From contig NZ_FMXT01000001.1 in assembly GCF_900104335.1 (NCBI RefSeq), positions 372,001 through 436,000 of the forward strand: DNA of 64,000 nt, in the 5' to 3' direction. Source of the DNA: Pseudobutyrivibrio sp. YE44. GTDB taxonomy: Bacteria > Bacillota > Clostridia > Lachnospirales > Lachnospiraceae. Below the pieces are notes generated by a model. That model was given only the letters and a program-made list of their open reading frames with translations, searched no databases and was not told the DNA's origin. The number at the start of each line of letters is the position of its first letter. Positions within the stretch are counted from its first letter, which is position 1. Of the stretch, positions 1 to 64,000 are shown one piece after another. A program made the translations under genes and the position numbers.

Positions 1-1
1 C

Positions 2-448
2 CATCTTAAGAAATTTGAACTGGATAAGGCAATTAAGGATTATGTAAAGAGCGACAGACCATTTTTAGGTATTTGCCTAGGTCTCCAGCTTTTATTTGAT
101 TCTAGTGAGGAGTCGCCAGGCGTTGAGGGGTTACATCTTTTAGAGGGAGATGTAGTTCGTATTCCTGATGCTCCAGGAATCAAGGTGCCACATATTGGTT
201 GGAATTCTTTGGATTATCCTAATAAGGGACGTCTTTTTAAAGGAATTGATGAAGGCTCTTTTGTATATTTCGTTCATTCCTATTATTTGAAGGCTAAGGA
301 GCAGGAAATTGTAAAGGCTACCACAGAATATGGTTGTCATATTCATGCTTCAGTAGAGAAGAACAACATCTTTGCATGTCAGTTCCACCCAGAAAAAAGC
401 TCTACTGTTGGACTTAAGATACTTGAAAACTTTGCAAAATTAAAATAA
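2..448 (+). CDS. hisH: Imidazole glycerol phosphate synthase, glutaminase subunit HisH (5' end outside window)
   Basis: This is the glutaminase half of imidazole glycerol phosphate synthase. It releases ammonia from glutamine and passes it to HisF. The frame is open from the window edge, so the N-terminus is missing. The class I amidotransferase nucleophile is visible in GICLGLQ (Cys codon 74-76), and the catalytic His and Glu lie in CQFHPEKS (His codon 386-388). About 148 residues remain of a usual ~200. A repeat separates it from hisF, its functional partner. The identification is secure. Confidence 0.96.
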   Translation, partial: HLKKFELDKAIKDYVKSDRPFLGICLGLQLLFDSSEESPGVEGLHLLEGDVVRIPDAPGIKVPHIGWNSLDYPNKGRLFKGIDEGSFVYFVHSYYLKAKEQEIVKATTEYGCHIHASVEKNNIFACQFHPEKSSTVGLKILENFAKLK

Positions 449-450
449 GC

Positions 451-493
451 CTTCCCCTTGAGGGGAAGGTGCCCCGAAGGGGCGGATGAGGTG
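451..493 (+). repeat. Double-hairpin GATGAGG repeat, copy 1
   Basis: Hairpin one pairs CTTCCCC with GGGGAAG around a TTGA loop (451-468). Hairpin two pairs GCCCC with GGGGC around GAA (471-483). The tail GGATGAGGTG ends at 493. The same plan recurs at 9846, 14642 and 22313. Here the GAGGTG of the tail lies 4-9 bases before the hisF start and probably acts as its Shine-Dalgarno sequence. It resembles the REP-like palindromes of gut Firmicutes; that family link is from memory. Confidence 0.85.
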
Positions 494-497
494 TTAT

Positions 498-1256
498 ATG
501 TTTACTAAAAGAATTATCCCATGCCTAGATGTAAAAGACGGCCGTGTAGTTAAAGGTGTTAATTTCGTTGATTTAAAGGATGCTGGTGATCCAGTTGAAA
601 TAGCAGCTGCTTATGATAAAGCTGGCGCTGATGAGGTGGTATTTTTGGATATTACTGCATCTTCTGATCACAGAAACACTGTTGTAGATATGGTTAGAAG
701 AGTTGCAGAGCAGGTTTTTATTCCCTTTACAGTTGGTGGAGGTATTCGTACTGTAGAGGATTTTAAGGCTTTGCTTAGAGAAGGAGCTGACAAGATTTCT
801 GTTAATAGTGCTGCAATAGATAATCCTAATCTTGTGGCTGAAGCAGCTGATAAGTTTGGTAGTCAGTGTGTGGTTGTTGCCATTGATGCAAAGCGTCGCG
901 AAGATGGCGGTTTTAATATTTACAAGCACGGCGGCAGGTTAGATTGTGGCATTGATGCTGTAGAATGGGCTATGAAGGTAGAAAAGCTTGGTGCTGGTGA
1001 AATCCTACTTACTTCTATGGATTGCGACGGCACAAAGGCTGGCTTCGATTTGGAGCTTACAAAGGCTGTTTCTTCAGCTGTTAATATTCCTGTCATTGCC
1101 TCTGGTGGTGCAGGAACTATGGAACACTTCAAGGAAGCTCTCACAGTAGGCGGCGCTGACGCAGCCCTTGCCGCGTCCTTATTCCACTACAAGGAACTGG
1201 AAATCCTCGACCTGAAGCGTTACCTCCGCGACGAAGGCGTACCCGTTAGAATATAA
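498..1256 (+). CDS. hisF: Imidazole glycerol phosphate synthase, cyclase subunit HisF
   Basis: HisF is a TIM-barrel cyclase. It uses ammonia from HisH to convert PRFAR to imidazole glycerol phosphate and AICAR. The protein is 252 residues, the normal length. The two catalytic aspartates are Asp11 (IIPCLDVK) and Asp130 (VVAIDAKR), and the barrel phosphate sites VGGGIR and ASGGAG are present. An in-frame ATG at 486 would add four residues, but family members begin at M[10 protein letters not shown], so 498 is preferred. The AICAR by-product is the substrate of the transformylase at 3230. Confidence 0.96.
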
Positions 1257-1285
1257 TCAAATAAGTATATATAATTATTGAAATA

Positions 1286-1422
1286 AGAACAGCTTTGAAG
1301 ACTTGGCAAGCGCGAGCAGGAAGGCTCCATGCCAAGCTAGGAGGGAGCCGCGAAGCGGAAAGTTGCCTAGCTTGAGTATGGAAGGTGGCCTGCGGGAGCA
1401 TGTAAAACTTGGAAGCTGTTCT
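1286..1422 (+). repeat. Long nested-stem element, divergent member (E)
   Basis: The outer arms AGAACAGCTT (1286-1295) and AAGCTGTTCT (1413-1422) pair perfectly over 10 bp. Inside, CAAGCTAGG (1333-1341) pairs with CCTAGCTTG (1366-1374), and CCGC-GAA-GCGG forms the apex (1348-1358). The GCGAAGCG core and a GTAA before the right outer arm resemble the elements at 3130, 24880 and 28789, but the arms are longer. Membership is likely rather than certain. It fills most of the 282-base hisF to FliD-like gap. No clear promoter was identified downstream of it. Confidence 0.6.
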
Positions 1423-1538
1423 ATTTTGTTATATTTAACAGATTTATCACAACTTTGGTGTATTATACTAATAGGTATAAGTATGAGACAGACTAGGAAC
1501 ACGGATGTTCAGGTACTATCTTCAAAGGAGTGATGTTT

Positions 1539-2309
1539 ATGTCTTTGACGCTTAATTCTTTTAATAATAATTCTATCTATTCATTGTTTTCTAATAACAC
1601 CAGCACAAATTCTGTGTTTGGTGGTTTGGAGAGCTCCCTTACAAGTCTTTCACAGATTAAAAGTGGAACCTACGCTAAGCTTGTAAAGTCTTATTATGCC
1701 AAGTACGATTCTGAGGGCAATTTAAAGACTGAGGGTACAAAGAGTAAGGTTAAAGATGACAAGGGTACTCTAGGTGAAATTAGAGGTGATTCATCTAGTC
1801 TTAGTCAGGCAGCAGATAAGCTTCTTAGCAAAGGCTCAAAGCTCTGGGACCAGGTAGAGACTGAAGATGAAGATGGAAAAGTTACAAAAGACTATGATAA
1901 GGATGCTATTTATAAGGCAGTAGATAATTTCGCTAAGGCATATAATAGTCTTGTTGATAGTGGTCAGAAAGCAGAGTCAACAGGCCTTCTTAGTCAGGTG
2001 GCTGCAATGGTTACCATTTCTTCCAAGACTGCTACAACTCTTGGAAAGGCTGGAATTACCATTGACTCTAAAAATCATTTAAATGTTGACGAGGACTTCC
2101 TTAAAAATAAAGCTAACATAACCTATGTAAAGGATTTGTTTAACGGCACAGGTAGCTTTGCTTATCAAATTGCTACAAAAGCCAGCATGGCAAATTCTTA
2201 TGCAAGCACAGATTTATCTAAGCTTACAGGAAGCAAATCATATACAAGTTCTGGCGGATTTTCACTTTCATCAGATGATATTGTTAGAAAATTCGACGAG
2301 ACAACATAA
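1539..2309 (+). CDS. FliD-C-like hypothetical protein, possibly flagellum-associated
   Basis: A Ser/Asn/Lys-rich protein of 256 residues with no signal peptide or membrane segment. The segment around residues 165-195 (LGKAGITIDSKN, then LNVDEDFLKN and VKDLFNG) closely resembles the repeated motif in the C-terminal domain of the flagellar cap protein FliD. There the pattern is LGI-x-D-x(4-6)-L-x-LDE-x(2)-L followed by LF. The N-terminal half does not look like FliD. Starts at 1530 (GTG) and 1533 (ATG) are possible, but AAGGAG at 1525-1530 is best placed for 1539. No flagellar operon adjoins it. Its function is unknown; a secreted flagellar-type substrate is an inference. Confidence 0.6.
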   Translation: MSLTLNSFNNNSIYSLFSNNTSTNSVFGGLESSLTSLSQIKSGTYAKLVKSYYAKYDSEGNLKTEGTKSKVKDDKGTLGEIRGDSSSLSQAADKLLSKGSKLWDQVETEDEDGKVTKDYDKDAIYKAVDNFAKAYNSLVDSGQKAESTGLLSQVAAMVTISSKTATTLGKAGITIDSKNHLNVDEDFLKNKANITYVKDLFNGTGSFAYQIATKASMANSYASTDLSKLTGSKSYTSSGGFSLSSDDIVRKFDETT

Positions 2310-2405
2310 ATTGAAAATCATTATACTTAGTTTAAATTAATTGTAGACTTGATGGGTTTCTTCGGTTATAATTTTGAGCGGAAATTGCATTACAAGGAGG
2401 AACCC

Positions 2406-3125
2406 ATGGTAGTAAAATCTTTAGCAAGAGAATTATCAGAAACCAGTTATCCGGGCAGAGGCATTGTCATTGGTAAATCATCAGATGGTACCAAGGCTGT
2501 CGCTGCCTATTTTATTATGGGACGTTCTGAAAATTCACGTAACAGAGTATTCGTTGAGGATGGAGAGGGAATTCGCACTGAAGCCTTTGACCCATCAAAG
2601 CTTACTGACCCAAGTCTTATCATTTATGCACCGGTAAGAGTTCTTGGAAATGACACTATCGTTACAAATGGTGATCAGACTGACACTATTTACGATTACA
2701 TGAAGGCAGGAGAGACCTTCGAGCAGACCCTTCGTCGCCGTGAGTTTGAGCCAGATGGCCCTAATTTCACACCTCGTATTTCAGGTCTCATGCACATTGA
2801 AAACGGTGAGTTTTCATATGTAATGTCTATTCTTAAATCTAACATGGGTGATTCAGATTCTTGTAACAGATACACCTTTGATTATTCTAATCCTAAGGCC
2901 GGTTCTGGTCGTTTTATTCACACTTATATGGGCGATGGAAATCCACTTCCTTCATACGAGGGAGAGCCTACACCAATTGAAATTTCAGGAAATATCGATG
3001 AGTTTACCGATATGATTTGGTCAAACCTTAATGCAGATAATAAGGTTTCTCTTTTCGTACGTTACATCGATATCGCAACTGGTGCTAAAGAAACCCGTAT
3101 CGTAAACAAGAATATTAGAAAATAA
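2406..3125 (+). CDS. IMP cyclohydrolase, PurO-like family
   Basis: This protein of 239 residues belongs to the IMP cyclohydrolase family first known from archaeal PurO. It is expected to close FAICAR to IMP, the last step of purine synthesis. Supporting features are the N-terminal YPGRGIVIG and AYFIMGRSENSRNR segments and TPRISG near residue 140. The start at 2406 follows an AAGGAGG site; an upstream in-frame ATG at 2349 lacks one. The next gene encodes the preceding step, AICAR formyl transfer, so the pair replaces a fused PurH. Confidence 0.82.
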   Translation: MVVKSLARELSETSYPGRGIVIGKSSDGTKAVAAYFIMGRSENSRNRVFVEDGEGIRTEAFDPSKLTDPSLIIYAPVRVLGNDTIVTNGDQTDTIYDYMKAGETFEQTLRRREFEPDGPNFTPRISGLMHIENGEFSYVMSILKSNMGDSDSCNRYTFDYSNPKAGSGRFIHTYMGDGNPLPSYEGEPTPIEISGNIDEFTDMIWSNLNADNKVSLFVRYIDIATGAKETRIVNKNIRK

Positions 3126-3129
3126 ATTA

Positions 3130-3214
3130 GCTTGTAGCTAACAATCTCTTATATTTCTTTAGCGAAGCGTGCTAGCTGAGCGGAGAAATCATAAGGATTG
3201 TTAGTGTAACAAGC
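3130..3214 (+). repeat. Nested-stem element, copy A (upstream of AICAR transformylase)
   Basis: Outer stem GCTTGT (3130-3135) with ACAAGC (3209-3214). Second stem CTAACAATC (3138-3146) with GATTGTTAG (3196-3204), extended by CTTAT/ATAAG and TTTCT/AGAAA (3154-3158/3184-3188). The apex is AGC-GTGCTA-GCT (3166-3177), flanked by AGCGAA and TGAGCGGAG. GTAAC precedes the right outer arm. CGGAATGGAGAGG follows it and carries the ribosome binding site of the next gene. Copies at 24880 and 28789 have the same plan with different stems. Confidence 0.8.
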
Positions 3215-3229
3215 GGAATGGAGAGGATA

Positions 3230-4408
3230 ATGAAAGAGTTAGAGTTAAAATATGGATGTAATCCAAATCAGAAGCCTTCGAGAATTTACATGGAGGAAGG
3301 CGAACTTCCAATCGAGGTTTTATCTGGTAAGCCAGGTTACATAAATTTCTTAGATGCCTTTAATGGTTGGCAGCTTGTCTCAGAGCTTAAGAAGGCTACT
3401 GGTCTTGCAGCTGCAACATCTTTCAAGCATGTATCACCAGCCGGAGCAGCTGTTGGGCTTCCACTTTCTGAGGTAGAAAGAAAGATTTACTGGTGTGATG
3501 ACCTTGACATGGAGTTCACTCCACTTGCAAATGCTTACGCTAGAGCTCGTGGCGCTGACAGAATGTCTTCCTTTGGCGATTTTATTTCGCTTTCAGATGT
3601 TTGCGATGTTGCTACAGCAAAGCTTATTAAGAGAGAAGTATCAGATGGTGTCATCGCTCCAGGATATGAGCCAGAGGCTCTTGAGATTCTTAAGGCTAAG
3701 AAAAACGGTAATTATGCAGTTATTAAGATTGACCCTAATTACGTTCCAAAGCAGCTTGAGCGTAAAGAAGTATTTGGAATTACTTTTGAACAGGGTCGTA
3801 ACGAATTGGTGATTAACGATGATTTCTTCTCTAATATTGTTACTGATAATAAAGAGCTTACAGAACAGGCGAAGATAGATCTTGCAATTGCAATGATTAC
3901 TCTTAAGTATACACAGTCAAATTCAGTTTGCTATGTTAAGGATGGTCAGGCAATTGGTATTGGTGCTGGACAGCAGTCACGTATTCACTGTACAAGACTT
4001 GCAGGTCAGAAGGCAGATAACTGGTGGCTTCGTCAGTCTCCAAAGGTGCTTAACCTTGATTTTGTTGATGGTATTAAGCGTGCTGACAGAGATAATGCTA
4101 TCGATCTTTACATCGGTGATGAGTTTGAGGATGTTATTGGTGATGATGTTTGGGAGAAGACCTTTAAGACACGTCCTTCAGAGTTCACTCGTGCCGAGAA
4201 GAGAGCTTGGCTTGATAAGATGACAGATGTATCAGTTGGTTCAGATGCATTCTTCCCATTTGGAGACAACATTGAGCGTGCTCATAAGTCGGGTGTTAAG
4301 TATGTTGCTCAGCCAGGTGGCTCTGTAAGAGATGATAATGTTATTGAAACTTGTAACAAATACGGTATGGTTATGAGCTTCACAGGTCTTAGACTTTTCC
4401 ATCATTAA
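3230..4408 (+). CDS. AICAR formyltransferase, stand-alone (PurH transformylase domain only)
   Basis: This transfers a formyl group from 10-formyl-THF to AICAR. The protein is 392 residues and covers only the AICAR-transformylase half of PurH; the N-terminal MGS-like IMP cyclohydrolase domain is absent. Family motifs include [13 protein letters not shown] near residue 68, the RIHCTRLAG region and [14 protein letters not shown] near the C-terminus. The start at 3230 has GGAGAGG upstream; an in-frame ATG at 3218 would overlap that site. Together with the PurO-like gene upstream it completes IMP synthesis. Confidence 0.9.
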
Positions 4409-4420
4409 TAGCCAAAAAAC

Positions 4421-4448
4421 TTGCAATTATCAGATTTTTTGCTATAAT
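4421..4448 (+). promoter_or_regulatory. Promoter of the rimP-nusA-infB operon
   Basis: The -35 is TTGCAA (4421-4426) and the -10 is TATAAT (4443-4448), with a 16-base spacer. A TG one base before the -10 gives an extended -10. It lies just after the AICAR transformylase stop codon and about 100 bases before rimP, leaving a leader that holds an attenuator-like hairpin. Confidence 0.7.
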
Positions 4449-4477
4449 GTAGTTGTTATTGAAGAGAGCGACTGAAA

Positions 4478-4502
4478 GAGAGAGCACTTAGCTCTCTCTT
4501 TT
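4478..4502 (+). terminator. Terminator-like hairpin in the rimP leader (possible attenuator)
   Basis: GAGAGAGC (4478-4485) pairs with GCTCTCTC (4491-4498) around a five-base loop, followed by TTTT. It lies between the operon promoter and rimP, so it would stop transcripts of the operon itself. AGAGAGC at 4463-4469 can pair with the same right arm and would compete with the terminator fold. Attenuation is inferred from this layout. Confidence 0.6.
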
Positions 4503-4549
4503 GTATTGTTTGGGCTCTTCGTTGGAAAACTGAATAGAGGAGGACATTT

Positions 4550-5020
4550 ATGTCAAAACACACCGATTACGAAAAACGTACGGAAACAATGATTACTCCT
4601 ATTCTTGATGAAATGGGCTTTGAGCTCTACGACGTTGAATACGTTAAAGAGGGCGAGGATTACTATCTTAGAGCCTACATTGACAAAGAAGGAGGAATCA
4701 CAATCGACGACTGTGTTGAGGTTAGCCGCAAGATGAATGAGCTTTTAGATGCGGATCCAAGCATAGGCGGAGATGATGGTTACATTTTTGAGGTTAGCTC
4801 ACCAGGCCTTGGTAGAGTTCTCAAAAAGGACAAGCACTTTGAAAAAGCTCTTGGGTCAGATGTTGACATCAAGACTTATAAGCCAATTAATGGAGCAAAG
4901 GAATTTACAGGTTGCCTCAAGGCTTTCGATAAGGATACATTCACTATCGAGTTTGAGGATGGCGTTGAAATTTTTAATAGATCAGATGTTGCACAAATTA
5001 GATTATCTTTAGATTTCTAA
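4550..5020 (+). CDS. rimP: Ribosome maturation factor RimP
   Basis: RimP helps assemble the 30S subunit. The 156-residue protein has the family N-terminal domain, with ELYDVEYVKEG and YLRAYIDKEGGI followed by the DD-C-EVSR segment, and the EVSSPGLGR motif near residue 85. The C-terminal SH3-like part follows. GGAGGA precedes the ATG at 4550. It is the first gene of the nusA-infB operon, the usual Firmicutes position. Confidence 0.95.
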   Translation: MSKHTDYEKRTETMITPILDEMGFELYDVEYVKEGEDYYLRAYIDKEGGITIDDCVEVSRKMNELLDADPSIGGDDGYIFEVSSPGLGRVLKKDKHFEKALGSDVDIKTYKPINGAKEFTGCLKAFDKDTFTIEFEDGVEIFNRSDVAQIRLSLDF

Positions 5021-5035
5021 ATACAAGGAGGAAAT

Positions 5036-6244
5036 ATGGCAAATACAAATGATTTTTGGGATGCTCTTACAGATCTTGCAAAAGAGAAAAATATTAGCAT
5101 GGAAGTATTAATCGAGACAATCGAGAATTCACTTCTTATTGCATGTAAGAACAATTATGGTAAGGCTGATAATGCTTCAGTTGAAATTGACAGGGAAACA
5201 GGTGAGTATCACGTATTCCTTGCAAAGACTGTTGTTGATGAGGTAATGGACCCAGTTGAGGAGATTTCTCTTGCTGAGGCACAGAACCTTAATGGAAAGC
5301 ACCAGATTGGTGACATTGTTCGCCTTGAGGTTAAGTCTAAGGACTTCGGACGTATTGCAGCAACAGCAGCAAAGAACACAATCACTCAGAAGATCCGTGA
5401 GGAAGAGCGTAAGGTGCTTTACGAAGAGTACTACGAGCTTCAGCACAAGGTTGTTACTGGTGTTGTTACACGTTTCTCAGGCAACAACATTCATGTTAAT
5501 CTTGGAAAGCTTGAAGGCTTCCTTTCTGAGACAGAGCAGGTTAAGGGCGAGTACTACAAGCCACAGGATCGTATCAAGGTTTACATCGTAGAGGTTAAGA
5601 CTTCTAACAAGGGACCACGTATTCTTGTATCTCGTACTCATCCAGAGCTTGTTAAGAAGCTTTTCGAGGAAGAAGTTTCAGAAGTTAGAGATGGTATTGT
5701 AGAGATTAAGTCAATCTCTCGTGAGGCTGGTAGCCGTACAAAGATTGCTGTTTGGTCAAACGACGAGGATGTTGATCCAGTAGGTGCTTGCGTTGGACAG
5801 AACGGTGCTCGTGTAAACGCTATCGTTAATGAGCTTCGTGGTGAGAAGATTGATATTGTTGAGTGGGATGAGAACCCTGCTTACCTCATTGAGAATGCTC
5901 TTTCACCAGCAAAGGTTGTTGCAGTTATCGCTGATGCTGATGAGAAGACAGCTCGTGTAGTTGTTCCTGATTACCAGCTTTCACTTGCTATTGGTAAGGA
6001 AGGACAGAATGCTCGTCTTGCAGCTCGTCTTACAGGCTTCAAGATCGATATCAAGAGTGAGACTCAGGCTAAGGAAGCTGGTGATTTCCTTGACTATGAT
6101 GAGGATTACGATGATGACGAGTACTACGATGATGAAGAGTACTATGATGAGGACGGCGAGTATACAGAAGATGAAGAGTACGCTGAGGAAGGTAACTACG
6201 ATGAAGAAGTTGCTGAGTCAGAGGATGCTTCAGAGGAAGAGTAA
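5036..6244 (+). CDS. nusA: Transcription termination/antitermination factor NusA
   Basis: NusA binds RNA polymerase and controls pausing, termination and antitermination. In order it has an N-terminal polymerase-binding domain, an S1 domain (about 130-200, [19 protein letters not shown]) and two KH domains with [15 protein letters not shown] and [19 protein letters not shown] strongly acidic tail of about 50 residues follows, rich in Asp, Glu and Tyr. Such a tail is not part of the minimal family and is probably disordered. AAGGAGG precedes the start. It overlaps rnpM by one base. Confidence 0.97.
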
Positions 6245-6510
6245 TGAAATCAAAGGAATTACCTCTTAGAAAATGTATTGCCTGTGGTCAGATGCTTCCT
6301 AAGGATCAACTTTTTAGGCTGGTAAAGCTTCAGGGACAGGTTGAATTGGATTTAACCTACAAGGCACAAAGCCGCGGTGCATATATATGCCGCAACAAGG
6401 ATTGCATTGAGCTTGCTCAAAAGAAAAAATCCTTAAACAGGGCATTTAAGGGTGTAGTCAATAACGAAATTATAGATAAACTTTTTATGGAGTTGGAAGA
6501 TGGTAGATAA
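6244..6510 (+). CDS. rnpM: RNase P modulator RnpM (YlxR, DUF448)
   Basis: A small protein of 88 residues with the family signature RKCIACGQMLPKDQLFRLVK at the N-terminus and SRGAYICRNKDC in the middle. YlxR has been described as a modulator of RNase P activity in Bacillus. The start codon overlaps the nusA stop (TAATG), and the 3' end overlaps ylxQ by 11 bases, indicating translational coupling. Confidence 0.92.
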   Translation: MKSKELPLRKCIACGQMLPKDQLFRLVKLQGQVELDLTYKAQSRGAYICRNKDCIELAQKKKSLNRAFKGVVNNEIIDKLFMELEDGR

Positions 6511-6808
6511 AGCGCTTAATATGATTAGCATGTCCATGAAGGCAGGCAAGCTGGTAAGTGGTGAGTTTGCATGTGAGCAGGCTATTAAGGACGGCAGTGG
6601 TTTTCTTTGTATTGTTGCTACAGATGCTTCTGCTAACACTAAGAAATCATTTTCAAATTCCTGTGATTTTTACAAGGTTTCATATGTTGAGTATGGAACA
6701 AAAGAATCTTTAGGTCATGCAATTGGTAAAGAATATCGAGCATCAATCGTAGTGTGCGATGAAAATTTATCCTTAAGCATTCAAGATAAGATACGTGAAG
6801 TTAGGTGA
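6500..6808 (+). CDS. YlxQ-like ribosomal L7Ae-family RNA-binding protein
   Basis: A protein of 102 residues in the L7Ae/L30e/S12e/Gadd45 fold family, recognised by its N-terminal segment with MKAGKLVSGEFACEQAIKDG and by the CDFYKV region. These proteins bind kink-turn-type RNA; the RNA target of YlxQ is unknown. Its position between rnpM and infB is standard for Firmicutes. Confidence 0.9.
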   Translation: MVDKALNMISMSMKAGKLVSGEFACEQAIKDGSGFLCIVATDASANTKKSFSNSCDFYKVSYVEYGTKESLGHAIGKEYRASIVVCDENLSLSIQDKIREVR

Positions 6809-6820
6809 GGAGGATATTAG

Positions 6821-9475
6821 ATGGCAAAAATTAAAGTACATGAGTTAGCCAAAGAGCTTTCAAAGGAGAGCAAGGACATTATCGCTTTCCTTGAGGCAAG
6901 TGGTATAGAGGCAAAACCTCAGAGTGGTGTAGAGGATGATATGGCAGCTAAAATTAGATCAAAGTTTGGCGCTAAATCAGAGGCTAAGGCTGAGGTTAAG
7001 GCTGAAAAGAAAGATAAGGAAGGCAATCCTGTTAAGAAGCCACGTCCAGTGGACAAGGATGGCAATCCAATCAAGAAAAAGAAAAACGTTTTCGTTGTAA
7101 CTAGAGATAGAGACGACAGAAGAAGACGTGGTTCTGATTCTTCAAGAAACGAAAATAGAGACAACAATGGTCAGAAGAAGGCTCAGGCTCCAGCACAGCC
7201 AAGAGGCCCAATCAGACCACGTTCTTTTGCAGATGGTGTTCGTCCATCTCAGAGAGCTAGTGCTCAGTCTCAGGATACAGAGTTTGTTTCTAAGAAGCAG
7301 GTAAAAGAGGAGGCTCAGGAGCGTCCAGCTAAGAAGCAGGATAGAAACGAGCGTCCAGAGCGTAATAACGATAGAAGAGACAACAGACAGGATAGAAATA
7401 ACCGTTCTGACAGACCAGCACGTGGTGATAAGCAAGCTGGAAATCGTCCAGAGAGAGGCGACAGACCAAATCGTGGTGAGAGACCTGAAGGCGGTAGAGG
7501 TGACGGAAGAAACAATCGTCCTTCACAGGCTGCTTCAGCTCCAGATATGTCTCCATCTTCTAATGCTAAGGGCGGACGTCGTGACGACAAGAAAAAGAAG
7601 AATAACGATAGAGATAACAACTTAGGCGGCAAGAAGCAGGAGCGCTTTGTAAACCTTGAAAAGAACGGTGGAAAGAAGAAAAAGAACAACACACCTAAGA
7701 CTCCAGAGCGTGATATGAACGAAGTTCTTACTATCACAATTCCAGATAGAATCACTATCAAGGATCTTGCTGATAAGATGAAGGTTCAGGCATCAGCAGT
7801 TGTTAAGACTCTTTTCATGAAGGGTACAATGGTTACAGTAAACCAGGAAGTTGACTTTGAGAAGGCAGAGGAAATTGCTCTTGAGTTCAACTGTATCTGT
7901 GAGGAAGAGGAAAAGGTTGATGTTATCGCAGAGCTTCTTAAGGAAGAGGAAGAGGATACAACAAACTTCCCATCACGCCCACCTGTTGTCTGCGTAATGG
8001 GTCACGTTGACCACGGTAAAACATCACTTCTTGATGCAATCCGTGATACAAAGGTTACAGACCGTGAGGCTGGTGGTATTACACAGCACATCGGTGCTTA
8101 TACAGTTTCAATTAATGGTCAGGACATCACATTCCTTGATACTCCTGGTCATGAGGCCTTCACAGCTATGCGTATGCGTGGTGCCAACTCAACAGATATC
8201 GCAATCCTTGTAGTTGCTGCTGATGACGGTGTTATGCCTCAGACAGTTGAAGCTATTAACCATGCAAAGGCTGCAGGTATCGAAATCATTGTTGCAATCA
8301 ACAAGATTGATAAGCCTAATGCAAATATTGATAGAGTTAAGCAGGAACTTTCTGAGTATCAGCTCATCCCAGAGGATTGGGGCGGAAGCACAGTATTCTG
8401 TCCAGTTTCAGCTCACACAAAGGAGGGTATCGACAACCTTCTTGAGATGATTCTTCTTACAGCAGAGGTTCTTGAGCTTAGAGCAAATCCAAACCGTAAG
8501 GCTCGTGGTCTTGTTATCGAGGCTCAGCTTGATAAGGGACGTGGTGCTGTTGCTACAGTTCTCGTTCAGAAGGGTACACTTCACGTTGGTGATCCTGTTG
8601 CCTGCGGTAGCTGCTACGGTAAGGTTCGTGCTATGCTTGACGACACAGGAGCTCGTGTAAAGAGCGCTGGTCCTTCAGTTCCTGTAGAGATTCTTGGTCT
8701 TTCTGAGGTTCCAAATGCAGGTGAGGTTCTTATGTCCTTTGATTCAGAGAAGGAAGCTCATGCATTTGCAGATACCTTTGTTGCAGAGCACAAGAACAAG
8801 CTTGTTGAGCAGACTAAGTCTAAGATGTCTCTTGATGCACTCTTTAGTGAGATTGAATCAGGAAACCTTAAGGAACTTGATATCATCGTTAAGGCTGACG
8901 TTCAGGGTTCTGTTGAGGCTGTTAAGCAGTCACTTGAAAAGCTTTCAAACGAGGAAGTTGTTGTTAAGACTATCCACGGTGGCGTTGGTACAATCAATGA
9001 GTCAGACGTTGTTCTTGCATCAGCTTCAAATGCAATCATCATCGGATTTAACGTACGTATCGATCCACAGGCTAAGGCTACAGCTGATAGAGAAGGCGTA
9101 GATCTTCGTCTCTACAAGGTTATTTACGATGCAATCAATGATGTTGAGTCTGCTATGAAGGGTATGCTTGATCCTATCTTCGAAGAGAAGGTTATCGGTC
9201 ATGCAGAAGTTCGTCAGATTTTCAAGGCTTCTGGAATTGGAAACATCGCTGGTTCTTATGTAACAGATGGTTACTTCCAGAGAGATTGTATGGTACGTGT
9301 TACTCGTGAAGGTGAGCTTATCCACGAAGGCAAGCTTGGTTCTCTTAAGAGATTCAAGGATGATGTTAAGGAGGTTAAGTCAAACTTCGAGTGTGGTCTT
9401 GTTATTGAAGACTTCAATGATGTTCAGGAGATGGATATCATCGAGGCCTACATTATGGTTGAGGTACCTAGATAA
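6821..9475 (+). CDS. infB: Translation initiation factor IF-2
   Basis: IF-2 is a GTPase that brings initiator fMet-tRNA to the 30S subunit. The 884-residue protein starts with an IF2_N domain ([16 protein letters not shown]). A disordered Lys/Arg/Asn/Asp-rich linker (about 60-300) and a second IF2_N domain follow. The G domain has GHVDHGKT at 394-401, then DTPGHEAF and NKID. Domains II-IV continue to the C-terminus ([14 protein letters not shown]). The linker is repetitive ([16 protein letters not shown]-like). It overlaps rbfA by one base. Confidence 0.98.
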
Positions 9476-9846
9476 TGAGAAAAAATTCAGTTAAAAATAC
9501 TCGCATCAATGAAGAAGTTATGCGAGAGCTTAGTAATATTATTCGTCTTGAAGTTAAGGATCCACGCATCTCACCAGTCACCTCTGTGGTGTCTGTTGAG
9601 GTTGCGCCAGACCTTAAAACTGCAAAGGCTTATATTTCAGTGTTAGGTGATGATGAGGCAGTAGCAAAGACTATCGAAGGTCTTAAGAGCTCTGCCGGCT
9701 TCATTCGCCGTGAGCTTGCCCACAGAATCAATCTCAGAAACACACCAGAGATTACCTTCGTAAGTGATCAGTCTATTGCTTACGCTGCAAAGATGAGCAA
9801 GTTAATTGATGAGGTGAATGCACCTTTACACGAGAAAGAAGACTAG
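9475..9846 (+). CDS. rbfA: 30S ribosome-binding factor RbfA
   Basis: RbfA is a KH-type factor for 16S rRNA 5' end maturation. The 123-residue protein has the family segments RINEEVMRELSNII, VKDPRIS, TAKAYISV and RRELAHRINLRNTPEI. The ATG overlaps the infB stop codon. It is followed by a double-hairpin repeat before the DHH phosphoesterase gene. Confidence 0.96.
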   Translation: MRKNSVKNTRINEEVMRELSNIIRLEVKDPRISPVTSVVSVEVAPDLKTAKAYISVLGDDEAVAKTIEGLKSSAGFIRRELAHRINLRNTPEITFVSDQSIAYAAKMSKLIDEVNAPLHEKED

Positions 9847-9892
9847 GCTTCTCCTTGAGGAGAAGCTGTCACCGTAGGTGACTGATGAGGTG
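9846..9892 (+). repeat. Double-hairpin GATGAGG repeat, copy 2
   Basis: Hairpin one pairs GCTTCTCC (9847-9854) with GGAGAAGC (9859-9866) around TTGA. Hairpin two pairs GTCACC (9868-9873) with GGTGAC (9877-9882). The tail is TGATGAGGTG. Both stems differ in sequence from the copy at 451 but keep full pairing, so structure is conserved over sequence. Confidence 0.88.
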
Positions 9893-9909
9893 TAGATAGG
9901 AGAAAAGAC

Positions 9910-10884
9910 ATGATTGAAAATTTTGATACATTATTATCTAACTCAAAAACGGTAGCCATTTCTGGTCATATTCGTCCAGATGGTGACTGTGTTGGCTCAT
10001 GTATGGCTATGTACAATTATGTAGCTACATACTATCCGCAGGTAGAGGTTCATGTCTATCTTGATCCTATTCCAAATATCTTCAAATTCCTCAAGAACAC
10101 AGATAAAATTGAGGATATTCACACTGTACCTGAAGGCACTGTATTTGATTTATACATTGCCTTGGATTGCAGTGATGGAGGCAGATTGGGAGATGCTTTC
10201 AGCTTTTTTGAAGCTGCAAAGCATACCTGTTGCTTCGATCATCACATGACTAATGGTGGCTTCGCAGAGTATTCTTACATAATCCCTGATGATAGCTCTA
10301 CTTGTGAGCTTGTATATAATCAGTTTGGTAAGGATAAAATTACAAAGGATATTGCAGAGTGCTTATACACTGGAATTATTCATGATACTGGTGTATTTCA
10401 GTATTCTTGTACCACAGAAGCTACAATGGATGCTGCAGGCTTTTTAATGAGCCTTGGCATTGATTATCCAAAGATTTGCACAGATACTTACTATGCAAAG
10501 ACAATGATTCAAAATAGAATGCTTGGAAAGGCACTTTTGAATTGTAAGACCTTTGAAGATGGAAAGATTATTGCTGCTGTTATTACTGCCGAGGATATGG
10601 CTGAATACGGTGCATTAAGCAAGCATCTTGAAGGTATTGTTCAGCAGCTTAGAGACACTACAGGTGTTGAGGTTGCTATATTCTTGTATGAGCTTGATGA
10701 TGGAGACTTTAAGGGTAGCACAAGAGCTACAGGAGATGTTGATCTTACTGTTATTTGCCAGAAGTACAACGGCGGCGGACATAAAAAGGCTGCTGGCTTC
10801 TCAGTTAGCACAAAGGATCCATGGTCAATCATTGATGAAATAATAGAGCTAGTAAAGGCTCAATTTGACTCGTTAGGAATCTAG
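9910..10884 (+). CDS. DHH/DHHA1 phosphoesterase, NrnA-like
   Basis: A 324-residue DHH-family phosphoesterase, probably the bifunctional oligoribonuclease / pAp phosphatase NrnA. Metal-binding motifs are GHIRPDGDCVGS near residue 20, ALDCSD near 83, and the DHH signature in FDHHMTNGGF near 108. HDTGVFQYSCT follows near 158. The C-terminal DHHA1 part contains YNGGGHKKAAGF. It sits between rbfA and truB as in other Firmicutes. The exact substrate is inferred from family and context. Confidence 0.88.
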   Translation: MIENFDTLLSNSKTVAISGHIRPDGDCVGSCMAMYNYVATYYPQVEVHVYLDPIPNIFKFLKNTDKIEDIHTVPEGTVFDLYIALDCSDGGRLGDAFSFFEAAKHTCCFDHHMTNGGFAEYSYIIPDDSSTCELVYNQFGKDKITKDIAECLYTGIIHDTGVFQYSCTTEATMDAAGFLMSLGIDYPKICTDTYYAKTMIQNRMLGKALLNCKTFEDGKIIAAVITAEDMAEYGALSKHLEGIVQQLRDTTGVEVAIFLYELDDGDFKGSTRATGDVDLTVICQKYNGGGHKKAAGFSVSTKDPWSIIDEIIELVKAQFDSLGI

Positions 10885-10887
10885 TTA

Positions 10888-11793
10888 ATGAAAAGTGGAA
10901 TTATTAATGTCTATAAGGAGGCGGGCTTTACATCCTTTGATGTGGTGGCCAAGCTTAGAGGCATTTTAAAGATAAAAAAAATAGGGCACACTGGTACCTT
11001 AGACCCTGATGCCACTGGTGTCCTTCCTGTTTGTGTAGGCAAAGCAACCAAGCTTTGCGATATGCTTACAGATAAAGATAAGGTTTACGAATGTGTCATG
11101 CTCCTTGGCGTGGAAACTGACACTTACGATATGTCTGGTCGTATATTATCTCGTAATTCTGTAACTTGCACTGAAGCTGAGGTGGAAGAGGCAATTAATT
11201 CTTTTGTTGGGGATATTATGCAGGTTCCCCCTATGTATTCAGCATTAAAGGTTAATGGAAAGAAGCTTTATGAACTTGCCAGAGAGGGTAAGGAGGTAGA
11301 ACGAAAAGCTCGACCAGTTACAATCTTTAGCATTGATATTCTTGATATGTCTCTGCCAGAGGTATCAATTAGAATTCATTGTAGCAAGGGTACATATATC
11401 AGATCATTATGTCACGACGTTGGTGAAAAACTTGGTTGTGGCTGCGCCATGAAGTCTTTGGTTAGAACAAGAGTTAGTCAGTTTGACATATCTGATGCCA
11501 AGACTTTAGATGAAATTCAAAGAATAGCAAATAATGGCAATATCGATGGCATTATGATTGGTATTGCTGATGTTTTTGAAGGACTGGATACAGTCTTTGT
11601 TATTCCTACTGAGGAAGCCATCAAAACAGCGGTGAATGGTGGCAAGATTTCTACAGAGGAAGTTTTTGCTGAGGGGATAAGCAGTTTTGAGGAGGAAAAA
11701 AGATATAGAATCTTTCTTCCTGATAATCGCTTCCTTGGTATATACACTTTCAAGGATTCGAAATTTGTTTTGGAGAAAATGTTTTTGGAATAA
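10888..11793 (+). CDS. truB: tRNA pseudouridine-55 synthase TruB
   Basis: TruB makes pseudouridine 55 in the T loop of tRNA. The 301-residue protein contains the catalytic motif HTGTLDPDATGVLPVCVG with the nucleophilic Asp near residue 42, plus KVYECVMLLGVETDTYD, PPMYSALKVNGKKLYELAR and the GTYIRSLCHD motif. It starts three bases after the DHH gene's stop codon and runs directly into ribF. Confidence 0.97.
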   Translation: MKSGIINVYKEAGFTSFDVVAKLRGILKIKKIGHTGTLDPDATGVLPVCVGKATKLCDMLTDKDKVYECVMLLGVETDTYDMSGRILSRNSVTCTEAEVEEAINSFVGDIMQVPPMYSALKVNGKKLYELAREGKEVERKARPVTIFSIDILDMSLPEVSIRIHCSKGTYIRSLCHDVGEKLGCGCAMKSLVRTRVSQFDISDAKTLDEIQRIANNGNIDGIMIGIADVFEGLDTVFVIPTEEAIKTAVNGGKISTEEVFAEGISSFEEEKRYRIFLPDNRFLGIYTFKDSKFVLEKMFLE

Positions 11794-11795
11794 TT

Positions 11796-12713
11796 ATGGA
11801 GTATTTACATTCTTTATTTGATACTAAAATTTCAGAGCCTACAGCTGTGACTGTAGGCAAATTTGATGGTATTCACAGAGGTCATACACTTCTTACAACT
11901 GATATCATTTCTAAGAAAAGTCAAGGCTTAAAGTCTTGTCTTATTACCTTTACTAATTCACCTAGAATTGCCCTTGAACTTGATAAAACACCTTCTCTTA
12001 TTACCAACAAAGAGAGAATGTATATGTTGGATAATGGTGGATTAGATTATCTTATCGAATGTCCTTTTGATGAGCGTCTTATGCAGACAGATGCAAAAAG
12101 CTTTATTCAATTTTTGGTTGATAATCTTAATATGAAATATATGATTTCAGGTTCTGATTTTACCTTTGGATATAAAGGTGCAGGTAATGTTCAGCTGCTG
12201 GCAGATTTATCCTCTGAGCTAGGGTTTGAATATAAGGTAATTGAAAAGATAAAGCTTAATGATAGAGATATTAGTAGTACATATATCCGTGAGGAGCTTA
12301 AAAACGGTCATATACATGACGTAAACAATATGTTAGGCTATGACTACTTTGTATGGGGAGAGGTTGTTCATGGGGCTCATTTAGGCCATACAATCGGTAT
12401 TCCTACTATAAACATTATGCCAGAGAAGATGAAGCTGGTTCCAAAGTTTGGTGTTTATGTTACCACAATAGATTTTGACGGTCGTATTTACCATGGTGTT
12501 ACAAACGTTGGGACGAAGCCGTCGGTTACAGATCAAAATATAGTTGGAATTGAGACGCATATTCTTGATTACAATGGAGATCTTTACGGTAGATATGTAA
12601 AGGTCACCTTCAAAAACTTCCTTAGACCTGAGATGAAGTTCAATTCCATTGAGGAGCTTACAGCCCAGATGAATAAGGATAAGGTGTTGGCTAAAGAGTA
12701 CTTTAATAACTAG
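11796..12713 (+). CDS. ribF: Bifunctional riboflavin kinase / FAD synthetase
   Basis: RibF phosphorylates riboflavin to FMN and adenylates FMN to FAD. The 305-residue protein has an N-terminal nucleotidyltransferase domain (VGKFDGIHRGHTLL near 21-34, ISSTYIREEL near 165). The C-terminal riboflavin kinase domain contains GAHLGHTIGIPTINI and GRIYHGVTNVGTKPSV. It is the last gene of the rimP operon. No strong terminator follows; the next gene has its own promoter. Confidence 0.96.
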   Translation: MEYLHSLFDTKISEPTAVTVGKFDGIHRGHTLLTTDIISKKSQGLKSCLITFTNSPRIALELDKTPSLITNKERMYMLDNGGLDYLIECPFDERLMQTDAKSFIQFLVDNLNMKYMISGSDFTFGYKGAGNVQLLADLSSELGFEYKVIEKIKLNDRDISSTYIREELKNGHIHDVNNMLGYDYFVWGEVVHGAHLGHTIGIPTINIMPEKMKLVPKFGVYVTTIDFDGRIYHGVTNVGTKPSVTDQNIVGIETHILDYNGDLYGRYVKVTFKNFLRPEMKFNSIEELTAQMNKDKVLAKEYFNN

Positions 12714-12750
12714 GATTCTTTGTAAATATTACAAAAATGTTACATCGAAA

Positions 12751-12779
12751 TTGACATTAGAGTAATTTCTTGCTATAAT
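12751..12779 (+). promoter_or_regulatory. Consensus promoter of the NlpC/P60 hydrolase gene
   Basis: A perfect TTGACA (12751-12756) and TATAAT (12774-12779) are separated by 17 bases, and TG one base before the -10 gives an extended -10. An inverted repeat, TTTGTAA-ATA-TTACAAA, lies upstream at 12719-12735 and could be an operator or a weak terminator. Confidence 0.88.
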
Positions 12780-12824
12780 CATCAAAGTTTCGGTTTATTT
12801 TGGCTATTTGTTATTGGAGGAATT

Positions 12825-13898
12825 ATGAATAAACGTGTTGTTTCAGCCTTTTCAGTAGCTTGTGCAACATTATTGCTACTTGATTATTGTGCTGATAATA
12901 GATACACAAAAGTTGATACTTCTGTAAAGACAGAATCAGCTTCAGCTACCGCGGGAGCAGTATCAGTAGCCGCTGTTGATTTATCGTCACTTGAAGAACC
13001 TTCAGTTACCGACTCAAACGCTATTGCAACAGCAAAGTCTCTTGGAGATATTTATGGCTACAAGAACCTTGGTATTTGTAATGTTGATTCAGGTAATCTT
13101 AACATTCGTGAAGAAGCATCTAAGGATTCAAAGCTTGTAGGTAAGCTTCCTGCAAATGCTGGTTGCGAAATCATAGAAACTGAAGGCGAGTGGAGCAAGA
13201 TTAAGTCCGGCGAAGTAGAAGGATACGTTCTTTCAGAATATCTTTTTACTGGCACTGAGGCTTGGGATAAAGCAGTAGAGCTTGCTGAGTTTGTTGCTAC
13301 AGCAAAGACTGGTGGGCTTCGTGTTCGCGGTGAAGGAAATACAGACAGTGAAATTATCTATCAGCTTGCAGAAGGCGAAGAAATCGCTATCCTTGATAAC
13401 ACTCAGGATGAAGAGTGGATTAAGGTTGACGTTGATGGAGACGAGGGATATGTTTGCGCTGAATATGTTGATGTAGACCTTTCACTTAAGACTGCTATGA
13501 CACTTACAGAGGCCAGATATGGTGCTGGTGTTTCTGATGTGCGTATGGCTGTTTGTGAAAACGCTCTTCAGTATGTTGGTAACCGTTATGTTTGGGGTGG
13601 AACAAGCCTTACAAACGGTGTTGACTGCTCAGGTTTCACAATGCAGATTATGAGACAGTACGGTGTTTACCTCAGCCATTCTTCAAAGGCACAGGCAAAT
13701 GAGGGTACAACAATCTCTACATCAGAGCTTAAGCCTGGTGATTTGATATTCTACGGACGTGGAAAGAGTATCAATCACGTTGCCATCTACATTGGTGGTG
13801 GACAGATTTGTCATGCATCAAACAAACGTGATGGTATCAAGATTTCAAACTATATGTACCGTACACCTATTAAGTGTGTAAGAGTATTATATGATTAG
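12825..13898 (+). CDS. Cell-wall hydrolase: two SH3 domains plus NlpC/P60 endopeptidase
   Basis: A predicted exported peptidoglycan endopeptidase of 357 residues. An N-terminal hydrophobic segment (residues 5-20) acts as signal or anchor. Bacterial SH3 domains follow at about 83-140 (NLNIREEAS) and 160-220 (GLRVRGEGN). The C-terminal NlpC/P60 domain has catalytic Cys268 (VDCSGF), His318 (INHVAIY) and His330 (CHASN). NlpC/P60 enzymes usually cut stem peptides, often D-Glu-diamino-acid bonds; the bond cut here is not shown. It has its own consensus promoter and a terminator, so it is monocistronic. Confidence 0.92.
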   Translation: MNKRVVSAFSVACATLLLLDYCADNRYTKVDTSVKTESASATAGAVSVAAVDLSSLEEPSVTDSNAIATAKSLGDIYGYKNLGICNVDSGNLNIREEASKDSKLVGKLPANAGCEIIETEGEWSKIKSGEVEGYVLSEYLFTGTEAWDKAVELAEFVATAKTGGLRVRGEGNTDSEIIYQLAEGEEIAILDNTQDEEWIKVDVDGDEGYVCAEYVDVDLSLKTAMTLTEARYGAGVSDVRMAVCENALQYVGNRYVWGGTSLTNGVDCSGFTMQIMRQYGVYLSHSSKAQANEGTTISTSELKPGDLIFYGRGKSINHVAIYIGGGQICHASNKRDGIKISNYMYRTPIKCVRVLYD

Positions 13899-13914
13899 CA
13901 AACGGGTATATTGT

Positions 13915-13943
13915 AGGCTACCTTTTGGGTAGCCTTTTATTTT
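13915..13943 (+). terminator. Terminator after the NlpC/P60 gene
   Basis: AGGCTACC (13915-13922) pairs with GGTAGCCT (13928-13935) around a five-base loop, followed by a T-rich tail. A TATAAT at 13953-13958, just beyond it, may be the -10 of the next gene; no clear -35 is seen. Confidence 0.85.
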
Positions 13944-14011
13944 GCAATATGATATAATTTTCTTCGTGGTTAGCCACATATTTTGATTATAATTGGAGAG
14001 GATTTTTTAAA

Positions 14012-14521
14012 ATGAGTTTATTAGAACAGTGGCAAAAGATTGCCTACAATCAGAATCAGTCTCAGGCAGATTTACAGAGATTCTGGCAGAATTATTTCCT
14101 TTTAGAGAAAGGCATTTACGAGCAGTTACTTGACGACCCTGACACAGAGGTTAAGGGCACAGTTAAGGAGCTTGCTGAGAAATATAAAATCGAAGTTATG
14201 CCAATGGTTGGTTTCCTTGATGGAATCAACGATTCACTTGTTGAGGCAAACCCAATCGATACAATGGAAGAGGACACTGTTGTTTCTCTTAAGTTCGATA
14301 AGGAAAAGCTTTTCAAGAACATGATTGATGCAAAGGCTGATTGGCTCTATGGTCTTCCACAGTGGGAGAAGATTTTCGATGCTGACAAGCTCAAGGCTCT
14401 TACAAAGGAAGCTAAGAATATGCACACAATCGTTAGAGCTGAAAAGAAGGTTGGACGTAACGATCCATGTCCTTGTGGTTCTGGCAAGAAGTATAAGCAC
14501 TGCTGCATGAACAAGAAGTAA
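14012..14521 (+). CDS. SEC-C metal-binding domain protein
   Basis: A soluble protein of 169 residues. The C-terminal 22 residues form a SEC-C zinc-binding motif ([18 protein letters not shown]), as found at the end of SecA. The first ~145 residues ([17 protein letters not shown] onward) are a helical domain found in clostridial SEC-C proteins of unknown function. There is no SecA motor, so it is not a truncated SecA. GGAGAGG precedes the start, and two terminators follow. Confidence 0.85.
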
Positions 14522-14545
14522 AATCATTTATTTTGAAATGATTTT
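14521..14545 (+). terminator. Weak hairpin after the SEC-C gene
   Basis: AAATCATTT (14521-14529) pairs with AAATGATTT (14536-14544), an AT-only stem beginning inside the stop codon. It is probably a weak terminator backed up by the stronger one at 14585. Confidence 0.5.
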
Positions 14546-14584
14546 ATGTGCTATTAAGAAATAATTTATATCAAATACGTCAAA

Positions 14585-14616
14585 AAACACACCTTATTGT
14601 GGGTGTGTTTTTTTTA
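14585..14616 (+). terminator. Strong terminator after the SEC-C gene
   Basis: AAACACACC (14585-14593) pairs with GGGTGTGTTT (14601-14610) and is followed by a run of T. It insulates the SEC-C gene from the GH43 gene. Confidence 0.9.
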
Positions 14617-14641
14617 TACTATGATAGGCGGATTATAAAGT

Positions 14642-14757
14642 CTTCCTCTTTTTAAGGGGAAGGTGCCCCCGAAGGGGAGGTTTAATGTAAGCAAAGCTTA
14701 CTAGGTCACAAAAGTTGATTACTAAAGTAATCATCCTTTTGGACCAGATGATGAGGT
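14642..14757 (+). repeat. Double-hairpin GATGAGG repeat, copy 4, expanded with two further hairpins
   Basis: CTTCCTCTT (14642-14650) pairs with AAGGGGAAG (14654-14662), and CCCC-GAA-GGGG forms at 14667-14677, as in the other copies. Two extra hairpins follow. GTAAGC-AAA-GCTTAC is at 14687-14701. A nested hairpin at 14704-14745 has stems GGTC/GACC, CAAAAG/CTTTTG and GATTACT/AGTAATC. The family tail GATGAGGTT closes the block. It looks like a standard copy with a hairpin cassette before its tail. Confidence 0.7.
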
Positions 14758-14783
14758 TAGTAATAAATTAGGAGAAGTATGCT

Positions 14784-16286
14784 ATGAAAGTTTTAAACCC
14801 ATTACTGAATCTAGACATGCCAGACATGGATGTTATCAAGGTCGGTGACATTTACTATATGGTAAGCACCACTATGTTTTTCACTCCAGGTGCTCCAATC
14901 CTTCGTTCTAAGGATTTAAAGAATTGGGAAATTGTATCTTATATTTTTGACAAGATTGCAGATAATGATATCTACGAATTGAGAAATGATAAGAATGCTT
15001 ATGGAGCTTGTCAGTGGGCGACATCCTTAGTAGAAAGAAACGGACATTTCTATGCTTGTTTTGTTTGCAATGATTTAAAGAAAACTTTTATTTTTGACAC
15101 TGATGATATTGAAAAATCTTTTTGGAATCGTCATGTTTTAGACGGAATATATCATGATATGAGCTTCTTATTCCTTGAAGGTCGATCTTATCTTGTATAT
15201 GGAAATGGTGATATTTATATTACTGAGCTAGAGGATGATTTATCTGGAATAAAGGAAGACGGCTTACACAGGCTATTATTTTCTACACCAAGGAAGGATG
15301 AAGGCATCATGCTTCGCTGCGAGGGGTGTAGAGCCTACGTAAGAAACGGTTATATTTATCTATCCTTTATTGAGTGGCCTGCAGTGGGAGTGGATAATTT
15401 CCGCCGTCGCCAGGTTTGTTATCGTTCACGCTCACTTAATAAGCCTTTTGAAAGAAAAATCATTTTTGATGATGATATGGGCTATAAGAACCGTGGTATT
15501 GCTCAAGGCGTGTTTGTTGAAGGTCCAGATGGAAATTGGTACAGTATGTTGTTCCAGGATCATGGAGCGGTAGGTCGTATTCCTTACTTGCTTCCAATGA
15601 AGTGGGAAAATGATTGGCCGGTTGTTGGTGTTGATGGAATGACTCCTTCTGAATTGAATCTCGATATAAAAGAGGTTAAGACTTCGCCTTTGGTGGTTAG
15701 TGATAGCTTCAATCATGGTGAAAATGAGCTACCACTTCAATTCCAATGGAACCATAATCCTATAAAGGAGGGTTGGTCTTTTACAGCCAGACCTGGATAC
15801 TTACGACTTAAGAATTATCAGCTTGCCACATCTATTATGGATGCTAGAAACACTCTTACTGAAAGAACAGTAACTCCAAAATCTGTATTTACCATTGAGG
15901 GAGATTTCTCGGGAATGAAGGGTGGAGACTATGCTGGTCTTGCAGCTTTTATGGGTAAATATGGCACTATTGGTTTGTGCAAATGTAATGGTGAGTTTTA
16001 CATATCTCAGCAGCGCAGGGATAAAAAAACAATTAGAGAAAATGTAAGCTCAATAAAAGGCTTTAATTGTAATCATTTTTGGCTTAGAATAGTGTTTGAT
16101 TTCGAAAATGATGATAAGGCTTATTTCTATTATTCTGTAGATGGAAAAGATTTTGTAGCCTTTGGTGAGCCTCTTGCTATGGAGTTTACCCTTGATGTTT
16201 TTGTAGGATATCGTATAGGCGTATTTTCTTATGGTACAAAGAATCTTGGAGGTGTTGTAGATTTTCGAAATCTAGTCTTTGAATAA
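14784..16286 (+). CDS. Glycoside hydrolase family 43, intracellular xylosidase/arabinosidase-like
   Basis: A 500-residue GH43 enzyme without a signal peptide, so probably cytoplasmic. It has a five-bladed propeller N-terminal half with the catalytic-base region near Asp11-Asp16 (DMPDMDV) and a likely catalytic acid Glu180 in RCEGCRAY. From about residue 310 there is a beta-sandwich C-terminal domain like that of beta-xylosidases (DSFNHGE, then LPLQFQWNHNP). Likely substrates are short xylo- or arabino-oligosaccharides; specificity cannot be read from sequence. RBS AGGAGAAG lies upstream; the next gene follows 13 bases later. Confidence 0.88.
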   Translation: MKVLNPLLNLDMPDMDVIKVGDIYYMVSTTMFFTPGAPILRSKDLKNWEIVSYIFDKIADNDIYELRNDKNAYGACQWATSLVERNGHFYACFVCNDLKKTFIFDTDDIEKSFWNRHVLDGIYHDMSFLFLEGRSYLVYGNGDIYITELEDDLSGIKEDGLHRLLFSTPRKDEGIMLRCEGCRAYVRNGYIYLSFIEWPAVGVDNFRRRQVCYRSRSLNKPFERKIIFDDDMGYKNRGIAQGVFVEGPDGNWYSMLFQDHGAVGRIPYLLPMKWENDWPVVGVDGMTPSELNLDIKEVKTSPLVVSDSFNHGENELPLQFQWNHNPIKEGWSFTARPGYLRLKNYQLATSIMDARNTLTERTVTPKSVFTIEGDFSGMKGGDYAGLAAFMGKYGTIGLCKCNGEFYISQQRRDKKTIRENVSSIKGFNCNHFWLRIVFDFENDDKAYFYYSVDGKDFVAFGEPLAMEFTLDVFVGYRIGVFSYGTKNLGGVVDFRNLVFE

Positions 16287-16299
16287 TGGAGCATAGATT

Positions 16300-17586
16300 A
16301 TGAATATTTACGATAGGAATTCCTTTGATATAGACTCGATTGACCAGAATAGCAAAGGCCTACAGCTGGCAAAAATGCTTCCTCTATCACGTATAATCAT
16401 TGGATTGTATGGCCTGGCTTTTGATTTCTTAGTGATATACTGCATCTACTATAAAAATCCAGATTGGTTTAGAAGTACTTTTCCAGTGCTGTTTACGCTT
16501 GCCACCATATTACTTTGTATGTGCTTGATTTTTACTTGCAACATAGTAGTAGGCACAAAAGCTAAATCTCTATCCTTACAGGAAAAGCACGATTATAATT
16601 TGTATCTTTATTACAAGATGTACAATCGTAGAAAAGGCTACAGAAATTTTGCCCTTTTATCCCTGGCTAGAATTGATTCCATGACAGGAGATAGAGAGCA
16701 GTGTGCTAACGCTGTAAGCTTGATTTCTCCGGATTTTAAAAATGATGATTTAACTGTTATTAAAGAATGGTTAGAGACTGAAGATGCGCCTCTTGAGCGA
16801 GAGAATTTTAAGGAACAAAAACAGCCTAAAAAATCTGTTTTATTAATAGGCTCACTAATTGTATTTTATGGTCTGGCTTATGCTGGATTAGATGTGGACA
16901 TGTTCTACTTCAGTAATATTCCAGGATATTTTGCATTATTATCTGGAGCAATTTCAGCCTTTGCTTTTGCTTATATTTATACACTTGCCATTAGTGTTAT
17001 TTTAACTCGTATTACTCGCAAGAAAATAGCAAAACCTATTATTGTGGTAATACTAGCTGTATTAACAATTGTTATGTACTTATTAATTGGTACGGAATCA
17101 TATAATTATTGCCGTTATCGTCACACAGGGAATTATTATGGGGATAAATCTTATGATGCTGAAGATGACATGTATGATGATTTTGCCTATACCCAAACAG
17201 AGGATTATGAAGGTGAACATAATATAGATATGTCATCAGAACCTTTAAATGACCTTGATATTATGAACATGATGATTGTTCTTGGAGGTTATCTGAAGGA
17301 TCAGGGCATCATCGAAGATTACTATACTAGTATTGCCATAAGTTTTTCTGCAAAGGGAAATGTGAGGGGAACGGTTTATAAAGATGATGAGTATGAGTAC
17401 AATCTTTATGACAACGGAACCAAACAGGATGAGAATGGTAATGAATGCCTAGAGCTTGTTCTTGAAGCTGAGCCTTTGGATGAAGAGGGAAATTCTCTAG
17501 GACAGGCTGAAGCTATCCTTAAGGGCTTTTATCTCGTAAATATAGAAACAAATGAAATTATTGATGAGCACAAGACTCACTGGTAA
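16300..17586 (+). CDS. Unknown membrane protein with acidic C-terminal domain
   Basis: I do not recognise this 428-residue protein. Hydrophobic segments lie near residues 28-50, 60-82, 178-198, 205-235 and 245-265, suggesting about five membrane spans. The ~85-residue region between spans two and three is rich in Tyr and Arg (LYYKMYNRRKGYRNFALLS) and may be a TPR-like cytoplasmic loop. After the last span an Asp/Glu/Tyr-rich linker leads to a ~110-residue domain with alternating beta-type sequence. It lies 13 bases after GH43 and is probably cotranscribed with it. No link to sugar uptake is visible. Confidence 0.7.
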   Translation: MNIYDRNSFDIDSIDQNSKGLQLAKMLPLSRIIIGLYGLAFDFLVIYCIYYKNPDWFRSTFPVLFTLATILLCMCLIFTCNIVVGTKAKSLSLQEKHDYNLYLYYKMYNRRKGYRNFALLSLARIDSMTGDREQCANAVSLISPDFKNDDLTVIKEWLETEDAPLERENFKEQKQPKKSVLLIGSLIVFYGLAYAGLDVDMFYFSNIPGYFALLSGAISAFAFAYIYTLAISVILTRITRKKIAKPIIVVILAVLTIVMYLLIGTESYNYCRYRHTGNYYGDKSYDAEDDMYDDFAYTQTEDYEGEHNIDMSSEPLNDLDIMNMMIVLGGYLKDQGIIEDYYTSIAISFSAKGNVRGTVYKDDEYEYNLYDNGTKQDENGNECLELVLEAEPLDEEGNSLGQAEAILKGFYLVNIETNEIIDEHKTHW

Positions 17587-17604
17587 ATGTTGATTTGAAT
17601 AATT

Positions 17605-17644
17605 AAAGGATTCTAGATTTTTGATTTCTAGAATCCTTTGTTTT
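17605..17644. terminator. Bidirectional terminator between convergent genes
   Basis: AAAGGATTCTAGA (17605-17617) pairs perfectly with TCTAGAATCCTTT (17627-17639), with T-rich sequence on the plus side and A-rich sequence on the left, so it can work both ways. It separates the unknown membrane protein (plus) from aroA (minus). Confidence 0.88.
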
Positions 17645-18923
17645 ATTTATTGATTATTTGATTTAGTGTCTCAAAGAAGGTTGGATATGAGATGCTACAA
17701 CATTCTTCGTTGTCAAAGGTTGTTTCGCCCTCAGCAATAAGTGCTGCGATTGCAAAGGACATGGCGATACGGTGATCTAAATGTGTATTTACGGTGGTGC
17801 CGTGAAGTGGCTTACCACCGTTTATAATCATGCCATCCTCAGTAGGTGTGATATCACAGCCCATTGCTTTAAGGTTTTCAGTTACGGTGGCGATACGGTC
17901 ACTTTCCTTTACTTTAAGCTCTGCGGCATCTTTAATGACAGTGGTACCAGATGCACAGGCTGCCATAACAGCTATAACAGGAATTTCATCAATAAGAGCT
18001 GGAATTATCTCACCTGATACTTCACAACCATGTAAATCGCTGGTGGTTACATGAATATCGGCAACCGGCTCTCCACTAACAATTCGTTCGTTTAGTAGTT
18101 CAATATTACCGCCCATATCCTGAGCTATTTTGATAATGCCTGCTCTGGTTGGATTCGTATTTACGTTTTTTATGAGTAAGTCTGAGTTTGGACAAATAAG
18201 TCCTGCAACAATAAAGTAGGCAGCAGAAGAAATATCTCCAGGTACAGCAATCTTTTGACCAACAAGCTTTGGACCACCGACGATAGAAGCAGTGAGTCCT
18301 TCTGACTTAATATCTGCACCAAAGCCAGAAAGCATAAGCTCAGTGTGATTTCTTGAAACAACCGGCTCAGTAACAGAAGTGACTCCATCTGCGTATAATC
18401 CAGCCAGAAGTACACATGATTTTACCTGAGCTGAAGCAACAGGAGAGTCATAGTGAATAGCTTTTAAAGGTGCGCCTCCAATTTCAAGGGGAGCACAGCC
18501 ATTATCCTTTATAGAACGGATATGTGCGCCCATTTGAGTAAGAGGGGTGATGATTCTGCCCATCGGTCTTTTTTGAATGGATGCGTCTCCATTTAAAGAA
18601 CTAATAAAAGACTGTCCTGCAAGGATTCCAGAAATAAGTCGAGTAGTGGTGCCGCTATTTCCCACATCAAGCATTTCCTTTGGAGCACTCAAGCCATGAA
18701 GGCCCTTTCCATGAATAATTACATGGTCTGCCTCTTGGCTGATATCGATTCCCATGGCCTTGAAGCAGTCTATAGTAGAACGACAATCAGCTCCATCTAA
18801 AAAGCCTGTTAGTTCAGTAGTGCCTTCTGAAATAGCTCCAAACATTACCCCGCGGTGGCTTATTGATTTATCTCCAGGGACTGTAATTTCCCCTTTTAAA
18901 CTTTTAACTTTTGTAATTGCCAT
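17643..18923 (-). CDS. aroA: 3-phosphoshikimate 1-carboxyvinyltransferase (EPSP synthase)
   Basis: AroA joins shikimate-3-phosphate and PEP in the chorismate pathway. The 426-residue protein has the expected motifs: PGDKSISHR near residue 17, DVGNSGTTTRL near 86, and VKESDRI near 338. The C-terminal DHRIAMSFAI segment is present. It lies 15 bases after tyrA on the same strand, so the two form an aromatic amino acid operon transcribed from the divergent region near 20.1 kb. Confidence 0.97.
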   Translation of the reverse strand: MAITKVKSLKGEITVPGDKSISHRGVMFGAISEGTTELTGFLDGADCRSTIDCFKAMGIDISQEADHVIIHGKGLHGLSAPKEMLDVGNSGTTTRLISGILAGQSFISSLNGDASIQKRPMGRIITPLTQMGAHIRSIKDNGCAPLEIGGAPLKAIHYDSPVASAQVKSCVLLAGLYADGVTSVTEPVVSRNHTELMLSGFGADIKSEGLTASIVGGPKLVGQKIAVPGDISSAAYFIVAGLICPNSDLLIKNVNTNPTRAGIIKIAQDMGGNIELLNERIVSGEPVADIHVTTSDLHGCEVSGEIIPALIDEIPVIAVMAACASGTTVIKDAAELKVKESDRIATVTENLKAMGCDITPTEDGMIINGGKPLHGTTVNTHLDHRIAMSFAIAALIAEGETTFDNEECCSISYPTFFETLNQIINK

Positions 18924-18938
18924 TAAATAATCCTCTAA

Positions 18939-20045
18939 CTAGTTTGTTCTTTGTCTTACGTAGTAGTTGTTGTGAGTGAGCACGGTTTGTGCTTTCTTCA
19001 TAGCGTCATCAGTGTAAAATTCGATTCTAAGAACACCTGGTTCGAATTCTCTGTTATGAATAATATCTATATTTTTTACACTTATATCTGCATTTGCAAG
19101 AAGCTGTAAAACTCCAACCAAGGTTCCAGGTTTATCATCTATATCGCAGTATAATTCGTAAAAACGAAGTAGAGCATTGTCTGGAATTGTGATTGAGTCT
19201 CTGTAATCCTTTGCCTTAGTCCAAAGACGAAGAAGCTCATCTCCATCTGACTTTAGAATTGCTTTTCTAAAGCTTTCCAGCTCATCCTTATAAATATCTA
19301 GTAATTTTATTAAAGCATCTCTGTTGCTTAAGAATATGTGTTGCCACATGGTTGGAGAACCGGATGCGATTCTTGTAATATCCTTAAAACCACCTGCTGC
19401 AATTGTTTTACAAATTGAACGCTCATCGTCTGTATCCTGAACAAGATTAACAAGGGATGCGGCGATTACATGTGGTAAATGAGATACTGCTGCAGTGGCA
19501 TCATCATGTTCCTCAGGTGTAAGTTTAATAGGAATTGCTCCTAAGCTTTGAATGTATGCAGCAAATTCATCATAAGTGGATGGGTTCATATCAGAATCGG
19601 CAGTAAGAATATAGTATGCGTTTTCAAGTAGGAGTGCATCGGAATGTTCAAGTCCTGTAAGTTCTGAACCTGTCATTGGATGTCCACCGATAAATTGATT
19701 TGTCATACCAAGCTCTCTGGCAACAGCAGTGATATCGCCTTTTACAGAACCTACATCTGTGATGATACAATCTGGTTTTACAACCTCTTTAAGCTGTCTG
19801 AGATAATCGCAATTGATTTTTACAGGGCTGCAAAGGAAGATAATGTCACACTGACCAAACTGGTGAATTTTAAGTAATCCATTATTGTCTATGAGTCTTT
19901 CCTCAAAGGCAGCCTCGATAGTAGATTCTCTGGATGCTGTAGCAAGAATTCTTGTGTTTGGATATATTTTTAAGATGGCTTTTGCAATACTTCCCCCAAT
20001 TAATCCAAGTCCAACAAAACCGATAGTTTTAGTCTTTAACGCCAT
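18939..20045 (-). CDS. tyrA: Prephenate dehydrogenase with C-terminal ACT domain
   Basis: TyrA converts prephenate to 4-hydroxyphenylpyruvate for tyrosine synthesis. The 368-residue protein begins with a Rossmann motif (GFVGLGLIGGSIAKA). It contains GGHPMTGSE near residue 120 and the helical dehydrogenase domain with SHLPHVIAASLV. The last ~75 residues (DKPGTLVGVLQLLANADISVKNI) form an ACT domain, a likely site for tyrosine feedback control. No chorismate mutase domain is fused. Confidence 0.94.
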   Translation of the reverse strand: MALKTKTIGFVGLGLIGGSIAKAILKIYPNTRILATASRESTIEAAFEERLIDNNGLLKIHQFGQCDIIFLCSPVKINCDYLRQLKEVVKPDCIITDVGSVKGDITAVARELGMTNQFIGGHPMTGSELTGLEHSDALLLENAYYILTADSDMNPSTYDEFAAYIQSLGAIPIKLTPEEHDDATAAVSHLPHVIAASLVNLVQDTDDERSICKTIAAGGFKDITRIASGSPTMWQHIFLSNRDALIKLLDIYKDELESFRKAILKSDGDELLRLWTKAKDYRDSITIPDNALLRFYELYCDIDDKPGTLVGVLQLLANADISVKNIDIIHNREFEPGVLRIEFYTDDAMKKAQTVLTHNNYYVRQRTN

Positions 20046-20091
20046 AGTAAAACAGTCCTTTCACTTTAATACTTTAAAGTATAAATATATT

Positions 20092-20120
20092 TATATAATA
20101 TCACATTTATCCGTTGTAAA
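20092..20120 (-). promoter_or_regulatory. Putative tyrA-aroA promoter (minus strand)
   Basis: Read on the minus strand, TTTACA (20115-20120) and TATATA (20092-20097) are 17 bases apart. The -35 overlaps the -35 of the divergent plus-strand promoter, so polymerase binding at one would hinder the other. The matches are good but not perfect. Confidence 0.5.
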
Positions 20121-20142
20121 TAGTGTGAATATTAAATATAAT
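20114..20142 (+). promoter_or_regulatory. Promoter of the EF-G-like gene
   Basis: TTGTAA (20114-20119) and TATAAT (20137-20142) are 17 bases apart. Transcription would give a leader of about 65 bases that includes an unusually GC-rich stretch at about 20163-20188. Confidence 0.68.
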
Positions 20143-20213
20143 ATATATAAGTTTTAAGACAACACGGCGCGGCGGGGTTAAGGCGTCGAATAACTTATTG
20201 GGAGGTATAACAC

Positions 20214-22310
20214 ATGAAGGTTTTTACTACGGACAAAATTAGGAACGTTGTGTTGCTCGGCCATAGCGGGGCGGGCAAAACCAGTCTCATCGAATCAATG
20301 GCTTTTCTGGCTGGTCAAATCAGCAAGCCAGGCACTATCGAGGCTGGTAATACCATTAGTGACTACGACAAGCTTGAGACAAAAAACAAATTTTCTATCT
20401 ACACTTCTTTAGTTCCAATCGTATGGGGCGATACTAAGATTAATTTCCTAGACACACCAGGATACTTCGACTTTATAGGTGAAGCTGAGGAGGCTGTTAG
20501 TGCAGCTGACGCGGCTATTATTGTAATTTCAGGTAAAAGCGGAATTGAAGTTGGTACAAAGAGAGCATGGGAGATGTGCGACAAGTTTAATCTTCCAAGA
20601 ATGGTATTTGTAACTGACATGGATATAGATGATGCCAGCTATAGAGAAATTGTTGAAGAGCTTCAAAGTCTTTATGGCAAGAAGATTGCTCCATTCCATC
20701 TTCCAATTAGAGAGAATGGAGAGTTTGTAGGATATGTAAATGTTATCCAGCAAATGGGCAAGCGTTGGAAGGCTGACGGCACAGTTGAGCATTCTGATGT
20801 TCCTGATTATAACAAAGAATATTTGGATAAGTATCGTGAAGCTTTGATGGAATCTGTTGCAGAGACATCAGAGGAATTCATGGATAGATACTTTGGTGGC
20901 GAGGAGTTCTCAGAGGACGAAATCAGACAGGCTCTTCGTGTAAACGTAGCAAGTGGTGATATTGTTCCTGTTATGATGGGTTCAAACCTTACAAATAGAG
21001 GACAGTACACAATGCTTACTGACGTTGTTAAGTATTTACCTTCTCCAGCTGATTGCAAGATTACTGGTATTAACGCAAATACGAATGAGGTTTATGAAGC
21101 AAATTACGATTTCTCTAAACCAAAGTCAGCATATGTATTTAAGACAATTGTTGATCCATTTGTAGGAAAATATTCTCTTATTAAGGTTAACTCTGGTGTA
21201 CTTAAGACAGATGATTTGCTTTATAACAAGCACAAAGAAACTGAAGAGAAGATTGGTAAGCTTTACATCTTAACAGGAAGCAAACCTGAGGAAGTACCTG
21301 AGGTTCATGCTGGTGATATCTGTGCACTTTCTAAGCTTCAGAAGGTTGCTACTACAGATTCCCTTTCAACAAAGGCTAATCCAATTCTTTACATTAGAAC
21401 ACCACTTTCAGTTCCTTATACATATAAGAGATATAAGGCTAAAAACAAGGGAGATGAAGATAAAATCGCACAGGCACTTGCTAAGCTTTGTGCAGAGGAC
21501 CTTACAATCAAGTCTGTAAATGATGGTGAAAACAGCCAGTCACTTATTTATGGTATTGGTGACCGTCACATTGATATGCTTGTTCAAAAGCTTGTTGAAA
21601 AATACAAGGTTGATATCGAGCTTAGCCAGCCTAAGATTGCTTTCAAGGAAACAATTCGCGGTAAGTCTGATGTTGAATACAAGTATAAGAAGCAGACTGG
21701 TGGTCATGGACAGTATGGACATGTAAAGATGACCTTTGAGCCATCTGGAAACATGGAAGAGCATTACGACTTTACAGAGTCTGTAGTTGGTGGTGCTGTA
21801 CCAAAGAATTACTTCCCAGCAGTTGAAAAGGGACTTCAGGAAGCTGTTCTTGCTGGACCACTTGCAGCTTATCCTGTAGTTGGTATCCATGCTAATCTTT
21901 ACGATGGAAGCTATCATCCAGTTGATTCTTCTGAAATGGCTTTCAAGGTTGCAGCAAAGGGGGCTTTCAAGGATGGTATCATGAAGGCTAATCCAATCCT
22001 TCTTGAGCCAATTGAGACTCTAAAGGTTGTTGTACCTGATACCTACACTGGTGATGTTATGGGTGACCTTAACAAGCGACGTGGTCGAGTTCTTGGAATG
22101 AATCCTACTGAGACCGGCGGAAAGACAGAAGTTCTTGCTGAGGTTCCTATGGCAGAGCTTTATGGCTACGACACCCAGCTTCGTTCTATGACTGGTGGCT
22201 ACGGAACATTCTCTTATGAGCTTGCAAGATACGAGCAGGTTCCATCAGATGTTCAGGCTAAGGAAGTAGAACGCAGAGCTAACAAGATTAAGGATGTAGA
22301 CGAAGAATAA
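20214..22310 (+). CDS. EF-G-like translational GTPase paralogue with altered G3 and G4 motifs
   Basis: A full-length 698-residue EF-G homologue. The P loop is GHSGAGKT (16-23). G3 reads DTPGY (80-84), where EF-G has DTPGH with the catalytic His. G4 reads TDMD (134-137) rather than NKMD. Domains II-V follow, with SGVLKTDDLLYN, GGHGQYGHVKM near 500 and a C-terminal RSMTGGYGTFS segment. These changes match the FusA2-type EF-G-like group, whose roles are poorly defined, rather than the housekeeping EF-G. It is monocistronic, with its own promoter and terminator. Confidence 0.85.
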   Translation: MKVFTTDKIRNVVLLGHSGAGKTSLIESMAFLAGQISKPGTIEAGNTISDYDKLETKNKFSIYTSLVPIVWGDTKINFLDTPGYFDFIGEAEEAVSAADAAIIVISGKSGIEVGTKRAWEMCDKFNLPRMVFVTDMDIDDASYREIVEELQSLYGKKIAPFHLPIRENGEFVGYVNVIQQMGKRWKADGTVEHSDVPDYNKEYLDKYREALMESVAETSEEFMDRYFGGEEFSEDEIRQALRVNVASGDIVPVMMGSNLTNRGQYTMLTDVVKYLPSPADCKITGINANTNEVYEANYDFSKPKSAYVFKTIVDPFVGKYSLIKVNSGVLKTDDLLYNKHKETEEKIGKLYILTGSKPEEVPEVHAGDICALSKLQKVATTDSLSTKANPILYIRTPLSVPYTYKRYKAKNKGDEDKIAQALAKLCAEDLTIKSVNDGENSQSLIYGIGDRHIDMLVQKLVEKYKVDIELSQPKIAFKETIRGKSDVEYKYKKQTGGHGQYGHVKMTFEPSGNMEEHYDFTESVVGGAVPKNYFPAVEKGLQEAVLAGPLAAYPVVGIHANLYDGSYHPVDSSEMAFKVAAKGAFKDGIMKANPILLEPIETLKVVVPDTYTGDVMGDLNKRRGRVLGMNPTETGGKTEVLAEVPMAELYGYDTQLRSMTGGYGTFSYELARYEQVPSDVQAKEVERRANKIKDVDEE

Positions 22311-22312
22311 TA

Positions 22313-22359
22313 GGCTTCTCCTTGAGGAGAAGCTGTTAGCGAAGCTGACTGATGAGGTG
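22313..22359 (+). repeat. Double-hairpin GATGAGG repeat, copy 3
   Basis: Hairpin one is the GCTTCTCC-TTGA-GGAGAAGC palindrome also seen at 9847. Hairpin two is GTTAGC (22335-22340) with GCTGAC (22344-22349), including one G-U pair. The tail is TGATGAGGTG. It lies between the EF-G-like gene and its terminator. Confidence 0.88.
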
Positions 22360-22382
22360 TAATAACCTTAAATAAATCTAAT

Positions 22383-22424
22383 AAGCCGTGGAGTTGACGT
22401 TGCAAAACTTCACGGCTTTTATTA
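22383..22424 (+). terminator. Terminator after the EF-G-like gene, overlapping the leuS promoter
   Basis: A 13-bp stem (22383-22395 with 22406-22418, one G-T pair) closes a 10-base loop and is followed by TTTTATTA. The leuS -35 lies in the loop of this hairpin, and the leuS -10 begins right after the tail. Confidence 0.85.
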
Positions 22425-22428
22425 TAAT
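22400..22428 (+). promoter_or_regulatory. leuS promoter
   Basis: TTGCAA (22400-22405) and TATAAT (22423-22428) have a 17-base spacer. An inverted repeat CTCGTATA/TATACGAG (22429-22436 and 22445-22452) covers the expected start of transcription, and its right arm includes the GAG of the leuS ribosome binding site. Confidence 0.72.
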
Positions 22429-22460
22429 CTCGTATAGTTGTATATATACGAGGTGAGAAA

Positions 22461-24866
22461 ATGAAACATAATTTCAAAGCAATTGAGAAAAAATGGCAGG
22501 CTGCTTGGGAAAAGGACGATATTTTCAAAGCAGTTGATGGTTCAGATAAGCCAAAGTTTTATGGTCTTGTAGAGTTCCCATATCCATCTGGAGCAGGAAT
22601 GCACGTAGGTCATATTAAGGCTTATTCTTCAGTAGAGGTAGTTTCTAGAAAGCGTAGAATGCAGGGATATAATGTATTATTCCCTATTGGATTTGATGCA
22701 TTTGGTCTTCCTACAGAGAATTACGCTATCAAGACAAACACACATCCACGTAAAATTACAGATGACAACATCAAAAAGTTCACAACACAGCTTAAGTCTG
22801 TAGGTTTTTCTTTTGATTACAGTCGTACAATCGACACTACTCAGGAGGATTACTACAAGTGGACACAGTGGATTTTCCTTAAGATGTTTGAGAAGGGCCT
22901 TGTTTTCAGAGATAAGACTCTTGTTAACTATTGCCCACATTGTAAGGTAGTTCTTTCAAATGAGGATTCACAGGGTGGTAAGTGTGATATCTGTGACAGC
23001 GATGTAATTCAGAAGGAGAAGGACGTTTGGTACCTTCGTATTACAGAGTATGCTGATAAGCTTCTTCAGGGGCTTGATGAGGTTGATTTTCCTGAGAACA
23101 TCAAGCAGCAGCAGGTAAACTGGATTGGAAAGTCTAAGGGTGCATTCGTAAACTTCACTCTTGATGGTATTGATAAAAAGCTTGAAATTTACACCACACG
23201 TCCAGATACACTTTGTGGTGTTACATTCATGGTTATTGCTCCAGAGCATCCATATATCGATGAGTATGCTGACAAGATTTCTAACATGGACGATATCTTA
23301 GCATATCGTGCTGAGTGCCAGAAGAAGTCTGAGTTCGAGCGTACACAGCTTGTTTCTAAGGATAAGACAGGTGTGAGAGTTGAGGGCTTTGATGCAATCA
23401 ACCCAATCACAGGAAAGAAGATTCCAGTATTCATTTCTGATTACGTAATGATGGGTTATGGTACAGGTGCTATTATGGCGGTTCCTGCTCATGATCAGAG
23501 AGACTGGGATTTCGCTACAAAGTTCGGTATTGATATCATCCCTGTTATCGAGGGTGGTGATGTTACAAAGGAAGCTTACACTGGCGAAGGTAACATGATT
23601 AACTCTGAGTTCCTTAATGGTCTTAACAACAAGAAGGACTCTATTGATAGAATGATTCAGGAATTAGAGAAGCTTGGTTGTGGTAAGGCTGGTGTTCAGT
23701 TCAAGATGAAGGACTGGGCTTTCAACAGACAGCGTTACTGGGGCGAGCCTATTCCAATCGTACATTGTCCATCATGTGGTGATGTTGCAGTTCCATTTGA
23801 GGAGCTTCCACTTAAGCTTCCAGTACTTGAAAACTTCGAGCCTGGTACAGACGGAGAGTCACCACTTGCAAAGATTGATAGCTTTGTAAACTGCAAGTGC
23901 CCTAAGTGCGGCGGCGCTGCAAAGCGTGAGACAGATACTATGCCACAGTGGGCTGGTTCATCTTGGTATTTCCTTCGTTATATTGATCCACACAATGACA
24001 ACGAGTTTGCTGCAATGGACAAGCTTAACTACTGGATGCCAGTAGATTGGTACAACGGTGGTATGGAGCACGTTACACGTCACTTGATTTACTCACGTTT
24101 CTGGCATCATTTCCTTTATGACCTTGGTGTGGTTAACACTCCAGAGCCATACAAGAAGAGAAGTGCACAGGGTATGATCCTTGGTGAAGACGGACAGAAG
24201 ATGTCTAAGTCTCGCGGTAACGTAATTGATCCACTTGATATTGTAGATGCATACGGTGCTGATACACTTCGTACATATGTATTATTCATGGGTGACTACG
24301 GCGCAGCTGCTCCTTGGTCAGATGCATCAGTTCGTGGATGTAAGAGATTCCTTGAGAGATTCGCTGGTCTTACAGATATCATCACAGATGAGCCAAACAG
24401 TGAGTCTATCGAAACAGGAATTCATAAGACAATTAAGAAGGTATCTGAGGATATCGAGGCTATGAAGTATAACACAGCTATTGCAGCTATGATGGGACTT
24501 CTTAACGATATCGTATCAGAGGGACATATTACAAAGGATAATCTTATCTTACTTGTTAAGATCTTAGCTCCATTTGCTCCACATCTTTGTGAGGAAATGT
24601 ATGCTGAGCTTGGCGGTGAAGGATATGTTTCACTTTCACAGTGGCCAGAGTTCGATCCAGCTAAGATTGTAGAGTCTACAATCGAAATCGCAGTACAGAT
24701 TAATGGTAAGCTTAAGGCTACAATCAAGATTCCTAACGGTTGCGAGAAGGACGAAGCTCTTTCAATCGCAAAGGCTGATGAGAATGTAATTAAAGCAATT
24801 GAAGGAAAGAACCTTGTTAAGGAAATCTACGTACCAAACAAAATCGTAAATATTGTTGTAAAATAA
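22461..24866 (+). CDS. leuS: Leucyl-tRNA synthetase
   Basis: A class I synthetase of 801 residues charging tRNA-Leu. HIGH-type motif MHVGHIKA lies near residue 50. A zinc-type cysteine set (CPHC and CDIC) is near 155-178. The CP1 editing domain contains TTRPDTLCGVTF, KMSKS appears near 575 (GQKMSKSRGNV), and an anticodon-binding domain completes it. GAGGTGAG precedes the ATG. No T-box leader is present; the leader is only about 25 bases. Confidence 0.98.
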   Translation: MKHNFKAIEKKWQAAWEKDDIFKAVDGSDKPKFYGLVEFPYPSGAGMHVGHIKAYSSVEVVSRKRRMQGYNVLFPIGFDAFGLPTENYAIKTNTHPRKITDDNIKKFTTQLKSVGFSFDYSRTIDTTQEDYYKWTQWIFLKMFEKGLVFRDKTLVNYCPHCKVVLSNEDSQGGKCDICDSDVIQKEKDVWYLRITEYADKLLQGLDEVDFPENIKQQQVNWIGKSKGAFVNFTLDGIDKKLEIYTTRPDTLCGVTFMVIAPEHPYIDEYADKISNMDDILAYRAECQKKSEFERTQLVSKDKTGVRVEGFDAINPITGKKIPVFISDYVMMGYGTGAIMAVPAHDQRDWDFATKFGIDIIPVIEGGDVTKEAYTGEGNMINSEFLNGLNNKKDSIDRMIQELEKLGCGKAGVQFKMKDWAFNRQRYWGEPIPIVHCPSCGDVAVPFEELPLKLPVLENFEPGTDGESPLAKIDSFVNCKCPKCGGAAKRETDTMPQWAGSSWYFLRYIDPHNDNEFAAMDKLNYWMPVDWYNGGMEHVTRHLIYSRFWHHFLYDLGVVNTPEPYKKRSAQGMILGEDGQKMSKSRGNVIDPLDIVDAYGADTLRTYVLFMGDYGAAAPWSDASVRGCKRFLERFAGLTDIITDEPNSESIETGIHKTIKKVSEDIEAMKYNTAIAAMMGLLNDIVSEGHITKDNLILLVKILAPFAPHLCEEMYAELGGEGYVSLSQWPEFDPAKIVESTIEIAVQINGKLKATIKIPNGCEKDEALSIAKADENVIKAIEGKNLVKEIYVPNKIVNIVVK

Positions 24867-24879
24867 ATTGTTATGATGA

Positions 24880-24968
24880 GGGGACTCTAATTAACAATCT
24901 AATATATCTCTGAATGAAACGTGTTAGTTGAAGGAAGAGATGTATTGATTGTTAATGTAAGGGTCCCC
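24880..24968 (+). repeat. Nested-stem element, copy B (upstream of icd)
   Basis: Outer stem GGGGAC (24880-24885) with GTCCCC (24963-24968). Second stem ATTAACAATC (24890-24899) with GATTGTTAAT (24947-24956). Third stem AATATATCTCT (24901-24911) with AGAGATGTATT (24936-24946). The apex is AAC-GTGTTA-GTT (24918-24929). ATGTAAG precedes the right outer arm. CGGATTATAGGAG follows and holds the icd ribosome binding site. Confidence 0.82.
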
Positions 24969-24987
24969 GGATTATAGGAGAATAATT

Positions 24988-26193
24988 ATGAGCAAGATTC
25001 AGATGACAACCCCACTTGTAGAGATGGACGGAGATGAGATGACACGCATCCTCTGGCAGATGATTAAGGATGAATTACTTCTTCCTTTTATTGATTTGAA
25101 GACAGAGTATTACGACCTTGGTCTTGAGCACAGAAATGAGACAGATGACAAGGTAACTGTTGAGTCTGCAGAGGCTACAAAGAAATATGGTGTTGCCGTT
25201 AAGTGTGCAACAATCACTCCTAACGCAGCTCGTATGACAGAGTACAACCTTAAGGAAATGTGGAAGAGTCCTAACGGAACTATTCGTGCAATCCTTGATG
25301 GAACAGTATTTAGAGCACCAATTGTTGTAAAGGGAATTGATCCAAATGTTAGGTCTTGGAAGAAGCCTATTACAATTGCTCGTCATGCATATGGTGATGT
25401 TTACAAGAACACAGAGATGGTAATCCCAGGTGCTGGCAAGGTTGAGCTTGTTTACACAGCTGAGGATGGAACAGAAGAGCGTTCTATAGTTCATACCTTC
25501 AATGGACCTGGAGTGGTTCAGGGTCAGCACAACATTAACGCTTCAATCGAAAGCTTTGCTCATAGCTGTTTTAAATATGCTTTAGATACAAAGCAGGATT
25601 TATGGTTTGCTACAAAGGATACAATTTCTAAGAAGTATGACCATACTTTCAAGGATGTATTCCAGGAGATTTTTGATAAGGAATATAAGGATGCTTTTGA
25701 TAAAGCTGGTATTGAATATTTCTACACACTTATTGATGATGCTGTAGCTCGTGTTATGAAGTCTGAGGGCGGATTTATCTGGGCATGTAAGAACTACGAT
25801 GGCGATGTTATGTCAGATATGATTTCATCTGCTTTTGGTTCACTTGCTATGATGACTTCAGTTCTTGTTTCACCAGCTGGTTACTATGAGTACGAGGCTG
25901 CTCACGGAACAGTTCAGCGTCACTACTACAAGCACCTTAAGGGTGAGGAGACTTCTACAAACTCTGTAGCAACAATTTTCGCTTGGACAGGAGCTTTAAG
26001 AAAACGTGGCGAGCTTGATAACATCCCTGAGCTTTCAGCCTTTGCTGATAAGCTTGAAAAAGCTTGTATCAAGACAATCGAAGATGGAAAAATGACTAAA
26101 GATTTGGCGCTTATTACTTCTGTCGAGAATCCAACAGTATTGAATTCTCGCGATTTCATCATCGAAATTCGTAAAACATTAGAAAGTTTGTAA
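24988..26193 (+). CDS. icd: NADP-dependent isocitrate dehydrogenase
   Basis: It converts isocitrate to 2-oxoglutarate. The 401-residue protein has the length and motifs of the homodimeric, eukaryote-like (type II) isocitrate dehydrogenases: [12 protein letters not shown] at the N-terminus, [11 protein letters not shown] near 70, [19 protein letters not shown] near 92, and [11 protein letters not shown] near 305. No other TCA cycle gene lies nearby, so 2-oxoglutarate supply for glutamate is its likely use. NADP preference is inferred from the subgroup. Confidence 0.95.
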
Positions 26194-26213
26194 AATATAA
26201 GAGAGGTATTTGT

Positions 26214-26242
26214 AAGCCTGCCAATTTTGGCAGGCTTATTTT
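26214..26242 (+). terminator. Terminator after icd
   Basis: AAGCCTGCCAA (26214-26224) pairs perfectly with TTGGCAGGCTT (26227-26237), followed by ATTTTATG. The loop is only two bases as drawn, so the top pairs probably open. It leaves very little room before the next gene's ATG at 26253. Confidence 0.78.
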
Positions 26243-26252
26243 ATGAGGTATT

Positions 26253-28643
26253 ATGAAGTTATTGCTGAAAAATAAATTACCTGAATTAATTAAAACTGAG
26301 CATCTGATTATCGTTTTTACTCTGTGGAATTTTGTAAATATCTTTTTACACTTATACAGCGGTTTTCATCCTTTTATTTCTTCTGGGGTTGAGGTTTTTA
26401 TATACGTAATAGAGCTTGTTTTGTTCATACGCATAAAACATCGATTTACAAAGCAAGGTGGTATATGGGCTGATTTATCAAGATATATAAATGCTTTTAT
26501 CTATTGTGATTTCATCGAGTTGTATTTGGATATTTTTTCTGCAGATAGACACAATAAATATGTGAATATGACATTAGCTGTACTGTTAATTATTAAATAT
26601 ATTTCTAGTTGCTTTTTATACTTTAAGTTATTTAGTTACATAGAAAAAAATAAATCTGGCGAAGAAGAGAAATTTTATCGTTATAAAATTATAGAAATCT
26701 GTTGGATAGCAGTAAATGTTATTGCTACTGTAATGTTGCTAAAGTCGGATGAATTAATAGGATTTTGTATGGCTTTAACTTGTTTGAAATACGTTTTTGC
26801 GATATATCCTTTAAAGACTGTATGGACTTGTAAGCTTGAGAGTGATGATTTAAATAAGTCAGAGACTAGCGGTGATGAATTAAAAGGCTTTAAATTGTAT
26901 TACGATAATTATTTAAAAAAATATTTTGGAATGATACCTTTTGGAATTATTATTGTTGTCTCATTGTTTATTATTTTTGTTTGTGAAAACATTTACATTA
27001 CAGGTGATAAAAAACTTACAAATGAAAATGGTAAAGTTTTATCTGAACAAAAGTCTTACGATGAATTTGAAAAGGTAAGTTCAGATGTATACATTTATTC
27101 AAAAGAAAACATTATGCCTGAAAAGTCAATGTTTTATGATATTAAGTATGGAATTTTGAATGTAAAGACTGGTTATAACAGTGGTGCTATTTATGATGGC
27201 TTCCCAGAATTTGATGATGATGGAATAGCACCTGATTATAAAGGGCATTTCATAAATATGGATGGTGAAATAGTTTTTGATATTCCAGGTTCTATAACTA
27301 GACATAAATCATTGCGTCAGCAGTTTTTAGATTTAGCATTTCAAGAGCGTTCAAATGTAGAATATAATAATTTGAAAGAATCGGTTATTAAACAGAATCA
27401 TTTCTATTATGTTGAAATTTTTCGTAGTGGTATTTGTGTATCGCGTGAGTATAACAAAGGAAATCCTATAAAACATTATTTTGGGCACGGGCTAGCTTTT
27501 TATTATTCTGAATTAAATGATTGCTTTGGTATTATTTCAGACGATGGAAAAATACTAACGAAGCCTATTTTTGATGATTTTTCTTCTGAAAATAGATATG
27601 AAGTAACTCCAGTACATATAAAAGGTGGAGGTAATAATGTCATTGATTATAAATTGCGATATTTAGTTGATGAGTCATATGATGGTGTAGTAGTAAGAGA
27701 TGTTGACTGTGATTTAAAAAAGTTTTTTGTTGAATATGATGATGTCCATGAAGATGGCAGTTTCGATGAATATGTAGCTATTATTGATTTTGATGGTAAT
27801 GTTTTTGAAGATGATAAGGCATTTTCTCCCGAAGATGGTAGACTAGGTTCAGGATATTTTTGTCTTAGAAGAAATGATGGTTCGAATAATATAGCGGTAT
27901 TTCATGGTGACAAAATTCTATATGAGACAAACAAATATAATAAAATTTGTATTGAATATGATGAAGAAAACAATAGTTATCTGATGTGTAAAAGGGATGA
28001 TGTTATAAACATACTTGATGTGAATGGTGAAATAATTATCACTGGAAATTACGGAGATTATTCTAAGTCAGAAGATGATATATTCTGTCTAGAGTGCTTA
28101 GACGATGAGCATCTTGGTGAAGCTGTAATAGCAGATCTTGATGGCAATATTAAGTATACAGGATACAAATATCATGGTCTTTATACTACCGAAGATGATG
28201 AAGAGACTCTTTTTACAGTCTATCAGCAGGTGGGGCCAGATAATAAATTTACTATATATAATCAGATTGATACCACGGGAGAACTTGTTTCTGACGATTG
28301 GTATTTATATAAAGGTCATGAAACCATTTATGATGTAGAAGATGGTAACAATGGTAAAACACTTGAATTTTTTGCTGAACTTAATGATGATATGGAGCCA
28401 GTTGTGCATTGGCATGATGAAAAAGGCAAAGAAATTTTTTCCGGAAAATTTAGTGACGATTTTGATGATGGATTTGAGTGTGATTATTGTCATGATGAGT
28501 ATAATGCTGAATACTATGGCAAGCTTGTATTTTGGACCAGAAATAAAAATGGGAAGTGGGATTTCTTTGATGAAAATGGTAAATATATAAAGTCTGGAGA
28601 GACACTTTATGACTTTGTTTATAACCACGATGATATGTTTTAA
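26253..28643 (+). CDS. Large unknown membrane protein with WG-like repeats
   Basis: A 796-residue protein with several N-terminal hydrophobic segments (about 15-180) and a last strong one at about 228-250, leaving some 545 residues outside. This part repeats a motif of the form (I/F)-x-(D/N)-x-(D/N)-G-(K/E/N)-(I/V). Examples are FINMDGEIVF, GIISDDGKIL, AIIDFDGNVF, NILDVNGEII, ADLDGNIKY and DFFDENGKYI. This resembles WG (KWG) repeats. It is Lys/Asp/Asn-rich with low-GC codons compared with icd next door. Function unknown; a surface-exposed scaffold is an inference. Confidence 0.7.
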   Translation: MKLLLKNKLPELIKTEHLIIVFTLWNFVNIFLHLYSGFHPFISSGVEVFIYVIELVLFIRIKHRFTKQGGIWADLSRYINAFIYCDFIELYLDIFSADRHNKYVNMTLAVLLIIKYISSCFLYFKLFSYIEKNKSGEEEKFYRYKIIEICWIAVNVIATVMLLKSDELIGFCMALTCLKYVFAIYPLKTVWTCKLESDDLNKSETSGDELKGFKLYYDNYLKKYFGMIPFGIIIVVSLFIIFVCENIYITGDKKLTNENGKVLSEQKSYDEFEKVSSDVYIYSKENIMPEKSMFYDIKYGILNVKTGYNSGAIYDGFPEFDDDGIAPDYKGHFINMDGEIVFDIPGSITRHKSLRQQFLDLAFQERSNVEYNNLKESVIKQNHFYYVEIFRSGICVSREYNKGNPIKHYFGHGLAFYYSELNDCFGIISDDGKILTKPIFDDFSSENRYEVTPVHIKGGGNNVIDYKLRYLVDESYDGVVVRDVDCDLKKFFVEYDDVHEDGSFDEYVAIIDFDGNVFEDDKAFSPEDGRLGSGYFCLRRNDGSNNIAVFHGDKILYETNKYNKICIEYDEENNSYLMCKRDDVINILDVNGEIIITGNYGDYSKSEDDIFCLECLDDEHLGEAVIADLDGNIKYTGYKYHGLYTTEDDEETLFTVYQQVGPDNKFTIYNQIDTTGELVSDDWYLYKGHETIYDVEDGNNGKTLEFFAELNDDMEPVVHWHDEKGKEIFSGKFSDDFDDGFECDYCHDEYNAEYYGKLVFWTRNKNGKWDFFDENGKYIKSGETLYDFVYNHDDMF

Positions 28644-28714
28644 TCATCGAAATTCTTAAAAATGTAGATTATGTCTATCAATTATCTGACAACTATATAT
28701 AGTGGTATCGTATA

Positions 28715-28743
28715 TTGACATACACAATATAGTCAAATATAAT
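28715..28743 (+). promoter_or_regulatory. Consensus promoter upstream of scpA
   Basis: TTGACA (28715-28720) and TATAAT (28738-28743) have a 17-base spacer, a perfect match. The hairpin of the terminator at 28744 starts on the next base, so the transcript would begin inside that hairpin and escape it. The 252-base gap before scpA also holds nested-stem element C. Confidence 0.82.
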
Positions 28744-28775
28744 AGTCTCATACGTAAGGCGTATGGGACTTTTTT
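28744..28775 (+). terminator. Terminator immediately after the scpA promoter -10
   Basis: AGTCTCATACG (28744-28754) pairs with CGTATGGGACT (28760-28770, one T-G pair) and is followed by TTTTT. It ends transcripts coming from the 796-residue gene. Because a start site about seven bases after the -10 removes most of the left arm, new scpA transcripts should not be stopped. Confidence 0.82.
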
Positions 28776-28788
28776 ATGCCTTAAATGA

Positions 28789-28873
28789 GCTCGTAGGCAT
28801 CAAGCTCATAGAATTCTTAAGGTGGACGTGTTAGTCCACCGGAGAATTACTATGGCTTGTGGACGTAACGAGC
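28789..28873 (+). repeat. Nested-stem element, copy C (upstream of scpA)
   Basis: Outer stem GCTCGT (28789-28794) with ACGAGC (28868-28873). Second stem AAGC-T-CATAG (28802-28811) with CTATGGCTT (28850-28858). Third stem AATTCT/AGAATT (28812-28817/28843-28848). The apex is a perfect 7-bp hairpin, GGTGGAC-GTGTTA-GTCCACC (28821-28840). The GTGTTA loop equals that of copy B. GCGGATTATTGGGAGAG follows and includes the scpA ribosome binding site. Confidence 0.83.
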
Positions 28874-28895
28874 GGATTATTGGGAGAGAATAAGT

Positions 28896-29651
28896 ATGGA
28901 GATGAATGTTAAGCTTCAGGTTTTTGAAGGACCTTTGGATTTGCTTTTACATTTGATAGATAAAAACAAAGTTGATATTTACGATATCCCTATCGTGGAA
29001 ATCACAGATCAATATATGGAATATGTTCGTGCTATGGATCAGAGCAACTTAGATGTTATGTCTGAGTTCATCCTTATGGCTACTACACTTCTTGATATCA
29101 AGAGCCGCATGCTTCTTCCTAGAGAAGAAAAGGAAGAGGAAGGCGAGGAGGCAGAAGATCCACGTGCAGAGCTTGTACAGCAGTTGTTGGAATACAAAAT
29201 GTACAAGACTATTTCTTATCAGCTTAGAGATAGACAGATGGATGCCAGCCTTGTATTCTACAAGGAGCCAACAATTCCTGAAGAAGTGCTTAAGTATGAG
29301 CAGCCAGTGGATTTGGAAGAGCTTATGTCTGACCTTACTTTAAACAGACTTAACGATATCTTCCAGCAGGTGCTTAAGCGCCAGGATAATCGTCGAGATC
29401 CAATTCGTTCTACCTTCGGTAAGATTAAGAAGGAAGAGGTTTCTCTTGAGCAGAAAATGGAATGGACTATCGCATTTGCGAAGATGCACAACACCTTCAG
29501 CTTCAGAGCATTGCTTGAGGCAGCACATTCTAAGACAGAGGTTATTGTTACCTTCCTTTGCATCTTAGAGATGATGAAGGCTGGACAGATAAACATCACT
29601 CAGGAGGATACCTTTAAGGATATTCTTATTGAAAGCAAGATTGCTGCTTAG
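28896..29651 (+). CDS. scpA: Segregation and condensation protein A
   Basis: ScpA is the kleisin that bridges the Smc dimer and binds ScpB in chromosome condensation. The 251-residue protein starts with the family signature FEGPLDLLLHLIDKNKVDIYDIPIVEI and has a typical acidic middle region (KEEEGEEAEDPRAELVQQLLEYK) and a C-terminal winged helix. A second ATG six bases later is also possible. ScpB follows 44 bases on. Confidence 0.96.
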   Translation: MEMNVKLQVFEGPLDLLLHLIDKNKVDIYDIPIVEITDQYMEYVRAMDQSNLDVMSEFILMATTLLDIKSRMLLPREEKEEEGEEAEDPRAELVQQLLEYKMYKTISYQLRDRQMDASLVFYKEPTIPEEVLKYEQPVDLEELMSDLTLNRLNDIFQQVLKRQDNRRDPIRSTFGKIKKEEVSLEQKMEWTIAFAKMHNTFSFRALLEAAHSKTEVIVTFLCILEMMKAGQINITQEDTFKDILIESKIAA

Positions 29652-29695
29652 GCAATTACAAACATCACATTATCCTTGTTAAATTGGGAGGATTC

Positions 29696-30268
29696 ATGAA
29701 ACTTAAGGAAATTGAAAATATAGTTGAGGGTATTTTGTTTGCCATGGGTGGCACAGTAGAGCCATCTAAGATCGCAAAGGCCCTTGAAATAGAAGATAAA
29801 GAGGTTGTTGAGGCTATTGAGTCCTTAAAGGCCTCATATGAAAAGAACAATAGAGGTATTACAATCACAGAAATCGATGGAGCATATCAAATGTGCACCA
29901 GCCCTGATATCTATGAATACCTTATCAAGATTGCAAAGCAGCCAAAGAAGTATGTTCTCACAGACGTTCTTCTTGAGACATTGTCTATAATTGCTTACAA
30001 GCAACCAATCACTAAGTCTGAGATTGAAAAAATCCGTGGGGTTTCCTGCGACTTTGCTGTATCGAAGCTTGTGGAGTTTGGTCTATGTACAGAGCTTGGC
30101 CGTTTAGATGCACCAGGTCGTCCAATGCTTTTCGGAACAACAGAAGAGTTCCTTCGTTCCTTTGGCGTTAGCTCTATTGATGAATTGCCAGAACTTTCTC
30201 AAACACAGATAGAAGAGTTCAAAATTGAAGCAGAAAATGAAGCGAATAATGTTGAAGTTACAATATAA
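29696..30268 (+). CDS. scpB: Segregation and condensation protein B
   Basis: ScpB binds ScpA in the Smc complex. The 190-residue protein has two winged-helix domains, recognised by EIENIVEGILFAMG at the N-terminus, YLIKIAKQPKKY, and LSIIAYKQPITKSEIEKIRGV. An in-frame TTG at 29684 would extend it, but GGGAGG sits between that and the ATG at 29696, which therefore decides the start. A strong terminator ends the scpAB unit. Confidence 0.95.
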   Translation: MKLKEIENIVEGILFAMGGTVEPSKIAKALEIEDKEVVEAIESLKASYEKNNRGITITEIDGAYQMCTSPDIYEYLIKIAKQPKKYVLTDVLLETLSIIAYKQPITKSEIEKIRGVSCDFAVSKLVEFGLCTELGRLDAPGRPMLFGTTEEFLRSFGVSSIDELPELSQTQIEEFKIEAENEANNVEVTI

Positions 30269-30313
30269 AGTTAATAGGTATTTTTTACCTTATTTTGTGT
30301 AACATCATTACTA

Positions 30314-30344
30314 AAAAAACACCCTGATTTTTGGGTGTTTTTTT
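30314..30344 (+). terminator. Terminator after scpB
   Basis: AAAAACACCC pairs with GGGTGTTTTT around an eight-base loop and ends in a run of T. It separates scpAB from the carboxyltransferase cluster. Confidence 0.88.
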
Positions 30345-30442
30345 GATAATTATTTAACACATTTAATTGAAATGAGTGGCAAAAAACGATAATATTATTA
30401 TTGCGAGAAATTTGAAATAATTTATATAAATGGAGGTACAAG

Positions 30443-31777
30443 ATGGGTAGTGATTCAAATCAAGCTCAGGCTAGAATTAATGCATTACTTGATGACAACA
30501 GCTTTGTTGAGCTTCAGTCTTTAGTAATGTCACGCAACACTGATTTTAACCTTGATGCAAAGAAAGAACCATCAGACGGAGTAATTATTGGACATGGTCT
30601 TATTGACGGCACTTTGGTGTTTGTCTTCAGCCAGAATGCCGATGTTTTGGGTGGTACAATTGGCGAGATGCATGCAAAAAAGATTCTGTCGGTTTACGAC
30701 ATGGCACTTAAGGTAGGTGCTCCAGTTATTGGCTTTATTGATTGCGGCGGTGTTCGTCTTCAGGAGTCATTTGACGCACTTGAGGCACTTGGTGCTGTAG
30801 TTGAAAAGGCAGCAGATGTTAAGGGTGTAATCCCACAGCTTATGTGTGTGGCAGGCCAGTGTGGTGGCGGACTTTCAGTTCTTCCAGCGCTTGCTGATTT
30901 TACATTTATGGTAGACGGTGCATCTCTTTTTGTTAATTCACCTGATACAATCACAGGAAATCGTTCAGATGAATGTGATACTTCTTCAGCTAAGTTCCAG
31001 TTTGAAGAAGCTGGTACAGTTGATATGCATGGCTCATTAAATGATGTTGTTACATCAATGAGACAGGTTATCTCAATGATTCCTAATGATATCGTTGAGG
31101 CAACAGATGATCTTAACAGAGCTTCTGAAGGTCTTGAAAGCAAGGTTTCTGACGCTGCAGCTGTAGCAACAGAAATTGCAGATAATAGAGAATTCATCGA
31201 GCTTAAGGCTGGTTTCGCTAAGGAAATGGTTACAGGTCTTATGAAGCTTGATGGTGTTACCATTGGTGTTGTTGGTAATAGAGAAGTTGATGGAGAGGCT
31301 TATCTTTCAGCTGCAGGTTGTGAGAAGGCTGCTGATTTTGTTGATCTTTGTGATATGTACGAGATTCCAGTTCTTTCAATCACAAATGTTGCTGCATTCA
31401 AGTCTTGCACATGTCAGGAGAAGAGATTGCCTAGAGCACTTTCTCAGATGACACAGAGATTTGTAGATGCTAGCATTCCAAAGCTCAACCTCATTACAAA
31501 GCAGGCATATGGTAGTGCTTATGTTCTTATGAACTCTAAGTCACTTGGTGCTGATTTGGTATATTCTTTCGAGAATGCATCAGTTGGTGCTATGGAAGCA
31601 TCAAAGGCTGCTAGAATCCTTAGCGAGAATGGCACAGATGCTGCAACAATCGAAAAGGATTATGCTCAGCTTCAGGATAGTGCACTTACAGCAGCTGCAC
31701 ACGGTCACATTGATCGAATCGTTTCTTATGCAGATGCTAGAAAATATATTATTGCTGGATTTGAAATGTTCTTTTAG
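30443..31777 (+). CDS. Carboxyl transferase, 12S/MmdA-like subunit, divergent
   Basis: A 444-residue crotonase-fold carboxyltransferase, related to the 12S subunit of transcarboxylase and to MmdA, which act on acyl-CoA. Typical members are about 510 residues. The N-terminal oxyanion region reads DCGGVRLQES and the C-terminal one KQAYGSAYVLMNSK, with Ser where most relatives have Gly. The usual WP-x-A segment is replaced by FENASVGAMEAS. It heads a five-gene unit with biotin carrier and Na+ pump subunits. Methylmalonyl-CoA or another acyl-CoA is possible; the substrate is unresolved. Confidence 0.8.
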   Translation: MGSDSNQAQARINALLDDNSFVELQSLVMSRNTDFNLDAKKEPSDGVIIGHGLIDGTLVFVFSQNADVLGGTIGEMHAKKILSVYDMALKVGAPVIGFIDCGGVRLQESFDALEALGAVVEKAADVKGVIPQLMCVAGQCGGGLSVLPALADFTFMVDGASLFVNSPDTITGNRSDECDTSSAKFQFEEAGTVDMHGSLNDVVTSMRQVISMIPNDIVEATDDLNRASEGLESKVSDAAAVATEIADNREFIELKAGFAKEMVTGLMKLDGVTIGVVGNREVDGEAYLSAAGCEKAADFVDLCDMYEIPVLSITNVAAFKSCTCQEKRLPRALSQMTQRFVDASIPKLNLITKQAYGSAYVLMNSKSLGADLVYSFENASVGAMEASKAARILSENGTDAATIEKDYAQLQDSALTAAAHGHIDRIVSYADARKYIIAGFEMFF

Positions 31778-31794
31778 AGCAGGAAGGTGAATTT

Positions 31795-32586
31795 ATGAAG
31801 AAAAGAATTTTAGTAGTATTCACTACCTTAATCCTTGCTCTTAGCCTTGTCGCTTGTGGTGGCAAGAAGGACGAAACCTACGGCGGTTATGATACAGACG
31901 CTTATGATACAATCGCAAAGCTCTATATGAACTATGCATTAAGCCTTGAGGAAGATCAGTATGAAGAGGCTACTGAATATTTCATGGCTAATGGTCTTGG
32001 TGAGTACAGCGCAGCTGTAGAGCAGGCAGGCTTACCAAAATTCCTTACAAAGAGCTTCGTTGGTTTTGATCAGCTTATTGATAGCTACAAGAGTATCAAA
32101 GATGTTAAGGTTGGTGAATTTGAAAAGTTTGAAGATGTTACTGTAGAAAAGTCTGGTAAGACAATTACAGCAACACTGATTACCGATTATTCAAAGAGAG
32201 ATTTAAAGACTACATTTGTTTATAAAGCAAATGATGTAGATGCTGGTCCTACAGCAGTTAATGTTGAGCCAGTATACACCTTAGGCGAGATAATGAAGAA
32301 GGCAGGTCTTAATACAGTAATGGGTATCCTTATTGTATTCTGTATGCTCATTGTTATGTCTGGTGTAATCAAGTGCTTTGAAATCATTCCTAAGCTTGAA
32401 AAGAAGGCTAAGGAAAAGAAAGAGGCACCTGAGGTTGTTTCAACTGCAACACCTGTTGCTGAAACAACAGTTAAAAATGAAACTGATGACTTACAGCTTG
32501 TAGCTGTTATTGCTGCAGCAATTGCTGCTAGCACAGGAGCTTCTACAGATTCGTTTGTAGTTCGTTCCATCAAGAAAAGATTTTAG
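31795..32586 (+). CDS. Lipoprotein-OadG fusion, Na+-pump decarboxylase gamma subunit
   Basis: A 263-residue protein. It starts with a lipoprotein signal, lipobox LVAC with the Cys near residue 21. An extracytoplasmic domain of about 150 residues follows (YMNYALSLEEDQYEEATEYF). A membrane span (about 180-202, TVMGILIVFCMLIVMSGVI) leads to the OadG-type C-terminus: a charged/Ala-rich linker, then LVAVIAAAIAAS and FVVRSIKKR. Plain OadG is about 80-120 residues, so the N-terminal lipoprotein part is an addition. The gamma subunit normally assembles the pump. Confidence 0.82.
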   Translation: MKKRILVVFTTLILALSLVACGGKKDETYGGYDTDAYDTIAKLYMNYALSLEEDQYEEATEYFMANGLGEYSAAVEQAGLPKFLTKSFVGFDQLIDSYKSIKDVKVGEFEKFEDVTVEKSGKTITATLITDYSKRDLKTTFVYKANDVDAGPTAVNVEPVYTLGEIMKKAGLNTVMGILIVFCMLIVMSGVIKCFEIIPKLEKKAKEKKEAPEVVSTATPVAETTVKNETDDLQLVAVIAAAIAASTGASTDSFVVRSIKKRF

Positions 32587-32606
32587 ATTTTAGGAGGATT
32601 CATTCC

Positions 32607-32963
32607 ATGAAAAATTATACTATCACTGTTAATGGAACAGTTTATGACGTTACTGTAGAAGATAAGGGAGGCTCTGGTGTTTCTCCAGTTACTCCAGCTG
32701 CTGCTCCTAAGGCGGCTGCTCCAACTCCTGTAGCAACAGGCGCTGCTGGTGGTGTTAAGATCGAAGCAGGTGCTGCTGGTAAGGTTGTTAAGATTGCAGC
32801 TGCAGCTGGCACTGCTGTAAAGAAGGGTGATGCTGTTGTTGTACTTGAGGTTATGAAGATGGAAACACCTGTTGTTGCACCTCAGGATGGTACAGTTGCA
32901 TCAATCAACTGCAATGAAGGTCAGCAGGTTGAAGCTGGCGCATTACTTGCTACTATGAACTAA
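32607..32963 (+). CDS. Biotin carboxyl carrier protein (1.3S/MmdC-like)
   Basis: A 118-residue biotin carrier. A short N-terminal beta segment is followed by an Ala/Pro-rich flexible linker (about 27-48). The biotinyl domain carries EVMKMETP, with Lys84 as the biotin site; Val replaces the more usual Ala of EAMKM. It carries CO2 between the carboxyltransferases and the OadB pump. No biotin carboxylase gene is in the cluster, which argues against an acetyl-CoA carboxylase. Confidence 0.93.
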   Translation: MKNYTITVNGTVYDVTVEDKGGSGVSPVTPAAAPKAAAPTPVATGAAGGVKIEAGAAGKVVKIAAAAGTAVKKGDAVVVLEVMKMETPVVAPQDGTVASINCNEGQQVEAGALLATMN

Positions 32964-32977
32964 TAGGAGGATTACAC

Positions 32978-34126
32978 ATGAGTTACGTTGGAGAGACATT
33001 GTTAAACCTCGCTCATCAGACTGCGTTTTTCAATCTGACTTGGGGTAACTATGTCATGATAGCGGTTGCCTGTGTTTTCCTTTTCCTTGCAATCAAGAAA
33101 GGATATGAGCCACTTCTTTTATTACCAATCGCTTTTGGTATGCTTTTGGTAAACATCTATCCTGATATTATTGCATCTCCAGAGGAAACCTCTAATGGAG
33201 TAGGCGGCTTGCTTTATTATTTCTATACTCTTGATGAGTATTCAATCCTTCCATCACTTATTTTCATGGGTGTTGGAGCTATGACAGATTTCGGTCCACT
33301 TATTGCAAATCCAATAAGCTTCTGGCTTGGTGCTGCTGCACAGATTGGTATCTTTACAGCATACATCCTTGCTATTTTCCTTGGATTCTCAGATCAGGCA
33401 GCTGCTGCCGTATCAATCATCGGTGGTGCTGATGGACCTACATCTATTTTCTTGGCTGGTAAACTTGGCCAGTCTGCGTTAATGGGACCAATTGCGGTTG
33501 CAGCATATTCTTATATGTCACTTGTTCCTATTATCCAGCCTCCAATTATGAAGGCGCTTACAACAAAGGAAGAGCGTTCAATTAAGATGGCTCAGCTTCG
33601 TCCAGTTTCAAAGCTTGAGAAGATTCTCTTCCCAATCGTTGTTACAATTATTGTTTGTCTTATCTTACCTACAACAGCTCCACTTGTTGGTATGCTTATG
33701 TTAGGTAACTTATTCAAGGAGTCAGGTGTTGTTAATCAGCTTACTGAGACAGCATCTAACGCTATGATGTACATCGTAGTTATTCTTCTTGGTACATCTG
33801 TTGGTGCTTCAACATCAGCAGAGGCATTCTTAAATGCAGCTACAATCAAGATCGTAGTTCTTGGTCTTGTTGCTTTCGTTTTCGGTACAGCAGCTGGTGT
33901 ATTATTTGGAAAGATTCTTTGCCATGTTACTGGCGGTAAGATTAATCCACTTATCGGTTCTGCTGGTGTATCTGCTGTTCCTATGGCAGCACGTGTTTCT
34001 CAAAAGGTTGGTGCAGAAGAGGACCCAACAAACTTCCTTCTCATGCACGCTATGGGACCAAACGTTGCTGGTGTTATTGGTACAGCTGTTGCAGCCGGTG
34101 TATTTATGGCTATTTTCGGAGTCTAA
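32978..34126 (+). CDS. Na+-translocating decarboxylase beta subunit (OadB/MmdB family)
   Basis: A polytopic membrane protein of 382 residues with about nine to eleven spans. It decarboxylates carboxybiotin and couples this to Na+ export. The conserved SIIGGADGPTSIFLAGKL segment near residue 145 contains the aspartate used for Na+ coupling. SAGVSAVPMAAR and the C-terminal HAMGPNVAGVIGTAVAAG segment are also typical. It sits between the biotin carrier and the 5S subunit. Confidence 0.95.
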   Translation: MSYVGETLLNLAHQTAFFNLTWGNYVMIAVACVFLFLAIKKGYEPLLLLPIAFGMLLVNIYPDIIASPEETSNGVGGLLYYFYTLDEYSILPSLIFMGVGAMTDFGPLIANPISFWLGAAAQIGIFTAYILAIFLGFSDQAAAAVSIIGGADGPTSIFLAGKLGQSALMGPIAVAAYSYMSLVPIIQPPIMKALTTKEERSIKMAQLRPVSKLEKILFPIVVTIIVCLILPTTAPLVGMLMLGNLFKESGVVNQLTETASNAMMYIVVILLGTSVGASTSAEAFLNAATIKIVVLGLVAFVFGTAAGVLFGKILCHVTGGKINPLIGSAGVSAVPMAARVSQKVGAEEDPTNFLLMHAMGPNVAGVIGTAVAAGVFMAIFGV

Positions 34127-34167
34127 AACTAGGCCTCGATTCATACTAAACTAGGAGGAGAAAAATA

Positions 34168-35586
34168 ATGGCAGATATTAGTCCAAAGCCAGTTAAAATT
34201 ACTGAGACAATACTTAGAGATGCTCATCAGTCACTTATTGCAACTCGTATGCCAACTTCTATGATGCTTCCTATCGTAGATAAGATGGATAAGGTTGGTT
34301 ACAATGCAGTAGAGTGCTGGGGCGGTGCTACATTCGATGCTTCACTTCGTTTCCTTAAGGAAGATCCATGGGAGAGACTTAGAAAGCTTCGTGATGGTTT
34401 TAAAAATACAAAGCTTCAGATGCTTTTCAGAGGTCAGAATATCTTAGGATACAGCCAGTATCCAGATGATGTTGTTGAGTACTTCGTTCAGAAGTCAATT
34501 GCAAATGGTATCGATATCATTCGTATTTTCGACTGCCTCAACGATATCAGAAACCTTCAGACAGCTGTTACAGCTACAAACAAGGAGAAGGGACACGCAC
34601 AGGTTGCTCTTTCTTATACACTTGGTGATGCTTATACACTTGATTACTGGAAGGATATTGCAAAGCGTATCGAGGATATGGGCGCAGATTCAATCTGTAT
34701 CAAGGATATGGCTGGTCTTTTAGTACCAGCTAAGGCTTACGAGCTTGTTTCAGCATTAAAGGAATCTACATCACTTCCTATCGAAATGCATACTCACTAC
34801 ACATCAGGTGTAGCTTCAATGACATATATGAAGGCTGTTGAAGCTGGTGCTGACATCATCGACTGTGCTATGTCACCATTTGCTCTTGGTACATCACAGC
34901 CTGCTACAGAAGTTATGGCTGCTGCATTCGAAGGCACACCATACGATACAGGATTTGATCAGGAGCTTCTTTCAGAAATCGCTGATTACTTCAGACCATA
35001 CAGAGAAGAGTGCATCGAGAGCGGTCTTCTTTCAACAAAGGTACTTGGTGTTAACATCAACACACTTCGTTACCAGGTTCCAGGTGGTATGCTTTCAAAC
35101 CTTATCAGCCAGTTAAAGGAGCAGGGTAAGGAAGATAAGCTTCGTGAGGTTCTTGAGGAAGTACCTCGTGTACGTAAAGACCTTGGTGAGCCACCACTTG
35201 TTACACCTTCATCACAAATCGTTGGTACACAGGCTGTATTTAACGTACTTATGGGAGAGAGATACAAGGTTGCTACAGAGCAGACAAAGGATATCCTTCT
35301 TGGTAAGTACGGCCAGACTGTTAAGCCTTTCAACCCAGAGGTTGTTGAGAAGGTACTTGGTGCTGACAAGGATAAGGCAATTACATGTCGTCCAGCAGAC
35401 TTAATCGAGCCAGGTCTTGCTAAGTTCGAGGAAGAGTGCAAGCAGTGGAAGCAGCAGGATGAGGATGTTCTCTCATATGCATTGTTCCCAAAGGTTGCTA
35501 CAGAGTTCTTCGAGTATCGTGAAGCTCAGCAGACAAAGGTTGATCCTGCTAAGGCAGACAAGGAAAATGGGGCTTACCCAGTTTAA
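34168..35586 (+). CDS. Oxaloacetate/pyruvate carboxyltransferase (5S/OadA type, no biotinyl domain)
   Basis: A 472-residue HMGL-like TIM barrel plus conserved PYC/OADA domain. Active-site parts are visible: TETILRDAHQSLIATRM at the N-terminus, the likely carbamylated Lys in CIKDMAGLL, and the metal-binding MHTHYTSG near 210. OadA normally ends in a biotin domain; here that domain is the separate 118-residue carrier, as in the 5S subunit of transcarboxylase. Pyruvate/oxaloacetate is the expected substrate. A strong terminator closes the operon. Confidence 0.93.
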   Translation: MADISPKPVKITETILRDAHQSLIATRMPTSMMLPIVDKMDKVGYNAVECWGGATFDASLRFLKEDPWERLRKLRDGFKNTKLQMLFRGQNILGYSQYPDDVVEYFVQKSIANGIDIIRIFDCLNDIRNLQTAVTATNKEKGHAQVALSYTLGDAYTLDYWKDIAKRIEDMGADSICIKDMAGLLVPAKAYELVSALKESTSLPIEMHTHYTSGVASMTYMKAVEAGADIIDCAMSPFALGTSQPATEVMAAAFEGTPYDTGFDQELLSEIADYFRPYREECIESGLLSTKVLGVNINTLRYQVPGGMLSNLISQLKEQGKEDKLREVLEEVPRVRKDLGEPPLVTPSSQIVGTQAVFNVLMGERYKVATEQTKDILLGKYGQTVKPFNPEVVEKVLGADKDKAITCRPADLIEPGLAKFEEECKQWKQQDEDVLSYALFPKVATEFFEYREAQQTKVDPAKADKENGAYPV

Positions 35587-35598
35587 TTTCACTGATTC

Positions 35599-35636
35599 AA
35601 GAGTAATGCAAGAATTCTTGCATTACTCTTTTTTTT
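35599..35636 (+). terminator. Terminator of the decarboxylase cluster
   Basis: AAGAGTAATGCAAG (35599-35612) pairs with CTTGCATTACTCTT (35617-35630) around a four-base AATT loop and is followed by six more T. Confidence 0.92.
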
Positions 35637-35726
35637 ACTCTATAATTATTTTCTACAAATGAGTAATAAATAAACCGTGATTTAGCGAATATATTTTGAA
35701 TTGTATTATTAGTTTTAAGGAGTTAC

Positions 35727-36641
35727 ATGGCTACTACAACTGATTTAATTTCAAAAATTAATGAAAAGTATGGAAGAATGTCAAAAGGACAAAAGCTTCT
35801 TTCTAATTATATTCTTGATAATTATGATAAGGCTGTTTTTTTGACTGCTGCAAAGCTTGGCGAAATAATTGGAGTTTCAGAATCTACTGTTGTTCGTTTT
35901 GCATCATTTATTGGCTACAGCGGCTACCCTGAATTTCAGCAGTCTTTGGAGGAGATGGTTCGCACAAAGCTTAATAGCACTGAGAAGATCGAAATTACAA
36001 ATGGTGGTTTGGAGCAAAATGGTGTGGTTAGAGAGGTACTTACATCTGATGCCCTTAAAATCAAAAACACCATGGAAAATATTGATGAAGCAGCCTTTTA
36101 CAATGCTGTAGAGGCTTTGCTTAATGCAAGAAGAATATACGTGGTAGGTATTAGAACCTGTGCGCCACTTGCATCATTCCTTTCCTTCTATTTAAATATG
36201 ATTTTCGATAATGTGGTAAATCTGCAAACCTCGTCTTCATCAGAGTTGTTTGAGCAGATGATTCATATAAACGAGCAAGATTGTATTATTGGAATTTCCT
36301 TCCCTAGGTATTCTATGAGAACACTTAAGGCTTTGGAATTTGCAAACAATAGACAGGCTAATGTTATTACAATTACTGATTCCATTCATTCGCCTATGAA
36401 TCTTTATAGTTCTTGTAATTTGATAGCAGATAGTGATATGCATTCTGTAGTTGATTCCTTGGTGGCACCGCTTTCTGTTATCAATGCCCTTATTGTAGAG
36501 CTTTGTAATCGTAGACAAGCAGAAGTAGCCAAGACCCTTGATATGGTTGAGAATGTTTGGAATGATTATCAATTCTACGAGAATGATGAAATTGATTTGG
36601 TGGATGATTCTATAAAAATGGCATATCCAGGAGAGATTTAA
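35727..36641 (+). CDS. RpiR/MurR-family transcriptional regulator
   Basis: A 304-residue regulator with an N-terminal RpiR helix-turn-helix (GQKLLSNYILDNYDKAVFLTA then IGVSESTVVRFASFIGYSGYPEFQ). A C-terminal SIS sugar-phosphate domain (about 125-260, VVGIRTCAPLASFLSFYL) follows. Such proteins sense phosphosugars. The effector and targets cannot be told from context: the overlapping next gene is a flavoprotein. The start follows AAGGAG. Confidence 0.92.
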   Translation: MATTTDLISKINEKYGRMSKGQKLLSNYILDNYDKAVFLTAAKLGEIIGVSESTVVRFASFIGYSGYPEFQQSLEEMVRTKLNSTEKIEITNGGLEQNGVVREVLTSDALKIKNTMENIDEAAFYNAVEALLNARRIYVVGIRTCAPLASFLSFYLNMIFDNVVNLQTSSSSELFEQMIHINEQDCIIGISFPRYSMRTLKALEFANNRQANVITITDSIHSPMNLYSSCNLIADSDMHSVVDSLVAPLSVINALIVELCNRRQAEVAKTLDMVENVWNDYQFYENDEIDLVDDSIKMAYPGEI

Positions 36642-37870
36642 TGGGAAATGTTATAGTTGTTGGCGGTGGAGCCGCTGGAATGATGGCTGCTTATTCAGCA
36701 GGAATGTGTGGCCATAAAGTTACCTTGCTTGAAAAGAATGAAAAGCTTGGTAAGAAGATTTATATCACTGGTAAGGGCCGATGCAATTTCACAAACGCCT
36801 GTGATATTGAGGATTTCTTTAAAAATGTAGTTAGTAACCCTAAGTTTTTATATAGTGCTCTTTATACCTTTAGCCCTGATTCGATGATTGATTTTATTGA
36901 AAGTCATGGCGTGAAGACAAAGGTTGAAAGAGGAAATAGAGCTTTTCCAGAGTCTGATCATGCATCAGATATTACAAAGGCTTTAGATAATGGTCTCAAG
37001 GAATTTGGTGTTAAGGTTCAGTTGAATACAGAGGTTAAGGGCCTATCTATAGAAGGAAGCACTGTAAAAGGTGTAGTTCTTAAGTCGGGAAAAGAGCTTG
37101 CTGCTGATCACGTTGTGGTTTGTACAGGTGGTTTGTCTTATTACACCACAGGTTCCACAGGTGACGGTATTGAATGGGCAAAGGCAGCTGGGCTCAAGAT
37201 TTCTGATTTGCGTCCAGCTCTTGTTCCTCTTAATACAAAGGAAGCATACATACCTGAAATGCAGGGGCTTTCTCTCAAAAATGTTAACCTTACAATTTTT
37301 GATGAAAAGAAGAAGCTTTATGACAGCTTTGGCGAGATGCTTTTTACTCATTTTGGAGTAAGCGGCCCTCTTGTACTTTCTGCTTCGTCAATTATTGGTA
37401 AGACTTTGCAGAACAAAGGAAAGTTATCAGCGTTTATAGATTTGAAGCCTGCTTTGTCAGCTCAGGATTTAGATGCTAGAATCCTGAGAGATTTCAATGA
37501 TAATATGAACAAGCACTTAAGCACAGTTCTTAGAGGGCTTCTTCCAAGCTCTATGGTGCCTGTGTTTATAGATATACTTGGGTTTGATGATGGCAGACAA
37601 ATCAATTCCATCACTAAGGAGGAGCGCCAAAGTATTGTTTCACTTTTAAAGGCCTTTCCATTTACAATAATTGGTCTTAGGGATTTTAAAGAAGCAATCG
37701 TAACTCAAGGTGGAGTTTCTGTGAAAGATATTGACCCAAGTACTATGAAATGTAAAAATATAGAAGGACTTTCCTTTGCCGGGGAAGTTTTGGACTTAGA
37801 TGCATTTACCGGCGGCTTTAATTTACAGATAGCCTGGTCTACAGGATATTTAGCTGGTATTTCAATATAA
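36641..37870 (+). CDS. FAD-dependent oxidoreductase, HI0933/YhiN family
   Basis: A 409-residue flavoprotein with an N-terminal dinucleotide fold (VVGGGAAGMMAAYSAGMCG) and the family motifs GKKIYITGKGRCNFTN and TGGLSYYTTGSTGDG. A C-terminal FAD segment reads GEVLDLDAFTGGFNLQIAWSTGYLAG. The biochemical role of this family is not settled. Its ATG overlaps the regulator's stop codon, and cmk follows 18 bases later. Confidence 0.92.
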   Translation: MGNVIVVGGGAAGMMAAYSAGMCGHKVTLLEKNEKLGKKIYITGKGRCNFTNACDIEDFFKNVVSNPKFLYSALYTFSPDSMIDFIESHGVKTKVERGNRAFPESDHASDITKALDNGLKEFGVKVQLNTEVKGLSIEGSTVKGVVLKSGKELAADHVVVCTGGLSYYTTGSTGDGIEWAKAAGLKISDLRPALVPLNTKEAYIPEMQGLSLKNVNLTIFDEKKKLYDSFGEMLFTHFGVSGPLVLSASSIIGKTLQNKGKLSAFIDLKPALSAQDLDARILRDFNDNMNKHLSTVLRGLLPSSMVPVFIDILGFDDGRQINSITKEERQSIVSLLKAFPFTIIGLRDFKEAIVTQGGVSVKDIDPSTMKCKNIEGLSFAGEVLDLDAFTGGFNLQIAWSTGYLAGISI

Positions 37871-37888
37871 AACTCGGAGGAATTTATT

Positions 37889-38548
37889 ATGGCAATGAAT
37901 GTAGCAATCGACGGACCTGCAGGAGCAGGAAAATCAACAATAGCAAAGGCTATTGCAGCAAAAATGGGATATGTGTATGTAGACACTGGAGCAATGTATA
38001 GAGCTATGGCTTTATATTTTCTTCGCGAAGGTATCGCTCCAACTGATGAAGCAAAGATTTCATCAGTAGTTGATAATATTCTTGTTTCTATTAAATATGA
38101 AGATGGTGCTCAGCACGTAATCCTTAACGGAGAAGACGTTACAGGTATGATTAGAACAGAAGAGGTTGGAAACATGGCTAGCTCAACTTCTGTATATGCA
38201 CCAGTTAGAACTAAGCTTGTTTCTCTACAGCAGGAGCTTGCTAAGACAACAGACGTTATCATGGATGGCCGTGACATCGGAACTGTTGTACTTCCAAACG
38301 CAGATGTAAAGATTTTCCTTACAGCATCAGTTGAGTGTCGTGCAAAGCGTCGTTTTGATGAGCTTGTTGCAAAGGGTGAAACACCAGACTTTGACAAGAT
38401 TGCAAAGGACATCGAAGAGAGAGATTACAGAGATTCTCACAGAGAAATCAGCCCACTTAAGCAGGCTGATGACGCAATCCTTGTTGATAGCTCAGAAATG
38501 AACATCGACCAGGTTGTAGAAACAATTATTTCTTATATTAATAAATAA
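37889..38548 (+). CDS. cmk: Cytidylate kinase
   Basis: Cmk phosphorylates CMP and dCMP. The 219-residue protein has the P loop DGPAGAGKSTIAKAIA, VDTGAMYRA for the nucleotide, GRDIGTVVLPNA, and the LID-type segment with RDYRDSHREISPLK. It lies in the cmk-ispH-rpsA order common in clostridia, starting after GGAGG. Confidence 0.97.
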   Translation: MAMNVAIDGPAGAGKSTIAKAIAAKMGYVYVDTGAMYRAMALYFLREGIAPTDEAKISSVVDNILVSIKYEDGAQHVILNGEDVTGMIRTEEVGNMASSTSVYAPVRTKLVSLQQELAKTTDVIMDGRDIGTVVLPNADVKIFLTASVECRAKRRFDELVAKGETPDFDKIAKDIEERDYRDSHREISPLKQADDAILVDSSEMNIDQVVETIISYINK

Positions 38549-38559
38549 AGGAACGATAT

Positions 38560-39405
38560 ATGAAAGTTACTTTAGCAAAGTCTGCAGGCTTTTGCTTTGG
38601 AGTGCAAAGAGCTGTAGATGTAGTAAACAAACAAATTGAAGAAGGAACAAAGCCTTTATATACCTATGGACCTATTATCCATAACGAAGAGGTTGTTCGT
38701 GCTTTTGAAGCAAACGGCGTTAAGGTTATGGAAGAGGATTCTGATGAAAATTATCCTTCAGGAACTGTAATCATTCGTTCCCACGGTGTTACAAGAGCTG
38801 TTGAAGAAGGATTAAAGGAAAAGGGTCACAATATTATTGATGCAACCTGTCCTTTTGTTAAGAAGATTCATAGGGCGGTGGATGAGCATTCAAAGAATGA
38901 TGAGCACATTGTTATCATTGGAAATCCTGAACATCCAGAAGTTAGAGGCATTGTTGGTTGGATAAACGGTGATGAGTATACAGTAATACCAAATGAACAG
39001 GCTGCTGTTGATTTTTCAGTTAATACTCACACGAGTATTTGTATTGTGTCTCAAACCACCTTTAACCACAATAAATTTCAAGAATTAGTTGAAATTATAA
39101 AGCAAAAAGGTTATCATATTATTGTTTTGAATACAATATGCGATGCGACTAACAAAAGGCAGGTTGAAGCGGCTGAAATTGCGTCAGAAGTGGATGCCAT
39201 GATAGTCATTGGAAGTAAAAATTCTTCCAACACGCAGAAGTTGTATGAAATATGCAAAACAAAATGCAACAATACTTACTATATACAGACGGCTGATGAT
39301 TTCATGCCATCTGACCTTAGTTCCATTGAAAGTGTAGGTATTACCGCAGGGGCTTCCACCCCAAACAATATTATCGAGGAGGTTCAAAAGAAATGTCAGA
39401 AATGA
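38560..39405 (+). CDS. ispH: 4-hydroxy-3-methylbut-2-enyl diphosphate reductase IspH
   Basis: IspH makes IPP and DMAPP in the last step of the MEP isoprenoid pathway, using a 4Fe-4S cluster. The cluster ligands are Cys12 (GFCFGV), Cys97 (DATCPFV) and Cys194 (TICDAT). The 281-residue length is normal. The 3' end overlaps the start of the S1-domain gene by 13 bases; in some clostridia the two are fused. Confidence 0.97.
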   Translation: MKVTLAKSAGFCFGVQRAVDVVNKQIEEGTKPLYTYGPIIHNEEVVRAFEANGVKVMEEDSDENYPSGTVIIRSHGVTRAVEEGLKEKGHNIIDATCPFVKKIHRAVDEHSKNDEHIVIIGNPEHPEVRGIVGWINGDEYTVIPNEQAAVDFSVNTHTSICIVSQTTFNHNKFQELVEIIKQKGYHIIVLNTICDATNKRQVEAAEIASEVDAMIVIGSKNSSNTQKLYEICKTKCNNTYYIQTADDFMPSDLSSIESVGITAGASTPNNIIEEVQKKCQK

Positions 39406-40511
39406 GTTTTGAACAAATGTTGGAGGAATCATTTAAAACTATACACAATGGAGAGGTAGTAGACGGTACTGTTATCAGTGTAAAGCCTGATGAAATCGTT
39501 TTAAACATTGGTTACAAGTCAGACGGTATCATTACACGTTCTGAGTACACAAATGAGTCTAATGTTGATCTTACTACTGTCGTTAAAGAAGGCGACCAGC
39601 TTTCTGCCATTGTTGTAAAGGTAAATGATGGCGAAGGTCAGGTTCTCTTATCTTATAAGAGACTTGCTCAGGAAAAGGGAAATGAGAGATTAGCTGAGGC
39701 ATTTGAGAAGGGTGAAGTTCTTACAGCCACAGTTGATAAGGTTCTCAAGGGCGGTCTTACAGTTGTTGTTGATGAGGCTAGAGTATTCATCCCTGCTTCA
39801 TTCGTATCAGATGTATACGAAAAGGATCTTGGTAAGTACCAGGGTCAGGAAATCCAGTTCGTAATTACTGAGTTCGATCCAAAGCGTCGTCGTATCATTG
39901 GTAACAGAAAGACACTTCTTGTTGCTGATAGAGCAAAGGCTCAGGAAGAGCTTATGGCTAAGATCGCTGTTGGTCAGGAATTCGAAGGAACAGTTAAGAA
40001 CGTTAAGGACTTCGGTGCATTCATCGATTTAGGTGGTGCTGATGGTCTTCTTCACATCTCAGAGATGAGCTGGGGTCGTGTTGAGAATCCTACAAAGACT
40101 CTTAACGTTGGTGATACAATCAAGGTATTCGTTAAGGAAATCAAGGATGGCAAGATTGCACTTTCTTGCAAGTTCGACAATGAAAACCCATGGAACGGTG
40201 CTGCTGACAAGTACGCAGTAGGTTCTGTTGTTAAGGGTAAGGTTGTTCGTATGAAGGACTTCGGTGCTTTCGTAGAGCTTGCTCCTGGAATTGATGCACT
40301 CCTTCACGTATCTCAGATTTCTAAGGATCGTATTGAGAAGCCTTCTGATGTTCTTTCAATCGGTCAGGATATCGAGGCAAAGGTTGTTGAGTTCAACGAT
40401 GAAGAGAAGAAGATCAGCCTTTCAATGAAGGCGCTTCTTGAGCCAGAGACAACTGATGATGCTGACGTTGCAGATGTTAACATCGAGGAAGTTGCTGCTT
40501 CAGAAGAGTAA
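39393..40511 (+). CDS. S1-domain protein, ribosomal protein S1-like
   Basis: A 372-residue protein with four S1 RNA-binding repeats (about 15-85, 102-168, 188-256 and 273-342). The last two have the clear FGAFIDLGGADGLLHISEMSWGR and FGAFVELAPGIDALLHVSQIS motifs. An acidic tail follows. Proteobacterial S1 has six repeats; four is typical of Firmicutes S1 homologues. AGGAGG within ispH precedes the ATG. Role: mRNA binding on the ribosome. Confidence 0.92.
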   Translation: MSEMSFEQMLEESFKTIHNGEVVDGTVISVKPDEIVLNIGYKSDGIITRSEYTNESNVDLTTVVKEGDQLSAIVVKVNDGEGQVLLSYKRLAQEKGNERLAEAFEKGEVLTATVDKVLKGGLTVVVDEARVFIPASFVSDVYEKDLGKYQGQEIQFVITEFDPKRRRIIGNRKTLLVADRAKAQEELMAKIAVGQEFEGTVKNVKDFGAFIDLGGADGLLHISEMSWGRVENPTKTLNVGDTIKVFVKEIKDGKIALSCKFDNENPWNGAADKYAVGSVVKGKVVRMKDFGAFVELAPGIDALLHVSQISKDRIEKPSDVLSIGQDIEAKVVEFNDEEKKISLSMKALLEPETTDDADVADVNIEEVAASEE

Positions 40512-40528
40512 TTCAATAGATTATTCAG

Positions 40529-40560
40529 CCTAGGTGGATGTATTCCACCTAGGTTTTTTT
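40529..40560 (+). terminator. Terminator after the S1-like gene
   Basis: CCTAGGTGG (40529-40537) pairs perfectly with CCACCTAGG (40545-40553), followed by seven T. Confidence 0.92.
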
Positions 40561-40661
40561 GTTTTTATTCTTAAAAAAATAACAATTAATACACAACTGT
40601 TGGTTATAATGGAGTTCAATTAATGGGATATTCTATTATTTTTGAGGAATAGGAGAAGATT

Positions 40662-41435
40662 ATGGATAATTACGAAGCTTTTAAGAAGGAAGTTCACGAC
40701 CTTACCAAAATTGACCTTAGTTCCTATAAGGAAAAACAGATGCGTCGTCGTATCGATTCCCTTGTTACAAAGCATAAATGCAAGGAATATCATGAGTATG
40801 TTATGCTTTTGAAGAAGGACAAAGAGGTTTTTGATGAATTCGTAAACTTCCTAACAATAAATGTTTCCGAATTTTATCGTAATCCAGAACAATGGGAATT
40901 AATGAGCAAGGAGTTTATTCCAGAGCTTATGGCTAAGTCAGGCCAGCAGCTGAAAATCTGGAGTGCAGCTTGTTCAACTGGTGATGAGCCTTATTCTCTT
41001 GTTATGTGCTTATCTAACCATATTCCTTTGAACAAGATTAAGATTTACGCCACTGATTTGGACAAGCAGGTTATCGCTACAGCAAAGGTTGGACTTTACA
41101 GTGCAAAATCTATTGCCAATGTTCCTGCTGATCTTAAGAAAAAGTTCTTTACACAGGTGGGAAACTCTTACCAGATTAGTGATGAAGTTAAAAGATGTGT
41201 AGAGTTTAAGGAGCATAACCTTCTTAGAGATTCATATCCTACAAACTACGACATGATTGTTTGCCGAAATGTTTTAATTTACTTTACAGATGAGGCGAAG
41301 AATGAGGTTTACTCTAAGTTTAATAAAGCTTTGAGAATGGGTGGTATTCTCTTTATAGGTTCTACAGAGCAAGTAATAGACTACAAAGAATTGGGATATA
41401 AGAGAAGATATTCATTCTATTATGAGAAAGTATAG
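40662..41435 (+). CDS. cheR: Chemotaxis protein methyltransferase CheR
   Basis: CheR methylates glutamates of chemoreceptors. The 257-residue protein has the N-terminal helical CheR domain (about 1-70) and the SAM-binding part with IWSAACSTGDEPYSL near 104. The IYATDLDKQVI and DMIVCRNVLIYF segments follow. It stands alone between two terminators, with no other che gene nearby. A TATAAT at 40615-40620 may be its -10. Confidence 0.94.
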   Translation: MDNYEAFKKEVHDLTKIDLSSYKEKQMRRRIDSLVTKHKCKEYHEYVMLLKKDKEVFDEFVNFLTINVSEFYRNPEQWELMSKEFIPELMAKSGQQLKIWSAACSTGDEPYSLVMCLSNHIPLNKIKIYATDLDKQVIATAKVGLYSAKSIANVPADLKKKFFTQVGNSYQISDEVKRCVEFKEHNLLRDSYPTNYDMIVCRNVLIYFTDEAKNEVYSKFNKALRMGGILFIGSTEQVIDYKELGYKRRYSFYYEKV

Positions 41436-41452
41436 TGGTTAGCCACTAATAT

Positions 41453-41549
41453 AAGAGTCTTGGTCACGGCTACAAGCCATGGGTAACTACGCTCAACGAG
41501 AAATGTTTCGCTTAAGTTACCCATGAGCTTGAGGCCTACCAAGACTCTT
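41453..41549 (-). repeat. Nested-stem element, copy D (minus orientation, convergent gap)
   Basis: Outer stem AAGAGTCTTGGT (41453-41464) with ACCAAGACTCTT (41538-41549), 12 perfect pairs followed by a T run on the plus strand. Second stem CATGGGTAAC (41478-41487) with GTTACCCATG (41516-41525), plus AAGC/GCTT. On the minus strand it shares TAGGC-x-TCAAGCTCAT and ATGGCTTGT with copy C, and AGCGAA...TGAGCG with copy A. Here it also serves as a terminator between cheR and the exonuclease gene. Confidence 0.78.
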
Positions 41550-41551
41550 TT

Positions 41552-42610
41552 TTAGTGTTTCAACATATATCTAGTAATCTTAATTATAATGTCTTCTTTT
41601 ATATCCGATACGCTGATATACGCTTCCTTGGATTCGTAGGAAGCTTTGAAGGTGCGAGTGCTTCCAACATCTATCCCCTTTGGGAGGGATACGTAGCTTC
41701 CTTCAGCTACAACCTTACATTCTTTGCGGGTGGCAGGACGACGGTTTGATTTATCCATGCTTTCCCCTAAGGAACGAGGAATGATTATATCTTCACTAAT
41801 AAGGTAATAATAGTTTTTATAATCTGGAAGATAAGTTTCCAAGGTTCCCTTGAATATATTTAAAGTAACGTATATGCGATTATTCTTTATGATATACATT
41901 CCGTATTCGCGAATTTTGTTTATCGAAGATGGAAGAGCAATATCAGTTTCTATTTCAAATCTAAGTTTATCTTCATCCAACTCCATATTTACAAATCGTA
42001 AATCCGAAGTAAGAATATCGCTGTAGGAAAGAATATCAGCAATATAGATCATTCCTTTTACATCTTCGTAATTATGAAGAAGAATAAGCTTCTTTGATTC
42101 TTGATCATTAGTAAGAGAATAGTGCTGATAAACCGGTATTAATTGTCCTCCATCATATTCGTCTTTACGATTTAATCCTAAAAAGCCTTCGATAGTCTTT
42201 TGTTTATAGTTTGGTAAATCCAAAAGACATTTTGCTTTTGTGGTGGTAAGATACATATCCAGATGCTTCTTTTGCTTTATTACAGTGTTTAGCTTGTATT
42301 TCTTGCAACGCTCTACAATAAAGGATTCATCAAAGCGAGTAGAGTTAAAGCCTAATAATTTATCGTAATTACGTATTACATTCTCGAATTCATTAAGAAT
42401 TTCTATTTCCTCTGATTCGTTGTTTGCTAAAAGCTGAGTTACAGTTACCATATTTCCCAATCGAATTGCATATCCTATTAGGTATATGAAGGATTTTCTT
42501 GGTGAAAGACCGGTACATTCAATATCGAAGAAAATAGTATTGTTGTCAAAGTATTTGTCTAATGCGTAGCTTATATTATCAATCTCGTAGGTATTATTTA
42601 TTATTTCCAT
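41552..42610 (-). CDS. YprB-like ribonuclease H-like exonuclease domain protein
   Basis: A 352-residue protein. Residues ~1-190 form a DEDD-type 3'-5' exonuclease fold (RNase_H_2/YprB family): FFDIECTGLSP near 28, LLGFNSTRFDESF near 87 and LHNYEDVKGM near 185 hold the acidic metal ligands. The C-terminal ~150 residues are beta-rich (ITLNIFKGTL-like segment, KEAYISVSDI) and unassigned. Nucleic acid target is unknown. It is transcribed alone, opposite to cheR and rnfC. Confidence 0.8.
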   Translation of the reverse strand: MEIINNTYEIDNISYALDKYFDNNTIFFDIECTGLSPRKSFIYLIGYAIRLGNMVTVTQLLANNESEEIEILNEFENVIRNYDKLLGFNSTRFDESFIVERCKKYKLNTVIKQKKHLDMYLTTTKAKCLLDLPNYKQKTIEGFLGLNRKDEYDGGQLIPVYQHYSLTNDQESKKLILLHNYEDVKGMIYIADILSYSDILTSDLRFVNMELDEDKLRFEIETDIALPSSINKIREYGMYIIKNNRIYVTLNIFKGTLETYLPDYKNYYYLISEDIIIPRSLGESMDKSNRRPATRKECKVVAEGSYVSLPKGIDVGSTRTFKASYESKEAYISVSDIKEDIIIKITRYMLKH

Positions 42611-42744
42611 TATTTCTCCATATAAAATCTTTCTAAATCTATTAAAGCCTTTTCTATTATAGATTAATTGACAGATAATTGTGGCTTTGGTACTTAAAAA
42701 TATACAAAATTAATGATAAATTTTCTCGCCCTATTGTAACAAAA

Positions 42745-42753
42745 TGATATAAT
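42745..42753 (+). promoter_or_regulatory. Extended -10 element of the rnf operon
   Basis: TGATATAAT, an extended -10, lies 43 bases before the rnfC start. No convincing -35 stands 16-18 bases upstream. It is the best candidate promoter for the six-gene operon. Confidence 0.5.
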
Positions 42754-42795
42754 TTAAGTAAATAAGTAACAAATATTATAAAGAGGGGTAATGCT

Positions 42796-44115
42796 ATGGG
42801 CCTTAAGACATTTAAAGGTGGCGTTCATCCTTATGATGGCAAGGAGCTATCAAAGGAGAAGCCTATCAAGGAATTAAAGCCACAGGGAATGATGGTTTAT
42901 CCACTGTCGCAGCATATTGGTGCACCTGCACAAGCATGCGTAAATGTGGGCGACACTGTTCTTAGAGGTCAGAAGATTGCCGACGCGGGAGGCTTTGTTT
43001 CGGCACCAATTTTTTCTTCTGTATCTGGTACAGTGAAAGCAATTGAGCCAAGGCGTGTTGCCACTGGCGACATGGTGAACTCTATCGTTATCGAAAACGA
43101 TTGTAAGTTCATCGAAAAAGGTTTTGAAAGTTGCTCTGATTATACAGCACTTTCAAAGGAAGACATTATCAAAAAAATTCAGGATGCTGGTATTGTTGGT
43201 ATGGGTGGTGCTGGATTCCCTACCCATGTAAAGCTATCTCCAAAGAATCCTGAAAGCATCGAATTCATCATTGCAAACTGTGCTGAATGTGAGCCTTATC
43301 TTACATCAGACTACAGATCAATGGTGGAAGAACCTGAAAAGCTCATCACAGGTATGAAAATTATTCTTCAATTGTTCCCTAACGCAAAGGGACTTCTGGG
43401 TATTGAAGATAATAAGAGCGATGTTATCGAAAGCTTAACTTCTTTAGTAAATGATGAGCCTCGTATCGAAGTAGTTCCACTTTTGACAAAATATCCACAA
43501 GGCGGCGAGAGACAGCTTATTAAGGCTTGCACTGGTAGAGAGATTAATTCAAAGATGCTTCCTGCAGATGCTGGATGTATCGTTGATAATGTTGCTACCA
43601 TCAATGCTATTTATACAGCTGTTGTTGAAGGTCGACCTGTCATGGATAGAATCTTCACAATCACTGGTGACGCTATTATGGAGCCTCGCAACTTTAGAAT
43701 CTGCATTGGAACAAGTTGCAAGGAAATCCTTGATGCTGCAGGAGGATATATTCGTGAACCAGAGAAGCTTATTTCTGGTGGTCCGATGATGGGATTTGCA
43801 CTTATGGACGTAGATATCCCTACCACCAAAACTTCTGGTGCACTTTTAGCCTTATCAGAGGATGAGGTTTCAAAATTTGAGACAACTGCATGTATCAACT
43901 GCGGACGTTGTGTGGAAGCATGTCCTGAAAATCTTATTCCATCTAGACTCTCAAAGTTTTCAGAGCACGGTGATAAAGAAAGCTTTGAAAAGTGGTATGG
44001 TCTTGAATGTATTGAGTGCGGTAGCTGTAGCTTTGGATGCCCAGCTAGACAGCCTTTGGCTCAGTCAATAAAGACTATGAAGAAGATGGTTCTTGCAGAC
44101 AAGAGAAAAAAATAG
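42796..44115 (+). CDS. rnfC: Rnf complex subunit RnfC
   Basis: RnfC is the peripheral NADH-binding subunit of the ferredoxin:NAD+ oxidoreductase, an ion-pumping membrane complex. The 439-residue protein has an N-terminal GGVHPYDGKELS segment, the nucleotide/FMN region IVGMGGAGFPTHVKL near 135, and two 4Fe-4S motifs, CINCGRCVEACPENL and CIECGSCSFGCPA, near 370-415. First gene of rnfCDGEAB. Confidence 0.97.
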   Translation: MGLKTFKGGVHPYDGKELSKEKPIKELKPQGMMVYPLSQHIGAPAQACVNVGDTVLRGQKIADAGGFVSAPIFSSVSGTVKAIEPRRVATGDMVNSIVIENDCKFIEKGFESCSDYTALSKEDIIKKIQDAGIVGMGGAGFPTHVKLSPKNPESIEFIIANCAECEPYLTSDYRSMVEEPEKLITGMKIILQLFPNAKGLLGIEDNKSDVIESLTSLVNDEPRIEVVPLLTKYPQGGERQLIKACTGREINSKMLPADAGCIVDNVATINAIYTAVVEGRPVMDRIFTITGDAIMEPRNFRICIGTSCKEILDAAGGYIREPEKLISGGPMMGFALMDVDIPTTKTSGALLALSEDEVSKFETTACINCGRCVEACPENLIPSRLSKFSEHGDKESFEKWYGLECIECGSCSFGCPARQPLAQSIKTMKKMVLADKRKK

Positions 44116-44131
44116 AAAGGAAATGCGTGTC

Positions 44132-45088
44132 ATGAGTAACTTATTAAAGGTTTCTTCATCTCCACATGTTAGAGCCAAAGATGATACAACTCGAATTATG
44201 CTTTATGTCATCCTTGCACTTATGCCAACAACGATTTTTGGTGTAATTAACTTTGGACTTAGAGCATTGTTACTTGTAGTTGTCTGTGTTCTAACCTGTG
44301 TAGTTTCAGAATATTTATTTGAATTAGCAGTAGGAAAAAAGAGCACAATAAAAGATTTGTCAGCAGCTGTTACAGGTCTTTTACTTGGACTTAACTTACC
44401 ATATACACTTCCTGTATGGCAGGCAGTGCTTGGTAGTATTTTTGCAATCGTTGTTGTAAAGATGCTTTTCGGTGGAATAGGACAGAACTTTATGAATCCT
44501 GCTTTAGGCGGAAGAGCATTCCTTGTTATTTCCTTTGCAGCTACAATGACTCATTTTGAGTATGATGGTGTGTCTGGTGCAACACCTCTTCAGCTTCTTA
44601 AAAATGGAGAGTCTGTAAACACACTTGATATGCTTATTGGACGTACAGGTGGAACAATCGGTGAGACTAGTGCACTTTGCATTTTGATTGGTGCTATTAT
44701 TCTTATTCTTCTTGGAGTAATTGATTTACTTATTCCTGGAATCTATATTCTTACCTTTGTTGCATTTATTACTTTGTTTGGTGGCCATGGCTTTGATACA
44801 GCATATATCGTTGCACATCTTTGTGGTGGTGGTTTAATGCTTGGTGCTTTCTTTATGGCTACCGACTATGTAACTTCACCAATTACTCCCGCAGGCAAGG
44901 TACTGTTTGGAATATGTCTTGGTGTTCTCACTGGTCTCTTTAGATTATTTGGAAATAGTGCAGAGGGTGTCAGCTTTGCAATTATCTTCAGTAATCTTTT
45001 AGTACCATTGATTGAGAAGGTTACAGTTCCTCGTGCCTTTGGTGTGGTTAAGGAGAAAAAGACCAAGGAGGTGAAGGCTAATGAATAA
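44132..45088 (+). CDS. rnfD: Rnf complex subunit RnfD
   Basis: A 318-residue integral membrane subunit with about nine spans. It carries FMN covalently on Thr151 in the SGATPLQLL motif. Upstream in-frame starts exist (ATG 44123), but AAAGG at 44116-44120 is better spaced for 44132, giving the usual MSNLLKVSSSPH start. It overlaps rnfG by eight bases. Confidence 0.96.
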   Translation: MSNLLKVSSSPHVRAKDDTTRIMLYVILALMPTTIFGVINFGLRALLLVVVCVLTCVVSEYLFELAVGKKSTIKDLSAAVTGLLLGLNLPYTLPVWQAVLGSIFAIVVVKMLFGGIGQNFMNPALGGRAFLVISFAATMTHFEYDGVSGATPLQLLKNGESVNTLDMLIGRTGGTIGETSALCILIGAIILILLGVIDLLIPGIYILTFVAFITLFGGHGFDTAYIVAHLCGGGLMLGAFFMATDYVTSPITPAGKVLFGICLGVLTGLFRLFGNSAEGVSFAIIFSNLLVPLIEKVTVPRAFGVVKEKKTKEVKANE

Positions 45089-45704
45089 ATTAGTTAAAGA
45101 CGCTTTGGTTCTTACTTGCATCACTGTTATTGCAGGCTTTGCCCTTGGACTTGTATATGAAATCACAAAGGCTCCAATTGCAAAGGCTCAGGCTGAGGCT
45201 ACTCAGCAGGCCTATAGATCAGTTTTTGCAAAGGCTGATTCTTTTGAAGACCTTGAGGGGTTCGATTCTGAGAAGGCAACAGAACTTGTTCGCGAAGCAG
45301 GTTATAAAGACAATACAATTGATAATTGTGTAAAGGCAGTGGACGAAGGTGGAAACACTCTTGGTTATGTTATCACGGTTACAACTTCTGCTGGATACGG
45401 CGGTAACATCACTTTCTCTGTTGGTATTACAAACAATAATAAGATTAATGGATATTCAATCACTAGCATCTCTGAGACAGCAGGTCTTGGTATGAAGGCT
45501 AGGGATACAGGCGATGGCACCTTCTCATCTCAGTTTGAGAATAGAGCAGCAGAAATCTTTACAGTTGTAAAGGGCGGTGCATCTGCATCCTCTGAAGTTG
45601 ATGCTATTTCTGCAGCCACAATCACCTCAAAGGCTATGACAGGCGGTATCAATGCTTGTGTTACCTACTTCAATTCTTTAGAAGGAGGTGCAGCAAATGA
45701 ATAG
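45081..45704 (+). CDS. rnfG: Rnf complex subunit RnfG
   Basis: A 207-residue subunit with one N-terminal membrane anchor (residues 8-28) and an extracytoplasmic FMN-binding domain. The FMN attachment motif reads ISAATIT, with Thr180 as the likely acceptor; many homologues have SGAT. It overlaps rnfD by eight bases and rnfE by eight bases, indicating coupled translation. Confidence 0.95.
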   Translation: MNKLVKDALVLTCITVIAGFALGLVYEITKAPIAKAQAEATQQAYRSVFAKADSFEDLEGFDSEKATELVREAGYKDNTIDNCVKAVDEGGNTLGYVITVTTSAGYGGNITFSVGITNNNKINGYSITSISETAGLGMKARDTGDGTFSSQFENRAAEIFTVVKGGASASSEVDAISAATITSKAMTGGINACVTYFNSLEGGAANE

Positions 45705-46437
45705 ATATCTTGAACGTTTATATAACGGTTTATGGAAAGAAAATCCTACCTTTGTGTTGATGCTTGGCATGTGTCCAACACTTGCTGTTACCACATCAGC
45801 TATCAATGGTATAGGAATGGGACTTTCTACAACAGTGGTATTGGTGCTTTCTAATATGATGATTTCAGCACTTAGAAACATCATTCCTGACAGAGTTAGA
45901 ATGCCAGCTTTTATCGTTGTTGTTGCATCCTTTGTTACAATTGTACAGTTTTTGATGGAGGGCTTTACTCCTTCACTTTATGCTTCACTTGGAATTTATA
46001 TTCCACTTATTGTAGTTAACTGTATCATCTTAGGACGTGCAGAAAGCTATGCTTCTAAGAATCCAATCCTTCCATCTATGTTTGATGGTATCGGTATGGG
46101 CCTTGGTTTCACAGTTGGACTTACTCTTATTGGTATGGTTCGTGAAATTCTTGGTAATGGTTCAGTATTTAACGTAGCAATTACACCTCTTAATAATTAT
46201 CATATTTCATTATTTGGACTTGCACCTGGTGCCTTCTTTGTACTTGGTGGACTTGTTGCAATAATGAATGTTATTCGTAAGAAGATGGAAGCTAAAGGAA
46301 AGCCACTTCCAGCTGCTCAAGGTTGCTTAGCTGGAGATTGCTCAGGCTGCTCTTTATCATCGGCTTGTACAGGAAAGGCAGCAGGCTCCCAGGCAAGTGC
46401 CACCACAGAATCATCAGGAAAGGAGGAGAATAACTAA
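45697..46437 (+). CDS. rnfE: Rnf complex subunit RnfE with Cys-rich C-terminal tail
   Basis: A 246-residue membrane subunit with about six spans and the family motifs KENPTFVLMLGMCPTLAVTTSA and VNCIILGRAESYA. The C-terminal ~40 residues extend beyond the last span and hold four cysteines in CLAGDCSGCSLSSAC, followed by a Ser/Thr-rich end. That spacing could bind a metal or cluster, which is an inference. GTG at 45688 is in frame but lies in the ribosome binding site, so ATG 45697 is chosen. Confidence 0.95.
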   Translation: MNRYLERLYNGLWKENPTFVLMLGMCPTLAVTTSAINGIGMGLSTTVVLVLSNMMISALRNIIPDRVRMPAFIVVVASFVTIVQFLMEGFTPSLYASLGIYIPLIVVNCIILGRAESYASKNPILPSMFDGIGMGLGFTVGLTLIGMVREILGNGSVFNVAITPLNNYHISLFGLAPGAFFVLGGLVAIMNVIRKKMEAKGKPLPAAQGCLAGDCSGCSLSSACTGKAAGSQASATTESSGKEENN

Positions 46438-47021
46438 TGAGCTATTTTACAGGATTAATTCTTTTATTAGTTGCTTCAGCAATTGTAAATAACGTTGTTC
46501 TTTCTCAGTTCCTTGGTCTTTGTCCTTTCCTTGGAGTTTCTAAGAGAGTTGAGACAGCAGCTGGTATGGGTGGAGCAGTTATATTCGTAATTACCATAGC
46601 TTCTTTTGTAGCTTCGATAATTTACAAATTTATTCTTGTTCCTACCGGCTTTGAGTACATGCAGACAATCGTGTTTATTCTTGTTATTGCTGCATTAGTA
46701 CAGTTCGTAGAAATGTTCTTAAAGAAGAGTGTACCTTCTCTTTACGAGTCGCTTGGTGTATACCTTCCACTTATTACTACAAACTGTGCAGTTCTTGGTA
46801 CTGCAATTAATAACGTTACCAATAACTACGATATTCTCGAGTCAGTTATAAATGGTTTCGGTGTTGCTGTTGGTTTTACAATCGCCATCGTTATTATGGC
46901 TGGTATTCGTGAGAAGATTGAATACAACGATATCCCTGAGACCTTCAAGGGCTCTGCCATTGTTCTTGTTACAGCAGGACTTATGGCTATGGCATTCCTT
47001 GGTTTCTCAGGTGTAATTTAA
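46437..47021 (+). CDS. rnfA: Rnf complex subunit RnfA
   Basis: A 194-residue membrane subunit homologous to RnfE in inverted topology, with about six spans. Motifs are VNNVVLSQFLGLCPFLGVSK at the N-terminus and LITTNCAVLGTAINN near 115. The conserved cysteines in these two segments are those that hold the intramembrane iron-sulfur cluster between RnfA and RnfE in studied complexes. Its ATG overlaps the rnfE stop codon. Confidence 0.97.
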   Translation: MSYFTGLILLLVASAIVNNVVLSQFLGLCPFLGVSKRVETAAGMGGAVIFVITIASFVASIIYKFILVPTGFEYMQTIVFILVIAALVQFVEMFLKKSVPSLYESLGVYLPLITTNCAVLGTAINNVTNNYDILESVINGFGVAVGFTIAIVIMAGIREKIEYNDIPETFKGSAIVLVTAGLMAMAFLGFSGVI

Positions 47022-47036
47022 GGGGGAGGGCTTGCT

Positions 47037-47828
47037 ATGAGTATTACAGGAATTTTACTGGCAGCTGTCATAGTCGGCGCTACCGGTTGTGTTATTGGAT
47101 TTTTCTTATGCTTTGCATCTGAGAAGTTTAAGGTTCCAGTTGATCCAAAGGAAGAGGCTGTGCTTGCTGTACTTCCTGGAAATAACTGTGGTGGTTGTGG
47201 TTATGCTGGCTGTGCTGGTCTTGCTGCTGCAATTGCAAAGGGCGAGGCTCCTGTTAATCAATGTCCAGTTGGTGGAGCACCTGTAGCAGTGTTTATTTCT
47301 GAAATCATGGGTGTTGAAGCAGAAGAGGAAGTTCGTAAGGTTGCCTTCGTAATGTGTAACGGTACCTGCGAAAATGCTAAGCAGATGTACGATTACACTG
47401 GCGTTGAGGATTGTAAGGCTATGGCCTTTGTTCCAGGTGGTGGACCAAAAGCCTGCTCTTATGGATGTATGGGCTTTGGCTCTTGCGTAAAGGCTTGCCC
47501 ATTTGATGCAATCCACATTGTAGATGGTGTAGCTCTTGTAGATAAGGAAGCCTGCAAGGCCTGCGGCAAATGTATTGACACTTGTCCTAATCATCTTATC
47601 GAGCTTATTCCTTACGATTCAGGACATGCTGTTCGTTGTCACAATAATGACAAGGGCAAGGATGTTATGCAGGTTTGTTCAGTTGGATGTATCGGCTGTC
47701 ATAAGTGTGAGAAGACCTGTGAGGCTGGTGCAATCACTGTAGACGGCTTCTATGCACACATCGACCAAAGCAAGTGTACAAGCTGCGGTAAGTGTGCAGA
47801 AGTTTGCCCACGAAAGATAATTTTATAA
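47037..47828 (+). CDS. rnfB: Rnf complex subunit RnfB
   Basis: A 263-residue iron-sulfur subunit that accepts electrons from ferredoxin. It has one N-terminal membrane span, a Cys motif CGGCGYAGCAGLA near 58, and CNGTCENAK near 117. Ferredoxin-type clusters follow: CSYGCMGFGSCVKACPF, CKACGKCIDTCP, CIGCHKCEKTC and CTSCGKCAEVCP. It ends directly after the last cluster, shorter than some homologues with more clusters. A terminator follows. Confidence 0.97.
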   Translation: MSITGILLAAVIVGATGCVIGFFLCFASEKFKVPVDPKEEAVLAVLPGNNCGGCGYAGCAGLAAAIAKGEAPVNQCPVGGAPVAVFISEIMGVEAEEEVRKVAFVMCNGTCENAKQMYDYTGVEDCKAMAFVPGGGPKACSYGCMGFGSCVKACPFDAIHIVDGVALVDKEACKACGKCIDTCPNHLIELIPYDSGHAVRCHNNDKGKDVMQVCSVGCIGCHKCEKTCEAGAITVDGFYAHIDQSKCTSCGKCAEVCPRKIIL

Positions 47829-47835
47829 ATTTTTT

Positions 47836-47865
47836 AAGAATCCCACGGTAGTGGGATTCTTTTTT
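47836..47865 (+). terminator. Terminator of the rnf operon
   Basis: AAGAATCCCAC (47836-47846) pairs perfectly with GTGGGATTCTT (47851-47861) around GGTA, followed by T. Confidence 0.92.
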
Positions 47866-47866
47866 C

Positions 47867-47896
47867 TTGATTATATATATATTTTAGTGGTATGAT
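47867..47896 (+). promoter_or_regulatory. Putative proB promoter
   Basis: TTGATT (47867-47872) and TATGAT (47891-47896) are 18 bases apart, 29 bases before the proB start codon. The match is moderate. Confidence 0.5.
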
Positions 47897-47925
47897 GTAG
47901 CGGATAATATAGAGGGAGAACGGGT

Positions 47926-48759
47926 ATGTACGGACATGATTTTACACAGAAAAAACGAATAATCGTAAAGGTAGGTTCTTCTACAATTACCCATGATGCC
48001 ACAGGCAATATTGATTACACTAAGCTTGAGCGTTTGGTGCGTCAACTTTGTGATTTGAGAGCCCAGGGAAAGGATGTATGTCTTGTATCCTCTGGAGCCA
48101 TTGCAGTGGGCAGATATGCAATTGGTTTGAAGGAGCGTCCAAAGGATTTAGCTACAAAGCAGGCTTGCGCTTCAATTGGTCAGGCTTATTTGATGTCCGT
48201 TTATCAAAAGCTTTTCTCAGAATACAATCAACGTGCTGGTCAGATTCTTATGACAAAGAAGACTATGACTGATCCAGAATCTAGAGAGAATGCCAGAAAC
48301 ACCTTTGAGCAGTTGTTCGCCCTTGGTGTTATACCAGTTGTTAATGAAAATGATACAGTTGCCACCCACGAGATACAGTTTGGTGATAACGATTCACTTT
48401 CAGCAATTGTTGCAGCTCTTGTAAAGGCAGATGCATTGGTACTTCTTTCAGATATTGATGGCCTTTACACGGACAACCCAAACACAAATCCAGATGCTGA
48501 GTTTGTACCTGTGGTTGAAAGTATTGATGATGTGCTTGGTATGGCAAGCTCAGAGAGCTCATCAAACGTAGGCACTGGCGGTATGACAGCAAAGCTTCGT
48601 GCAGCACAGATTGCCACCTATTGTGGTGCAGATATGGTCATTACAAATGGTGCTCATATTGGAAATATTCACCGTATTTTTGAGAACAAAGACAAAGGAA
48701 CACTTTTCATCGCCAATAAACGCGATGATGTACGTGTTTTAGATTTATTAGAGGAATAA
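47926..48759 (+). CDS. proB: Glutamate 5-kinase
   Basis: ProB phosphorylates glutamate in proline synthesis. The 277-residue protein shows the amino acid kinase fold: KVGSSTITHD at the N-terminus, VSSGAIAVGRYAIGL near 50, VNENDTVATHEI and FGDNDSLSAIVA near 140-160, and GTGGMTAKLRAA near 215. The PUA domain of longer ProB proteins is absent. proA follows, but two unrelated genes are placed between them. Confidence 0.96.
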   Translation: MYGHDFTQKKRIIVKVGSSTITHDATGNIDYTKLERLVRQLCDLRAQGKDVCLVSSGAIAVGRYAIGLKERPKDLATKQACASIGQAYLMSVYQKLFSEYNQRAGQILMTKKTMTDPESRENARNTFEQLFALGVIPVVNENDTVATHEIQFGDNDSLSAIVAALVKADALVLLSDIDGLYTDNPNTNPDAEFVPVVESIDDVLGMASSESSSNVGTGGMTAKLRAAQIATYCGADMVITNGAHIGNIHRIFENKDKGTLFIANKRDDVRVLDLLEE

Positions 48760-48761
48760 TT

Positions 48762-48983
48762 ATGATTACAGAGAAAGATATTGCAAGAATCAACGAGCTT
48801 TACCACAAGCAGAAGGGTGAAGGTCTTACAGAAGCAGAAAAGGAAGAGCAGGCAAAGCTTAGACGCGCATATATTGATGCTATAAAGGGTAATGTACGTG
48901 CACAGCTTAACAATATTGATATTGTTGATGAAAATGGTAAGGTTGAAAACCTTGGCGAAAAATATGGAAAAGTTTCAAAGTAG
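48762..48983 (+). CDS. UPF0291/DUF896 family small protein (YnzC-like)
   Basis: A 73-residue helical protein with the family pattern ARINELYHKQKGEGLTEAE-type N-terminus and LRRAYIDAIKGNVRAQL in the second helix. The Bacillus relative YnzC is SOS-linked; function here is unknown. It starts two bases after proB and its last 20 bases overlap the next gene in another frame. Confidence 0.9.
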   Translation: MITEKDIARINELYHKQKGEGLTEAEKEEQAKLRRAYIDAIKGNVRAQLNNIDIVDENGKVENLGEKYGKVSK

Positions 48984-49554
48984 TAAAGAACTTAGACTTG
49001 AATTTAAAGCTATTCGAGATGGCATGACTTTAGAAGATAGGAATGCCAAGTCTCAAAGGATAGTTGATGGACTTTTGGCTCTTTTAGAATCTGATTTTAA
49101 AGGGGCTAATATTTTTTTATGCTTTTATCCATTGGGTTCAGAGGTTGATTTACGACCGTTATATAAAGCACTTTTAGAAGCTGGGAAAGACTTATATTTC
49201 CCGGTTTCTGATATCAAAAACCATGAGCTCAGCTTTCATAATATAAGAGACTTAGATAAGGATTTTTCTATTGGCTGCTTTAATGTTAAGGAGCCAAATA
49301 AATCATTGCCTGAGCTTCCAGCTTTCGATAGCAACACAATAGTAATAACACCAGGGCTAATATTTGATGAAAAGTGTAATCGCATTGGCTATGGTGCAGG
49401 TTTTTATGATAGATTCTATACAAAGCATCCTGAGGTTGTAAAAATCGGTGTAGCCTTTGAAGAACAGATGGTGTTAAATTTGGATATAAAGGAACATGAT
49501 GTGCCTTTGGATTATATAGTAACTAACGATAGGCTTATTAAAAGAGGTGTGTAA
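48964..49554 (+). CDS. 5-formyltetrahydrofolate cyclo-ligase
   Basis: This returns 5-formyl-THF to 5,10-methenyl-THF in an ATP-dependent reaction. The 196-residue protein has [22 protein letters not shown] and the nucleotide/substrate motif [13 protein letters not shown] near 145. The start at 48964 inside the UPF0291 gene is the natural one; longer frames from 48892 only copy the overlap. It ends on proA's start codon. Confidence 0.92.
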
Positions 49555-50798
49555 TGACATTACTAGAATTAGCAACAAAAGCAAGAGATGTAAAATACAC
49601 TGTGGCTTCACTTCCTTCAGACAAAAAGGACGATGCTATTCTTTCGGTTGCAGATGCACTTGAGGCTAATGCTTCTGATATTATTGCAGCAAATGCAATT
49701 GATATGAAAAACGGTGAGGCAAAAGGTTTATCAGCTGGTCTATTAGACAGACTAAAGCTTGACGAAGCACGTATCAAGGGAATGGCTGATGGTCTTAGAG
49801 AAGTTGTAAAGCTTGATGATCCTATTGGACAGGTTGTTGAAGAATTCAAGCGTCCTAATGGTCTTGATATCAAGAAACGCCTTGTTCCTATTGGTGTTGT
49901 AGGCGTAATTTATGAAGCTAGACCTAATGTTACAGCTGATGTATTTGGACTTTGCTTCAAGACTGGTAATTCTGTAATCCTCAAGGGCGGCAGTGATGCT
50001 ATGGAGTCAAACAAGGCTATCGTCAAAGTCATCAAGAAGGCCCTTGAAAAGGGCGGTTTCCCAGTAGATGCAATTTCTCTTATTGAGGATACCTCAAGAG
50101 AGACAGCAAAGGAAATGATGCGCCTTAATGGTTATATCGATGTGCTTATTCCAAGAGGAAGCGCTGGTCTTATCAAATCAGTCGTAGAAAATGCTTCTGT
50201 CCCTGTTATTGAGACAGGTTCTGGTAACTGCCATATTTACGTGGATCACGTAGCTGATATTGACATGGCTGTAAATATTATCGTAAATGCGAAGACACAG
50301 CGTATCGGTGTATGCAATGCAGCTGAGTCACTTGTGATTCATGAAGATATTGCATCAGAGCTTCTTCCAGTTTTAAACAAAGAACTTAGAGCCCACAATG
50401 TTCAGATATTCGCTGATGAAAAAGCAAGAAAACTTATGGAAGGTTCTGAAGCAGCCACTGAAGAAGACTTTGCTACAGAATACTTGGATTATATTATTTC
50501 GGTAAAAACTGTTTCTTCTGTTGAAGAGGCAATTGAACATATTAATAAATACAACACAGGTCATTCGGAAGCTATCATCACAAAGGATGATGCAAATGCT
50601 GAGAAATTCTTAAATGGAATTGATGCTGCTTGCGTTTATGTAAATGCATCTACCAGATTTACCGATGGCTTTGAGTTTGGATTTGGAGCAGAGATTGGTA
50701 TTAGTACCCAGAAGCTTCACGCAAGAGGACCAATGGGACTTCGAGCTTTGACAAGTTATAAATATACCATCTATGGTGATGGACAAATTAGAAAGTAA
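49554..50798 (+). CDS. proA: Glutamate-5-semialdehyde dehydrogenase (gamma-glutamyl phosphate reductase)
   Basis: ProA reduces gamma-glutamyl phosphate with NADPH. The 414-residue protein belongs to the aldehyde dehydrogenase fold: [27 protein letters not shown] near 120, [10 protein letters not shown] near 198, and the catalytic Cys in [12 protein letters not shown] near 260. The C-terminal [18 protein letters not shown] segment is typical. The ATG overlaps the cyclo-ligase stop. Confidence 0.97.
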
Positions 50799-50812
50799 GA
50801 TAGGAAGTATAA

Positions 50813-52246
50813 ATGAGTATTACAGATTTATTAAACAATGCTCCAGACCAGGAGCCAGAGCGTCAATATTATTTTATTGAGGAAGCTAAGAAGATTGTAG
50901 CGAAAAAGGAGCAGGAGAAAGGTCGCAAGCTTACTTGCTGTGTAACAACCTTTGGTTGCCAGATGAACGCACGTGATTCTGAAAAGCTTCTTGGTATCTT
51001 AAAGCTGATTGGTTATGAAGAAACAGATAACGAAAATGCAGATTTTGTAATTTACAACACCTGTACAGTTCGTGAAAATGCCAACAACAAGGTGTATGGT
51101 CACCTTGGTATTCTTCATGGCTATAAGAAAAAGAATAAGGATATGATGATTGGTCTTTGCGGTTGCATGATGCAGGAGCCTACTGTAATTGAGCACCTTA
51201 AGGCTAATTACAAGTTCGTAGATCTTATTTTTGGTACTCACAACCTTTATAAGTTCGCAGAGCTTTTCACAACAGCTCTCCTTAATAAAAAGGGTATGAT
51301 TATTGATATTTGGAAGGATACTGACAAAATCGTTGAGAATCTTCCAATTTCACGTAAGTACCCATTTAAGTCTGGTGTAAACATCAGCTTTGGCTGCAAC
51401 AATTTCTGTTCTTATTGTATCGTTCCTTATGTTCGTGGACGTGAGCGTTCTAGAAAGCCAGAGGATATTGTAGAAGAGATTAAGGGACTTGTCGCTGACG
51501 GTGTTGTTGAGGTTATGCTTCTTGGTCAGAATGTAAACTCTTACGGAGTTGGCCTTGAGGAAAAGACCACTTTTGCAGAGCTTCTTAAGATGGTAAATGA
51601 TATCGAAGGTTTAAAGCGTATTCGTTTCATGACTCCACATCCAAAGGATTTATCAGATGAGTTAATCGAGGCTATGGCTACCTGTGACAAGGTTTGTCAC
51701 CACATGCACTTGCCATTACAGTCTGGTAGCACAGAAATCCTTAAGAAGATGAACAGACGCTACACAAAGGAGCACTATCTTGGATTAGTAGAAAAGCTTC
51801 GTGCTCGTATTCCAGATGTTGCAATTACAACTGATATTATTGTTGGTTTCCCAGGGGAAACAGAAGAGGATTTCCTTGATACTATGGATGTTGTAGATAA
51901 GGTTCATTACGACAGCGCCTTTACATTTATTTATTCGAAGCGTACAGGTACACCTGCTGCAGCAATGGACAATCAGGTTCCAGAAGATGTTGTGAAGGAT
52001 CGTTTTGACAGACTTCTTGCTCTTGTACAGAAGCATGGCCACGACAAGGTTAAGTCTCTTGAAGGTACTACTCAGGAAGTACTTGTTGAAGAGGTTAATG
52101 AGCAGGATTCAACACTTGTTTCAGGAAAGCTTGCCAACAATGTTACAGTTCATTTCCCTGGAGATGAATCTATGATTGGAAAAATTGTCAAGGTTAAGTT
52201 AAACTGTTGTAAGGGATTTTATTTCATCGGAGAAATCGCTGAATAA
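50813..52246 (+). CDS. miaB: tRNA-2-methylthio-N6-dimethylallyladenosine synthase MiaB
   Basis: MiaB adds a methylthio group to i6A37 of tRNA. The 477-residue protein has an N-terminal UPF0004 domain with cluster cysteines in TFGCQMNARDS, YNTCTVRENA and CGCMMQEP. The radical SAM motif CNNFCSYCIVP lies near 195. A C-terminal TRAM domain (about 410-475) completes it. The 50-residue N-terminal extension before the first Cys is common in clostridial MiaB. Confidence 0.97.
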   Translation: MSITDLLNNAPDQEPERQYYFIEEAKKIVAKKEQEKGRKLTCCVTTFGCQMNARDSEKLLGILKLIGYEETDNENADFVIYNTCTVRENANNKVYGHLGILHGYKKKNKDMMIGLCGCMMQEPTVIEHLKANYKFVDLIFGTHNLYKFAELFTTALLNKKGMIIDIWKDTDKIVENLPISRKYPFKSGVNISFGCNNFCSYCIVPYVRGRERSRKPEDIVEEIKGLVADGVVEVMLLGQNVNSYGVGLEEKTTFAELLKMVNDIEGLKRIRFMTPHPKDLSDELIEAMATCDKVCHHMHLPLQSGSTEILKKMNRRYTKEHYLGLVEKLRARIPDVAITTDIIVGFPGETEEDFLDTMDVVDKVHYDSAFTFIYSKRTGTPAAAMDNQVPEDVVKDRFDRLLALVQKHGHDKVKSLEGTTQEVLVEEVNEQDSTLVSGKLANNVTVHFPGDESMIGKIVKVKLNCCKGFYFIGEIAE

Positions 52247-52275
52247 TCCAATTACTTACAAAAGGGGGATGTACA

Positions 52276-52893
52276 ATGTTTGCTTACATTAGAGGCACAC
52301 TTGCTGACATCGATGACAATATGATTATTTTAGAGAATAATGGAGTGGGCTATGGCATCAGCTCATCTCTGAATACAATAAGGCAGCTGCCTACAATTGG
52401 TTCAGAAATAAAGCTTAATACCAAGCTCATTCCAAAGGAAGATTCTCTTACTTTATATGGATTTTATGAGAAGGAGGAGCTTAAGATGTTTGAGCTTCTT
52501 CTTTCTGTTAGTGGAATTGGTCCTAAGGGAGCGCTTGCAATTCTAAGCAATATGACTGTTTCTGATATTCAGTTTGCTGTTGCGGGCGGAGATTCAAAGG
52601 CTTTTGCTGCTGCACCAGGCGTTGGTAAAAAGACAGCAGAGCGAGTTATCATAGACTTAAAGGATAAGGTGGATGTTATTGGAGCCTTTGAGGCAAAGAT
52701 TACCTTAGAGTTATCTGGTAAATCAAAGGCCGCTCCAGTATCTACAGTTAAGGAAGAAGTTCTTGAAGCTCTTGTGGCTCTTGGTTATTCTGCAAGCAAT
52801 GCAGCCAGAGCGCTTGATAAGATGACTATCACAGAATCTACAACCACAGAGCAATTGCTGTCCGACACCTTAAAGCAGATGTCTTTCTTATGA
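52276..52893 (+). CDS. ruvA: Holliday junction DNA helicase subunit RuvA
   Basis: RuvA binds Holliday junctions and loads RuvB. The 205-residue protein has the N-terminal OB domain (MFAYIRGTLADIDDN), helix-hairpin-helix motifs (SGIGPKGALAIL near 80 and PGVGKKTAERVIIDLKDK near 115) and the C-terminal RuvB-contacting domain (EALVALGYSASNAARAL). ruvB follows after a block of hairpins. Confidence 0.97.
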   Translation: MFAYIRGTLADIDDNMIILENNGVGYGISSSLNTIRQLPTIGSEIKLNTKLIPKEDSLTLYGFYEKEELKMFELLLSVSGIGPKGALAILSNMTVSDIQFAVAGGDSKAFAAAPGVGKKTAERVIIDLKDKVDVIGAFEAKITLELSGKSKAAPVSTVKEEVLEALVALGYSASNAARALDKMTITESTTTEQLLSDTLKQMSFL

Positions 52894-52894
52894 C

Positions 52895-53012
52895 TTCTTG
52901 TGGGCTACTTAAGGAAAAAGCCCACAAGAACTTGGCTTTGCCAAGCAATATTTTCTTTAAGAAAATATTGGTCCATGTCCGGTTTTTGATTTTCTGAGGA
53001 AAATCAAAAACC
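52895..53012 (+). repeat. Four tandem perfect hairpins between ruvA and ruvB
   Basis: Four hairpins follow each other with almost no spacer. First, TTCTTGTGGGCT (52895-52906) with AGCCCACAAGAA (52919-52930). Second, CTTGGC-TTT-GCCAAG (52931-52945). Third, CAATATTTTC (52946-52955) with GAAAATATTG (52961-52970). Fourth, GGTTTTTGATTTTC (52981-52994) with GAAAATCAAAAACC (52999-53012). All stems are perfect. A ten-base spacer, GTCCATGTCC, separates the last two. None has a typical terminator T tail. Confidence 0.85.
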
Positions 53013-53035
53013 TATAAAATTCAGGGAGTTTTTCA

Positions 53036-54046
53036 ATGTTATCGAATAAACAAATTACATCAACAATTGCAAGTCATGAAGATCTTGTAAATGACAATGC
53101 TCTTAGACCAAAGTCATTCGATGGCTATATCGGACAGACAAAGGTCAAGGAAAATATGAAAATATATATTGAGGCTGCCAAGAATCGTGGTGATGCACTT
53201 GATCACGTGCTTTTATATGGCCCTCCTGGTCTGGGTAAAACCACTCTTGCCGGTATTGTGGCAGGAGAGATGGGCTCAAACATAAAGGTCACTTCTGGCC
53301 CTGCTATTACCATCCCTGGCGAGATTGTAGCTGTTCTTATGACATTAAAGGATGGAGATATCCTTTTTATTGACGAGATACATCGTCTTTCAAAGCCAGT
53401 AGAGGAGACTCTTTACTCGGCTATGGAAGATTTCGCTGTAGATATAGTTATGGGTAAAGACACTACAGCACGTTCCATCCATACCATGCTTCCAAGGTTC
53501 ACTTTGATTGGAGCCACTACACGTCCAGGTTTGCTTTCAGCACCTCTTCGTGATCGTTTTGGCATCATTGGTCACATGGACTATTACACTCCAGAGGAGC
53601 TTTCTACAATTGTTACAGCTTCTGCTGGAAAGTTGAATGCGCCTATCGATTATGAAGGAGCATATCAGATAGCTCTTCGTTCCCGTGGAACCCCTCGTTT
53701 AGCTAATAGATATTTGAAGCGTGTTCGTGATTATGCAGAGGTTAAGTTCGACGGTGAAATCACAAAAGAGGTGGCAGCAGCTACACTTGATTCCCTTGAA
53801 GTTGATACTTTAGGCCTTGATAACAATGACAGAAATATCCTTCTTGCTATCATTGAGCGTTTTAATGGCGGCCCTGTTGGTCTTGATAACCTTGCGGCTA
53901 CAGTAGGTGAAGATTCAGGAACTATTGAGGATGTGTACGAGCCATATCTTCTTCAGCATGGACTTATCATTCGCACACCAAAGGGAAGAGTTGCTACGAA
54001 AGAAGCTTATGACCATTTTGGAATTGCATATGCTGAGGAGAATTAA
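53036..54046 (+). CDS. ruvB: Holliday junction branch migration ATPase RuvB
   Basis: RuvB is the hexameric AAA+ motor that drives branch migration. The 336-residue protein has [12 protein letters not shown], Walker [10 protein letters not shown] near 65, Walker [11 protein letters not shown] near 110, sensor [21 protein letters not shown] near 160-180, and a C-terminal winged helix with [14 protein letters not shown] precedes the start. Confidence 0.98.
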
Positions 54047-54059
54047 ATAAAGATTATTG

Positions 54060-54089
54060 ACTGCAAAGTGTTATGCTTTGCAGTTTTTT
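54060..54089 (+). terminator. Terminator after ruvB
   Basis: ACTGCAAAG (54060-54068) pairs with CTTTGCAGT (54076-54084), followed by a run of T. Confidence 0.9.
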
Positions 54090-54172
54090 CATATATATTT
54101 TGTATATTACTAGAAGAATGGTGGATTATTAAATATTTTGATGATTATAACTATTAATCGGGAAAGAAAAAA

Positions 54173-54676
54173 ATGAGTAAAGTTTTAAAGTCTTGGAGTG
54201 GAATGCGTAAATATCTTGAAAAAGATATGCTTGCAGATTCTTTAAAGGGAAAAGTTCGGTACAATTGCACAACATATGTAGGTATGGATGGTTGTTTTAT
54301 ATTTGAAGTTTTCTTAGATGATAAGCTATTTAAGCAGTTTTCTTGGGAAACAGTAAACTCATATTTTATTAAGATGGTATATGCAGATAAGCCTGCACAG
54401 ATGACTATAACTGATTATTGGAAAGATTTTTGGCAATTAGTTGATGAATATCCAATCTCTGAAAGGACAGAGTATACAGATGAGGAGTTTTCTGAAGCTC
54501 TTAAAAAATATAGACAATCAGACATCAAAGATAGTCTCTATTCAGATAATCCAATTGTAAAAATGTTTGCATTATTAGATAGAAGAGTTGGTAAGCGTAC
54601 ACTTGATAAAATTTCAGATTCAATTTCATCTGAACCAGAGTGGCTTCAAAAGGTATATGATTTCAGAATTAAATAA
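54173..54676 (+). CDS. SF0329-like family hypothetical protein
   Basis: A soluble 167-residue protein starting with a WSGMRKYLEKDMLADSLKGKVRY segment, which I recognise as typical of the SF0329 family, and a Cys-x-GMDGC segment near 37-41. The function of the family is unknown. Its base composition is more AT-rich than ruvB before it. It stands alone downstream of the ruvB terminator in a small accessory patch. Confidence 0.65.
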   Translation: MSKVLKSWSGMRKYLEKDMLADSLKGKVRYNCTTYVGMDGCFIFEVFLDDKLFKQFSWETVNSYFIKMVYADKPAQMTITDYWKDFWQLVDEYPISERTEYTDEEFSEALKKYRQSDIKDSLYSDNPIVKMFALLDRRVGKRTLDKISDSISSEPEWLQKVYDFRIK

Positions 54677-54786
54677 TTGATTTTATCCTATATAGTTATT
54701 AATTGAGATTTTTGAGAGATTTTTGTTTACTGCAGTATGGATATGGCGCTATAGATTTATAATGTGATGAATAAATAGGAGATATT

Positions 54787-55134
54787 ATGAAGAAAATGTA
54801 TTATTTAATGGGGTTTGCTTTTATTGTAATTATATTGATATGTTTCATAATTTATTACAAGGATAATCATTATGTAGAGGTTCATTATATAGATTCTTTT
54901 GAGGTAAAAGAATCTGATGAATTTTATGAAATACTATACGATAAAGATGAATTAAGTTACTTTGAAGAAATGTATAGTGTGAAAATACAACTGCCTAAAA
55001 ATTTTGATTTTAAGAAAGATGCAGTTTTAATATGCTCAAAACATGCGTTATTAGAAGCATACTATAATATATCTGAAGAAGATGAAAAATTTAGTTCTAC
55101 ACATTTTTTATTTGTAGTAATGAATAAAAAATAG
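54787..55134 (+). CDS. Small unknown protein with N-terminal membrane anchor
   Basis: A 115-residue protein with one hydrophobic segment (residues 5-23) followed by a charged, Tyr/Glu-rich extracytoplasmic part of about 90 residues. I do not recognise it. The codon usage is very AT-rich. The sequence after its stop continues in the same frame as a decayed reading frame, so this gene may itself be a remnant or one of a former pair. GGAGAT precedes the start. Confidence 0.5.
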   Translation: MKKMYYLMGFAFIVIILICFIIYYKDNHYVEVHYIDSFEVKESDEFYEILYDKDELSYFEEMYSVKIQLPKNFDFKKDAVLICSKHALLEAYYNISEEDEKFSSTHFLFVVMNKK

Positions 55135-55371
55135 AAAATAAAATTTTTATCTATTCAATTCCAAATAATTATAATAGTTGGTTTTATTCTCAGCGTTACT
55201 ATGACGGTTTTAATGGGATACAATACAGGGATGTCAAATGAGAATCAAGACAGGCCTTTTGATGGTATGGTTATTAATAATCAGCAAAACAAAGGGTTAT
55301 AATATCCAGAGTTTTTTTAGGATAGAGATTTATACGATAACCCTTGTGCTAAAGGCGGAAAATATATATAA
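55135..55371 (+). pseudogene. Decayed reading frame of a small membrane protein
   Basis: In the frame of the preceding gene, translation after its stop gives a hydrophobic segment (IIIIVGFILSVTMTVLMGY) and then a protein-like tail containing NQDRPFDGMVINN, YPEFF and DRDLYDNPCAKGG. Two in-frame stops (TAA at 55300-55302 and TAG at 55318-55320) interrupt the tail, and no start codon precedes the hydrophobic part. The coding character with stops suggests a dead gene; I cannot name its family. Confidence 0.5.
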
Positions 55372-55403
55372 TTAAACTTGAAATTCTGAAGGGAGAATGC
55401 GTT

Positions 55404-55829
55404 ATGGTTTCCGAGAAAAGCGCAAAGGTGCTTATAGGCGGGAAAGTATATACGTTGTCTGGTTACGAGGAAGAGGAATATCTTCAGAAGGTAGCCAATT
55501 ACATCAATTCAAAGCTTGATGAGTTTAATTCAATTGATGATTACAAGCGTATTTCTGCAGACTTAAAAGCCACCTTACTTGAGTTGAATATTGCGGATGA
55601 TTATTTCAAGGCAAAGACCCAGGTTGAATCCCTTGAATCAGATTTAGAAATTCGAGACAAAGAGATTTATAATCTTAAGCATGATTTGATTTCAGCACAG
55701 CTAAAGACAGAAACATTAGAAGAGACAATTACAAAGCTTGAGAGGGAGAACAAAGAACTTCTTCTTCAAAAGACTAAACTTGAGGCTTCCCTAGAGGATG
55801 CTCTTCTAGGTTCTTTATCAGACGATTAA
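55404..55829 (+). CDS. zapA: Cell division protein ZapA
   Basis: ZapA binds FtsZ and bundles protofilaments. The 141-residue protein has the ZapA core in residues 1-75 (KVLIGGKVYTLSGYEEEEYLQKVANYINSKL) followed by a coiled coil of about 55 residues (LESDLEIRDKEIYNL onward). The coiled coil is longer than in some homologues. GGGAG precedes the ATG. Its position before a U32 peptidase gene is conserved in Firmicutes. Confidence 0.92.
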   Translation: MVSEKSAKVLIGGKVYTLSGYEEEEYLQKVANYINSKLDEFNSIDDYKRISADLKATLLELNIADDYFKAKTQVESLESDLEIRDKEIYNLKHDLISAQLKTETLEETITKLERENKELLLQKTKLEASLEDALLGSLSDD

Positions 55830-55832
55830 TCA

Positions 55833-55863
55833 AGAGTCCCAGTTTGGGACTCTATTATTTTTT
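55833..55863 (+). terminator. Terminator after zapA
   Basis: AGAGTCCCA (55833-55841) pairs with TGGGACTCT (55845-55853) around a three-base loop, followed by a T-rich tail. The U32 gene begins 17 bases later, so read-through may occur. Confidence 0.8.
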
Positions 55864-55879
55864 TATTTAAGGAATATAT

Positions 55880-57994
55880 ATGAATCAATTAGAATTACTT
55901 TCACCAGCAGGTGATCTTCAAATTTTCAAGGCAGTGGTAGATGCAGGGGCAGATGCTGTATACTTCGGTGGAGATTTATTTGGCGCCAGAGCCTATGCTA
56001 AAAACTTCACCATTGATGAGGCGGCAGAGGCTATAAAGTATGCCCATTTGCACGGCAGAAAGGCATATCTTACTGTTAATACACTTCTTAAAAATCTAGA
56101 GATTGAGGAGCGTCTTTACCCTTATTTAAAGGCATACGTAGAAAATGGCATTGATGCCTTTATTGTTCAGGATTTTGGTGTTTTCAATTTTATTAGAGAA
56201 TACTTTCCAGATACCCATGTTCATGTAAGCACCCAGTGTAGTCTTTGTACTGGACATGGTGCAAAGTTCTTTGAGGATTTGGGTGCTAAGAGAATTGTTA
56301 CTGCAAGAGAGCTTTCTATAGCAGAGATTGCTGCAATTCATAAGCAGTGCCCTGAGCTTGAGATTGAAAGCTTTATACACGGCGCACTTTGTGTTTGTTA
56401 TTCGGGCCAGTGCCTTATGTCTTCAATTTTAGGTGGACGTTCTGGTAACAGAGGTCGTTGTGCTCAGCCTTGCCGTCTTCCTTATGAAGCATTTGATGAA
56501 GGCGGAAAGAAGCTTAAAAAAAAGGGCAACTATATCCTTTCGCCAAAGGATTTTTGTACTATAAATCACCTTCCAGAAATGATAGAGGCTGGTGTTATGT
56601 CCTTCAAAATTGAGGGGCGCATGAAGCAACTTAGCTACGCCACGGGCGTTGTTAGTGTTTATAGAAAATATATTGATGAATATCTTTACAAGGGTGCTAA
56701 AAATTACTCTGTTTCTGAGGAAGATATTCAAAAGCTTTTAGATTTTGGAAATCGAAGTGGCTTTACTGATTTGTATTTAAATAAGCATAATGGGCCTGAA
56801 ATGATTACCTTTGAGGCTCCATCTCATACAAAGACAGAGGTTAGTGCAACTCCTGCTGTTAACGCATCAAAGATAAAAGTGGATTGTCGCGTTCGTGCAG
56901 TGTTAGGTGAAGAATTCCAAGTTACCTTTACGGATGGAAATGAACACAAAGGCTTTGCATCCGGAAACATTATTGAGGCTGCCAGCAAAAAGCCTACCAC
57001 CAAAGAAGATATTGAAAAGGCGGTATCTGGCTTAGGTAATACCATTTTTGAAATGGGTAGGCTTATTATTGATTGTGATGAGGATATTTTCCTTCCTGTA
57101 TCTGTTATTAAAAATGCCAGACGAGATGCTATTGAAGCTTTAACTAAAGAATTGTCTGGAAGCAACGAAGCACCTACAATTAACGACTTTAAGCCATATA
57201 AATTCGTTGGTAATAATCAGACTCAGGCTTCAAGCTTTGTGACTATCTCTACCAAGGAACAATTAGAGGCTGTTGTTGCTGTAGGCGGAATAGATAGACT
57301 TGCAGTACCTTTTAATCTTTTTGATGAAGCTATTAACGCCTTTGATGGAGAGGTTTATATTTATCTTCCTACAGTATTAAGAGAGGATTGTTTAGCTAAG
57401 CTTAAGATTGATGATAGAGCTGCCGGTGTGATTGCGGCATCTTTTGACGAGCTGGGATGGCTTCATGACCTAGGCTATGACTCTGAGAAAATAATTGTTG
57501 ATCATAGACTTTATACCTTTAACAATCGAAGTGTTAATAGCTTTAGAAAGCTAGATTATGGAATGGACTGTATTCCTTATGAGCTTTCCCTTAAAGAGCT
57601 TAAGCATAGGGACAATGCTCGTTCTCAGATGATTGTATATAGCCGCATTCCTATGATGGTTACTGCCAACTGCACAGTGAAAAATACAGTTGGATGCAAA
57701 AAGAATAACGACAGAATTACTATCGTAGATAGAAAAAATGAAAATCTTGTTGTTCAGTGCAACTGCGATTACTGCTACAACACTATCTACAATAGCAAAA
57801 AATATATAGCCTTTGATATGAAAAACGAGCTCTTGGGACTTGGAATCAAAGAGTTCAGACTTGATTTTACTGTTGAAGATTTTAAAGAGACTAAAAATAT
57901 CCTTAAGCTTTATAAAGATTCCTTTATTGAAGGTAATAACTTTAGATATAATGAGGACTATACCAAAGGACATTTAAGAAGAGGAGTAGAATAG
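55880..57994 (+). CDS. U32 family peptidase / RlhA-like protein with C-terminal DUF3656
   Basis: A 704-residue member of family U32. The N-terminal part begins LELLSPAGDLQIFKAVVDAGADAVYFGG. The U32 signature ESFIHGALCVCYSGQCLMS lies near 162-180, with further cysteines in GRCAQPCR. Relatives such as RlhA and TrhP hydroxylate rRNA or tRNA rather than cut protein. The C-terminal half, with cysteines in NCTVKNTVGC and CNCDYC, matches the long U32-DUF3656 architecture. RNA modification is therefore more likely than proteolysis. Confidence 0.85.
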   Translation: MNQLELLSPAGDLQIFKAVVDAGADAVYFGGDLFGARAYAKNFTIDEAAEAIKYAHLHGRKAYLTVNTLLKNLEIEERLYPYLKAYVENGIDAFIVQDFGVFNFIREYFPDTHVHVSTQCSLCTGHGAKFFEDLGAKRIVTARELSIAEIAAIHKQCPELEIESFIHGALCVCYSGQCLMSSILGGRSGNRGRCAQPCRLPYEAFDEGGKKLKKKGNYILSPKDFCTINHLPEMIEAGVMSFKIEGRMKQLSYATGVVSVYRKYIDEYLYKGAKNYSVSEEDIQKLLDFGNRSGFTDLYLNKHNGPEMITFEAPSHTKTEVSATPAVNASKIKVDCRVRAVLGEEFQVTFTDGNEHKGFASGNIIEAASKKPTTKEDIEKAVSGLGNTIFEMGRLIIDCDEDIFLPVSVIKNARRDAIEALTKELSGSNEAPTINDFKPYKFVGNNQTQASSFVTISTKEQLEAVVAVGGIDRLAVPFNLFDEAINAFDGEVYIYLPTVLREDCLAKLKIDDRAAGVIAASFDELGWLHDLGYDSEKIIVDHRLYTFNNRSVNSFRKLDYGMDCIPYELSLKELKHRDNARSQMIVYSRIPMMVTANCTVKNTVGCKKNNDRITIVDRKNENLVVQCNCDYCYNTIYNSKKYIAFDMKNELLGLGIKEFRLDFTVEDFKETKNILKLYKDSFIEGNNFRYNEDYTKGHLRRGVE

Positions 57995-57996
57995 CG

Positions 57997-59331
57997 TTGG
58001 TTAATGTTCTTACTACGTTTTCACGAATTACAATACTTGCGTACATCATAATTTTTACTGTAATAGATATGATACAGATTTTTGAATACAGACTTAATGA
58101 GACTGTTTCAAGCATCCTTTCAACTATCCAGACGGTAATGATAGTGTTGTTCCTTTGTAATTCATCCATAGTTTTATACTTTTCCAAAGACGATCCAAGA
58201 ATAATTGGCTTATTAATCTTTCAGCTTATGTTTTTCGTGGGCTTTGGACTTTTGATTAATACAATAACAATTCCTGTTTCAAGAGCTCTTATGAACAACA
58301 TTATGCTTTTGCTTTGCTTTAGCTTTGTCTTTCTTGAGCGATTAAATATGGATAGAGCGATTCGACAATTTGTATTTGCTGTAGTTTCCTTAGGGGTTTG
58401 CGCACTTGCAGTTTTTATCCTTAGAAAGATACCTGGAATAAATCGTTTTATGATGGTTTTTGCTGTTCTTGGTGTTTTATCGCTTATGCTGGTTAGCCTG
58501 CTTGGAAAGGTGGAATATGGCGCAAAGCTTTCCCTTACCTTTGGAAGTATTAGCATCCAGCCTAGTGAGTTTGTAAAGCTTTCTTATCTTTTCTTTATAG
58601 CAGGTTGTATTGTGACCTGGAAGGATTTTAGAGGTTTTTTAATTGCCGGCATTGGAGCGGCAGTGCATGTTTTAGTACTTGTTTTTTCAAGAGATTTAGG
58701 AACAGCGTTGATATTCCTTGCCACTTATGTATTCCTTATTTTTATTGCTTATAAGAACTACCTTGTGCTATTGATAGAGATTCTGGTAGCTAGTATTGGC
58801 GGAATATTTGCTTATAGCTATTTCCCACACATCAGAACCAGATTTATCGCCTGGACAGATCCTCTTTCAGTTGTAGATGACAAGGGCTATCAAATATCTC
58901 AGTCCTTGTTTGCTATTGGCACTGGCGGATGGCTTGGTTCTGGTCTAAATAAGGGCATGCCTAACAAAATCCCCGTAGTAGTTAAGGATTTTATTTTTGC
59001 GGCTATTTCAGAGGAAATGGGCACCATTGTGGCTATATGCTTAATACTAATTTACATGTGCACTTGCATTATGATTTTTAATGTGGCCTTCAATTGTACC
59101 TATAGCTTTTACATGCTGGTGGTCAGTGGCTTCGGTATCATTTTTACTGTACAGACCATTTTAAATATTGGCGGTGTAATTAAGTTCATACCATCTACAG
59201 GAGTAACCCTTCCATTGATTAGCTACGGCGGCAGCTCGTTGTTATCAATGATGCTTGGCATTTTTATCTGTCAATGTTCTGAGGACTTATGGACAATGCC
59301 AGAAAAACACAGTAGAAGGGCAAGATATTAA
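57997..59331 (+). CDS. FtsW/RodA/SpoVE-family glycosyltransferase
   Basis: A polytopic SEDS protein of 444 residues with about ten to twelve spans. SEDS proteins polymerise peptidoglycan strands with a partner class B PBP. Seen motifs are SIQPSEFVKLSYLFF, FSRDLGTALIFLATY, and the C-terminal FIPSTGVTLPLISYGGSSLLS segment. The start is TTG at 57997, with GAGGAG upstream. The overlapping next gene encodes the PBP partner. Confidence 0.93.
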   Translation: MVNVLTTFSRITILAYIIIFTVIDMIQIFEYRLNETVSSILSTIQTVMIVLFLCNSSIVLYFSKDDPRIIGLLIFQLMFFVGFGLLINTITIPVSRALMNNIMLLLCFSFVFLERLNMDRAIRQFVFAVVSLGVCALAVFILRKIPGINRFMMVFAVLGVLSLMLVSLLGKVEYGAKLSLTFGSISIQPSEFVKLSYLFFIAGCIVTWKDFRGFLIAGIGAAVHVLVLVFSRDLGTALIFLATYVFLIFIAYKNYLVLLIEILVASIGGIFAYSYFPHIRTRFIAWTDPLSVVDDKGYQISQSLFAIGTGGWLGSGLNKGMPNKIPVVVKDFIFAAISEEMGTIVAICLILIYMCTCIMIFNVAFNCTYSFYMLVVSGFGIIFTVQTILNIGGVIKFIPSTGVTLPLISYGGSSLLSMMLGIFICQCSEDLWTMPEKHSRRARY

Positions 59332-60761
59332 TGAATCATTATCCTAATAAAAAATCTATTAGAAAAGAAATATATATTACAGCTGGATTTTTCTCACTTT
59401 TCTTTATTGGAATGATAATCTATCTCATCGGTTTCATGAAAAATGATTCCAAGGATTTTATTTATAATTCCTATAATTCTCGTTTCTCTGTGTTTGCTGA
59501 TGATGTTTCAAGAGGAAGCATATACACAGCTGACGGAGTGGAGATTGCCAAAACCAGTAAAGATAGCGAAGGAAAAGAAGTGAGAGTTTATCCTGATGAC
59601 AGGTTGTTTTGTCATGCAGTAGGATATGTAGGCAAGGGAATGTCAGGCTTAGAGGCTGAATATTCCTTTGATTTGCTGAAGAGTCACATTAGCTTGGATG
59701 AACAAATAAATAACAGTCTTACTGGTACAAAAAGTCCAGGAGATTCTCTTTATACCACCTTTGACTATGAGACTCAAAAGGCTGCCAGTGATGGGCTGAA
59801 AATGTTTGATGGTGCAGTTATAGCCATTGAGCCTTCCACAGGGAAAATCATTGCTATGGTTTCAAAGCCGGATTATAGCCCTAATACCATTGCTGAAAAG
59901 TGGGAGGAGATTAATGATTCCACTAATAAGAATACCGGCCTTATGAATCGAGCTACAAACGGCTCATACCCACCAGGATCCACTTTTAAAATTATCACCA
60001 CCTTGGCATATCTTCGTGCTACAGGAAACGATGATTTCTCTTATAATTGTAGGGGGAACTTTAAGGTGGATGATTACACCATCCATTGTAGTGGCAATAA
60101 ATCTCATGGGCAGGAAGACTTACTTAAGGCCTTTTCAAATTCATGTAATAGTGCTTATGCCTCTATGGGAGTTGAGCTTGATAGGGATGAGTTTACTAAG
60201 ACTGCAGAAGACTTATTATTTAATACCACCTTGCCAACAATGTTGAACAACACAAGGAAATCATCTTTCAAAATTGATGACGATACAAAGGAGAGTATTG
60301 TTGCTCAGACAGCGATTGGTCAGGGTCAGACTGCTGTAACACCTCTTCATATGTGTATGATAGTTTCAGCTATTGCTAACGATGGTAATCTTATGAAGCC
60401 ATATATGGCAGATAAAATCGTATCTGCAAATGGTGAAGTGATTTCTCAGACTGAGCCGGAAAGCTATGACACTATTCTTTCTCAGAATGAGGTAAATCTT
60501 CTTAATAGCTATATGGAAGCAGTTGTTATGGATGGTACAGCTGAAAAGGTGGACTTCGGAGATCTTGAGGTTTATGGCAAAACTGGAACAGCAGAGTACA
60601 CCAGCAACAAGAAGCTTACTCACTCCTGGTTTGTAGGATATGCCAAGAATGAATATGGCAAAAAGCTTGCTATAGCTGTTATTATGGAAAGCGCAGGCTA
60701 TGGAAGTAAGTATGCAGCACCTTTAGCTGCTGATGTTTTCAACGCTTATTTCGATAATTAA
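59331..60761 (+). CDS. Class B penicillin-binding protein (transpeptidase)
   Basis: A 476-residue class B PBP with one N-terminal membrane span (residues 14-34) and a short dimerisation domain. The transpeptidase domain has SxxK at Ser217 (STFK), SxN at Ser271 (SCN) and KTG at 417-419. The short pedestal resembles actinobacterial PbpA more than FtsI or PBP2. Translationally coupled to the SEDS gene by the TAATG overlap, so the two probably work as a pair in division or another growth mode. Confidence 0.93.
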   Translation: MNHYPNKKSIRKEIYITAGFFSLFFIGMIIYLIGFMKNDSKDFIYNSYNSRFSVFADDVSRGSIYTADGVEIAKTSKDSEGKEVRVYPDDRLFCHAVGYVGKGMSGLEAEYSFDLLKSHISLDEQINNSLTGTKSPGDSLYTTFDYETQKAASDGLKMFDGAVIAIEPSTGKIIAMVSKPDYSPNTIAEKWEEINDSTNKNTGLMNRATNGSYPPGSTFKIITTLAYLRATGNDDFSYNCRGNFKVDDYTIHCSGNKSHGQEDLLKAFSNSCNSAYASMGVELDRDEFTKTAEDLLFNTTLPTMLNNTRKSSFKIDDDTKESIVAQTAIGQGQTAVTPLHMCMIVSAIANDGNLMKPYMADKIVSANGEVISQTEPESYDTILSQNEVNLLNSYMEAVVMDGTAEKVDFGDLEVYGKTGTAEYTSNKKLTHSWFVGYAKNEYGKKLAIAVIMESAGYGSKYAAPLAADVFNAYFDN

Positions 60762-60791
60762 GATTTTTTCTAATTTTATTTGTGAAAAACA

Positions 60792-60820
60792 TTGCAATTT
60801 CTAAATTGCTTTGCTATAAT
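60792..60820 (+). promoter_or_regulatory. rpmB promoter
   Basis: TTGCAA (60792-60797) and TATAAT (60815-60820) have a 17-base spacer and an extended -10 TG. It is nearly the same as the rimP promoter (TTGCAA with TTTGCTATAAT), fitting two translation-related units. Confidence 0.78.
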
Positions 60821-60881
60821 CCATTTGTTGCGATTTTGACGCAACTGATTGTTTTGAAATAATTTACAAGGAGGTGCAATC

Positions 60882-61067
60882 ATGGCAAAATGTGCAGTTT
60901 GTGGAAAAGGCGCTCATTTCGGTAACAATGTGAGCCATTCTCATAGAAGATCCAATCATATGTGGAAGTCTAATGTGAAGTCCGTTAAGTGTAATGTGAA
61001 TGGAACACCTAAGAAGTTATATGTATGTACTTCTTGTTTACGTTCTGGCAAGGTTGAGCGTGCTTAA
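60882..61067 (+). CDS. rpmB: 50S ribosomal protein L28
   Basis: A 61-residue basic protein with the L28 signature MAKCAVCGKGAHFGNNVSHS and a second Cys pair near the C-terminus (VCTSCLRSGK). The four cysteines CxxC...CxxC make this the zinc-binding (C+) form. AAGGAGG precedes the start. Confidence 0.96.
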   Translation: MAKCAVCGKGAHFGNNVSHSHRRSNHMWKSNVKSVKCNVNGTPKKLYVCTSCLRSGKVERA

Positions 61068-61087
61068 TCTTACATGACACGATATTG

Positions 61088-61117
61088 AAAGTCACTCGAA
61101 AGGGTGGCTTTTATTTT
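61088..61117 (+). terminator. Terminator after rpmB
   Basis: AAAGTCACTC (61088-61097) pairs with GGGTGGCTTT (61102-61111) with two G-T pairs, followed by a T-rich tail. A TATAAT at 61128-61133 just beyond is probably the -10 of the asp23 operon. Confidence 0.78.
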
Positions 61118-61173
61118 TGCTTTAGTATATAATGTACACATCATGACAAAATATGCTAATTTGGAGGTACGTT

Positions 61174-61533
61174 ATGCAAGGTCAAATGGAAACAGAGCTT
61201 GGAAAGATTATTATAGATACAGATGTTATTGCGACCTATGCTGGTTCAGTTGCTGTTGAATGCTTCGGTATTGTAGGAATGGCAGCTGTTAATATGAAAG
61301 ACGGCTTGGTTAAGCTTCTTAAGAAAGACTATTTAAATCATGGTATTAGCGTTAATATCACAGAGAACAATGCTATTACACTTGATTTTCATGTTATTGT
61401 ATCGTATGGTGTCAGCATTGAAGCTGTCGCAGAGAACCTTATCGACACTGTAAAGTATAAGGTATCATCTTTTACAGGTTTAACAGTAGATACAATTAAT
61501 ATCTACGTTGAAGGCGTTAGGGTTATTGACTAA
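61174..61533 (+). CDS. Asp23/Gls24 family envelope stress response protein (DUF322)
   Basis: A 119-residue protein of the Asp23/Gls24 family, with GKIIIDTDVIATYAGSVAVECFGIVGMAA at the N-terminus and LDFHVIVSYGVSIEAVAENL in the middle. The role of this short YloU-type branch, always next to fakA, is not well defined. GGAGG fixes the start at 61174; an upstream in-frame ATG at 61153 has no such site. Confidence 0.93.
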   Translation: MQGQMETELGKIIIDTDVIATYAGSVAVECFGIVGMAAVNMKDGLVKLLKKDYLNHGISVNITENNAITLDFHVIVSYGVSIEAVAENLIDTVKYKVSSFTGLTVDTINIYVEGVRVID

Positions 61534-61546
61534 GGAGGAAATTTAG

Positions 61547-63055
61547 GTGGAAATCCAAACTATAGACGCGTCTTTGTTAGCAAAGATGTTCCTTTCAGGA
61601 GCAAAGAATCTTGAAGCTAAGAAAGAATGGATCAATGAGTTAAATGTATTCCCAGTACCAGATGGTGATACAGGTACAAATATGTGTATGACAATCATGT
61701 CAGCAGCTAATGCAGTAGCAGAGCTTGAAAATGCTGATATGAAGACTGTAGCAAAGGCTATTTCTTCTGGTTCCCTTAGAGGTGCTAGAGGTAACTCAGG
61801 TGTTATTTTATCTCAGCTTTTCCGTGGTCTTACAAAGGTCATGGGCTCATATGATGAGGTTACAGTTGAGATTTTAGCTGAAGCTTTTGAAAAGTCTGTT
61901 CAGACTGCTTACAAGGCAGTTATGCAGCCAAAGGAAGGTACAATCCTTACTGTAGCTAGAGGTGCTGCTGATAAGGCAGCTGAAATGGCTACAAAGACTG
62001 ATGATATTGTTGAGTTTTCAGAGGCAGTTATTGCTGAGGCAGAGGCTGTTCTTGCAAAGACTCCTGATATGCTTCCTGTATTAAAGCAGGCAGGTGTTGT
62101 TGACTCAGGTGGACAGGGCTTAGTATGTGTCCTTCAGGGTGCTTATGATGCTCTCATTGGTAAGGAAGTTGATTACACAAACTTCACACCAGAGACAGCT
62201 GCTAAGGAAGAAACAAAGTGCAAGACTACAATCGAATTCGTTATCGAGTCAGATAAGCCACTTGCTACATACCAGATTAAAGAGATTAAGGCAAAGATCG
62301 AAGCTCTTACAGTTGGTACTGTTACTGATCTTAAGATTGGTGATGAAGTTTCAGCTGCTCCTGCAAAGGAAGAGCCAGCTTTCACTGAGCCAGCTAAGGA
62401 AATGGGCTTTGTTTCAATCGCTACAGGTGATGGCCTTACATCTATCTTTACTGAGCTTGGTTGTGACTACATGATTCCAGGTGGTCAGACAATGAACCCT
62501 AGCACAGACGATATTTTAAGTGCTATCGAACATGTCAACGCAAAGACAGTATTTGTTTTACCAAACAATAAAAATATTATTCTTGCTGCAAACCAGGCAG
62601 CTTCTATCTGTAAGGATAAGAAGATTGTTGTTATCCCTACAAAGACAATTCCTCAGGGAATTACAGCTCTTATCACTTTCGATGCTGATGCAAGTGTTGA
62701 AGATAACGAAGCAAACATGAATGAGGAAATCAAGAATGTTAAGACTGGCCAGGTAACATACGCAGTTCGTGATACAGTAATCGACGACAAGCAGATTACA
62801 AAGAACGACTGGATGGGTATGGCAGACACAGGTTTACTTTCTGTAAATGCTGATATTGATGTTGCTTTCAAGGAAATGATTGACCAGATGGTTACAGAAG
62901 ATTCTGCTGTAGTTTCTATTTACTGGGGCGAAGGCAGTGACGAAGACAAGGCTGCAGCTCTTGGTAAAGCCATCGAAGAGAAGTACCCTGATCTTGAGGT
63001 AGAGATTTCTGCTGGTGGTCAGGCAGTTTATGCTTACATTGTTTCAGTGGAGTAA
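61547..63055 (+). CDS. DhaL-domain kinase, fatty acid kinase FakA-like (YloV)
   Basis: A 502-residue protein. Its N-terminal DhaL ATP-binding domain shows NVFPVPDGDTGTNM near 32-45, SGSLRGARGNSGVILSQ near 82 and DSGGQGL near 187. C-terminal substrate-binding regions follow, with an ALPNN-like FVLPNNKNI segment near 340. FakA with a FakB carrier phosphorylates fatty acids. Homologues are often ~550 residues. GTG start with AAGGAGGA upstream. Confidence 0.9.
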   Translation: MEIQTIDASLLAKMFLSGAKNLEAKKEWINELNVFPVPDGDTGTNMCMTIMSAANAVAELENADMKTVAKAISSGSLRGARGNSGVILSQLFRGLTKVMGSYDEVTVEILAEAFEKSVQTAYKAVMQPKEGTILTVARGAADKAAEMATKTDDIVEFSEAVIAEAEAVLAKTPDMLPVLKQAGVVDSGGQGLVCVLQGAYDALIGKEVDYTNFTPETAAKEETKCKTTIEFVIESDKPLATYQIKEIKAKIEALTVGTVTDLKIGDEVSAAPAKEEPAFTEPAKEMGFVSIATGDGLTSIFTELGCDYMIPGGQTMNPSTDDILSAIEHVNAKTVFVLPNNKNIILAANQAASICKDKKIVVIPTKTIPQGITALITFDADASVEDNEANMNEEIKNVKTGQVTYAVRDTVIDDKQITKNDWMGMADTGLLSVNADIDVAFKEMIDQMVTEDSAVVSIYWGEGSDEDKAAALGKAIEEKYPDLEVEISAGGQAVYAYIVSVE

Positions 63056-63060
63056 TTGTT

Positions 63061-64000
63061 ATGGATTTGTTGTCGCCTATAGACGTTATCAAAGGCGTTG
63101 GAGAAAAGACAACTAAATTATTTAATAAGTTAGGAGTATATACCATAGAGGATATACTCCTTTTTTTTCCGCGCACATATCTTGTTTATCCAAAGCCTTC
63201 TGTTCCAGATAAGGATCTGGTGAATTCTCTTGTTAGTATAGAAGGCAGAATCAAAACTAGCCCAAAAGCTTATCGTTCAAAAAACAGAATGGAAATTTTG
63301 TCAGCTATCGCTTATGTTGACGATATTCCGGTAGATTTGGTCTGGTTTAACTCTAACTATCTTAGAAGTAATTTTGAGCCTGGAAAGGTTTATATTTTCT
63401 ACGGCCGTTTAGTTTTTGATAATGGCAGATACAAAATGTCTCAGCCTGCCATTTTTACACCTGAAAAGTATTTAGAGCTGCAAAAGCAGATTCAGCCTAT
63501 TTATCATTTAACCAAGGGGTTAAGTAATAATCTGGTTTTAAAAAGTGTTAAGGAAGCCTTTGAACATTGTAGAGTTTCTAAGGATAGACTTCCAAAGGAA
63601 ATAGAGGAAAAGAACGGGTTAATGCCATATGACAAAGCTTTATTAACCTATCATTTTCCTGAAACCTTTGAAAGCTTAGTTGCTGCCAGACGTCGTCTTG
63701 CCTATGAAGAAATGTTTTTCTTTATACTTAATTCCAGGTTACAGGAAGATACGGCTGTATCTTTTCCAAATGAATTTAATCTCGAGCATCACACTAAAAC
63801 TGATGAGTTTAAAGAAAGTCTTAAATTTAAGCTTACTGGAGATCAGGAAAAGGTTTTGTCTGATATTATTTCAGATTTAACAGGAGAGTATGTGACTCAA
63901 CGATTGATTCAGGGTGATGTTGGCAGTGGTAAAACCATTGTGGCCTTTCTAGCTATGATTGATGTAGCTTTATCTGGATATCAAGCGGCCATCATGGCTC
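63061..64000 (+). CDS. recG: ATP-dependent DNA helicase RecG (3' end outside window)
   Basis: RecG remodels stalled replication forks and branched DNA. The first ~313 residues are present. The N-terminal helix-hairpin-helix and wedge region reads VIKGVGEKTTKLFNKLGV and DILLFFPRTYL. The start of the helicase core follows, with LTGDQEKVLSDI and Walker A GDVGSGKT. The frame is open to the window end. It follows fakA by five bases, in the common asp23-fakA-recG order. Confidence 0.95.
   Translation, partial: MDLLSPIDVIKGVGEKTTKLFNKLGVYTIEDILLFFPRTYLVYPKPSVPDKDLVNSLVSIEGRIKTSPKAYRSKNRMEILSAIAYVDDIPVDLVWFNSNYLRSNFEPGKVYIFYGRLVFDNGRYKMSQPAIFTPEKYLELQKQIQPIYHLTKGLSNNLVLKSVKEAFEHCRVSKDRLPKEIEEKNGLMPYDKALLTYHFPETFESLVAARRRLAYEEMFFFILNSRLQEDTAVSFPNEFNLEHHTKTDEFKESLKFKLTGDQEKVLSDIISDLTGEYVTQRLIQGDVGSGKTIVAFLAMIDVALSGYQAAIMA

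Follow-up and report, generated by a model that had tools for sequence, protein, structure and literature searches.

Bacterial interspersed repeats are usually recognized by sequence, and copies of Correia/NEMIS and of ERIC are similar in sequence. REP/BIME repeats are palindromic and intergenic, often lie behind stop codons, and fold on the sense strand with a mismatch. Integron attC sites combine a conserved structure with divergent sequence and extrahelical bases.

The transcripts of the intergenic Correia/NEMIS and ERIC repeats fold and are cleaved by RNase III or RNase E (PMC3049150). The pneumococcal repeats BOX, RUP, and SPRITE are small, form a stable fold in the transcript, and favor convergent gaps (PMC3049150); they insert into one another, and SPRITE is terminator-like (reviewed in PMC10969869).

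Here, we describe an element of approximately 85 nt from Pseudobutyrivibrio sp. YE44 that has a fixed hairpin plan and stem letters that differ almost freely between copies. Four copies lie in a 64,000-nucleotide stretch of DNA (the window).

Results

Four copies in the window share one hairpin plan

The initial annotation had reported four copies with common loops and shared strings, all of which were found as described:

Copy A: 3130..3214, plus strand, hairpin element, covariance model score 96.1 bits
Copy B: 24880..24968, plus strand, hairpin element, covariance model score 86.7 bits
Copy C: 28789..28873, plus strand, hairpin element, covariance model score 91.5 bits
Copy D: 41453..41549, minus strand, hairpin element, covariance model score 92.1 bits

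From the outside inward, the common plan consists of an outer stem, a 5′ A opposite a 3′ GUA bulge, a 10-bp helix, a U bulge, an 11-bp helix that may carry a 3′ bulge, an asymmetric loop, a 2-bp step, a GA/GA internal loop (base-paired in copy C), a 3-bp apical stem, and a loop of 6 or 7 nt. Segment lengths are almost fixed among the four copies, and the outer stem ranges from 6 to 12 bp. The outer stems had all been called perfectly paired; the pairing is indeed there, but the stem given as GGGGAC for copy B is 9 bp long and contains one G-U pair. The apical loops were read correctly where they had been given (GTGYTA in three copies), with the correction that the copy D loop, AUUUCUC, belongs to a second class, one often seen at other places in this genome.

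Predicted RNA folds of copies A to D had energies of −38.9, −44.8, −43.9, and −56.2 kcal/mol, with z-scores of −6.3, −8.7, −5.9, and −9.1 compared with dinucleotide shuffles. Within these four copies only, 95.3% of cells pair (72.9 ± 2.9 when shuffled), and both sides have changed in 20 of 32 pairs (8.2 ± 2.1 when shuffled). When the window was scanned with the model unfiltered, the four copies scored 86.7–96.1 bits, their reverse complements 12.9–22.3 bits, and the next match 12.3 bits.

Copy A sits after an IMP cyclohydrolase-like ORF (end 3125) and before an AICAR formyltransferase gene (likely start 3230); it is operon-internal and sense, with TTA/GGA flanks and a Shine-Dalgarno sequence directly 3′. 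Copy B has leuS (end 24866) on one side and an NADP-isocitrate dehydrogenase (IDH) gene (start 24988) on the other, and its flanks are TGA/GGA, as are those of copy C. The latter is located 5′ of scpA (start 28896) and 3′ of a separate terminator-like hairpin. This hairpin (window 28748–28777; CTCATACGTAAGGCGTATGGG and then a T tract) separates copy C from the upstream gene; therefore, copy C would either head the scpA transcript or be reached by readthrough. The neighbors of copy D are convergent, a cheR-like gene (40662–41435, plus strand) and an ORF (41552–42610, minus strand), and its 12-bp outer stem, with an A-rich upstream side and a T-rich downstream side, is terminator-like.

The element is genus specific among the family genomes sampled

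A covariance model built from the four window copies (R1) found 103 copies in the YE44 genome, the weakest at E = 2.5e-8, where covariance-model E-values are to be read as rough. A generic scan for TGA-stem-GGA hairpins was rejected as a copy finder because it was too noisy. As the initial annotation had anticipated, copies also occur throughout the genus: 24 of the 25 Pseudobutyrivibrio genomes searched, YE44 included, hold between 1 and more than 100. P. xylanivorans MA3014 has at least 138, detected with the successor of model R1 and all on chromosome contig C1. Its contigs C2 and C3, which are 172 kb together by published replicon sizes (PMC7523725), hold none, fewer than an even spread predicts.

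A second covariance model, built from 110 matches (R2), found no copies in 333 other genera (397 family genomes sampled, 334 genera); few candidates were scored per genome, and rare or degenerate copies could escape this search. Among the family genomes sampled, the element is specific to Pseudobutyrivibrio. In the most divergent members of the genus, both of them incomplete assemblies, one copy (G007) and none (G020) were found, and these low counts suggest that the family expanded within Pseudobutyrivibrio.

Mean identity among the copies inside a genome is 67%; in G000, the most similar copies reach 93%. No named family had seemed to fit, and Rfam 15 gave no match above the gathering threshold, the best being a microRNA precursor model (MIR9746; E 0.55, 26.9 bits, gathering threshold 79). 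No exact match to one consensus pattern was found in viral contigs, which is weak evidence given the single pattern.

Stems vary and pairing is kept on one strand

Stems that change with pairing kept were the basis of the original proposal, and covariation proved to be far above tree-preserving nulls. In 106 distinct copies, 94.0% of cells are paired, 29 of 32 pairs have double-sided changes, and both sides have changed in 688 cells (173 ± 17 when shuffled). The covariation score was 0.577, compared with 0.157 ± 0.006 when shuffled and at most 0.077 when slid. An R-scape-like test in our own implementation (G-test with APC, with a null that re-deals substitutions on the inferred tree) placed 18 of 32 pairs, plus one off-structure neighbor, at E < 0.05. 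The alignment had been fitted to the structure; therefore, the test was repeated on a sequence-only MAFFT alignment. Sixteen column pairs were significant in this alignment, every one on the hairpin diagonal, and two of them join flank columns just outside the stem.

The initial annotation had allowed for either a folded RNA or a cruciform. A double-stranded DNA cruciform predicts G-U and A-C mismatches in similar numbers, whereas the stems contain 100 G-U and 14 A-C on one strand (approximately 7:1), which points to RNA or single-stranded DNA of the sense strand. The cruciform is disfavored by this asymmetry, and the sense single strand appears to be what selection keeps. Unpaired bases are nearly invariant (A7 in 106/106 copies, U21 in 103/105, G121 in 104/106, U122 in 105/106). 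Our guess is that a dedicated binding protein or enzyme would read these bases, namely the A after the outer stem, the U bulge, the GUA bulge, and the GA/GA loop.

Flank class and stem type match transcription context

Neighbors were assigned to 102 copies by simple longest-ORF gene calls: 56 copies are sense between co-directional genes, another 22 are sense where genes converge, 20 are antisense, and divergent gaps hold the other 4. An overlap of more than 60 nt with an ORF was seen for only 4 copies, and the adjoining genes are housekeeping genes of unrelated function. Where the neighbors are co-directional, sense copies outnumber antisense copies (binomial p = 4e-5), and copies are scarcer in divergent than in convergent gaps (p = 8e-4).

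Three flank classes were distinguished. Copies with TGA/GGA or ATA/GAG flanks have a short stem and are mostly operon-internal, often 15–30 nt before a start codon. Extended-stem copies are preceded by an A tract and, in half of cases, followed by a T tract, the other half having no clear U tract; they are richer in T after the stem (p ~2e-5) and in A before it (p ~4e-5). Terminal or antisense placement was seen for 19 of 30 extended-stem copies and 8 of 40 short-flank copies (p = 4e-4).

Copies are gained, lost, nested, and conserved at orthologous sites

Across the genus, the purH, IDH, trmL, and yitT sites hold full copies, remodeled copies, copies with decayed arms, other repeats, or tight junctions. 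The copy A site in other species is empty or has other copies, and the copy B (IDH) site is occupied, remodeled, or empty across 29 genomes. The IDH site is filled in other species by a second dispersed repeat (AAGCGCGAGCAGG ... CCTGCGGGAGCA) with TGAGC/GCGGACTA flanks. One copy of this repeat is at window 1290–1418, and ten copies were counted in 1.05 Mb of the YE44 genome. Merging the IDH-site repeat with the present element was rejected because it folds barely more stably than shuffled sequences do (z −1.35). Further intergenic repeats, among them a CCTTCCCC...GATGAGG type, are found at or inside element sites in the L224, L228, L320, and L332 upstream regions, which suggests that element sites are insertion hot spots.

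Genomes G012 and G019 are 94% identical and hold 70 and 35 copies, respectively. Five G012 copy sites are tight gene junctions in G019; at other sites, one copy is without its 3′ arm, one is replaced by a different element, and five are shared. At one site, the G012 element is followed by TTTTTG, and G019 has an ordinary intrinsic terminator hairpin there. The five shared copies differ at 6 of 420 positions (1.4%), compared with 106 of 603 (17.6%) in their flanks, a figure that counts some alignment-edge mismatches.

The trmL site has the same flanks in seven lineages (G012 C1 2609k: 5′ TTTAGAAAGAGTAA, 3′ GTAGGTTTTA) with differing stem sequences, and in G000 a second copy, bearing TGA/GGA flanks of its own, splits the old copy there. 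In total, four copies are enclosed by intact arms of an outer copy, whereas 12 of 20,000 random places are so enclosed. An apparent three-level nest, in which one full copy is enclosed by arms of two older ones, is located at L185 ~7001–7087 (G000:C21:15229). Loss by slippage of one arm against the other is visible: G019 retains a mini-hairpin, and G190 has lost the sequence between two GTAAC repeats. Losses could account for most of the presence/absence differences, and nesting is the one strong argument for gain.

Search for mobilizing machinery

Y1 transposase genes (PF01797) were found in only 10 of 29 genomes and in none of the copy-rich genomes G012, G013, G016, and G018; several genomes with 58–96 copies are without one. 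Membership in REP/RAYT was rejected because Y1 genes do not track copy number and no REPtron was seen. Integron attC membership was also rejected: no IntI integrase (TIGR02249) exceeded the curated cut-off in any of 29 genomes, there are no cassette arrays, and the copies are dispersed between housekeeping genes. The genes between neighboring copies are housekeeping genes, with no transposase among them, and no active source copy was found.

As in a MITE, the element is short, non-coding, multi-copy, and built of inverted repeats; no target-site duplication was found, the empty sites being too untidy to display one. We read 54 stretches (approximately 1.05 Mb, about one third of the YE44 genome), in which the exact empty sequence of a candidate fixed target, TGAGCGGA[CT]T, occurred only twice, which lends no support to a fixed target of that sequence.

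Discussion

The original suggestion of a mobile repeat or a structured RNA can be answered with apparently both. Gains, losses, and nesting indicate mobility; pairing, strand asymmetry, and orthologous conservation indicate a selected single-strand fold. Copies in related genomes and supported covariation, the two findings on which the initial annotation had staked its reading, were both obtained. We think that the element is probably a mobile interspersed repeat, BOX/SPRITE-like, that is retained as an mRNA-level hairpin. It shares a conserved fold, intergenic location, nesting, and convergent bias with that group, which denotes a class and not homology. Judged from sequence, support extends to dispersal, fold, covariation, sense asymmetry, siting at gene 3′ ends, site gain and loss, nesting, and the slow divergence of shared copies.

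Nesting and turnover suggest that copies would be spread by transposition or recombination machinery acting in trans. Insertion would occur behind a stop codon, and many copies may then have been retained because the RNA hairpin was useful. Their position suggests that copies are transcribed within mRNAs. Inside operons, the hairpin could form an intercistronic structure before the next Shine-Dalgarno sequence and contribute to mRNA processing, stability, or insulation; with a lengthened outer stem and A and T tracts, it could become a (bidirectional) transcription terminator. We propose these uses from where the copies sit, their flank class, the conservation of orthologous copies, and the terminator swap.

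A purely parasitic element, whose transposition enzyme reads the single-strand fold (cf. REP/RAYT and attC) and which has no use to the host, would also be gained, lost, and nested. Its correlated TGA/GGA and ATA/GAG flanks would resemble element ends or target preferences, and scarcity in divergent (promoter) gaps would fit tolerated insertion. We consider this unlikely, since orthologous copies have diverged by 1.4% and their flanks by 17.6%, flank and stem type match transcription context, and no matching transposase was found, Y1 genes being present in 10 of 29 genomes and in none of the copy-rich G012, G013, G016, and G018. Pairing might instead be kept by mutation, through template switching during replication, in which one arm of a near-palindrome serves to correct the second. 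Such correction is documented for RNA stems (PMC8794818), and arm slippage occurs here in G019 and G190. However, it should erase bulges and internal loops, whereas the bulges and the GUA/GA motifs hardly vary, and it should act on both strands alike, whereas G-U exceeds A-C 7:1. Template switching is disfavored on these grounds, and we regard it as very improbable.

That the copies are merely look-alike intrinsic terminators seems just as improbable. An extended-stem subset at gene ends does have A and T tracts, and one copy is exchanged for a classical terminator at an orthologous site, but co-directional genes border more than half of the copies, many copies are 15–30 nt before a start codon without a U tract, and ordinary terminators have no common loops, bulges, or 85-nt plan. 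The slimmest prospect is a discrete trans-acting small RNA or riboswitch-like family; conserved loops and covariation would suit it, but the neighbors are housekeeping genes of unrelated function and copies occur on both strands relative to genes, 20 of them antisense.

Beyond the mobile, mRNA-retained repeat that we prefer, a bolder version is possible, if rather doubtful. The family would be a new kind of RNA mark defined by structure, with approximately 20–140 hairpins per genome across the genus, whose invariant bulges are read by a dedicated RNA-binding or RNA-cleaving protein. These hairpins would partition operon mRNAs and spread as a mobile element, with copies fixed by shape instead of sequence.

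The family is distinctive in that shape is fixed at 67% mean within-genome identity and long-established copies stay conserved in place. It lends itself to studying how mRNAs come to include a mobile repeat in their anatomy and which machinery or protein reads the bulge pattern. With the covariance model and 24 copy-bearing genomes, cultured rumen strains, P. xylanivorans MA3014 among them, allow the question to be tested directly.

Compared with known systems, the element resembles integron attC sites in its conserved structure, divergent sequence, and extrahelical bases, but it lies outside cassette arrays and in genomes with no integron integrase over the curated cut-off. Like REP/BIME, it is palindromic and intergenic, has a sense-strand fold with mismatch, and often follows stop codons; unlike them, it is longer (85 nt), Y1 genes do not track its copy number, and there is no REPtron. 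Correia/NEMIS and ERIC are also intergenic repeats with a folded transcript (here predicted), but their copies are alike in sequence. BOX, RUP, and SPRITE are similar in being small, non-coding, many-copy, intergenic, stably folded, nested, and biased toward convergent gaps. They belong to another genus, and no homology is claimed; in the Pseudobutyrivibrio element, by contrast, stems vary almost freely with pairing kept, and flank and stem type are tied to operon-internal or terminal position.
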